IMG/VR virus record: IMGVR_UViG_3300046501_000129
Location: 1-31,501 of that record
From: a virus
Length of the DNA: 31,501 nucleotides
Strand: one strand, 5' to 3'
Below the pieces are notes generated by a model, which made no database searches, was not told the DNA's origin, and saw only the letters and a program-made list of their open reading frames with translations. Both the position numbers and the translations under genes were made by a program. Of the stretch, positions 1 to 31,501 are shown piece after piece (the stretch's first letter is position 1; the number at the start of each line of letters is the position of its first letter).

Positions 1-1
1 A

Positions 2-757
2 CCGCCGACTGTAGCTGCCGACTTGGGTTGGGATGCAACACGCTCTGATGGTGCCGAAACACTCTCTACCTATCAAGGTGTAACGGAAGCTCGCTATTAT
101 AGCAATAATGCCATGGGTGGCGTTAGCGCGACTACCGACGTAAATTGGATACCTTCTTCGGGCAAGTTCTATTTCGAAGTGGATTTCTTTAAATTTCCAA
201 CGGATCACCGAAACTACTTCAACCTTTATAGCTCTACGAGTTCTGATAATTTTTATTTTGATCTTTACACCCCTACCGGGGCGGTCGTGATGTATCCTAT
301 CAACGAGGGTCCGGTGTACTCCTTCTCGGGCGTAACTTGGACGGCAACAAGCACGCTCGATATTGCTATCGACCAGACGGCAGGCAAGATTTGGTTCCGC
401 ATAAACAATCTCGGGTGGTTCGACCATAATGGTATAGGAACCGCCAATCCCTCGACTGGAACAGGTGGTTGCAATATCGCGGGTGCCGCACTCGATTATG
501 TCTCGCAAGAGTTTGATTTATCTACTGTTACCGGGGCAGAAGTCGAAGTCGGTATCAGACCTACCACGAACGCCAGATCAGCCCCGACAGGATTTCTCCT
601 TATTGACGGCTCGACACCAAGCGATATCGTCACCGGTTCGCTCACCAAGGTCTGGAACGGGACGGCATGGGTGTCAAAAACGGTGAAGGTCTGGAACGGG
701 ACGGCATGGGTGTCAAAACCCTTGAAGGTCCGAACCGCCTCGTCTACTTGGTACTGA
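2..757 (+). CDS. Virion surface/tail-fibre-like protein, C-terminal part (5' end outside window)
   Basis: The frame is open to the left edge, so the gene starts upstream; a TTG at 23 is an internal codon and a poor start. About 200 residues form a beta-rich domain with the pattern of SPRY/B30.2-like modules (alternating aromatic strands such as GKFYFEVDF and TLDIAIDQTAGKIWFRINN). Such modules occur on tail fibres and capsid decorations, where they may bind a surface ligand. The C-terminus holds two exact copies of KVWNGTAWVSK followed by a degenerate third unit and ends in TWY. No catalytic motif is visible. It lies before an early-gene region, so it probably closes a late structural operon to the left. 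A fibre or baseplate-associated role is inferred from domain type only. Confidence 0.6.
   Translation, partial: PPTVAADLGWDATRSDGAETLSTYQGVTEARYYSNNAMGGVSATTDVNWIPSSGKFYFEVDFFKFPTDHRNYFNLYSSTSSDNFYFDLYTPTGAVVMYPINEGPVYSFSGVTWTATSTLDIAIDQTAGKIWFRINNLGWFDHNGIGTANPSTGTGGCNIAGAALDYVSQEFDLSTVTGAEVEVGIRPTTNARSAPTGFLLIDGSTPSDIVTGSLTKVWNGTAWVSKTVKVWNGTAWVSKPLKVRTASSTWY
647..757 (+). repeat. 39-base in-frame tandem repeat in the fibre-like gene
   Basis: A 33-base segment at 647-679 recurs exactly at 686-718, a period of 39 bases or 13 residues. A third, diverged unit starts at 725 with AAGGTCCGAAC. The repeat encodes the KVWNGTAWVSK units at the protein end. Exact nucleotide identity of the first two units suggests a recent duplication. 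Confidence 0.85.
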
Positions 758-770
758 TCGCAAGAAATAT

Positions 771-834
771 GAAATAATTTGAAATTAGATGTTGACCTTT
801 CTTTGAACTTACTATAAAAACGAATTATAGAGAG
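771..834 (+). promoter_or_regulatory. Early promoter cassette, copy 1
   Basis: An AT-rich upstream element GAAATAATTTGAAATT (771-786) precedes -35 TTGACC (792-797), a 17-base spacer, -10 TAAAAA (815-820), six bases, then ATAGAGAG (827-834) around the likely transcription start. The same arrangement recurs six more times in the window. It drives the gene starting at 856. Confidence 0.8.
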
Positions 835-855
835 ATTCAGAGAAAGGTTCTCATC

Positions 856-1233
856 ATGACATACGAACTTTCGCAGAAAGACGAACTCATTTCCATCCTC
901 GTAGAACAGTACAAGAGCGCCTACGGCTTCAAGCCACGCGGGGACGCCTACACGCGTCTGACCGAGATGTCCTACGCCGAACTTCAGCAAGAAGCCGAAT
1001 ACATGAACGTCGTTGTCGAGCAGTCGATTAAAGACGACGAAGATCGTGAAAATCGCGCCGTCGTCAAGTTCCTCTCGCGCATTGCCGAAAACCTCGGTCT
1101 CGGTGCCGCCGACGAAGCCACCGCCTATCGTTGGCTGTTGCAGTCCGAAGACATGGCGGATGAGCCCGACCAAGAACACATCGAATACAACTTCGGTCTC
1201 CCCTACGGTTACCTGAAAGGAAGGTATGCATGA
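856..1233 (+). CDS. Early phage protein of unknown function, 125 aa
   Basis: First gene after early promoter copy 1. The start is set by GAAAGG ten bases ahead of the ATG. The protein is acidic and mostly helical in character, with a YKSAYGFKPRG segment near residues 15-25 that resembles a motif in small early proteins of other phages. A central glutamate-rich helix follows (about 40-65), and the end is tyrosine- and glycine-rich (NFGLPYGYLKGRY). There are no membrane segments, cysteine pairs or catalytic motifs. Its stop overlaps the next start by four bases, so the two are translationally coupled. Function unknown; early expression suggests a host-takeover or regulatory role, which is inference. 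Confidence 0.8.
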   Translation: MTYELSQKDELISILVEQYKSAYGFKPRGDAYTRLTEMSYAELQQEAEYMNVVVEQSIKDDEDRENRAVVKFLSRIAENLGLGAADEATAYRWLLQSEDMADEPDQEHIEYNFGLPYGYLKGRYA

Positions 1234-1445
1234 TCGAAGTCGAAACGACTAAATTCTTCGCGGTTCGGCGCGTCCACGGCGGTTGGTACACCACCGATTA
1301 TGGTGCTGGTCTGGTGCCGAATGTGCTGGACGCAGAACGCTTCGGCGCAATCGTTGATGCCATTCAGGTCGCCGACCCGGAGAAGGACGAAATAGTCCAT
1401 GCCGAAGTCACGATCAAAGTTAGCATCGTAGAAAATTCGAAATAA
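1230..1445 (+). CDS. Small early protein of unknown function, 71 aa
   Basis: Begins in an ATGA overlap with the preceding gene and is preceded by GGAAGG. It encodes a soluble 71-residue protein with no recognised domain. The last codons (Asn-Ser-Lys-stop) lie inside the upstream element of the next promoter cassette: TCG AAA TAA is part of the conserved TTCGAAATAATTT. The gene ending at 30889 finishes the same way. Function unknown. Confidence 0.75.
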   Translation: MIEVETTKFFAVRRVHGGWYTTDYGAGLVPNVLDAERFGAIVDAIQVADPEKDEIVHAEVTIKVSIVENSK

Positions 1446-1502
1446 TTTCAAATTCCCTGTTGACATTGTCCGGGGAATTTTTTAAATTAATGGCATAGAG
1501 AG
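1439..1502 (+). promoter_or_regulatory. Early promoter cassette, copy 2
   Basis: Upstream element GAAATAATTTCAAATT (1439-1454), -35 TTGACA (1460-1465), 17-base spacer, -10 TAAATT (1483-1488), six bases, ATAGAGAG (1495-1502). A terminator-like hairpin overlaps it. It drives the genes from 1524 onward. Confidence 0.85.
1450..1483 (+). terminator. Terminator hairpin enclosing the next promoter's -35 box
   Basis: AAATTCCC (1450-1457) pairs with GGGAATTT (1473-1480), and the T-tract runs 1478-1483. The 15-base loop contains TTGACA (1460-1465), the -35 box of early promoter copy 2. It would end transcription of the 856-1445 pair just as the next transcript begins. Confidence 0.6.
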
Positions 1503-1523
1503 AAACAAAGAAAGGCTTCTGCC

Positions 1524-1814
1524 ATGAAATTCGAACGTTCTTCCTTCCTCTACTCCAGCATGTGGTTGACCTACGTCATGCCAGACGGCACCAACCAGTT
1601 CATCGCCCGGTTCCGCGCCGGTAACAAGAACTCCAAAGCTTCCTTCTTGACGTTCCTGATCAACAACTTCTCTGTTGAAGAGTATGTTGAGCGTCTTGAA
1701 GTGCGTCGTGAAGCGCCGTTGACCATCCTCGAAAGCAAGGGCTATGTTAGCCCGAACATGAAAAAAGCCGCCAAGCTTCGTGAGCTTGCCGCCGCCTTCC
1801 GCGTTGCTGCCTAA
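1524..1814 (+). CDS. Small basic early protein of unknown function, 96 aa
   Basis: First gene after early promoter copy 2. GAAAGG precedes the ATG by eight bases, in a leader of the GAAAGGNNTC type shared by many early genes here. The protein is basic, with an N-terminal aromatic/beta-type half (residues 1-45) and a helical C-terminal half rich in Lys, Arg and Ala (60-96). No cysteine motif, membrane segment or enzyme signature is seen. The basic helical end could bind nucleic acid, but that is speculation. Function unknown. Confidence 0.8.
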   Translation: MKFERSSFLYSSMWLTYVMPDGTNQFIARFRAGNKNSKASFLTFLINNFSVEEYVERLEVRREAPLTILESKGYVSPNMKKAAKLRELAAAFRVAA

Positions 1815-1831
1815 TCGAAAGGGCCTCAAAG

Positions 1832-1981
1832 ATGTACGCCACCCAAGAAACCGTCTACCGCGAATATTCGTCGGCTCGCTGGAACTACTGGACCTATGTC
1901 GATGGTCTTCGCTATCCGATCAGCCAGTTCCAGCACGACAAGATGATCTATCAGGGCGCAAAGAGCGTCACGGTCAAGTGA
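1832..1981 (+). CDS. Tiny aromatic-rich early protein, 49 aa
   Basis: A 49-residue frame that begins at ATG 1832 after AAAGGGCCTC, the same initiation leader used at 2852. The product is strikingly aromatic (seven Tyr, three Trp) and has no hydrophobic stretch long enough for a membrane helix. It sits 17 bases after the previous stop and 11 before the next start, in the same direction. Function unknown; support comes from the initiation site and tight packing. Confidence 0.65.
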   Translation: MYATQETVYREYSSARWNYWTYVDGLRYPISQFQHDKMIYQGAKSVTVK

Positions 1982-1992
1982 AGGGGCCTCTC

Positions 1993-2187
1993 ATGAAGAT
2001 CAAAGAAATCCTTAACCGGCTTGAGCGGTCCATCGTGAACCAAGGGCGCATTGTCGATTGGGAAAACTTGAGAGACATGGTCAATAATGCGACCGGTTCT
2101 GAACTACCAGCGTCAAAGCTCGACACGGCGACACAACAGCTCGTCAACCGGCTTCACAAAAAAGCCGACTATCTCCTGAAGAGATAA
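1993..2187 (+). CDS. Small helical early protein of unknown function, 64 aa
   Basis: The ATG at 1993 follows AAGGGGCCTCTC, another copy of the shared early initiation leader; the frame is open further upstream but that part overlaps the 1524 and 1832 genes. The 64-residue product looks entirely helical and amphipathic, with basic ends (MKIKEILNRLERS and LHKKADYLLKR). Last gene of the transcript from early promoter copy 2, just ahead of copy 3. Function unknown. Confidence 0.7.
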   Translation: MKIKEILNRLERSIVNQGRIVDWENLRDMVNNATGSELPASKLDTATQQLVNRLHKKADYLLKR

Positions 2188-2190
2188 TTC

Positions 2191-2254
2191 GAAATAATTT
2201 GAAATTTCCTCTTGACCATAATTCGTTTTGGTTCTATGTTCTAATCATAGAGAG
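2191..2254 (+). promoter_or_regulatory. Early promoter cassette, copy 3
   Basis: Upstream element GAAATAATTTGAAATT (2191-2206), -35 TTGACC (2212-2217), 17-base spacer with AATTCGTT, -10 TATGTT (2235-2240), CTAATC, then ATAGAGAGAAACGA from 2247. Copy 7 (30883-30946) has the same bases from the end of the -10 through AAACGA. Confidence 0.85.
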
Positions 2255-2272
2255 AAACGAGAGACGCGAGAC

Positions 2273-2371
2273 GTGCTTCCCCTCCTGAAGAAAAAGCTTT
2301 TGTTTGTAGTCTACCCGATCTTCTCGATTGAAGATATCGTAACAGAGATCGTCTCGCTGATTGCCTTCTAA
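2273..2371 (+). CDS. Possible 32-aa hydrophobic leader peptide
   Basis: A GTG-initiated frame of 32 residues lies in the otherwise long leader between promoter copy 3 and the gene at 2397. The product begins with basic LLKKK and is then mostly hydrophobic (Leu, Val, Ile, Phe), like a micro membrane peptide. GAGACGCGAG upstream is only a weak ribosome site. It could be a real small peptide, a translated leader, or chance. Low confidence. Confidence 0.3.
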   Translation: MLPLLKKKLLFVVYPIFSIEDIVTEIVSLIAF

Positions 2372-2396
2372 CCCAACCGAAAAGAGAGATACCGCC

Positions 2397-2747
2397 ATGG
2401 GCGAATATGTTTACAAAGTCACCGCCAAGACCGTCAAGCTCACAGACGGCACGAAAGCCAACGTTGCCGTGTTCGCCTACAAGCCCTACGGTTGGGATAG
2501 CGACGGCTTGAACGGCAAGATGTACTTCCAGACCGGTTGCCCCGCTGCTGAACGTTTCGTGAAGGGCAAGAACTACACAGGCAAGGTCGTCCTCGGCGGT
2601 CTTAAAGACGGCAAGCTCTATGTCGGTTCGACCGTCGCCAAGAAATGCACAAGAGGCACCCTGACCGGCTACGAATTCGAATTCATAATGGCAGATGCCG
2701 GTGTCCCGGTTAACATGCCAGTCGGCACCAACGTTGCCTTCGTCTAA
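2397..2747 (+). CDS. Early protein of unknown function, 116 aa
   Basis: The ATG at 2397 has AAAGAGAGA about eight bases upstream; twelve upstream codons in the same frame lack a good start. The protein is Lys/Gly/Val-rich with regularly alternating hydrophobic positions (YKVTAKTVKLTDGTKANVAVF, GKVVLGGLKDGKLYVGS), which suggests an all-beta fold. Two cysteines (in TGCPAA and KKCTRG) are not in a zinc-binding arrangement. It is transcribed from early promoter copy 3. No family recognised; function unknown. Confidence 0.8.
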   Translation: MGEYVYKVTAKTVKLTDGTKANVAVFAYKPYGWDSDGLNGKMYFQTGCPAAERFVKGKNYTGKVVLGGLKDGKLYVGSTVAKKCTRGTLTGYEFEFIMADAGVPVNMPVGTNVAFV

Positions 2748-2851
2748 CCCCAAATTGTTGCTCGTACCCGCCACATGTTTGTGGTTGGGTGCCAGCAATC
2801 TTGCCGAAAGCATCTAGGCATAATACGTCTAACCCAAGAAAGGGCCTCAAC

Positions 2852-3094
2852 ATGAAATTCCCAAAATACGTTCTTAGTGCTTCCGGCAGTGTCACAGCAC
2901 CGCACCTCGATATCATTCTTCGTTCCGATGACCATGAACTGGCGATAGAACATGCGAAGGAGATCGCCGGTCGCCTCTTTGAGGTTGGTTACTTCGCCTT
3001 TGACGTGTTTGAAGTCAGCCCCGATGGTGACAAGTTCAATGTCGGACTTCGCGTCGAGCGACCGGCTCCGGTAGTCATCGTTTGCAAGCGATGA
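2852..3094 (+). CDS. Small early protein of unknown function, 80 aa
   Basis: The ATG at 2852 is preceded by AAAGGGCCTC, the shared early initiation leader. The product alternates beta-type segments with a central helix (HELAIEHAKEIAGRLFEVG, about 28-46), compatible with a small alpha/beta domain. Its stop overlaps the next start (ATGA at 3091). Bases 2748-2851 upstream hold no clear gene; CATAATAC near 2820 resembles a -10 box but has no convincing -35. Function unknown. Confidence 0.75.
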   Translation: MKFPKYVLSASGSVTAPHLDIILRSDDHELAIEHAKEIAGRLFEVGYFAFDVFEVSPDGDKFNVGLRVERPAPVVIVCKR

Positions 3095-3192
3095 CAATGG
3101 AGATGATCTTACAAGCTGGTGGCGGGGCTTTGATCTTCGCCATGATGGTTGCGTTGATGGTGATCGCCGTCCACAACGAAATGAAAGGTTAA
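3091..3192 (+). CDS. Single-span membrane microprotein, 33 aa
   Basis: Starts in an ATGA overlap with the gene before and ends one base inside the terminator stem. The product has a glycine-containing N-terminus and one hydrophobic span of about 20 residues (GALIFAMMVALMVIAVH), with a short polar tail NEMKG. It is probably an inner-membrane microprotein. Coupling and position as last gene of the transcript support it; function unknown. Confidence 0.6.
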   Translation: MTMEMILQAGGGALIFAMMVALMVIAVHNEMKG

Positions 3193-3219
3193 ACCCGGGT
3201 TCATCGCCCGGGTTTTTTT
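3191..3219 (+). terminator. Strong intrinsic terminator between convergent early operons
   Basis: AAACCCGGG (3191-3199) pairs with CCCGGGTTT (3207-3215) around loop TTCATCG, and seven T run 3213-3219. The loop holds TCA, which on the minus strand is the TGA stop of the convergent gene 3201-3392. On the minus strand only a short T-run follows, so it may work weakly in that direction. Confidence 0.9.
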
Positions 3220-3392
3220 GTATCAATCTTTTCGATCAGTATCCGGGCATCGGCTTCGGTGTTGCAGATCGCCACCTCATTCCTGAACCATTGCGGGGCA
3301 CCAAACATGCCGGTGTTCCAGACCTGAGAGACGACCTTGACCTTACCGTTCCACGGCTCGATTTCGTAGGTAACGGTTCCTAGCTCGGTCAA
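3201..3392 (-). CDS. Small early protein of unknown function, 63 aa (TTG start)
   Basis: Last gene of the minus-strand operon. The chosen start is TTG at 3392, overlapping the previous gene's TGA in TTGA and preceded by AGAAGGA; a longer reading from 3458 would overlap the upstream gene heavily. The product is beta-rich and tryptophan-containing (TVTYEIEPWNGKVKVVSQVW) with an acidic/basic helix at the end. Its stop codon lies in the loop of the terminator shared with the plus-strand operon. Function unknown. Confidence 0.6.
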   Translation of the reverse strand: MTELGTVTYEIEPWNGKVKVVSQVWNTGMFGAPQWFRNEVAICNTEADARILIEKIDTKKPGR

Positions 3393-3550
3393 TCCTTCTT
3401 CTCCGCGTGAGTGTCTTCGACCAATGTATGGACCGAAATAGCAGCGGTCCGCCACCACTCCCGAAGCTCTTCCAGCGAGTCGGTTTCAAACCGCACTTCG
3501 ACGTTTGGATTCCAGCTACTGCTTTCAAGCACCCGGTATCGTTTACTCAT
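3389..3550 (-). CDS. Small early protein of unknown function, 53 aa
   Basis: A short minus-strand frame starting at ATG 3550 inside the stop of the 130-aa gene (ATGA) and ending in a TTGA overlap with the next gene. Product of 53 residues: a basic start MSKRYRVLESS, then an acidic amphipathic helix with Trp-Trp (LEELREWWRTA). The two flanking four-base overlaps are the main evidence that it is real. Function unknown. Confidence 0.6.
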   Translation of the reverse strand: MSKRYRVLESSSWNPNVEVRFETDSLEELREWWRTAAISVHTLVEDTHAEKKD

Positions 3551-3939
3551 TCGGTCTCTCCTTCGTACTTTGCCTTCAGCTTGGCAAGTGTCGCCCGCTC
3601 CTGTTCTTCCTTGTCCTTGGCTTTCTGTTCGGCGGTCGCTGCCTTCTTCTTCTTGCGTTCTTCAGACTGGCGCGCATAGTAAAGACGCTTTGAATATTCG
3701 GAGTCGTTCTCCGCGCGGCGGAACATAAATTGGAGTTCGGTTGGGTTATAATCGTACGTCGAAATGAACATCGTCACATCATCCATGGTCAGATGAGGAT
3801 GAGCTTCCTTCACCTCTTCCCATTTACTGAGAATATAGGACAGGTTGACATGGTCGCTATGCCGAGTGAACTCATGTGGCACATCGAAATACATGGCGTC
3901 TTCTCGCGTCTCGCGCGGAATATTTGGATCATCGATCAT
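3547..3939 (-). CDS. Unknown early protein with charged coiled-coil tail, 130 aa
   Basis: Third gene of the minus operon, coupled to the DUF262 gene through an ATGA overlap at 3936-3939. Residues 1-75 look globular (DDVTMFISTYDYNPTELQFMFRRAE); residues 80-130 are almost wholly Lys, Glu, Ala, Gln and Arg and should form a long charged helix or coiled coil. No membrane segment or catalytic signature. Coupling to the DUF262 protein hints at a shared function, possibly a complex, which is inference only. Confidence 0.75.
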   Translation of the reverse strand: MIDDPNIPRETREDAMYFDVPHEFTRHSDHVNLSYILSKWEEVKEAHPHLTMDDVTMFISTYDYNPTELQFMFRRAENDSEYSKRLYYARQSEERKKKKAATAEQKAKDKEEQERATLAKLKAKYEGETE

Positions 3940-4457
3940 GCGCGTTCGTCTTCCTTATGGGCGGTCCCGCCGAAGTTTAGCATGTTGTAATATTCGCGAA
4001 GATAGGTTTCATCTTCGGATTGGGTTTCATAGCTGGCGAAGACCGTCGTCATTTCGAACATGCGACGATCCACGTCGGTCACCTCGGAATAGAGGAAGCC
4101 GAAGACCTTGAACTTGCCGTCAAGGTAGTCCTGAAGGGCGGTCATGCGCTGCTGTCCATCAATCAGAAGGTTGTCGTATGGAGAACCGATTTCCGCCGTG
4201 TTGTAGGTGAAGGTTCCAAGGTTGATGCCGCGCCATGCCGATTCCATGAAGGAAATCTGCTGGCGTTCAGTCCAGACCTTGCCGCGCTGCCAAGTCGGCA
4301 GGAAGAAGCCCATGATTTCACGATAGCCGAAGTTGTTCTCGGTGAACGACTTCCCGGCAAGATATTCCTTGCGGCGATGGATCGGACCCGCCATCGTTGA
4401 GTTGTAGGATCGTCCAAGATCAACCCGTTCGGGCATCAGACGTAAAGAGGTTGTCAT
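3936..4457 (-). CDS. Stand-alone DUF262 (GmrS-like/ParB-like) protein, 173 aa
   Basis: Second gene of the minus early operon, overlapping both neighbours by four bases. The DUF262 signature is clear: P-T-W-Q-R at residues 54-58, then a Trp and helix (VWTERQQISFMESAW), and the hallmark I-D-G-Q-Q-R at 99-104 followed by a helix. In known systems DUF262 forms the nucleotide-dependent half of GmrSD-type modification-dependent restriction enzymes and related SspE/BrxU-type effectors, usually fused or paired with a DUF1524 HNH nuclease. No DUF1524 is seen here, and the protein is far shorter than those effectors. In a phage early operon it may interfere with such defences or act on the host; that is inference. 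Confidence 0.75.
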   Translation of the reverse strand: MTTSLRLMPERVDLGRSYNSTMAGPIHRRKEYLAGKSFTENNFGYREIMGFFLPTWQRGKVWTERQQISFMESAWRGINLGTFTYNTAEIGSPYDNLLIDGQQRMTALQDYLDGKFKVFGFLYSEVTDVDRRMFEMTTVFASYETQSEDETYLREYYNMLNFGGTAHKEDERA

Positions 4458-4657
4458 TTCAATCCTTCCGGATAGGCTTGCTCGCGAATATCTTGCGGAA
4501 GCATGCGATAGATTTCTTTGTCGGTGAGGCTGTCGAGCGGAACGGAACAGGTTCCTTGACGATAGACAAGGACGTACTTGACGCCGTCGATCACGCCTTT
4601 GAAGTCTTTATGGGTTTTGGAGTAGAGTTTTTTCAGAAGCTTTTCACGAGTGAACAT
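4454..4657 (-). CDS. Small basic early protein of unknown function, 67 aa
   Basis: First gene of the minus early operon, 22 bases after the conserved ATAGAG of promoter copy 4. The leader AAAGAGAG precedes the ATG. The product is basic at its N-terminus (MFTREKLLKKLYSKTHKDFKG), with a beta-like middle (GVKYVLVYRQGT) and an acidic/helical end. Its stop overlaps the DUF262 start by four bases. No family recognised; function unknown. Confidence 0.75.
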   Translation of the reverse strand: MFTREKLLKKLYSKTHKDFKGVIDGVKYVLVYRQGTCSVPLDSLTDKEIYRMLPQDIREQAYPEGLK

Positions 4658-4674
4658 ATTCGCTCTCTTTCTAA

Positions 4675-4692
4675 CAGGTTCTCTATAACCTG
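4675..4692. promoter_or_regulatory. Inverted repeat over the start point of the DUF262 operon promoter
   Basis: CAGGTT and AACCTG flank CTCTAT exactly, centred on the conserved ATAGAG start region and touching the -10 box. It could be an operator for a dimeric repressor or form a 5' RNA structure. None of the other six cassette copies has it. Confidence 0.5.
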
Positions 4693-4721
4693 TTTTTAGA
4701 ACGAATTCTGCTTCCTGTCAA
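4679..4721 (-). promoter_or_regulatory. Early promoter cassette, copy 4 (DUF262 operon)
   Basis: On the minus strand: TTGACA (4721-4716), 17-base spacer ending GAATTCGTTC, -10 TAAAAA (4698-4693), CAGGTT, ATAGAG (4686-4681). It matches the plus-strand copies in all spacings but lacks the full GAAATAATTTGAAATT element, having only AT-rich TTTAAATAATGA upstream. Confidence 0.85.
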
Positions 4722-4735
4722 TCATTATTTAAAAT

Positions 4736-4772
4736 AAAAAACGCTAGGTCGATCACAAAGACCAACCTAGCG
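4736..4772 (-). terminator. Intrinsic terminator, minus strand
   Basis: On the minus strand CGCTAGGT pairs with ACCTAGCG (4742-4749 and 4765-4772), followed by six T (4741-4736). It ends transcription of the gene at 4802-5053 just before the DUF262 operon promoter. Confidence 0.85.
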
Positions 4773-4801
4773 CTGCTCCCCAAAACGCGGGGTAAACTTG
4801 A

Positions 4802-5053
4802 TTACGCGTTCGCCGTGACGAAGTTCCGGGTGATGTAGTTGGCGCGTTCGATATCACGTTCGATCACATCCAACACCACCCCGGCTTCAACGAATGGCTT
4901 CATACTCTTGCCACCGACTCCACCATCGAAACCGGCGACAAGCAACGCAGCACTGTTGATCATTTCAAGAACGTCGCTAAACCTGACAAAGTCTCCACCG
5001 TTCGTTTCGGAGACTCCGCCTTCAGCGACGGTATACCGCACCAATTTCAGCAT
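4802..5053 (-). CDS. Unknown phage protein, 83 aa
   Basis: Minus-strand gene between two minus-strand terminators, with GGGAG eight bases before its ATG. The product has a hydrophobic/glycine-rich middle (AALLVAGFDGGVGG, about 35-48) and a helical second half (VVLDVIERDIERANYITRNF). The middle is too polar for a sure membrane helix. I see no convincing promoter in 5054-5098; it may depend on read-through of the terminator at 5099-5127. Function unknown. Confidence 0.65.
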   Translation of the reverse strand: MLKLVRYTVAEGGVSETNGGDFVRFSDVLEMINSAALLVAGFDGGVGGKSMKPFVEAGVVLDVIERDIERANYITRNFVTANA

Positions 5054-5098
5054 CTATTATTCTCCCAATGTTGTTCCCAACGCGAGGGAGTAAAGCAC

Positions 5099-5127
5099 AA
5101 AAAGTTTTTGGGGAGAACCCCAAAAAT
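5099..5127 (-). terminator. Intrinsic terminator, minus strand
   Basis: TTTTTGGGG and CCCCAAAAA (5106-5114 and 5119-5127) enclose a four-base loop; on the minus strand a C and then a T-run (5104-5099) follow. It ends the transcript of gene 5141-5347. Confidence 0.85.
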
Positions 5128-5140
5128 GATTAAAAGTTGT

Positions 5141-5347
5141 TCATGCTAAAGCGCGGTAAATGGCGGCGTAACGCTTGTCAAAGGCGACGTTTCTTGCGTG
5201 ACGTGCCTCATCAACTTCGGCTTTACTGATCACCCCGGAGATAAGGTAACGACGGTTCTTTGCGCCAACCCGTCGCTCAAGTTTCTTACTAGCCTTGAAC
5301 AGGATGTCAAGTGCGCCGAAGATTTCGTGGTTTACCTTGCGTGCCAT
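5141..5347 (-). CDS. Small basic early protein of unknown function, 68 aa
   Basis: A monocistronic minus-strand unit: promoter copy 5 ends at about 5371, AAAGAGG lies ahead of the ATG at 5347, and a terminator follows at 5127. The longer frame from 5401 would start upstream of the promoter's start point, so 5347 is chosen. The 68-residue product is strongly basic and helical (FKASKKLERRVGAKNRRYL, DEARHARNVAFDKRYAAIYRALA), so nucleic-acid binding is possible. Function unknown. Confidence 0.75.
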   Translation of the reverse strand: MARKVNHEIFGALDILFKASKKLERRVGAKNRRYLISGVISKAEVDEARHARNVAFDKRYAAIYRALA

Positions 5348-5370
5348 GGATGTCAGACCTCTTTGGTTGC

Positions 5371-5411
5371 CTCTATAACTCGTTATTAAAACGAATTCCA
5401 AGACCTGTCAA
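5371..5411 (-). promoter_or_regulatory. Early promoter cassette, copy 5
   Basis: Minus strand: TTGACA (5411-5406), 17-base spacer ending AATTCGTTT, -10 TAATAA (5388-5383), CGAGTT, ATAGAG (5376-5371). It drives gene 5141-5347. Confidence 0.85.
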
Positions 5412-5414
5412 GCG

Positions 5415-5672
5415 TCATTTCCAGACGATCTTATCGAAATCTATATTGGAGAAAACGTTATCGACCAACCAGAAGATGGCAATCGCGACATAACCACAAC
5501 ATCCGATCACCAGCATGACCGGTCCAAGCATGGCATAGAGGGGCACCCTCAAGATGTCCCCTACAGTGACATAGAAGTTGAGTGTCTTGACGACCGGGAG
5601 AAATATTATCGCCCCGAAAAGTCCGGAGAGATACCACAAGCCGATCCACCCGGCGATTTGAGAAATCATCAT
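5415..5672 (-). CDS. Small integral membrane protein, 85 aa
   Basis: The start at ATG 5672 lies one base after the lipoprotein gene's stop; a longer reading from 5723 overlaps the lipoprotein gene and is less likely. The product carries about three hydrophobic spans: residues 5-28 (IAGWIGLWYLSGLFGAIIF), 44-58 (PLYAMLGPVMLVIGC) and 60-71 (YVAIAIFWLV). It ends in an acidic/basic tail. Size and topology would fit a holin or a membrane early protein, but no family is recognised. It is probably co-transcribed with the lipoprotein gene upstream. Confidence 0.7.
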   Translation of the reverse strand: MMISQIAGWIGLWYLSGLFGAIIFLPVVKTLNFYVTVGDILRVPLYAMLGPVMLVIGCCGYVAIAIFWLVDNVFSNIDFDKIVWK

Positions 5673-5673
5673 A

Positions 5674-5922
5674 TCAGTCGAACCGGACCGTGACGCCCTT
5701 GAGCAAGCCGCTACAGACGACACCGCTCACTGGCTTGCCGTTGACCCCGGTCGCCTTAAAGCTAGATGAGAAATCATCCTTACCACAGCCGAAGAACGCA
5801 TAGCCGCCGATCTCCACGTTGGTCATGCCGTACGCCTCGATTGCCGACTTGGCGGCATGAGGATTGACCCCGCACGACGCCAGAAGAGCGACAACCGGCA
5901 GGGCAAACAAAATCTTTTTCAA
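5674..5922 (-). CDS. Predicted phage lipoprotein, 82 aa (TTG start)
   Basis: TTG at 5922 is the start, with AAAAGGAAA upstream; no ATG precedes the signal peptide. The N-terminus is a classical lipoprotein signal: basic MKK, hydrophobic ILFALPVVAL, lipobox L-L-A-S-C with Cys at residue 17. The mature part holds two further cysteines (FGCGKDD and VVCSGLLKG) in a short beta-rich domain resembling small lipoproteins in other phages. It should be attached to the inner or outer membrane. Roles such as superinfection exclusion or lysis are possible but not shown. Confidence 0.75.
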   Translation of the reverse strand: MKKILFALPVVALLASCGVNPHAAKSAIEAYGMTNVEIGGYAFFGCGKDDFSSSFKATGVNGKPVSGVVCSGLLKGVTVRFD

Positions 5923-5962
5923 CTGAATTTCCTTTTATTGAGATTTGTATTGGGTTTGGGCG

Positions 5963-5990
5963 ACAATACCCAATTTTTAAACCATGTCAA
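5963..5990 (-). promoter_or_regulatory. Probable promoter of the lipoprotein operon
   Basis: Minus strand TTGACA (5990-5985), 16-base spacer, TATTGT (5968-5963). It lacks the ATAGAG start motif of the early cassettes. The dyad ATTGGGT/ACCCAAT (5973 down to 5949) overlaps the -10 and start point and could be an operator or leader hairpin. Confidence 0.45.
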
Positions 5991-6000
5991 CAGGCGCGGT

Positions 6001-6017
6001 CTAAATAACCCTAAATA
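6001..6017 (+). promoter_or_regulatory. Tandem T4-type late promoter motifs ahead of the tail tube gene
   Basis: CTAAATA occurs at 6001-6007 and again at 6011-6017, ten bases apart, 36-52 bases before gene 19. The motif resembles the T4 late promoter core TATAAATA read by gp55-loaded polymerase. A 16-base perfect palindrome AATTATTCGAATAATT (6023-6038) follows in the leader. Confidence 0.65.
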
Positions 6018-6052
6018 GTTTGAATTATTCGAATAATTTGGAGACTAAATCC

Positions 6053-6568
6053 ATGAGCTTTAACGTTAATGACTTCAGGGCAAACCTGACCTTTGGTGGT
6101 GCCCGCGCTTCCAAGTTTGAAGTGCAAATCACCAATCCTTGGGATTCCAGTTCGGACCTGAAGATTCCCTTCCTTTGCAAGGCGGCTTCGTTCCCGGCTC
6201 TGACTGCTGGCACGGTTGAAGTTCCGTACAAGGGACGCAAAATCAAGCTGGCTGGCGACCCTACATATGAAGAGTGGGTAGTTACGATTATCAACGACAA
6301 TGACTTTGCAGTTCGCAATGCGATTGTTGCATGGTTCCGGGCAATCCACCCGGTATCGGACACAACCGGCACTTTCGCCAGCACTTCCCCGGCTCTCTAT
6401 AAGTCGCAGGCGCTGGTTCGTCAATTCGATCTCAACGACAACGTTGTGAAGACCGCGACCTTCGATGGTCTCTTCCCGTCTGCTGTTAGTGCAATCGAAC
6501 TCGCATGGGAAACGACTGACCAAATCGAAGAATTTCAGGTCACGTTCCAATATGACTGGTGGGTTTAA
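6053..6568 (+). CDS. 19: Tail tube protein gp19
   Basis: The ATG at 6053 follows GGAGA; the frame is open upstream to 6020 but the ribosome site and family N-terminus favour 6053. The 171 residues are close to T4 gp19 (163). It has the family's typical middle segment, LCKAASFPALTAGTVEVPYKGRKIK followed by AGDPTYEEWVVTIINDNDFAVRNA, and ends in the usual aromatic FQYDWWV. gp19 hexamers stack to form the inner tube of the contractile tail. It is the first late gene after the early region, under tandem late promoter motifs, and directly precedes the portal gene as in T4. Confidence 0.93.
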   Translation: MSFNVNDFRANLTFGGARASKFEVQITNPWDSSSDLKIPFLCKAASFPALTAGTVEVPYKGRKIKLAGDPTYEEWVVTIINDNDFAVRNAIVAWFRAIHPVSDTTGTFASTSPALYKSQALVRQFDLNDNVVKTATFDGLFPSAVSAIELAWETTDQIEEFQVTFQYDWWV

Positions 6569-6592
6569 TCCACCGGTCCCTACAGGTGAATA

Positions 6593-8260
6593 ATGGCTGA
6601 ACTTTTTGGTTTCGAAATTAAACGAAAGTCCCCGGTAGAAGAACCGCATTCGTTCGTTGAAAAACAGGACGATGACGGCGCTCTTATCGTTGCGGCTGGT
6701 GGTAACCAGTCGGCTTTCGTTGACATCGAAGGCACAGCACAATCCGAAAACGATCTGATCTTCAAGTATCGGACGATGATGCTCAACGCCGAAGTCAATT
6801 CGGCAGTTGACGACATTGTCAACGAGGCGATCAACGTTGGCGACACCGAAGCCGTTGTGACGATCAACGTCGATGACGTGCCGTATCCTGACTCTATCAA
6901 GAAGAAGATCGTCGCTGAATTCGAATATGGTCTTCAGCTTCTCGACTTCTCCAATTCCGGCTATGAAAAATTCCGGCAGTGGTACGTCGATGGGCGCTCC
7001 TACTACCATGTGATCATTGACGAACAGAACCCGAAGCAGGGCGTCAAGGAGCTTCGCTTCATCGATCCGACCAAAATGCGCAAGGTCAAGGAATATGATC
7101 AAGTGCGGGAAGGTCAAATCTATGTCAAGAAGCTGAAGAATGAATATTTCATCTTCATGGATACGTCCATCTCTGGATACGATCCGATCAAGGGAAACAA
7201 CACCTCGGTTCTTCAGGGACTCAAGATTGCCAAGGACTCAATCATCACCGTTAACTCCGGTCTGGTGAATGAGCGTAACACGCAAATCCTGTCGTACCTG
7301 CATCAAGCCTACAAGGCGCTCAATCAGCTTCGCATGCTGGAAGATGCCGCTGTGATCTATCGTATTGCTCGTGCTCCGGAACGCCGCGCGTTCTACATCG
7401 ACGTGGGCAATCTACCGAAGGTCAAGGCGGAACAGTACATGCGGGACATGATGACCCGCCATAAGAACAAGCTGGCATATAACGCTTCGACCGGGGAAAT
7501 CCGGGACGACCGTAATTTCATGACGATGACCGATGACTATTGGTTGCCCCGTCGTGAAGGTGGTCGCGGAACGGAAATTCAGCCGCTTGCCGGTGGTGCC
7601 AACCTCGGGGAAATGACCGATGTCGAGTACATGCAGAAGAAGCTTTACAAGTCTCTTCGTGTACCGGAAACGCGCATGTCGGGTGATTCGATGTTCAACG
7701 TCGGTCGCTCCTCGGAAATCAGCCGCGAAGAAGTGAAATTTTCGAAGTTCATTCGTCGTCTGCGCACCCGCTTTTCCATGTTGTTCGATAGGTATCTTGA
7801 AAAGCAACTGGTCCTGAAGGGCATCATCACCCCTGACGATTGGGAGCAAATCAAGGACACGATCAAGTACGATTACAGCCTTGATAACCACTTCGAAGAA
7901 CTGAAGAACATCGAAGTCCTTCGCGAACGGTTCAACCTTCTTGACGAAGCCGACGCCTATGTTGGCGCTGAAAAGAAGTACCTCTCGCGCGCATGGGTTC
8001 GCAAGCACATTCTTCAACAGACCGAAGAAGAAATTGAGCAAATCCAGAAGGAAATCGAAGAAGAAATAGCGGAAGACGCTGCCGATGAGGAAGCCTTTGG
8101 TTCGGATGATGAAGAGAAGGTCGATCCGACTGCCAATAACCCGGCGCAAACGTTGGTGATCCAAACCGCTCCTGCCCCGGCTGCACCGAAAGAAACCCCG
8201 GCACAAAAGGCGACGGAGAACAAGCCCGCCAAGCCAAAAACTAAAACGGAGACTGAATAA
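6593..8260 (+). CDS. 20: Portal vertex protein gp20
   Basis: 555 residues (T4 gp20: 524). Portal features include the early segment NDLIFKYRTMMLNAEVNSAVDDIVNEAI (about 48-76), a wing region with RFIDPTKMRKVKEY, and the conserved stretch LPRREGGRGTEIQPLAGGANLGEMTDVEYMQKKLYKSLRVPETRM (about 317-362). The last 90 residues are an acidic helix plus a Pro/Ala/Lys-rich tail, longer than in T4. gp20 dodecamers form the DNA entry port, nucleate the prohead and dock the terminase. The gene follows 19 by 24 bases and abuts the prohead core gene. Confidence 0.95.
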   Translation: MAELFGFEIKRKSPVEEPHSFVEKQDDDGALIVAAGGNQSAFVDIEGTAQSENDLIFKYRTMMLNAEVNSAVDDIVNEAINVGDTEAVVTINVDDVPYPDSIKKKIVAEFEYGLQLLDFSNSGYEKFRQWYVDGRSYYHVIIDEQNPKQGVKELRFIDPTKMRKVKEYDQVREGQIYVKKLKNEYFIFMDTSISGYDPIKGNNTSVLQGLKIAKDSIITVNSGLVNERNTQILSYLHQAYKALNQLRMLEDAAVIYRIARAPERRAFYIDVGNLPKVKAEQYMRDMMTRHKNKLAYNASTGEIRDDRNFMTMTDDYWLPRREGGRGTEIQPLAGGANLGEMTDVEYMQKKLYKSLRVPETRMSGDSMFNVGRSSEISREEVKFSKFIRRLRTRFSMLFDRYLEKQLVLKGIITPDDWEQIKDTIKYDYSLDNHFEELKNIEVLRERFNLLDEADAYVGAEKKYLSRAWVRKHILQQTEEEIEQIQKEIEEEIAEDAADEEAFGSDDEEKVDPTANNPAQTLVIQTAPAPAAPKETPAQKATENKPAKPKTKTETE

Positions 8261-8539
8261 ATGAGTAGAGCACTTGAACTTGTACAGCTTGCCAAGGAAG
8301 GCAACGCTTCCCGCTTCGGCGACCTGATGGTTGCTGGCATTCAGGAAAAGGTTGTTGCCGCCGTTCAGGCAAAGCGCGCCCGTCTTAGCGAAGGTGAAAA
8401 TCCATTCGCCAAGAAGGATGACGACAAGGACGAAGACGAAGATGACAAGGACGACAAGAAGTCCAAGTCAGACGATGAAGACGACAAGGATGAAAAGTCC
8501 AAGGACAAGTCGGACGACGACGATGGAGATGACGACTAA
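8261..8539 (+). CDS. 67: Prohead core protein, gp67-like, highly charged
   Basis: 92 residues. The first 50 form a helical segment (LVQLAKEGNASRFGDLMVAGIQEKVVAAVQAKR); the remaining 40 are almost only Asp, Lys, Glu and Ser. T4 gp67 is also a very small, highly charged core protein cleaved by gp21 and sits at the same place between 20 and 68. Assignment rests on position, size and composition rather than detailed sequence similarity. The gene abuts the portal gene and overlaps the next start by one base. Confidence 0.7.
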   Translation: MSRALELVQLAKEGNASRFGDLMVAGIQEKVVAAVQAKRARLSEGENPFAKKDDDKDEDEDDKDDKKSKSDDEDDKDEKSKDKSDDDDGDDD

Positions 8540-8940
8540 TGAAGACGTTTAAACAGTTCTTGGAGACGGTCGAAGCACCGCGCTCCGAAGCAGAACGAAA
8601 TTTCATCAAGAAGCACGTCGTCAACGTCGATCAGAAGGTCTACCCGAAGAAGGAAGTCCCGACCGAAAAAGACGAAACGCGCGATGCCGACTACAAGGAC
8701 GGTGAAGACGCGGTTGTCTACGAGACGGTCGATGCTCTGGTCAAGGAAGCCTTGCTGGAAGGTCTGAACCTGAAGGTTGGCGTTCTGAAGTTCACAGACG
8801 GCACACAGACCGTGGTCACGCGTGACGCGATCAGCCGTCTCGAAAAGGTCTATGCCAGCACTCAGGACAAGTCGGGCATGGAAAAAGAAATCAAATCTTC
8901 GAAGGATAACTTTGAAGCTCTTGTGGCTTTGGGAGACTAA
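8539..8940 (+). CDS. 68: Prohead core protein, gp68-like
   Basis: 133 residues (T4 gp68: 141), begins MKTFKQFLE and lies between the gp67-like and protease genes exactly as gene 68 does in T4. It is highly charged and helical, with a beta-like central part (LKVGVLKFTDGTQTVVTRDA). gp68 is a minor scaffold component that influences head length in T4. Identity is inferred mainly from position and size, so moderate confidence. Start overlaps the preceding stop (TAATG). Confidence 0.6.
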   Translation: MKTFKQFLETVEAPRSEAERNFIKKHVVNVDQKVYPKKEVPTEKDETRDADYKDGEDAVVYETVDALVKEALLEGLNLKVGVLKFTDGTQTVVTRDAISRLEKVYASTQDKSGMEKEIKSSKDNFEALVALGD

Positions 8941-8945
8941 TTCAA

Positions 8946-9626
8946 ATGTCTATGCTTCTCATTACGGAACTTACTGAAACTATCCAGTTCCTTAAAGAAA
9001 CAACGGAAGATGGTGCAAAGAAATACTTCATCGAAGGCATCATCATGCAGGGTAATATCAAGAACCGTAATGGACGCATTTACCCGACCGAAATTCTTTC
9101 TCAGGAAGTTGATAGATATACTGAAGAGTACATCAATCGCAACAAGGCATACGGTGAGTTGGACCATCCGACAACCCCGACTGTTAGCCTTGAGCGGGCC
9201 TCGCATATGTTCACTGATCTTCGCGTTGAAGGCAACGACGTTGTCGGTCGCGCGCGTGTCATGACATCCCTGCCAATGGGCAAGATCGTTGCGGGCCTCA
9301 TCGAAGAAGGTGCCAACCTTGGCATTTCCTCGCGTGGTCTTGGGGCGGTCAAGAAGAACTCGGCAGGCATCATGGAAGTTGCCCAGTTCCGTCTTCAAAC
9401 CCCGGGTGATCTTGTCGCCGATCCATCAGGACCGAACTGCTACGTTCAGGGCATCATGGAAGGTGTTGAGTTCTACTTCGACGTTGCCTCGCAATCTTGG
9501 GAACAGAAGGCACTTCAAGTTGTCGAGGAGCATATTGAAGAAATCCACAAGAATTACAAGCAAATTGACGAAGCTAAGGCGTTCCTGATGTTCAATCAGT
9601 TCCTTGAAAGCCTCAAGAATTCGTAA
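8946..9626 (+). CDS. 21: Prohead protease gp21
   Basis: 226 residues (T4: 212). The fold signature is present: FIEGIIMQGNIKNRNGRIYP (about 29-47), the His motif GELDHPTTP with His74, and the Ser motif GISSRGLG with Ser128/Ser129, matching the His-Ser arrangement of prohead serine proteases. The enzyme cleaves core and shell proteins after L/I-x-E during head maturation and itself. A likely target site LLQE|S is visible in the capsid protein of this window. GGGAGA precedes the start. Last gene of the 20-67-68-21 run before the late promoter of the scaffold gene. Confidence 0.93.
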   Translation: MSMLLITELTETIQFLKETTEDGAKKYFIEGIIMQGNIKNRNGRIYPTEILSQEVDRYTEEYINRNKAYGELDHPTTPTVSLERASHMFTDLRVEGNDVVGRARVMTSLPMGKIVAGLIEEGANLGISSRGLGAVKKNSAGIMEVAQFRLQTPGDLVADPSGPNCYVQGIMEGVEFYFDVASQSWEQKALQVVEEHIEEIHKNYKQIDEAKAFLMFNQFLESLKNS

Positions 9627-9629
9627 TCA

Positions 9630-9636
9630 CTAAATA
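9630..9636 (+). promoter_or_regulatory. Late promoter motif CTAAATA ahead of the scaffold gene
   Basis: CTAAATA, followed by ATTTAAATTTC, starts four bases after the protease gene and lies 29 bases before gene 22. It has the same motif and spacing class as the motifs before the tail tube and capsid genes. Confidence 0.65.
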
Positions 9637-9665
9637 ATTTAAATTTCTAATCTAGGAGATTAACG

Positions 9666-10580
9666 ATGACGAAAGAATTGATCGAAGCAAAGGCGACGGG
9701 TGAAGACTCCGTAGCTGCCGATCCGGTCACTGGTGCTGGTGGTGAAGTCCAAAAGCGCAAGGCTGACAAAGAACTAAAGAATGGCGGCTCGGCAGATAAT
9801 GTCGAGAAGTTCGTAAAGACGCCTGAAGGTTCGAATGACGCTGGTCTGCATGAAGCCGTTAAGGGCCTCTTTGCAGGCGAAGAGTTCTCGGAAGAGTTCA
9901 AGGCAAAGGCTGCTGTTGTTTTCGAAGCTGCTGTTCGCGAACAGGTTGCCGCTGCTGTTGCTGCCTTCACTGAAGCTAAGGAAGCCGAATACGCTGCCAA
10001 GCTTGAAGAAGCATCTGTTGCTGTTGAAAAAGACCTTTCCGAAACGGTTGAACAGTTCATGGAATTCACTTCCAAGAAGTGGCTTGACGAGAACGCTGTT
10101 GCTGTTGAGTCCGGTCTCAAGGTCGAACTTGCTGAATCGCTTCTCGACGGTCTGAAGAGCCTGTTCGTTGAACACAACGTTGTTGTCGATGAGTCCAAGG
10201 TTGACACGATCAACGAAATGGCAACCGAACTCGACGTTGTTACGAAGAAGTTCTCTGCTTCCGTCAAGGAAAACGCTGAACTGTCTGAACAGATCATTGC
10301 ACTCAAGAACGAAATCGCTTTTGCCGATCTTGCTGAAGGTCTTGCTGACACTCAGGTCGAAAAGCTTCGTTCGCTTGCTGAAAACGTACAGTCCGCCTCC
10401 ACCGACGACTACGTGTCCAAGGTCAAGGCACTTCGCGAATCCTTCTTCAATGAAGCTGCCGTTGTCGCTCAATCCGACGTAACGGAAACCCTCACGGAAG
10501 AAGTAGCTGCCGTAACTGGTCCCTCTGGCACACCGGAAATGGTTTCTCTTGCTGAAGCGCTCTCGCGTTTCGCCAAGTAA
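9666..10580 (+). CDS. 22: Prohead scaffold protein gp22
   Basis: 304 residues (T4 gp22: 269). The protein is Glu/Ala/Lys/Val-rich and nearly all helical, as expected for the major core protein, with long coiled regions (about 65-150 and 175-235). It lies between protease 21 and capsid 23, as in T4. The core is assembled on the portal, templates the shell, and is then degraded by gp21. TAGGAGA precedes the ATG; a CTAAATA late motif is 29 bases upstream. Identity is strong from position and composition. Confidence 0.85.
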   Translation: MTKELIEAKATGEDSVAADPVTGAGGEVQKRKADKELKNGGSADNVEKFVKTPEGSNDAGLHEAVKGLFAGEEFSEEFKAKAAVVFEAAVREQVAAAVAAFTEAKEAEYAAKLEEASVAVEKDLSETVEQFMEFTSKKWLDENAVAVESGLKVELAESLLDGLKSLFVEHNVVVDESKVDTINEMATELDVVTKKFSASVKENAELSEQIIALKNEIAFADLAEGLADTQVEKLRSLAENVQSASTDDYVSKVKALRESFFNEAAVVAQSDVTETLTEEVAAVTGPSGTPEMVSLAEALSRFAK

Positions 10581-10588
10581 AAAATTTC

Positions 10589-10595
10589 CTAAATA
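10589..10595 (+). promoter_or_regulatory. Late promoter motif CTAAATA ahead of the major capsid gene
   Basis: CTAAATA lies between genes 22 and 23, 36 bases before the capsid start, followed by an AT-rich leader (TTTAAATATTTAAC) and the strong ribosome site AAGGAGAG. Confidence 0.7.
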
Positions 10596-10630
10596 GATTT
10601 AAATATTTAACTTAAGGAGAGTTAATCCAA

Positions 10631-11932
10631 ATGTTGACTGAAGACGTAAAGAAGAAGTGGGCACCAGTTCTTGAGCACGACAAGTTCGCGCCGATCAAGG
10701 ACTCCCACCGCGCTGGCGTCACTGCCATGGTTCTTGAAAATACCGAAAATGTTCTCCGCTCCGAAGGCGCAATGAACATGTCCGGTCTGCTTCAGGAATC
10801 GGCACCGACGACCAACACTGGCAACGTTGCCAACTACGACCCGGTTCTGATCTCGCTCGTTCGTCGCGCGATGCCTAACCTGATCGCTTACGACATTGCT
10901 GGCGTTCAGCCGATGACCGGTCCTACGGGCCTCATCTTCGCAATGCGTTCGAAGTACGTTGATCCGGCAAACTCGGCTGTTAAGACTGAAGCATTCTACA
11001 ACGAAGCCAACACGGCGTTCAGCGGCACTGGTTCGCAGATCGGCGCACTCGGCTCCGTAGTTGGTGCTAACGTTGCCAACACCTCGCTGTTCGCTTCTGG
11101 TGCGGGCCTCTCGACGGCTGCTGCTGAAGCACTCGGCGATGCTGCCAACAATGCTTTCCACGAAATGACCTTCGACATCGAAAAGGTTACCGTGACTGCA
11201 AAGAGCCGCGCTCTGAAGGCTGAATACTCCAGCGAAATCGCACAGGACTTGAAGGCAATTCACGGTCTTGACGCTGAAACCGAACTGGCGAACATGCTCG
11301 CTGCTGAACTGCTCACGGACATCAACCGCGAACTCATCCGCACGATCTACGCTACTTCGAAGATTGGCGCTGCTGAAACCACGACTGCTGGCACGTTCGA
11401 CCTTGACGTTGACTCTAACGGTCGCTGGTCGGTAGAAAAGTTCAAGGGCCTGATGTTCCAAATCGAGCGCGAAGCCAACGCCATCGCTCGCGAAACCCGT
11501 CGCGGTAAGGGTAACATCATCATCTGCTCTTCGGACGTTGCGTCTGCTCTGCAAATGGCTGGTATCCTTGACTACGCCCCTGCTCTCAACAGCAACAACG
11601 GTCTGTCCCCGGACGACACTGGCAACACCTTCATCGGCGTTCTCAACGGTCGTTTCCGCGTGTACATCGATCCGTACGCTGGTGCGAACTACCTGATCGT
11701 CGGCTACAAGGGTGCAAACACCTACGACGCCGGTCTGTTCTACGCTCCTTACGTTCCGCTTCAGATGGTTCGTGCAGTTGGCGAGAATAGCTTCCAGTCG
11801 AAGATTGGCTTCAAAACCCGTTACGGTATTGTTGCTAACCCCTTCGCACAGGGCCTGACTCAGGGCAACGGCGCACTGGTTGCCAACTCCAACGTTTACT
11901 ACCGTCGTGTAGCTGTTACGAACCTTCTCTAA
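10631..11932 (+). CDS. 23: Major capsid protein gp23
   Basis: 433 residues, shorter than T4 gp23 (521). The diagnostic segment LVRRAMPNLIAYDIAGVQPMTGPTGLIFAMRSKY (about 76-109) is present, as are late-protein motifs such as SSDVASALQMAGIL and the end YYRRVAVTNLL. A protease site L-L-Q-E|S falls after Glu56, matching the gp21 rule and the T4 maturation site position class. Hexamers of the cleaved protein form the shell. Codon use is that of a highly expressed gene, the ribosome site AAGGAGAG is strong, and a robust terminator follows 27 bases downstream. Confidence 0.97.
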   Translation: MLTEDVKKKWAPVLEHDKFAPIKDSHRAGVTAMVLENTENVLRSEGAMNMSGLLQESAPTTNTGNVANYDPVLISLVRRAMPNLIAYDIAGVQPMTGPTGLIFAMRSKYVDPANSAVKTEAFYNEANTAFSGTGSQIGALGSVVGANVANTSLFASGAGLSTAAAEALGDAANNAFHEMTFDIEKVTVTAKSRALKAEYSSEIAQDLKAIHGLDAETELANMLAAELLTDINRELIRTIYATSKIGAAETTTAGTFDLDVDSNGRWSVEKFKGLMFQIEREANAIARETRRGKGNIIICSSDVASALQMAGILDYAPALNSNNGLSPDDTGNTFIGVLNGRFRVYIDPYAGANYLIVGYKGANTYDAGLFYAPYVPLQMVRAVGENSFQSKIGFKTRYGIVANPFAQGLTQGNGALVANSNVYYRRVAVTNLL

Positions 11933-11958
11933 TCAGAAGGTTCCTGACGGAACGTTTC

Positions 11959-11988
11959 AACCCCGGGCTTCACGGCTCGGGGTTTTTT
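11959..11988 (+). terminator. Intrinsic terminator after the capsid gene
   Basis: AACCCCGGGC (11959-11968) pairs with GCTCGGGGTT (11975-11984, one G-U pair) around loop TTCACG, with six T at 11983-11988. The loop contains TCA, the stop codon of the convergent gene 11970-12188, repeating the arrangement at 3191-3219. Confidence 0.92.
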
Positions 11989-12188
11989 CGTGACTCTTCC
12001 ACGACCTGTACATGAACTTCCGTGGCAACGGTTCCAGCCAACAACAATGGATAGCGAAGATTGCCATCGACACATAGTTCTGCGATGCATTCCTCAAACT
12101 CTTCTTTGTACATGTTGTTTCTGGCAAGACGGATTATCTCCAATCCCTCGCGTGTCAGATTTTTAAAACGTTCGATATCTCTTTCCAT
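11970..12188 (-). CDS. Small unknown protein opposite the capsid gene, 72 aa
   Basis: A minus-strand gene filling the space between capsid terminator and the next late promoter. ATG at 12188 is preceded closely by GAGAGG; a TTG at 12209 would add seven residues and is less likely. The product is a charged helical protein (ERFKNLTREGLEIIRLARNNMYKEEFEECIAEL) with a beta-like end. Its stop lies in the loop of the capsid terminator. It looks like the small early genes in composition. Function unknown. Confidence 0.6.
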   Translation of the reverse strand: MERDIERFKNLTREGLEIIRLARNNMYKEEFEECIAELCVDGNLRYPLLLAGTVATEVHVQVVEESRKNPEP

Positions 12189-12254
12189 TAGCCTCTCGTC
12201 GCCGGTCAATTTTCAAAACGTCTAGCAGGCAAGCCTATCCCGGTCAAGCCCGCG

Positions 12255-12262
12255 TATAAATA
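12255..12262 (+). promoter_or_regulatory. T4 consensus late promoter TATAAATA
   Basis: An exact TATAAATA lies 29 bases before the GTG start at 12291. This is the T4 late promoter -10 consensus recognised through gp55. It differs from the CTAAATA form used at the other virion genes here. Confidence 0.75.
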
Positions 12263-12290
12263 ATTGAAACAAATCCCAAGGAAATTCGCC

Positions 12291-12788
12291 GTGTCTAACA
12301 ACCTGCTTCAAAGCATCGACTTTCAGTTCTCAATCAAGCGGCTGAAGGAAACCAACTACTTCATTCAGCGGGCGAGCATTCCCGGTATCCAGCTTGGCGA
12401 CTCGGAGCAACCGAACCGGTTTGGCGGTCGCATCTATTATCCCGGTCAGAAGCTCAACCATGACGAACTCTCCATCACCTTCAAGGTCGATGAGGACATG
12501 GCAAACTGGCTTGAGGTGTATGGCTGGCTGATCGGTCTATCGGCACCGCAACAAGCTGAACAGTTCACCAAGCTTGCCACCTCCGGAGACGGTTGGGTGT
12601 CGGATGCAACCCTGATCGTAATGTCTTCGCAGAAGAACCCCCTCCACCAGTTCACCTTCCGAAACCTGTTCCCCAAAACTCTTTCTGAAATCGAATTAGA
12701 CGTGACGCAGACCGACATCACCTTCGTCACTGCCACCGCGACTTTCCAATATGACTACATGGATTACCAGAACATTAAAAAGGTATAA
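12291..12788 (+). CDS. Tail-tube-like late structural protein (gp19 superfamily), 165 aa
   Basis: The GTG at 12291 is chosen because AAGGAAA lies eight bases upstream and the late promoter at 12255 would leave no leader for the TTG at 12264. The protein resembles tail tube proteins in plan: FIQRASIPGIQLGDSEQ, then LNHDELSITFKVDEDMANWLEVYGWLIGL, and an end in TATFQYDYMDY much like gp19's FQYDWWV. It may be a tube initiator, hub-adjacent or tube-like baseplate protein rather than the main tube protein. Exact T4 counterpart not assigned. Confidence 0.7.
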   Translation: MSNNLLQSIDFQFSIKRLKETNYFIQRASIPGIQLGDSEQPNRFGGRIYYPGQKLNHDELSITFKVDEDMANWLEVYGWLIGLSAPQQAEQFTKLATSGDGWVSDATLIVMSSQKNPLHQFTFRNLFPKTLSEIELDVTQTDITFVTATATFQYDYMDYQNIKKV

Positions 12789-12791
12789 TGA

Positions 12792-13229
12792 ATGACGCTT
12801 GACGAACTCCACGAAATGTGGGGCACCGATGGAGCTATTGATGAAACAAAGATCAATAGAGAATGCATCAACATCCCGTTCCTACATAATAAATACTATA
12901 TGAAATACTCTCAAGAAAAGCTTCGCTTGCTTAAACTTGAGGCAGACTACAAGAAGCTAGTACAGGTCAAAGACGATTATTACCGGGGAATACTTGACCC
13001 CGATGAATTGAAGAAACGCGGTTGGCTCCCCTGCCCGTTGAAGCTTCGCCCATCAGAAATCCCCAAATACATCGAAACCGACGACGACATCATCAATCTC
13101 TCCCTGAAGATTGGATACCAAGACACGATTGTCGATTTCCTCAAGAGCATCGTTGCCAGCATCAATTATCGAAGCAACGTCCTGAAAAATTACATTGATC
13201 ACAAGAAATTTGAGGCTGGCGGCTACTAA
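12792..13229 (+). CDS. uvsY: Recombination mediator UvsY
   Basis: 145 residues (T4 UvsY: 137). N-terminal LDELHEMW, then ID.TKI and a long helical region YSQEKLRLLKLEADYKKL match the T4 protein's layout, and the end IDHKKFEAGGY corresponds to T4's ...MRAFEAGK. UvsY binds gp32-coated single-stranded DNA and loads the UvsX recombinase. It lies directly before uvsW, as in T4, and three bases after the tail-tube-like gene, so it could be read from the late promoter at 12255. Confidence 0.88.
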   Translation: MTLDELHEMWGTDGAIDETKINRECINIPFLHNKYYMKYSQEKLRLLKLEADYKKLVQVKDDYYRGILDPDELKKRGWLPCPLKLRPSEIPKYIETDDDIINLSLKIGYQDTIVDFLKSIVASINYRSNVLKNYIDHKKFEAGGY

Positions 13230-13243
13230 GCCAGCAACCCCGC

Positions 13244-14722
13244 ATGGATAAGATTACCCTAGTCAAAATCAACGACATCCACATGAAGGTGGTGTGCGAC
13301 CCGGGCTTGAAAATGGAGCTTGGCGAATTCTTCACCTTTGAGGTTCCCGGCTACAAGCACATGCCAGCCTTCAAGCAGGGTAGATGGGACGGCAAGATCA
13401 AGCTGCTCAATCCGATGATCGGCAACCTTTACGTGGGGCTTCTTCCTCGCGTAAAGGAATTTTGCCAGAAGCGCGATTATGTTCTGGACATCGATCCTGA
13501 TCTAGTCCCGACCGAGAAGGTTCCTCGGGATGTTGGGGATGGCTTGGCAGAACTGTACAAGACCAAGCACAAGCCACGCTGGTATCAGAACGACACGGTG
13601 TTCTATGGTCTGTCGCGCAAGCGTGCGATCTTCCTGTCGGCAACATCATCGGGGAAGAGCTTTTCGATCTATCTGACCACTCGCTATCTGGTCCAGACCG
13701 GGAAGAAAGTCCTGATCATTGTTCCGACCAAGGCCCTCGTACGGCAGATGTCAAAGGATTTCATCGACTATAACAATGGCGTTGATCCTTTCACCATGCA
13801 CCAGATCGAAGGCGGGGTGGACAAGAACGTTGACGCTCAGGTGACAATCTCCACATGGCAGTCGATCTATAAGCAGGATGTCAAGTGGTTCGCCAAGTTC
13901 GAAGGAATCATCGGGGATGAGTGCCATGAATTTAAAGCAAAGAGCTTGATCGAAATCATGGAAAAGACCCCCGAGTGTGAGTACAAGCTTGGCTTTACCG
14001 GGACGCTCGACGGCACCCAGTGCAATCAGATGGTCCTTGAAGGGCTATTCGGGGAAGCCATCCCGATTGTCGATACCAAGACCCTGATCGAAGACGGCAC
14101 CCTCGTTAAGTTCGATATTCAATGCATCGTTGCCGACTACCATCCGACCGTCAAGAAGGTGATGAAGAAGAAGGACTATCAGACCGAAATCGACTTCCTT
14201 GTCCAGTATGAGCCCCGCAACAAGTTCATTCGAAACCTTGCATGGAACCTGAAGGGCAATACCTTGATCCTGTTCCAATTCGTGGACAAGCATGGTAAGG
14301 TATTGGCTGAGATGCTGAAGAAGGAAGGTATCCAAGTCCTTCTGGTGTCTGGTGAGGATTCGACCGACTACCGCGAAAAAGTCCGGGAAATCACCGAAGC
14401 CAATAATAATGTCATTGTCATCGCCTCCTATGGTGTGTTCCAGCGCGGCATTAACATCGTCAATCTCGATAATCTGATCTTTGCTCATCCGTCCAAGTCG
14501 AAGATACGCAACCTTCAGTCCATCGGACGTGTCCTGAGACGCGGTATAAATAATACCAGATCAACCCTCTACGACATCGCCGACGACCTGATGTTCCCCA
14601 ATGACAGTTGGGTGAACCATACCATGCGTCACTTCCGCGAACGTGTCACGACCTACGCCGAAGAAGGGTTTGACTATTCCATCAACAAAATTGAATTGAA
14701 AGACAAAGACATCATCGAATGA
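13244..14722 (+). CDS. uvsW: DNA/RNA helicase UvsW
   Basis: 492 residues, superfamily 2 helicase. After an N-terminal domain of about 100 residues come a Q-like region (PRWYQNDTVFYGL), motif I S-A-T-S-S-G-K-S (132-139), motif II D-E-C-H (about 226-229), motif III GFTGTLDG, and motif VI QSIGRVLRRG near residue 425. Motif II is DECH rather than DEAH/DExD. UvsW unwinds R-loops and branched DNA and helps shift T4 from origin-dependent to recombination-dependent replication. It follows uvsY and overlaps the next gene by four bases. A TATAAATA at 14545-14552 lies inside its 3' part. Confidence 0.93.
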   Translation: MDKITLVKINDIHMKVVCDPGLKMELGEFFTFEVPGYKHMPAFKQGRWDGKIKLLNPMIGNLYVGLLPRVKEFCQKRDYVLDIDPDLVPTEKVPRDVGDGLAELYKTKHKPRWYQNDTVFYGLSRKRAIFLSATSSGKSFSIYLTTRYLVQTGKKVLIIVPTKALVRQMSKDFIDYNNGVDPFTMHQIEGGVDKNVDAQVTISTWQSIYKQDVKWFAKFEGIIGDECHEFKAKSLIEIMEKTPECEYKLGFTGTLDGTQCNQMVLEGLFGEAIPIVDTKTLIEDGTLVKFDIQCIVADYHPTVKKVMKKKDYQTEIDFLVQYEPRNKFIRNLAWNLKGNTLILFQFVDKHGKVLAEMLKKEGIQVLLVSGEDSTDYREKVREITEANNNVIVIASYGVFQRGINIVNLDNLIFAHPSKSKIRNLQSIGRVLRRGINNTRSTLYDIADDLMFPNDSWVNHTMRHFRERVTTYAEEGFDYSINKIELKDKDIIE

Positions 14723-15096
14723 ACGTTTACTACATTAAGCTGAAGAATGGCGAAGAGCTACTTGGCATCCACGACTCCCCGGCAGAACCCGATCTCGAAT
14801 CGACGGATGTCTTCGTACAGGGAGCGATTACCTTTGAGGCTGATCCATCGACCGGAACGGCTATTGCCAAATACTGGATTGCCTATGCCGAACAGAAGGA
14901 TGTCAATATCAGTTTGAATGATACCTATTTCTTCGGCAAGGCGACCGACAAAGCTACTCAGTTTTATCAGTCATTTCTTGAATCGATAAATCAAGAGTCG
15001 ACCGACACAGACGCCTATGAGGGTTTCAATCTTGACGGGATGACCGACGACGATCTGGAACAGATATTCGACCATGGATCAAAGACCCGCCATTGA
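14719..15096 (+). CDS. Unknown protein with possible Sm-like fold, 125 aa
   Basis: Coupled to uvsW by an ATGA overlap. The start YYIKLKNGEELLGIHDSP followed by beta-type segments (VFVQGAITFEADPSTG, AKYWIAYAEQKDVNISLNDTYFFG) recalls small Sm/LSm-like phage proteins, in which a 'KLKnGEEllG' strand opens the barrel. The C-terminal 40 residues are acidic. If the fold is right it may bind RNA or act as an assembly factor; function unknown. No gene follows for 176 bases. Confidence 0.65.
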   Translation: MNVYYIKLKNGEELLGIHDSPAEPDLESTDVFVQGAITFEADPSTGTAIAKYWIAYAEQKDVNISLNDTYFFGKATDKATQFYQSFLESINQESTDTDAYEGFNLDGMTDDDLEQIFDHGSKTRH

Positions 15097-15218
15097 TCCG
15101 ACTGATTCTTTTAACCATCAGTTATAATTATATTTTCAAGCGGTTACCCTGATTATATCACGTTTGGTAAGGTTGTCAAGCGTTAATTTCAATTATTCAA
15201 ATTTATTTTTGAAAGCAC

Positions 15219-15247
15219 TTGACACAACCCTTTGTTTTCATTATAAT
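15219..15247 (+). promoter_or_regulatory. Consensus sigma70-type promoter for gene 55
   Basis: TTGACA (15219-15224), 17 bases, TATAAT (15242-15247): all twelve consensus positions match. AT-rich sequence upstream (15181-15210) could act as an UP element. It lacks the ATAGAG start motif of the early cassettes. The rest of 15097-15218 shows only AT-rich DNA and a second weak TTGTCA-type match. Confidence 0.85.
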
Positions 15248-15272
15248 GTGCATTCCACCATGAGAAAGGATA

Positions 15273-15854
15273 ATGACTGACAATATAGCTATTGAACTTG
15301 CCAAGCCAAGACGTAAACGAAAAGCCCATTATATCAATAATCAAAGTTTTTTGGAAGAACTGGTAAAGCATCGGGATAAATTGAAGATTGCCCGAGATGC
15401 AGGCTTGCCAGAACCGATCCTCCCGGACTATATCGGGAAGTGCTTTCTCCAGATCGCCGAACGATACTCACGCAAGCCGTCCTTCGGTTCCTATGCGTTT
15501 CGTGAAGAGCTAGTCTATGACGCGCTCGAAAATATGATTCTCTATTATGAATCATTCGATCCTGAGAAAGGCAAGAACCCGTTCGCATATTTCACGCAAG
15601 TCACCCACTATGCGTTTCTGCGACGGATCGAAAAAGAAAAGCTTCAGCTTTATCTCAAGTACAAGTCCATCGAAAACTTCATGCTCCAGAACATCAACTC
15701 GGCTGACGTGAATGACGGCAGTCTGAATTCCGAAGTGTTCGACATCAACTCCGAATACATGAACGAATTCGTTCGCGACTTTGAAGCAAGGATGGAAGCC
15801 AAAAAACAGTCCAAGAAGGCGAGCAAGAATAAGGGCGCTCTGGACGTAGACTGA
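15273..15854 (+). CDS. 55: Late transcription sigma factor gp55
   Basis: 193 residues (T4 gp55: 185). It has the recognisable segment LPDYIGKCFLQIAERYSRKPSFGSYAFREELVYDALENMILYYESFDPEKGKNPFAYFTQVTHYAFLRRIEKEK (about 49-123), which is the sigma region 2-like part that binds core polymerase and the late -10 motif. gp55 with the gp45 clamp redirects host polymerase to TATAAATA/CTAAATA promoters. AGAAAGGA precedes the ATG. It stands first in the replication block under a consensus host-type promoter, so it should be made before late genes fire. Confidence 0.93.
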   Translation: MTDNIAIELAKPRRKRKAHYINNQSFLEELVKHRDKLKIARDAGLPEPILPDYIGKCFLQIAERYSRKPSFGSYAFREELVYDALENMILYYESFDPEKGKNPFAYFTQVTHYAFLRRIEKEKLQLYLKYKSIENFMLQNINSADVNDGSLNSEVFDINSEYMNEFVRDFEARMEAKKQSKKASKNKGALDVD

Positions 15855-15864
15855 AGGAATTAGA

Positions 15865-16044
15865 ATGAGTCAGACTAAGAAGTTTATCGATGCAGAAATC
15901 ATCAGATTACACACCCTGATTGAGAAGAACCGAAGAGAGGTTTCCGATAAGGAAAAGATGATCCTCGGGCAGAACCAAGAGATCGGCAAGTTGCAGGAAC
16001 TGGTTCGGGAACTACAGGCAGACTTGGAGAAACTTTCCGCTTGA
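15865..16044 (+). CDS. Small coiled-coil protein between genes 55 and 47, 59 aa
   Basis: Begins at ATG 15865, ten bases after gene 55, with AAGGAAT upstream, and overlaps the TTG start of gene 47 in TTGA. The entire product is a charged heptad-like helix (IIRLHTLIEKNRREV, IGKLQELVRELQADLEKL), so it probably dimerises. Sandwiched in the replication operon, it might associate with gp47/46 or gp55; that is inference. Function unknown. Confidence 0.7.
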   Translation: MSQTKKFIDAEIIRLHTLIEKNRREVSDKEKMILGQNQEIGKLQELVRELQADLEKLSA

Positions 16045-17105
16045 CCAAGGTAGCCATCATTACTGACACACATTTCGGGGCGCGCAATGATGGTCCGGAC
16101 ATTATGGAGAACCAGAAACGGTTCTATACCGACGTGTTCTTCCCGGAACTAGAGCGCAACAAGGTCACCCATGTTCTGCATGGCGGCGATCTGGTGGACC
16201 GACGCAAGTTTGTCAACTTCAAGACCGCCTACGAACTCGAAACGACGCTGATGAAGCCACTGTTCAATGGTGGATACGAAACCCACATCATCGCGGGCAA
16301 CCATGACGTTTCGTATAAGGACACGAACCGGATCAATGCGCTGGATATCCTCTATCGATACGCACCATCGGATAAGCTGAAGATTTACGACAATGACCCA
16401 ACGGTCGTTGGTATAGGCGGGGTTGACTTCCTCCTGACACCGTGGCTCTGCGATGAGAACCGGGAAAGTAGTCTGAAGACGATTGCCGAAAGTCAGGCAT
16501 CCGTGGTGCTAGGTCACTTTGAAATTACCGGCTTTGAGATGGATGGCGGACAGATTTGCGTTCATGGTCTGGACAAATCAATTTTTGGAAAATTCGATTC
16601 TGTCTGGTCTGGACACTTCCATAATCCGTCCGAATATGCTAATATCAAATATCTTGGCGCACCCTACGAGATGACATGGTCAGACTACAACGGCAAGCGC
16701 GGTTTCCACATCTTCGACACCGACACCCGGGAATTGCAGTTCATCCAGAACCCGTTCCGGATGTTCCACAAAATCTACTATGACGACACCGAAATGTCGA
16801 TTGACGACGTTCAGGCTTTGGACGTTTCGACCATTGCCGGTAAGGCGATCAAGCTGATGGTGCGGCGCAAGAACAACCCTTACATCTTCGACATCCTGCT
16901 TGACAAGATCGCCGAAGCAGGCGCGCTCGACGTGAAGATCATTGATGAAACCATGCGGATCGTCCATGACGAAGCACAGGTGATCGATGAAGCCGAAGAC
17001 ACCCCCACAATCATCAAGAAGTATGTTGAGACCATCGAAGTCAAGGCGGACAAGGCTCGCGTCAACGACCTGTTGCAAAACCTTTACAAGGAAGCGTTCC
17101 AATGA
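16041..17105 (+). CDS. 47: Recombination endonuclease subunit gp47 (Mre11-like)
   Basis: 354 residues (T4: 339), TTG start overlapping the previous stop. Metallophosphoesterase motifs are intact: ITDTHFG (Asp9, His11), HGGDLVDRR (Asp50), AGNHD (Asn87, His88), then GHFEITG and SGHFHN. With gp46 it forms the phage Mre11-Rad50 complex, which resects double-strand ends for recombination-dependent replication and host DNA degradation. It overlaps the next start by four bases. The gene order 55-47-46 is as in T4. Confidence 0.95.
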   Translation: MTKVAIITDTHFGARNDGPDIMENQKRFYTDVFFPELERNKVTHVLHGGDLVDRRKFVNFKTAYELETTLMKPLFNGGYETHIIAGNHDVSYKDTNRINALDILYRYAPSDKLKIYDNDPTVVGIGGVDFLLTPWLCDENRESSLKTIAESQASVVLGHFEITGFEMDGGQICVHGLDKSIFGKFDSVWSGHFHNPSEYANIKYLGAPYEMTWSDYNGKRGFHIFDTDTRELQFIQNPFRMFHKIYYDDTEMSIDDVQALDVSTIAGKAIKLMVRRKNNPYIFDILLDKIAEAGALDVKIIDETMRIVHDEAQVIDEAEDTPTIIKKYVETIEVKADKARVNDLLQNLYKEAFQ

Positions 17106-17281
17106 CGGACGACCAAGAATACATCACCGCCGAAGCTCTTGCTGAATTTCTATTGGAAGTCGGCGACCGCCGACTCCTGATCAAACGCTACATTAGCGAA
17201 TCGACGTTTGTTCCTGAAGTGCATGTGGTTCTCCCGATGTCAGTCAAGACGGAAAACCAGCCAACGGGTAGGGTGGTCTAA
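17102..17281 (+). CDS. Small unknown protein between genes 47 and 46, 59 aa
   Basis: Starts in an ATGA overlap with gene 47 and ends 11 bases before gene 46. The product is acidic at the N-terminus (MTDDQEYITAEALAEFLLEVGD), then has a beta-like LIKRYISESTFVPEVHVVLPM. No motif recognised. T4 also carries small unknown genes around 46/47, but correspondence cannot be shown. Function unknown. Confidence 0.7.
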   Translation: MTDDQEYITAEALAEFLLEVGDRRLLIKRYISESTFVPEVHVVLPMSVKTENQPTGRVV

Positions 17282-17292
17282 AAGGAACACTC

Positions 17293-19008
17293 ATGATTAT
17301 TTTCAAAACCCTTCGATATAAGAATTTCCTAAGTACCGGCAACTACTTCACAGAAATCGACATCGACAAGGTTCCAAAGACCATCGTTCGTGGTGTAAAT
17401 GGTGCTGGTAAGTCTACGATGCTGGACGCCCTATGTTTCGTGTTGTTCAACAAACCGTTCCGGAACATCAACAAACCTCAGTTGGTTTCGAGCGTCAACC
17501 AGCGTGACATGGTCGTGGAAATCGAGTTCTCAGCCAATCAGGTTGACTACAAGATTGTCCGGGGCATCAAGCCGAACATCTTCGAAATCTACCAGAACGG
17601 CACCCTGCTTAATCAGGACGCCGACGCAAAGGACTATCAGGCGGTCATCGAACAATCTATTCTGAAAATGAATATGAAGTCGTTCGCTCAGATCGTCGTT
17701 CTCGGTTCTGCATCGTTCACCCCGTTCATGCAGTTGCCAACCCCGAAGCGCCGGGAAGTGATCGAAGACTTGCTGGACATTCAGGTGTTCACCGCCATGA
17801 ACGTCCTCCTGAAGAAGCGGATCGACGCCAACAAGGAAGCCGTCAAAGACCTGAAGTACGAGATGGACTTGCTTGAAGGCAAGATCGACTCGGCAACCCG
17901 GTTCAATGAATCGATCCGGGTTCGCAACGAAGACGAGCTATCCAATCTTCGTGCCAAGATTGAAGACTTCAATCAGGACATCGATTCGATGACTGACATC
18001 ATTGCCGACATGCAGGACCGGGTGACCGCCTTGCTGAAGCAGATGGAAGATGTTGGCTACAGCGACACCAAGCTGAACAAGCTGAAGACCCTTGAGAACC
18101 AGCTAAACACAAAGGTCAAAGGCTTCCAGAAGGAAATCAAATTCTATTCTGAGAACGACAATTGCCCGACCTGTAAGCAGTCGATTGAGTCCCACTTCAA
18201 GGCTGACGAGATTACCGACCGGGAATGCAAGGTCAAGGAAATCCAAGACAGTTTCGAGTTGCTGAACCAAGAGATTGACACGGCTAATTCGAAACTAAAA
18301 CAAGTTAGCGACATCCAGAAAGAAATTTCGAAGTTACAGCTTGACATTGCCAAGGAGAATGCTAGTATAGCGGTTCTCCGAAAGTCTGCTGATTCGACGC
18401 AACGCGAACTTGACGTTGCGACCAAACGTCAAAAGTCTGAAGACCTAGTTGACGTGGCGATCCTGAACAAGGATTTGAACAACAAGCACGATCAGCAAAC
18501 CGCCAACTTCGAAGACCGGGAAGTCCTGTCGGTCGCCTCTTCTCTCTTGAAGGATGGCGGCATCAAGGCGGCAATCATCAAACAGTACATACCGGTGATC
18601 AACTCACTGGCAAACAAGTACCTTGAAAAGCTGGAATTCTTCGTGAATTTCGAGCTAGATGAGAACTTCAGCGAAACGATCAAGTCACGTCACCGCGACG
18701 TGTTCAGCTATGCGTCATTCTCCGAAGGCGAAAAGGCGAAGATCGACCTTGCACTCCTGATGACATGGCGCGACGTATCCCGGCTACGCTCTTCCATGAG
18801 CACCAACCTTCTCATCCTTGATGAAGTCTTCGACGGCTCCCTTGATTCCAGCGGAAGCGAACTGCTGATGGAAATCTTCAGTTCTCTAGGAGAGACGACC
18901 AACATCTTCGTCATTTCCCACAAAAATGATCAACTCAGTGAAAGATTCGACCGGACCATAACCTTTGAAAAGGAAAAGGGTTTCTCTCGGATCAAAGAGG
19001 ACAAATAG
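17293..19008 (+). CDS. 46: Recombination endonuclease subunit gp46 (Rad50/SbcC-like)
   Basis: 571 residues (T4: 560). Walker A G-V-N-G-A-G-K-S-T (34-42), long coiled coil broken by a zinc hook C-P-T-C at about 291-294, ABC signature S-F-S-E-G-E-K near 475-481, and Walker B LLILDEVFDGSLD near 505-518, followed by the His switch VISHK. ATPase partner of gp47 in DNA end processing. AAAGGAAC precedes the ATG. The next gene begins two bases after its stop. Confidence 0.96.
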   Translation: MIIFKTLRYKNFLSTGNYFTEIDIDKVPKTIVRGVNGAGKSTMLDALCFVLFNKPFRNINKPQLVSSVNQRDMVVEIEFSANQVDYKIVRGIKPNIFEIYQNGTLLNQDADAKDYQAVIEQSILKMNMKSFAQIVVLGSASFTPFMQLPTPKRREVIEDLLDIQVFTAMNVLLKKRIDANKEAVKDLKYEMDLLEGKIDSATRFNESIRVRNEDELSNLRAKIEDFNQDIDSMTDIIADMQDRVTALLKQMEDVGYSDTKLNKLKTLENQLNTKVKGFQKEIKFYSENDNCPTCKQSIESHFKADEITDRECKVKEIQDSFELLNQEIDTANSKLKQVSDIQKEISKLQLDIAKENASIAVLRKSADSTQRELDVATKRQKSEDLVDVAILNKDLNNKHDQQTANFEDREVLSVASSLLKDGGIKAAIIKQYIPVINSLANKYLEKLEFFVNFELDENFSETIKSRHRDVFSYASFSEGEKAKIDLALLMTWRDVSRLRSSMSTNLLILDEVFDGSLDSSGSELLMEIFSSLGETTNIFVISHKNDQLSERFDRTITFEKEKGFSRIKEDK

Positions 19009-19010
19009 TC

Positions 19011-20003
19011 TTGAGTGACCTTAAAGCTCAATTTTCCACCGAAGAACTTCGCCACAAGAAACTTTTTGTGGCAACGCCGATGTACGGTGGCATGTGTACC
19101 GGGGTTTACTCCCGGGCAATCACCGAACTATCGATGTTCTTCACCCAACATGGCATCCCGGTTCAGTTCTACTTCATCTTCAACGAATCGCTTATCCAGC
19201 GTGCCCGCAATTATTGCGTAGATGAATTTCTCCGTTCCGACTGCACCCACATGCTGTTCATCGACGCTGACATCAGCTTCAATTTTCAAGACGTGCTGAC
19301 CCTCCTGTATCTCTGCGATGAAGGAACCGGCTACGACATCATCTGTGGACCGTATCCGAAGAAGGTCATCGCCTTTGAAAAGATCGTCAAGGCAGTTCAA
19401 TCGGGCACCGTCACCAACCCGCATGACCTTGAAAATTATGTTGGGGACTTCGTTTTTAACTTGGCAAACGGGGCGACATCGTTTAAAATAGACGAACCCG
19501 TTGAAGTGTTGGAAGCGGGCACCGGCTTCATGATGATTCATAAGTCTGTGTTTGCCACCTACGCTTCCAAGCTCCCCCATGGCTACTATCGTCCTGACCA
19601 CGTACGCACCGCGTCGTTCGATGGCTCGCGCGAAGTCTATGCCTACTTTGATTGTGAAATCGACCGGGGACGCACCGACACTGAGATCAACAAGCTTCTG
19701 GCGGCTGTCATGAACGCTGGCGACGTTAAGGCGCTGAAGTCAGTCAAGAAGCAGATTGTTGATCTGAAGCAGCGGGAACAAGCCGCCTCCAAGCGGTATC
19801 TATCCGAAGACTACCTGTTTTGCCAGAACGCTCGCAAGATCGGTCTGAAGGTTTGGGTATGTCCTTGGATGCAGCTCACCCATGTCGGCACCTATCACTT
19901 CAAGGGTTCCATCCCGCATCTGGCTTCGATTTCGGCAAGCATCACCGCTACCGCAGAATCGACGCCGTCATTTTATGATAAAGAAGATACAACTCAAGCA
20001 TGA
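19011..20003 (+). CDS. Glycosyltransferase-like protein, 330 aa (TTG start)
   Basis: TTG start at 19011 with AAAGAGG upstream. The fold pattern is GT-A: KLFVATPMYGGMCTGVY, an RARNYCVDEFLRSDCTHMLFIDADISF segment with D-A-D at 85-87 (metal/nucleotide-sugar binding), CGPYPKK, GTGFMMI, and a late LSEDYLFCQNARKIGLKVW with the catalytic-type acidic pair, then THVGTYHF. Family-level substrate is unknown; DNA bases, virion proteins or host glycans are all possible. It sits between 46 and 45, where T4 has small unrelated genes, and overlaps gene 45 by four bases, so it is co-expressed with the replisome. Confidence 0.72.
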   Translation: MSDLKAQFSTEELRHKKLFVATPMYGGMCTGVYSRAITELSMFFTQHGIPVQFYFIFNESLIQRARNYCVDEFLRSDCTHMLFIDADISFNFQDVLTLLYLCDEGTGYDIICGPYPKKVIAFEKIVKAVQSGTVTNPHDLENYVGDFVFNLANGATSFKIDEPVEVLEAGTGFMMIHKSVFATYASKLPHGYYRPDHVRTASFDGSREVYAYFDCEIDRGRTDTEINKLLAAVMNAGDVKALKSVKKQIVDLKQREQAASKRYLSEDYLFCQNARKIGLKVWVCPWMQLTHVGTYHFKGSIPHLASISASITATAESTPSFYDKEDTTQA

Positions 20004-20665
20004 AATTCAAAGATAACACAATCTCGGTCCTGAAGAATTTTTCGACCATTAACCCTTCCGTCATGTTGCGGAAGGGGAACCTTATCAAGACCGTGTCCCC
20101 GCAAAAGGACGTGATGGCAGTCTCGACTATTGAAGAAGAGATTGACGGCGATGCCGGTATCTATAACATCTCACAGTTCCTTTCGTCGTTGACCCTGTTC
20201 AATGATCCGGAAATTCGTTTTGATAATGGTTTCTTCTCCATCTCGGATGGTAAGCGTTCGATCAATTACACATATGCCGCCGAAAACCTGATCCTCTCCC
20301 CGAAGAAGGACAGTCTGCCGGTTGGCGATGTGCATACTGAGTTCGACATCAGCTATGCAGAAATTAAAAATCTGATCAACGCTAGTTCGGTCTTGCAATT
20401 GCCCGACATTCAGATTACCAGCATTGACGACGGTCAGGTTCGCATCTCCACTACGGATAAGAAGAACCCGACGACCAACGTCTACAGTGTCGTCCTCCCG
20501 GCGACCGTCCATGGCGAGATCGGTAAGAAGATCGAAATCGCCACTACCAAGCTTAAATTATTGCAAGGCGACTACCACGTCTCGATTGGTCAAACCATCG
20601 TTGAATGGAAGACCGACACCGTCACCTATTGGATCGCCGTCGAAACCCCTGACAGGAAACGCTAA
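20000..20665 (+). CDS. 45: DNA polymerase sliding clamp gp45
   Basis: 221 residues (T4: 228). Starts MKFKDNTISVLKNFSTINPSVML, the typical gp45 opening, with clamp-like repeating beta segments (INYTYAAENLILSP, FDISYAEIKNLINASSVLQLPDIQI). Trimeric ring that tethers gp43 and, with gp55, activates late transcription. Overlaps the glycosyltransferase-like gene by four bases and precedes the loader genes, as in T4. Confidence 0.94.
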   Translation: MKFKDNTISVLKNFSTINPSVMLRKGNLIKTVSPQKDVMAVSTIEEEIDGDAGIYNISQFLSSLTLFNDPEIRFDNGFFSISDGKRSINYTYAAENLILSPKKDSLPVGDVHTEFDISYAEIKNLINASSVLQLPDIQITSIDDGQVRISTTDKKNPTTNVYSVVLPATVHGEIGKKIEIATTKLKLLQGDYHVSIGQTIVEWKTDTVTYWIAVETPDRKR

Positions 20666-20668
20666 AAT

Positions 20669-20896
20669 ATGACACCTACCCCCGCCCCCATTCCTCCGTC
20701 TCGCATCTACATCACCGAAAGTCTCGCCACTGGTATCTACTCCGTCATCAAGACGGCAGCGGATCGCGGGGCATTCAAGCTAGAAGAATACGGCGCTGTT
20801 GCCAGTGTGATCGGCGAATTCAACCACGCCCTACAGAACAACCGCTTGCCCACCCCCGCAGTCGAAAACATCCCGGAAACTGAAGAAAAGGAATAA
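20669..20896 (+). CDS. Small unknown protein between genes 45 and 44, 75 aa
   Basis: Starts three bases after gene 45 and ends four bases before gene 44's TTG. The product has a Pro-rich start (TPTPAPIPPSR), a helical middle (GIYSVIKTAADRGAFKLEEYGAVASVIGEFNHALQ) and an acidic end (ENIPETEEKE). The initiation site is weak, so it may be coupled to gene 45. No family recognised. Function unknown. Confidence 0.7.
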   Translation: MTPTPAPIPPSRIYITESLATGIYSVIKTAADRGAFKLEEYGAVASVIGEFNHALQNNRLPTPAVENIPETEEKE

Positions 20897-20900
20897 TTCA

Positions 20901-21839
20901 TTGTCAGAATATCTTTGGAGCGAAATCTATCGCCCGGTTAAGATTGCTGATGTCATCCTTCCTTCGGAGTTGAGCAAGTCCTTTCAGAAGATGGTGGACG
21001 AAGGTGACTTGCCCAACATGACCTTTGCGGGTTCGTGTGGTATCGGTAAGAGCACCGTTGCCAGCGCCTTGCTTGAGGAAATCGGGGCGGACTACATTCG
21101 CCTGAACGGTTCAACCCAAGGCATCGACGCCCTTCGCAACGAGATCACCACATTCGCTTCGACCGTCTCCTTTACAGGCGGTCGTAAGTTTGTGATCATC
21201 GAAGAAGCCGATGGTATGACCGCCAAGCTTCAGGAAGGCTTGCGTGACTTCATGGAAGGCTTTTCCGCCAACTGTGGTTTCATCCTCACCGCCAACCACA
21301 TCAACAAGATCACCGACGCCCTTCAATCGCGTTGTCCTCCGGTATCCTTCAAGGTTCCGAAGGCTGAACGCCCGAAGATCGCCGCAACCTTCTTTGCTCG
21401 GGTTGAGCATATCCTGAACGATCAGGGTGTGCCCTACGATAAGAAGGTGCTTGCCGAAGTGGTCCAGCGGTTCTTCCCGGACTTCCGCAAGACCCTGAAC
21501 GTTCTTCAGCGCTATTCCCGGACCGGTTCGGTTGATGTCGGCATTCTGTCGGCTGGTGCCTCCACCGAGAACGTCACCACCCTTGTCAAGTTTCTTCGTG
21601 ACAAGAACTTCACCGATATGCGCAAGTGGATCGCCGAACATTCGGACATCGATTCGGCGGACCTGTATCGGGCGCTCTACGATACCCTTCCAGAGTTCCT
21701 GAGTGGCACCGCATCCGTTGCCTCGGCAATCATCGTCCTTGCCGACTACCAGTACAAGGAAGCATTTGTGGCAAACTCGGAAATCAACCGGGTGGCGGCT
21801 ATGGTGTCTCTGATGGCGGAATGCAGTTGGAGGGAATAA
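20901..21839 (+). CDS. 44: Clamp loader large subunit gp44
   Basis: 312 residues (T4: 319), TTG start preceded by AAAAGGAA. AAA+ features: W-x-E-x-Y-R-P start, Walker A G-S-C-G-I-G-K-S-T (44-52), Walker B V-I-I-E-E-A-D (near 97-103), sensor I ILTANH, and the S-R-C motif carrying the trans-acting arginine (near 142-144). Walker B begins E-E rather than the usual D-E. Four copies with one gp62 open and load the gp45 ring using ATP. Gene order 45-44-62 is canonical. Confidence 0.95.
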   Translation: MSEYLWSEIYRPVKIADVILPSELSKSFQKMVDEGDLPNMTFAGSCGIGKSTVASALLEEIGADYIRLNGSTQGIDALRNEITTFASTVSFTGGRKFVIIEEADGMTAKLQEGLRDFMEGFSANCGFILTANHINKITDALQSRCPPVSFKVPKAERPKIAATFFARVEHILNDQGVPYDKKVLAEVVQRFFPDFRKTLNVLQRYSRTGSVDVGILSAGASTENVTTLVKFLRDKNFTDMRKWIAEHSDIDSADLYRALYDTLPEFLSGTASVASAIIVLADYQYKEAFVANSEINRVAAMVSLMAECSWRE

Positions 21840-22085
21840 TTGTTCAACTGGTTTTGGGGACTGTTTCCCTCTAATAAGACTGAATGCATGGCTTGCAATA
21901 GCACATATGCAAAAGATGCAATGAAGGAACTGTGGTATCGTTACGACGACGGCAACGGTTCGACCGGCACCGCGTCCCTTTACATCTGTCAACCCTGTAT
22001 TGACGAGATGGAAAAGCACGTTGAAGACGAGGTGATCGGCTATGAGGATTTCGGAATAGAGGTGGAAGCCGACGATGTCGAATAA
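21840..22085 (+). CDS. Small zinc-ribbon-like protein between genes 44 and 62, 81 aa
   Basis: TTG start at 21840 directly after the gene 44 stop, with GGAGGG seven bases upstream. Two CxxC pairs, C-M-A-C (17-20) and C-Q-P-C (about 50-53), could bind one zinc. The C-terminal 25 residues are strongly acidic. It overlaps gene 62 by 11 bases. In T4, 44 and 62 are adjacent, so this is an insertion between loader subunits. A role in replication or transcription is inferred only from context. Confidence 0.7.
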   Translation: MFNWFWGLFPSNKTECMACNSTYAKDAMKELWYRYDDGNGSTGTASLYICQPCIDEMEKHVEDEVIGYEDFGIEVEADDVE

Positions 22086-22482
22086 AGTGTTTGACTATGT
22101 GAATTCGATCAACTCCGGTCGCGACCCGATGATGAGCGGCGACGATTGGGAAGATGCCGAATCGGGTTACAATGCCTACCTGACCAACATCGCCCTATCC
22201 TATTTCCCCGACACGGTTCTTCATGCCAATCTGATGAACCAGCATTCGCATCTGGACAATCGTCCTCAATACGAATTCCTGTTCAATGCGGTTCGCAAGA
22301 AGAAGCGCTTTTCGAAGTGGCACAAGGCGTCCAACCCGGATGACTTGGAGCTAATTTGTAATCATTACAAGGTCAACAAGAACGTCGGTCGGGAGTATCT
22401 GGCTATGCTCCCGGCTGAAGAAATCGAGAAAATTAAGCAACAATATGCCCAAGGCGGAATAGTAAATAATGCAAGAAAATGA
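22075..22482 (+). CDS. 62: Clamp loader small subunit gp62
   Basis: 135 residues, shorter than T4 gp62 (187). Position between 44 and regA plus segments such as FDYVNSINSGRDPM, YNAYLTNIALSYFPDTVLHANLMN and KKKRFSKWHKA support the call; phage gp62 proteins characteristically have 'nq...ld...qy.fl...irkkKRfsKW'. Non-ATPase subunit completing the 4:1 loader. Start overlaps the zinc-ribbon gene and end overlaps regA by 14 bases. Confidence 0.88.
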   Translation: MSNKVFDYVNSINSGRDPMMSGDDWEDAESGYNAYLTNIALSYFPDTVLHANLMNQHSHLDNRPQYEFLFNAVRKKKRFSKWHKASNPDDLELICNHYKVNKNVGREYLAMLPAEEIEKIKQQYAQGGIVNNARK

Positions 22483-22870
22483 AGACATCTTCAACGGTCT
22501 CGGAGTTGAAATCGTCCTGAGTGCTCCTGAAGACTTCCTGAAGGTGAAAGAAACCCTGACACGCATCGGGGTTGCCTCGCGCAAGACCAATACCCTCACC
22601 CAATCCTGTCACATCCTGCACAAGCGCGGTCGCTATGCGATCATCCACTTCAAGGAATTGTTCATGCTGGACGGCAAGGAAACGACCTTCTCCGAAGAGG
22701 ATCGCGCTCGCCGCAATGCGATCACCCTCCTGCTTCAGGAATGGGGTCTGTTGTCCCCGGTCGAAGACATTCGCGATCCTGTCGCGTCGATGTCAAACAT
22801 CAAAGTTATCTCACACAAGGATCGTGCCAACTGGCAACTGGTCAGCAAATATGCCGTAGGTATCCGCTAA
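22469..22870 (+). CDS. regA: Translational repressor RegA
   Basis: 133 residues (T4: 122; the extra residues are N-terminal). The core EDFLKVKETLTRIGVASRKTNTLTQSCHILHKRGRYAIIHFKELFMLDGK closely follows T4 RegA, as does the end KVISHKDRANWQLVSKYAVG. RegA binds the start regions of early mRNAs, including clamp and loader genes and its own, to shut off their translation. Its start region AGTAAATAATG is AU-rich, as expected for an autoregulated site. Last base overlaps the dUTPase start. Confidence 0.95.
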   Translation: MQENEDIFNGLGVEIVLSAPEDFLKVKETLTRIGVASRKTNTLTQSCHILHKRGRYAIIHFKELFMLDGKETTFSEEDRARRNAITLLLQEWGLLSPVEDIRDPVASMSNIKVISHKDRANWQLVSKYAVGIR

Positions 22871-23385
22871 TGTCAGAACTTCCAACCATCAAACTATTCC
22901 GCCTACGTGAGTCTGCAAATGCTCTGGATTATGGCACTTATCAAGCCGCATGCTTCGATTTATCCGCGTCGTTCGCTCCCGGTCTTGAAATTGCCACGTT
23001 TGACGTGAATAATCACAAGTCCGCCGTACCTGTCACACCTGAACAGGAATACGTCCTTCTTCCCCATGAACGCGCATTGATCCCGACCGGTTGGGTGTTT
23101 GGCATCCCTCGCGGCTATTCCATGCGTGTTCACCCACGCTCGGGTATTGCTTGGAAGAATGGCGTCACCGTCTTCAATTGCGAAGGGGTGATCGATTCTG
23201 ACTACACGCATGAGACCTATGTCATGCTGGTCAACAACTCCACCGAACGTTTCACCATCAAGAACGGCGACCGCATCGCCCAAGCCGAATTGGTTCCCGT
23301 CGTTAGTCATGTGTTCACTGTCACCCATGATCCAATCACCACGACATCAAATCGTATCGGCGGCATCGGCAGTACCGGGGTGTAA
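22870..23385 (+). CDS. dut: dUTP diphosphatase
   Basis: 171 residues starting at ATG 22870, which overlaps the regA stop by one base; an open frame upstream to 22741 is inside regA. Trimeric dUTPase motifs: 1 A-C-F-D-L-S (28-32), 2 H-P-R-S-G (88-92), 3 G-V-I-D-S-D-Y (106-112), 4 G-D-R-I-A-Q-A-E-L (133-141), 5 R-I-G-G-I-G-S-T-G (162-170). Hydrolyses dUTP to dUMP, keeping uracil out of DNA and feeding dTMP synthesis. Stop lies three bases from the convergent HNH gene's stop. Confidence 0.94.
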   Translation: MSELPTIKLFRLRESANALDYGTYQAACFDLSASFAPGLEIATFDVNNHKSAVPVTPEQEYVLLPHERALIPTGWVFGIPRGYSMRVHPRSGIAWKNGVTVFNCEGVIDSDYTHETYVMLVNNSTERFTIKNGDRIAQAELVPVVSHVFTVTHDPITTTSNRIGGIGSTGV

Positions 23386-23388
23386 AAT

Positions 23389-24027
23389 TCACCATCCGTG
23401 GGTATGATGCTTCCATCCTTTGTAGGTGGTGCTCCGGAGACTGCCGTTAGCCAGTCCATACATAGCCTTGATCCCAAGGTCATACTTTTCGCATAATTCG
23501 GTGATATTGTTGGTCGTTACCACTTCGCCATGCGGATTGACGAAACTGTAAGTCTTGTTTCGTCCTCTATTGGATTCTGCGATCTTATCCTTGTGTTCTT
23601 GGCTATGCGGACCATCCTTTTTACCAAGTCTTGCGGCTGACATTTTGGCTCTGGTTTCATCGGTGAAAGGCTTTCTCTTCTTACCTTTTTTGGCGTTGGA
23701 ATTTTCGATGGCAAATAGCTTACGCGCCATCGAAAATTGCGCTGAAGAGATGATTCGTCCATCTACGGACCAAGTCATAGAATTGAGCGCGCATGCCATT
23801 CTGTAGCGGTCCTTACCGTCTACCATCTTTGTCAAAAGTAAATGACAGATGAAATGCTCTTTGGCAGTGAGCAATACTAAGTTAGTCTTCTTGGCTGAAC
23901 CGCCCAATGATTTTGGTATAATGTGATGCCTTTCAAAGTATTCGCCTGAATATTTCTTACGGTCTTGTGTGGAAGCTGCGGCGATTATTTCAAAGTACCA
24001 TTTGGTATATTTTGTTTCCAGAAACAT
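23389..24027 (-). CDS. Free-standing HNH homing endonuclease-like protein, 212 aa
   Basis: Minus-strand gene inserted between dut and gene 43. HNH core: F-E-R-H-H-I-I-P-K-S-L-G-G (31-43; His34/His35), Asn49, and C-terminal His58/His62. Residues about 119-157 hold two NUMOD3-like helices (TDETRAKMSAARLGKK and SQEHKDKIAESNRGR), then a DNA-binding-type end with THGEV/TNNITELCEKYDLG and YKGWKHH, as in HNH homing enzymes of phages. The coding sequence looks more AT-rich than its neighbours. It has its own late promoter on this strand and AGGAGA upstream. Probable selfish element; target unknown. Confidence 0.85.
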   Translation of the reverse strand: MFLETKYTKWYFEIIAAASTQDRKKYSGEYFERHHIIPKSLGGSAKKTNLVLLTAKEHFICHLLLTKMVDGKDRYRMACALNSMTWSVDGRIISSAQFSMARKLFAIENSNAKKGKKRKPFTDETRAKMSAARLGKKDGPHSQEHKDKIAESNRGRNKTYSFVNPHGEVVTTNNITELCEKYDLGIKAMYGLANGSLRSTTYKGWKHHTHGW

Positions 24028-24057
24028 CTAATGAATATTCTCTCCTATTGAAAAGAA

Positions 24058-24065
24058 TATTTATA
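24058..24065 (-). promoter_or_regulatory. Late promoter TATAAATA for the HNH gene (minus strand)
   Basis: The minus strand reads TATAAATA at 24065-24058, 31 bases before the HNH start, with AGGAGA between. Exact T4 late consensus, placed in the 57-base gap shared with gene 43's leader on the other strand. Confidence 0.7.
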
Positions 24066-24084
24066 AAAATCGAGAATTTGAGAA

Positions 24085-26598
24085 TTGAGCTTATTTCCAA
24101 CGAACGTACGCAAGTACGGAAAGGAACTTCTGGTCAAAGAAGTTCACAACGGCAAGCGCACTCGGATGAAAGTCCCGTACAAGCCGTATCTGTTCGTTCA
24201 AGCAAAGCCCGACACTGAAGCATTACACTTCACCGCATGGAACAAACCGGTCTCAAAGATCGACTTTGAATCCATGCGGGAAGCAAAGGAATTCGTTGAA
24301 AATTACAAGGACGTTTCCGGCTTCGAATGGCATGGCTTGGATGACTTCCAATACGTTTTCATGAACGACAACTACTCCGGGGAATTTGACCCGGACTATA
24401 TCAATATCGTCTCCCTCGATATCGAGACCATGTCGGACGACGGGTTCCCCGAACCTGAGAAAGCCGACAAGGAGTTCACTGCCATCACCATGTCACTTCG
24501 TGGTGAATTCGTGGTGATTGGCAACGGCAACTATGTCCCGCACCGTCCCAACGTCCGGTACATCAAGTGCGATAGCGAAGCGCTGTTGCTTCAGACCTTC
24601 GTTGAAGAATTCGCCAAGCTGGACGCTGACATTGTCACCGGGTGGAACGTGGATCGCTTCGACATGACCTATCTTGTCAACCGGATCATTCGTATCCTTG
24701 ACGAGAAGTGGGCATCGCGTCTGTCCCCATGGGGCATCATTCAGGCTCGCACCAAGCGCGATGTCGAGAAGAACGAATACGAAGGCTATGACATCTATGG
24801 TATCGAAGTGCTCGATTACCTTGATCTGTACAAGAAATGGACCTTCGTCAAACGTGAGACCTATCGTCTCGAATTCATTGCCAAAGCGGAAGAACTGGAA
24901 AGCGGCAAGCTCGACTACAAGGAACTTGGCTACAAAGACCTTCACGACCTGTACACCCGCAACTACCAGCTTTATGTTGAATACAACATTCAAGATACTG
25001 AAGTCATCAACCTCTTGGAAGAGAAGCTGAAGCTGATCGCCCTCGTTCAGGCTGTGGCGTATCAGGCAAAGATCAATTATACCGATACGTTCTCTCCGGT
25101 GAAGACATGGGATGTGATCATCCATAACTTCCTGATGGCACGCAATCAGGTTGTTCCGCGCAAGAAGGTATCGCTGCGCTCCGACGAGTTTGCCGGGGGT
25201 TTCGTCAAGGAACCAATCCCGCGCATGTACGAATGGGTTGTGTCCGAAGACTTGGACTCGCTCTATCCGCACAACATCATGCAGAACAACATCTCTCCGG
25301 AGATGTATCGCGGCAAGCTCGACATGCCTTCCTTGACGGTGGATGCCATCGTTGACGGGGCACTGGACAATCCTCACGTTCAAAATTATTTGAAGACAAA
25401 TAATCTGGCGATTGCCCCGAATCGGACCTTATGGGATAGGTCAAGTCAAGGCTTCTTGGCGGAACTCATGGAAAAATTCTATGCTGAACGCAAAGAATTC
25501 AAGAAGATGAGTATCGAGAACAAGAAGCTCTACGAAAAGACCCAAGACCCGAAATACAAGAAGCTGTCGGTCCTCTACGATACCATTCAGCTTGCCCGTA
25601 AGGTTCTGTTGAACTCTGCCTATGGCGCTCTCGCCAATACCTATTTCCGCTGGTACAATATCGACTATGCCGAAGCGGTCACGACGACCGGTCAGTTGGT
25701 CATTCAGGTAACATCGCGCGAAGTCAACAAATACTTCAATAAAATCCTCGGGACGACTGACGTTGACTATATCATCGCCAACGATACCGACTCGATGTAT
25801 ATTGAATTCAAGGGCATCGTTGACAAGTTCTGTGAAGGCAAGACCAAGCACGAGACGGTTGATTTCATCGACAAGATGTGCAAGGAAGCGCTTGAACCAT
25901 ACCTGACGAAGGTGTTCGAAGGCATCGCGGTCTATACCAATGCCTATGCCCAAAAGATGAACATGAAGCGGGAAGCGATTTCCGACCGTGGCATCTGGAC
26001 CGGCAAGAAGCGGTACATCCTCAACATCTACGACCTTGAAGGGGTTCGTTTCGAGACGCCGAAGCTGAAGTTCACCGGGCTTGAAGTCGTTCGCTCGACT
26101 ACCCCGGCTGTCTGCCGTGAGAAGATTCGTGACGCCTTCAAGGTGGTCATGAACGGCACCAACGACGATCTGATCGAATACATCGACGCATTCCGGAAGG
26201 AATTCTACGAGATGCCGTTTGATAAGGTGGCGCGCAATTCCGGCGTTAGGGGAATGGAGAAGTATTACGACCGGCACGACCGGTGGAAGTCTGGTGCTCC
26301 AACCCATGTCAAGGGTGCTCTGACCTACAACGAACTGATCGAACAGCGCAAGCTTCAGAAGGTTCTCCCCAAGCTCCGGGACGGCGACAAGATCAGGTAT
26401 GCAACGTTGAAGCAGCCAAACCCGACCTTCGACAAGGTCATCTCATGCCCGGGCGAATTGCCTCCGGAGATGGCTGACCTTGCCCAGTACATCGACTATT
26501 CTGCCCAGTTTGAAAAAACGTTCCTTGCCCCGATGGCAAACATCCTGAACGTCATCGGTTGGGATACGGAACATCGTGCGACCCTAGACTGTTTCTAG
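24085..26598 (+). CDS. 43: DNA polymerase gp43
   Basis: 837 residues (T4: 898), family B polymerase with 3'-5' exonuclease. TTG 24085 is chosen: the resulting start MSLFPTNVRKYGK fits the family's FYTNV opening. Exonuclease motifs: DIET (about 112-115), TGWNVDRFDM (exo II), YNIQDTEVINLL (exo III). Polymerase motifs: A E-D-L-D-S-L-Y-P, B L-L-N-S-A-Y-G-A with TTTGQ, C N-D-T-D-S-M. The end ...DTEHRATLDCF should carry the clamp-binding tail. The gene is intact with no intron or split. Its stop lies in a hairpin at 26581-26601. No strong promoter is visible immediately upstream. Confidence 0.97.
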   Translation: MSLFPTNVRKYGKELLVKEVHNGKRTRMKVPYKPYLFVQAKPDTEALHFTAWNKPVSKIDFESMREAKEFVENYKDVSGFEWHGLDDFQYVFMNDNYSGEFDPDYINIVSLDIETMSDDGFPEPEKADKEFTAITMSLRGEFVVIGNGNYVPHRPNVRYIKCDSEALLLQTFVEEFAKLDADIVTGWNVDRFDMTYLVNRIIRILDEKWASRLSPWGIIQARTKRDVEKNEYEGYDIYGIEVLDYLDLYKKWTFVKRETYRLEFIAKAEELESGKLDYKELGYKDLHDLYTRNYQLYVEYNIQDTEVINLLEEKLKLIALVQAVAYQAKINYTDTFSPVKTWDVIIHNFLMARNQVVPRKKVSLRSDEFAGGFVKEPIPRMYEWVVSEDLDSLYPHNIMQNNISPEMYRGKLDMPSLTVDAIVDGALDNPHVQNYLKTNNLAIAPNRTLWDRSSQGFLAELMEKFYAERKEFKKMSIENKKLYEKTQDPKYKKLSVLYDTIQLARKVLLNSAYGALANTYFRWYNIDYAEAVTTTGQLVIQVTSREVNKYFNKILGTTDVDYIIANDTDSMYIEFKGIVDKFCEGKTKHETVDFIDKMCKEALEPYLTKVFEGIAVYTNAYAQKMNMKREAISDRGIWTGKKRYILNIYDLEGVRFETPKLKFTGLEVVRSTTPAVCREKIRDAFKVVMNGTNDDLIEYIDAFRKEFYEMPFDKVARNSGVRGMEKYYDRHDRWKSGAPTHVKGALTYNELIEQRKLQKVLPKLRDGDKIRYATLKQPNPTFDKVISCPGELPPEMADLAQYIDYSAQFEKTFLAPMANILNVIGWDTEHRATLDCF

Positions 26599-26601
26599 GG
26601 T
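26581..26601 (+). terminator. Hairpin overlapping the gene 43 stop codon
   Basis: ACCCTAGA and TCTAGGGT form an 8-base perfect stem with loop CTGTT; the TAG stop of gene 43 is in the right arm. No T-tract follows, so it may be a weak terminator, an mRNA-stabilising end or a processing site. The next promoter's -35 begins at its last base. Confidence 0.45.
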
Positions 26602-26629
26602 TGCCATCCCCTTAATTTTGCTATATACT
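26601..26629 (+). promoter_or_regulatory. Sigma70-type promoter for the uvsX-41 operon
   Basis: TTGCCA (26601-26606), 17 bases, TATACT (26624-26629): one mismatch from consensus in each box. It lies 13 bases before the 35-aa frame and 142 before uvsX. Confidence 0.7.
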
Positions 26630-26641
26630 AATGGTTCAATC

Positions 26642-26749
26642 ATGAAAATTATTGGAACTGATAACTACGGTCGTGAGTCCGTAGCTGATATTCTTGTCTG
26701 TGAGAATGTCAACGAGTCTTACGGCGCTCAACAAATTCCATACATCTAA
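26642..26749 (+). CDS. 35-aa conserved-looking microprotein upstream of uvsX
   Basis: ATG at 26642, stop TAA 26747-26749. Product of 35 residues with the pattern GTDNYGRESVADILVCENVNESYG, which resembles short phage peptides that begin with 'DNydRE.vaDilV' and may mark a conserved family. The ribosome site is poor (the start is close to the promoter). First frame of the uvsX transcript; function unknown. Confidence 0.5.
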   Translation: MKIIGTDNYGRESVADILVCENVNESYGAQQIPYI

Positions 26750-26770
26750 CATACGAGACGCAAAGGATAT

Positions 26771-27853
26771 ATGTCACCACTAAGAGATCGCATGCTGAAG
26801 GTTGGTTCTACCAAGACCGCCTCAGTTCTTTCCAAATCTGTCATTTTCAACGAAAAAGACCTAATCACCACTAACCTGCCGATCCTGAACATCGCCCTAT
26901 CCGGCGAAATCGACGGCGGTCTTGCCTCCGGTGTCACGTACGTCGCAGGCGCATCCAAGAGCTTTAAGACACTTGTGATGCTCTACCTTCTCAAGGCATA
27001 CTTTGAGAAGTATCCGGATTCCATTTGTCTGTTCTACGACAACGAATTCGGGGCAACGCCAGAGTACCTTGAGGCGTTTGGTATCGATCCTGATCGGATC
27101 ATTCACATCCCCACGACCAACATTGAAGAACTGAAGTTTGACGCCATCCAGCGTCTTGACGAACTGAAGCGCGACGACAAGGTCATTATCATGATCGACT
27201 CGCTCGGGAACATCGCTTCCAAGAAGGAAGTCGAAGACGCGCTTGAAGGCAAGGGTACTATCGACATGACCCGTGCCAAGCAGTTGAAGAGCTTCTTCCG
27301 ACTGGTTACCCCGCACCTGACCATCAAGGACATCCCCTTGATTGCTATTCAGCACGTCTACAAGGAACAGGGTTCGATGTATCCGCAAGACGTGATCGCT
27401 GGTGGTACGGGCGGCATCTATTCGTCCAACGCCATCTTGAAGATCACCAAGCAACAGGTCAAGGAAGGCACCGAACTTGTCGGCTGGCAATTCACGATCA
27501 ATATCGAGAAAAGCCGTCTGGTTCAGGAAAAGTCGAAGCTGCCATTCACCGTTCTCTACGATGGTGGTATCTCGAAATATTCCGGTCTGATGGACATCGC
27601 CCTTGAAGGACAGTTTGTCGTCAAGCCGTCCAATGGCTGGTATTCAAAGGTCGATCCGGAGACCGGTGAGATTTCCGACAAGAAATACCGGATGAAGGAC
27701 ACCGACACCAAAGAGTTTTGGGGTGATGTTCTGACCAATCCGAAGTTCAAGGAATACGTCAAGAAGACTTACAAGCTTGGTAAGTTGGACGTGAAGGCTG
27801 ACGAAGACGAAAGCGGCTATGTCGCAGAAAGTGAGGAAATAGATCAAGAATGA
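26771..27853 (+). CDS. uvsX: Recombinase UvsX (RecA-like)
   Basis: 360 residues (T4: 391). Walker A G-A-S-K-S-F-K-T (60-67) is the UvsX form, followed by LFYDNEFGATPEYLEAFGID, Walker B VIIMIDSLGN (about 137-146), and the LTIKDIPLIAIQHVY and GGTGGIYSSNAIL segments. The last 30 residues are acidic. It forms filaments on single-stranded DNA for strand exchange and replication restart, with UvsY and gp41. AAAGGAT precedes the ATG; stop overlaps gene 41 by four bases. Confidence 0.96.
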   Translation: MSPLRDRMLKVGSTKTASVLSKSVIFNEKDLITTNLPILNIALSGEIDGGLASGVTYVAGASKSFKTLVMLYLLKAYFEKYPDSICLFYDNEFGATPEYLEAFGIDPDRIIHIPTTNIEELKFDAIQRLDELKRDDKVIIMIDSLGNIASKKEVEDALEGKGTIDMTRAKQLKSFFRLVTPHLTIKDIPLIAIQHVYKEQGSMYPQDVIAGGTGGIYSSNAILKITKQQVKEGTELVGWQFTINIEKSRLVQEKSKLPFTVLYDGGISKYSGLMDIALEGQFVVKPSNGWYSKVDPETGEISDKKYRMKDTDTKEFWGDVLTNPKFKEYVKKTYKLGKLDVKADEDESGYVAESEEIDQE

Positions 27854-29265
27854 TTGAAAATATCGTACTCAGTAACCTCATATACAATGAAGAGTATATG
27901 AGGAAGGTTCTACCTTACCTGAAGGACGAATACTTTCAAGACCCGAACGAAAAAGTTCTTTTCAATACGATCCATTCCTTTGTGACCAAGTACAATAGCC
28001 TTCCCTCAAAAGAGGCTATTGTACTATCATTCAACGATGACCGGAAGATCAACGAAGATGCTTTTGAAGGTCTTGTTGGACTTGTAGATGTTCTGAAGGC
28101 TGACCCGCTTACCGATGGTACATGGCTGGTCAACGAAACCGAGAAGTTCTGTAAGGACCGCGCCTTGTACAACGCCGTCAAGGTGGCGATCAAGGTATTC
28201 GACCAGAAGGATGACAAGAATGCCGTTGATCCGGGACAACTGCCCGGGCTGATCAGCGAAGCATTGGCAGTCTCGTTCGACCAGCATCTTGGTCACGATT
28301 ACCTTGATGATTGGGAGAAGCAATACGAGTATTACCATAGCAAGGAAGAAAAGCTCGAATTCGATCTTGAAATGTTCAATAAGATCACCAAGGGTGGTGT
28401 TGGACGCAAGGCACTGATCATGTGTATGGCACCGACCGGGGTTGGCAAATCCTTGTGGATGTGTCACGCGGCGGCGGCAAACCTCACAGCCGGTAAGAAC
28501 GTCCTCTATATCACCCTTGAAATGAGCGAGGAAATGACTCGCGAACGCATCGACGCCAATCTTCTTGACGTGTCGATGGACGAACTGCGCACTCTCCCCA
28601 AGGAGATGTATCTGAACAAGATTTCCCGGGTAAAGCGCAACACCCCCGGCAAGTTGATCATCAAGGAATACCCGACCAGTTCGGCACACGTTGGTCACTT
28701 CCGACACTTCATCAACGAACTGAAGCTGAAGAAGAAGTTCAAGCCTGATGTCATCTATATCGATTACCTGAACATCTGCGCATCGTCGCGACTGAAGGCA
28801 AACGGGACGGTCAACTCCTACACCCTGATCAAGTCAGTGGCAGAAGAGCTTCGCGCCTTGGCAATTGAACTCAACCTGCCGATCTTCACGGCTACACAGA
28901 CGAACCGAAACGGCATGAACAATTCAGACGTTGAAATCACCGATACCTCCGAATCAATCGGCATCACCCATACGGTGGATATGATGTTCGTTCTGATCCG
29001 AACCGAAGAGCTAGACTCGCTAGGTCAAGTCATGGTCAAACAGTTGAAGAACCGTTGGAGTGACAAGGCTGACAACATGAGGTTTGTCATCGGTCTCGAC
29101 AAGAAGAAAATGCGCTTCTACGACGTGGAACAGGAAGCCCAAGACGAACTCATTCAGGATCGCCCAACCATGGATCAAACCGCGTTTGGCGAACGTATGG
29201 ATGACGACGACGCACCATTCAGTGGTGGGTTCAAACGCAAGCCGTCGTTCTCAGGATTTAAGTAA
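27850..29265 (+). CDS. 41: Replicative helicase gp41 (DnaB-like)
   Basis: 471 residues (T4: 475). N-terminal domain (about 1-125, IENIVLSNLIYNEEYMRKVLPYLKDEYF), then RecA-like ATPase with Walker A A-P-T-G-V-G-K-S (about 194-201), LYITLEMSEE, Walker B D-V-I-Y-I-D-Y-L-N (about 300-309) and TATQTNRNG. Hexameric 5'-3' helicase of the phage fork, which also recruits primase. ATGA overlap with uvsX gives coupled translation. Last base overlaps the next start. Confidence 0.96.
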   Translation: MIENIVLSNLIYNEEYMRKVLPYLKDEYFQDPNEKVLFNTIHSFVTKYNSLPSKEAIVLSFNDDRKINEDAFEGLVGLVDVLKADPLTDGTWLVNETEKFCKDRALYNAVKVAIKVFDQKDDKNAVDPGQLPGLISEALAVSFDQHLGHDYLDDWEKQYEYYHSKEEKLEFDLEMFNKITKGGVGRKALIMCMAPTGVGKSLWMCHAAAANLTAGKNVLYITLEMSEEMTRERIDANLLDVSMDELRTLPKEMYLNKISRVKRNTPGKLIIKEYPTSSAHVGHFRHFINELKLKKKFKPDVIYIDYLNICASSRLKANGTVNSYTLIKSVAEELRALAIELNLPIFTATQTNRNGMNNSDVEITDTSESIGITHTVDMMFVLIRTEELDSLGQVMVKQLKNRWSDKADNMRFVIGLDKKKMRFYDVEQEAQDELIQDRPTMDQTAFGERMDDDDAPFSGGFKRKPSFSGFK

Positions 29266-29567
29266 TGAACACATACCAGATTAAAGTTATCATCGACGGG
29301 GTTGTTCGCTCCGTCGATGTGAAGCATGACGGCACTCGCCTGACGATTTTCAAATCGTACGAGATGGGCGACCTTGAATGGACCAAAGCCGCCAAGAAGA
29401 TTGCCATCGAATGCTATGGAAACGACAAGCAGTTGAAGGGGACGGTTGAATATCATCTTTCCCCGGGACTGTGGTGTACCCACACAATCGATTACGACGC
29501 GTTTCGTGGCTCCTTTATCGAAGCACAATATTTCATCGACAACGTAACGGAAACAAAGAATGACTGA
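29265..29567 (+). CDS. Unknown protein after helicase gene, 100 aa
   Basis: Starts in a TAATG overlap with gene 41 and overlaps the following gene by eight bases. The product begins with alternating beta residues (YQIKVIIDGVVRSVDVKHDG) and includes Trp/Tyr-rich segments; no cysteine motif or membrane span. Being coupled to gp41 suggests a replication-operon role, but nothing in the sequence identifies it. Confidence 0.75.
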   Translation: MNTYQIKVIIDGVVRSVDVKHDGTRLTIFKSYEMGDLEWTKAAKKIAIECYGNDKQLKGTVEYHLSPGLWCTHTIDYDAFRGSFIEAQYFIDNVTETKND

Positions 29568-29748
29568 CAAAATTGACCCAACCTTCACCAGCATCTACCA
29601 ACTGACTGATCCGGAAATCCGGGTGGAAGCGCTACGCCTCGCCAAGAACCTTCCATACATCAATACGGCTGGTGAACTGATCAACGCGGCAACCGCCATT
29701 GACTATTTCATCCGCAACGGCAAGCTGGACCCGGCAAAAGCCGTATAA
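29560..29748 (+). CDS. Small unknown protein, 62 aa
   Basis: ATG at 29560 inside the preceding gene's end. The product appears helical (PEIRVEALRLAKNLPYINTAGELINAATAIDYFIRNG) and might be a small DNA- or protein-binding domain. Last gene of the uvsX transcript; the terminator/promoter element follows 18 bases downstream. Function unknown. Confidence 0.7.
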   Translation: MTDKIDPTFTSIYQLTDPEIRVEALRLAKNLPYINTAGELINAATAIDYFIRNGKLDPAKAV

Positions 29749-29753
29749 TAATT

Positions 29754-29818
29754 CAAAATAATTTCGAATTCCCCGTTGACAACGACGGGGAATTTTTCTA
29801 TGTTTAAAGCATAGAGAG
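29754..29818 (+). promoter_or_regulatory. Early promoter cassette, copy 6
   Basis: Upstream element CAAAATAATTTCGAATT, -35 TTGACA (29776-29781), 17-base spacer, -10 TATGTT (29799-29804), TAAAGC, ATAGAGAGAAACGAA from 29811. It begins the second early region. Confidence 0.88.
29767..29797 (+). terminator. Terminator hairpin with the next promoter's -35 in its loop
   Basis: AATTCCCCG (29767-29775) pairs perfectly with CGGGGAATT (29786-29794); five T run 29793-29797. The ten-base loop TTGACAACGA begins with the -35 box TTGACA of early promoter copy 6. Same design as at 1450-1483. Confidence 0.75.
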
Positions 29819-29838
29819 AAACGAAGAGAGAGACGAAG

Positions 29839-30078
29839 ATGAAAGTGACGATCAAGCCAGTCCGTTTCACCGACAAGAAGCAAGTCTTCCATGACGGCGT
29901 CCTGTACGCCACCTACGTTTTCGTTCGCACTCGTAACATCGTCATGAAGGGACACTCTCGTGTCCTGAATGTCGCCAGTGACGGCGAAGTCAAGTATGCT
30001 GACGGTCGCACTGCTGACCTTAGCTTCTATTCGTGGGCGGCTGATGTCGCTCGTGACTTCCGTAACGGCTCCCTCTAA
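29839..30078 (+). CDS. Small basic early protein of unknown function, 79 aa
   Basis: First gene after promoter copy 6, with GAGAGAGACGAAG before the ATG. Product is basic and beta-rich at the front (MKVTIKPVRFTDKKQVFHDGVLYATYVFVRTR), with a helical end (YSWAADVARDFRNG). No family recognised. Followed by another early gene after 13 bases. Confidence 0.75.
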   Translation: MKVTIKPVRFTDKKQVFHDGVLYATYVFVRTRNIVMKGHSRVLNVASDGEVKYADGRTADLSFYSWAADVARDFRNGSL

Positions 30079-30091
30079 GAAAGGTTCTCCA

Positions 30092-30334
30092 ATGCCGACC
30101 CCAAGCGCATCCATGATCGAAGCCATCCTCAACATGTCTGCCGAAGGCAAGACCGCTGCTGAGATCGCCGAAGAACTGTACATCTCCGAATGCGATAGCC
30201 TTGCGGCTGATGCCGAAGACGATAGCGATGAAGCAATCTCCCGCCGCTACGGTATCAGTGAAGACGACCGTTATGACAGTCGCGGTTGCGAATTGCTGCC
30301 TCGCCTCAACGATGCCGGTGAACCCAACTGGTAA
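30092..30334 (+). CDS. Small acidic early protein of unknown function, 80 aa
   Basis: ATG at 30092 follows GAAAGGTTCTCC, the shared early initiation leader; upstream codons in the frame overlap the previous gene. The product is very acidic. It carries a segment resembling a helix-turn-helix opening (GKTAAEIAEELYISE, about 19-33), then an Asp/Glu-rich region and CELLPRL. HTH assignment is tentative. Its TAA lies at the first bases of the promoter remnant that follows. Confidence 0.72.
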   Translation: MPTPSASMIEAILNMSAEGKTAAEIAEELYISECDSLAADAEDDSDEAISRRYGISEDDRYDSRGCELLPRLNDAGEPNW

Positions 30335-30350
30335 TAATTTGAAATTCCCT
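30333..30350 (+). promoter_or_regulatory. Remnant of an early promoter cassette (no -35/-10)
   Basis: AATAATTTGAAATTCCCT is identical to 30885-30902 of promoter copy 7, but the sequence then jumps straight to GAGAAAGG, the ribosome site of the next gene. The -35, -10 and start motif are missing, as if deleted internally. Confidence 0.75.
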
Positions 30351-30365
30351 GAGAAAGGCTCTCCG

Positions 30366-30620
30366 ATGACCAAGACACTTCCTCCGATCACCAACGACGA
30401 AAAAGCTTTGATCCTCCCATTCATCAAGGAGTGCTTCGGTGGTCCCGTCGATTTAGAAAACGGATTCATCTACTACAAGCAACCGGGCAAACAGAACGCC
30501 TACCCTGTCGGTCACTACGGCATCGCCACGGTTCCAGACTTTTACAACATGATCTATGCTAGCGATGTGACTGGCGATTCGGATGCCCTGATCGTCGCCC
30601 TAGAGAGGAATTTGAAATGA
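30366..30620 (+). CDS. Early protein of unknown function, 84 aa, paralogue A
   Basis: ATG at 30366 after GAAAGGCTCTCC. It shares a clear layout with the next gene: LPPI near the start, a helix ending in F(I)(K/N)xCF, PVD, IYYK, (Y/F)PVGxYG(I/V), then the near-identical YASDVTGDSD(A/V)LIVA. No catalytic motif recognised. Start of the following gene lies in its stop (ATGA). Function unknown; the pair is a tandem duplication. Confidence 0.78.
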   Translation: MTKTLPPITNDEKALILPFIKECFGGPVDLENGFIYYKQPGKQNAYPVGHYGIATVPDFYNMIYASDVTGDSDALIVALERNLK

Positions 30621-30889
30621 CCTACTACAAGCTTCCTCCGATCCGCCCCAACGAAATTGACGCGTTGCTGCCCCACATCAACAAGTGTTTCATGTGTCCT
30701 GTCGATATGTGTGACGGGGCGATATACTACAAAGGCGGCGAGTTTCCTGTCGGCTACTACGGCGTCTCCGACAATCCCGAAATCCACAATTGCGTTTATG
30801 CCAGTGATGTGACCGGCGACTCGGACGTTCTGATCGTCGCCTTTCATCGCCTTGCCCGGAAGGATGCCTTCCCAAAAAATTCGAAATAA
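30617..30889 (+). CDS. Early protein of unknown function, 90 aa, paralogue B
   Basis: Starts four bases inside paralogue A. Conserved with A from LPPI to LIVA, including YASDVTGDSD at about 56-65; differs by three extra cysteines (CFMC, DMC and NC) that could bind metal, and by a basic end RLARKDAFPKNSK. The final Asn-Ser-Lys-stop is encoded by the upstream element of promoter copy 7, as at 1445. Function unknown. Confidence 0.78.
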   Translation: MTYYKLPPIRPNEIDALLPHINKCFMCPVDMCDGAIYYKGGEFPVGYYGVSDNPEIHNCVYASDVTGDSDVLIVAFHRLARKDAFPKNSK

Positions 30890-30946
30890 TTTGAAATTCC
30901 CTCTTGACTGGAATCGGAATTCGTTCTAATTTCTAATCATAGAGAG
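30883..30946 (+). promoter_or_regulatory. Early promoter cassette, copy 7
   Basis: GAAATAATTTGAAATT (30883-30898), -35 TTGACT (30904-30909), 17-base spacer with GAATTCGTTC, -10 TAATTT (30927-30932), CTAATC, ATAGAGAGAAACGA from 30939. It overlaps the end of paralogue B and drives gene 30969. Confidence 0.87.
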
Positions 30947-30968
30947 AAACGAAGAAAGAGAGATTGTC

Positions 30969-31163
30969 ATGAGCCTGAACAAGAAGAACGCCGCCGACCT
31001 CGCCAGTGCATGGGCTAAGTTCTACCATGCCGCCATGACCGCCGACGCTTCCGCCATCAAGTCTTTCGCCGACGCGCTGAAAGCCGCCCAGTCTGCATCG
31101 TCCGTCGTCCTGTGGGCAGACGAGATGATCGACATGAAAGTCGCCGAACTGACCAAGAAGTAA
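30969..31163 (+). CDS. Small Ala-rich early protein of unknown function, 64 aa
   Basis: First gene after promoter copy 7, with AGAAAGAGAGA upstream of the ATG. The product is Ala/Lys/Ser-rich and should be fully helical (ADLASAWAKFYHAAMTAD, SAIKSFADALKAAQSAS, ADEMIDMKVAELTKK), compatible with a small helical bundle. No motif recognised; function unknown. Confidence 0.75.
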   Translation: MSLNKKNAADLASAWAKFYHAAMTADASAIKSFADALKAAQSASSVVLWADEMIDMKVAELTKK

Positions 31164-31197
31164 TCCAGTCCTCTTTAAGCCAAGAAAGGCTTTTCAA

Positions 31198-31501
31198 ATG
31201 ATCCCGAACGTTCATGAGTTTGACCGCGAAATTCCTGCCGGTAAGGTGCTGGTCGCCGAATACGGCACCGTTGAAGGCGAACGCTTTGCCAAGAGCGAAG
31301 TTCTCGCCACCAAGCTTGCTGGTTTCAGAGGCAAGACCGAATACCGCCTTGAAGCTGTTTCTGCCGGTTGGCAGATCGCCGGTTCGATGCTCCGTTGGGA
31401 TAACGGTTTCTTCGCCGTCCGCTTCGAAGATGGCAACAGCCGCCATGGTCGCGGTTTCAAAACCTACGAAGAAGCCATCACCGCCTTCGACAAAGTCCAG
31501 A
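31198..31501 (+). CDS. Unknown early protein, 5' part (runs off right edge)
   Basis: ATG at 31198 follows AAGAAAGGCTTTTCAA, again the shared early initiation leader. About 101 residues are visible and the frame is open at the edge. The product is beta-rich with Trp and Phe (GWQIAGSMLRWDNGFFAVRFEDGN), then a helix EEAITAFDKV. No family recognised. It follows gene 30969 by 34 bases in the same direction. Confidence 0.72.
   Translation, partial: MIPNVHEFDREIPAGKVLVAEYGTVEGERFAKSEVLATKLAGFRGKTEYRLEAVSAGWQIAGSMLRWDNGFFAVRFEDGNSRHGRGFKTYEEAITAFDKVQ

Follow-up and report, generated by a model that had tools for sequence, protein, structure and literature searches.

The window, by which we mean the whole 31,501-nt stretch of DNA analysed, belongs to a T4-type virus related to the Sinorhizobium phages phiN3 and phiM12; its major capsid protein is 90% identical to that of phiN3 and matches thousands of T4-type records. 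It contains two hairpins with a T-tract, at 1450-1480 and 29766-29795, each of which encloses the TTGACA hexamer of a promoter-like sequence.

The first copy follows ORF 1230-1445, which has a phiN3 ortholog (39% at the amino-acid level) and whose TAA stop codon (1443-1445) falls within the AT-rich, UP-like block AATTCGAAATAATTTCAAATTCCC (1434..1457, + strand). In the predicted terminator hairpin (1450..1480, + strand, from folding), the arm AAATTCCCTG (1450-1459) pairs with CGGGGAATTT (1471-1480), and above a TT bulge the GAC (1462-1464) of the enclosed -35 box TTGACA (1460..1465, +) pairs with a GTC of the spacer (1468-1470). The T-tract (1478..1483, +) runs into the -10 box TAAATT (1483..1488, +), as the initial annotation had described. 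The transcript arriving from upstream is predicted to end at about 1480-1485, and transcription from the promoter would be expected to start at about 1494-1497, where a conserved leader start, CATAGAGAGAAAC (1494..1506, +), is found. The first gene behind this promoter (1524..1814, +; 96 aa) has no assigned function, and its phiN3 ortholog (64% at the amino-acid level) is likewise preceded by a hairpin-bearing promoter.

The second copy has the same order of parts on the + strand: a UP-like block (29750..29774), a predicted terminator hairpin recovered both by folding and by a terminator scan (29766..29795), a T-tract (29793..29797), the -10 box TATGTT (29799..29804) and the leader start CATAGAGAGAAAC (29810..29822). 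Its 13-bp stem is formed by GAATTCCCCGTTG (29766-29778) and CGACGGGGAATTT (29783-29795) and closed by an ACAA tetraloop, so that TTG of the -35 box TTGACA (29776..29781, +) is base-paired and ACA lies in the loop. The -35 to -10 spacing is 17 in both copies; RNA folding assigned the first hairpin -12.8 kcal/mol (z -2.9) and the second -19.4 kcal/mol (z -5.5). Both terminator-promoter elements of the initial annotation are thus present where it had placed them, including the recurrence at 29754-29818 with its hairpin, TTGACA, T-tract and -10 box, and shuffling the sequence never reproduced the pattern. Its statement that the -35 box sits in the loop holds in that the hexamer is enclosed by the hairpin, but part of it belongs to the stem (GAC paired in the first copy, TTG in the second).

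No known RNA families were found in the window. At 15152-15247 it also carries a divergent pair of promoter-like sites, both with the perfect hexamers TTGACA and TATAAT, spaced by 16 on the - strand and 17 on the + strand, which lie outside the family described below.

A promoter cassette family with and without the hairpin

What the initial annotation had overlooked is that the window has at least five cassettes of one family, and that the two elements (-35 boxes at 1460 and 29776) are the only ones among them with the hairpin. Using a motif model in which the spacer was masked, and which was therefore blind to it, we found cassettes that consist of AATTCGAAATAATTTSAAATTCCC, two bases, TTGAC, a 17-base spacer, TA(T)nTT and then CATAGAGAGAAACGA, all with the UP-like block. 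There are 5 in the window (-35 boxes at 792, 1460, 2212, 29776 and 30904), 28 in phiN3 and 23 in phiM12; phiM7 has 20, and two metagenomic fragments have several. The same search of the reversed phiN3 genome returned no cassettes, and a search that permitted spacings of 16-18 chose 17 in every clear copy. The IMG/VR fragments G002, G003 and G004 were excluded as independent evidence because their cassettes are nearly identical to those of the window itself. In phiN3, cassettes occupy short gaps between genes of the same strand, just downstream of a stop codon.

The other three cassettes of the window, all on the + strand, have the -35 sequences TTGACC at 792 (767..839) and TTGACC at 2212 (2186..2258), both without a hairpin, and TTGACT at 30904 (30878..30951), without a stable hairpin. 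At 30331..30368 (+) a remnant is found in which the UP-like block is fused directly to the ribosome-site-like end GAGAAAGG and the promoter core is absent; a second remnant without promoter core lies in G001 near 16867, and both look like deletion products.

Counted across the related phages, 12 of the 45 distinct cassettes place a hairpin around the -35 box, with folding energies between -12.8 and -20.9 kcal/mol and z-scores between -4.3 and -8.0 relative to shuffled spacers. This bears out the earlier remark that the design is not a single coincidence; the share of cassettes with a hairpin is roughly one fifth to one quarter. The remaining 33 have nothing comparable at this place except a weaker candidate, phiN3 156865, and a separate terminator just upstream is rare among them. 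In most hairpin copies the TTG pairs with CAG or CGA of the spacer and the loop is ACAN. The two classes also differ in sequence, with the CCC arm in 12/12 hairpin copies against 6/33 others (p 6e-7), a perfect TTGACA in 12/12 against 10/33 and TAT at the -10 box in 11/12 against 8/33; paralogous copies are related and not independent, so that such p-values overstate the difference and are descriptive only. Two cassettes, phiN3 9209 (-) and phiM12 7358 (-), have a different hairpin of 14 pairs with a T-tract that encloses the -10 and not the -35 box, and resemble in this two promoters of phage RB49. Since a single genome contains both hairpin and hairpin-less copies, the family provides a natural test set for the effect of a terminator within a promoter.

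Co-variation of the arms and alternative explanations

The initial annotation had proposed comparing relatives for co-variation of the arms, and in both orthologs and paralogs the two arms do change together while the promoter is kept. The pairs at stem positions -1 to -10 are all formed in 11 of 11 copies, position -2 being C-G, T-G, T-A or G-C and position -7 T-A or A-T, with wobble pairs at -2 (T-G, 4/11) and at -10 (G-T, 4/11). Two orthologous comparisons are available. The cassettes L089 3243 and phiN3 162181 both stand behind a ribonucleotide reductase gene (alignment 1045-3298, matching L089's own reductase gene and cassette), and they differ at -2 (C-G vs T-A) and at -7 (A-T vs T-A) with pairing kept in both; the cassettes at window 1460 and phiN3 40396, upstream of the same gene, differ at -2 (T-G vs G-C), again with pairing kept. 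The changes at -2 and -7 amount to few events. This pattern indicates that pairing of the arms has probably been under selection.

Symmetric co-variation would also be expected of a DNA dyad, and the UP-like block is itself an imperfect 21-bp dyad, as if a dimeric regulator bound around the -35 box to control the promoter and the T-tract were incidental. The wobble pairs at -2 and -10, however, preserve pairing in RNA and break a dyad in DNA; the register shifts by one base from copy to copy, the loop is asymmetric, the T-tract always follows, and the hairpin is missing from 33 of the 45 cassettes of this family. The wobble pairs and the sliding register, together with the T-tract, therefore speak for an RNA terminator and against a DNA operator, which we regard as quite unlikely. 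Accident is extremely improbable: the promoter consensus supplies AATTCCC, the 5' arm overlapping the conserved upstream block of the family, and a few spacers might happen to be complementary to it, but the 12 copies lie 4-8 sd beyond spacer shuffles, orthologs keep the hairpin through changes in both arms, the CCC arm decays where the 3' arm is absent, and five random simulations of phiN3 size yielded about 1 bracketing hairpin against 6 in phiN3.

The cassettes might also serve recombination, as has been proposed for the promoter-early stem-loops (PeSLs) of T4-type phages, with repeats homogenised by exchange, early genes shuffled and termination secondary. They are indeed highly repeated and dispersed, gene order near the 1460 cassette differs from that of phiN3 with the cassette still before the same gene, and the two core-less remnants would fit such a role. 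Compensatory changes, on the other hand, are unexplained by exchange alone, and ends of phiN3/phiM12 alignment blocks fall within 150 bases of cassettes in 3 of 88 cases, with about 3.5 expected from a simple coverage estimate; breakpoints are thus not enriched at cassettes between phiN3 and phiM12, and a shuffling role of the PeSL kind is unsupported for that pair. We consider recombination as the main function very unlikely. A terminator hairpin around the -35 box of the next promoter, as read by the initial annotation, is the best explanation of the sequence pattern.

A model for overlapping termination and initiation

We put at roughly 0.78 the probability that the elements are composite terminator-promoters of T4-type phages, with termination, early initiation and insulation as their likely functions. 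A host-type (sigma-70-like) early promoter, in which TTGACA follows an AT-rich block and is separated from TATnTT by a 17-base spacer, would share its sequence with an RNA hairpin followed by U's; one arm would come from the bases before the -35 box (AATTCCC...), the other from the spacer's 3' half (...GGGGAATTTTT). The hairpin would form when RNA polymerase reads in from the upstream gene, and the incoming RNA would end in the spacer, between the -35 and -10 boxes. RNA from the promoter itself would start downstream of the hairpin and be made without it, so that the terminator would act on incoming transcription only. Attenuation of the promoter's own transcript was considered and rejected, the hairpin being upstream of the expected start.

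A stretch of about 60 bases may in this manner close the RNA of one early unit and open the next, the likely benefit being that neighbouring early units are insulated within little space and the promoter is shielded from read-through. We infer the early timing from the sigma-70-like sequence alone. The hairpin at 1460 has only moderate stability, and its stem starts 4 nt past the TAA that ends ORF 1230-1445; a ribosome terminating there could block it, and given this short distance, translation might modulate termination at 1460.

Bacterial counterparts and known phage systems

The exact sequence of the element had no match in bacterial genomes. When the outer stem was left free, a search for the element's geometry yielded 40 loci in bacteria, mostly from Oscillospiraceae and other Clostridia; their arms differ. 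In 16 of 18 tested contigs the S10 ribosomal-protein leader RF03136 lies just downstream, and the hairpin is found in 4 of 29 S10 promoters of one family, two of the four having been identified without using the pattern. The free pair positions of the bacterial loci show co-variation above the shuffled level, with 184 of 252 cells paired against 159 expected and a maximum of 174 in shuffles, a test limited by the fixed pattern and by the relatedness of some loci. The S10 promoters of some Oscillospiraceae resemble the window's elements in having a hairpin around TTGACA, a paired TTG, a T-tract and a -10 box at 17; they differ in their unrelated sequence and in belonging to a bacterial operon with the S10-Clostridia leader RF03136 next, and are presumably convergent. 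At the S10 loci (L099, L093, L096, L098, L110, L111, L114, L115, L118, L123, L125, L126, L127 and L130) the leader starts about 20-45 bases past the -10 box and the upstream genes vary. At L119:1008-1139, from a Lachnoclostridium MAG, a hairpin bracketing the -35 box lies directly upstream of a tRNA-Leu gene.

The layout has apparently evolved more than once, since it appears independently, with different stems, in Emdodecavirus, in the Vibrio phage KVP40 and in the S10 operons of Oscillospiraceae. For bacterial polymerase, retention after termination and reinitiation have been shown in vitro (PMC6978380, PMC11347151). A -35 box within a terminator stem might accordingly be a general convergent device of bacteria and phages, selected for recycling of polymerase and reinitiation on the next promoter and not merely for saving space; this is speculative and, in our view, unlikely. 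Bacterial S10 promoters, which share the layout, offer a natural setting in which the recycling idea can be tested.

Among phages, the elements are to be compared with the PeSLs, for which the original papers are reportedly those of Arbiol (2010) and Comeau (2014). Two further papers (PMC4503421, PMC3950731) describe PeSLs as motifs of T4-type phages in which promoter and terminator are combined. The window's elements share with them a T4-type phage genome, a sigma-70-like promoter (TTGACA-17-TATnTT, with the timing presumed from sequence), a predicted stem-loop terminator combined with the promoter (hairpin and T-tract, with co-varying arms) and many dispersed intergenic copies (28 cassettes in phiN3, 23 in phiM12). 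The Emdodecavirus members phiM12, phiM7 and phiN3 have the same cassette family and the same hairpin class, of which the window has its own copies, and the window's capsid protein is 90% identical to those of all three; none of the papers searched describes these elements in Emdodecavirus. The papers searched on overlapping terminator-promoter elements, which treat the PeSLs at second hand, contain no earlier description of the geometry.

A uniform scan for hairpins bracketing the -35 box gave 2 in the window, 3 in G001, 6 in phiN3 (one weak), 5 in phiM12, 5 in phiM7 and 3 in KVP40, and none in T4. The coliphage RB49 resembles the window's phage in its many repeated strong early promoters of PeSL-like type, some with terminators, but the same scan found no hairpin bracketing the -35 box there, 13 being upstream of it and 2 around the -10 box; RB49 places its hairpins before the -35 box, within the spacer or across the -10 box, a pattern that the window's elements do not share. 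At 121736, 122881, 123294, 158969 and other positions of RB49 (NC_005066) the 17 bases between the -35 and -10 boxes form a near-perfect hairpin of their own, GGGGATC...GATCCCC, without a T-tract (TTGACAggggatcggtgatccccTATAAT).

KVP40, by contrast with RB49, has a sigma-70-like promoter with a hairpin that brackets a partly paired -35 hexamer (aaaagggTTGACTacggtcaaccctttcttgTATTAT at 121377, and two further copies), and the design is therefore not unique to the window's phage. Its stem GGGTTGAC/GTCAACCC, spacing of 18 and weaker T-tract are its own, against AATTCCC/GGGAATT and a spacing of 17 in the window. The co-variation of the arms and the position of the -35 box within the stem put the composite promoter-terminator class on firmer ground, and, with the PeSLs taken as other papers describe them, the window's elements appear to be of the PeSL kind with a KVP40-like geometry.
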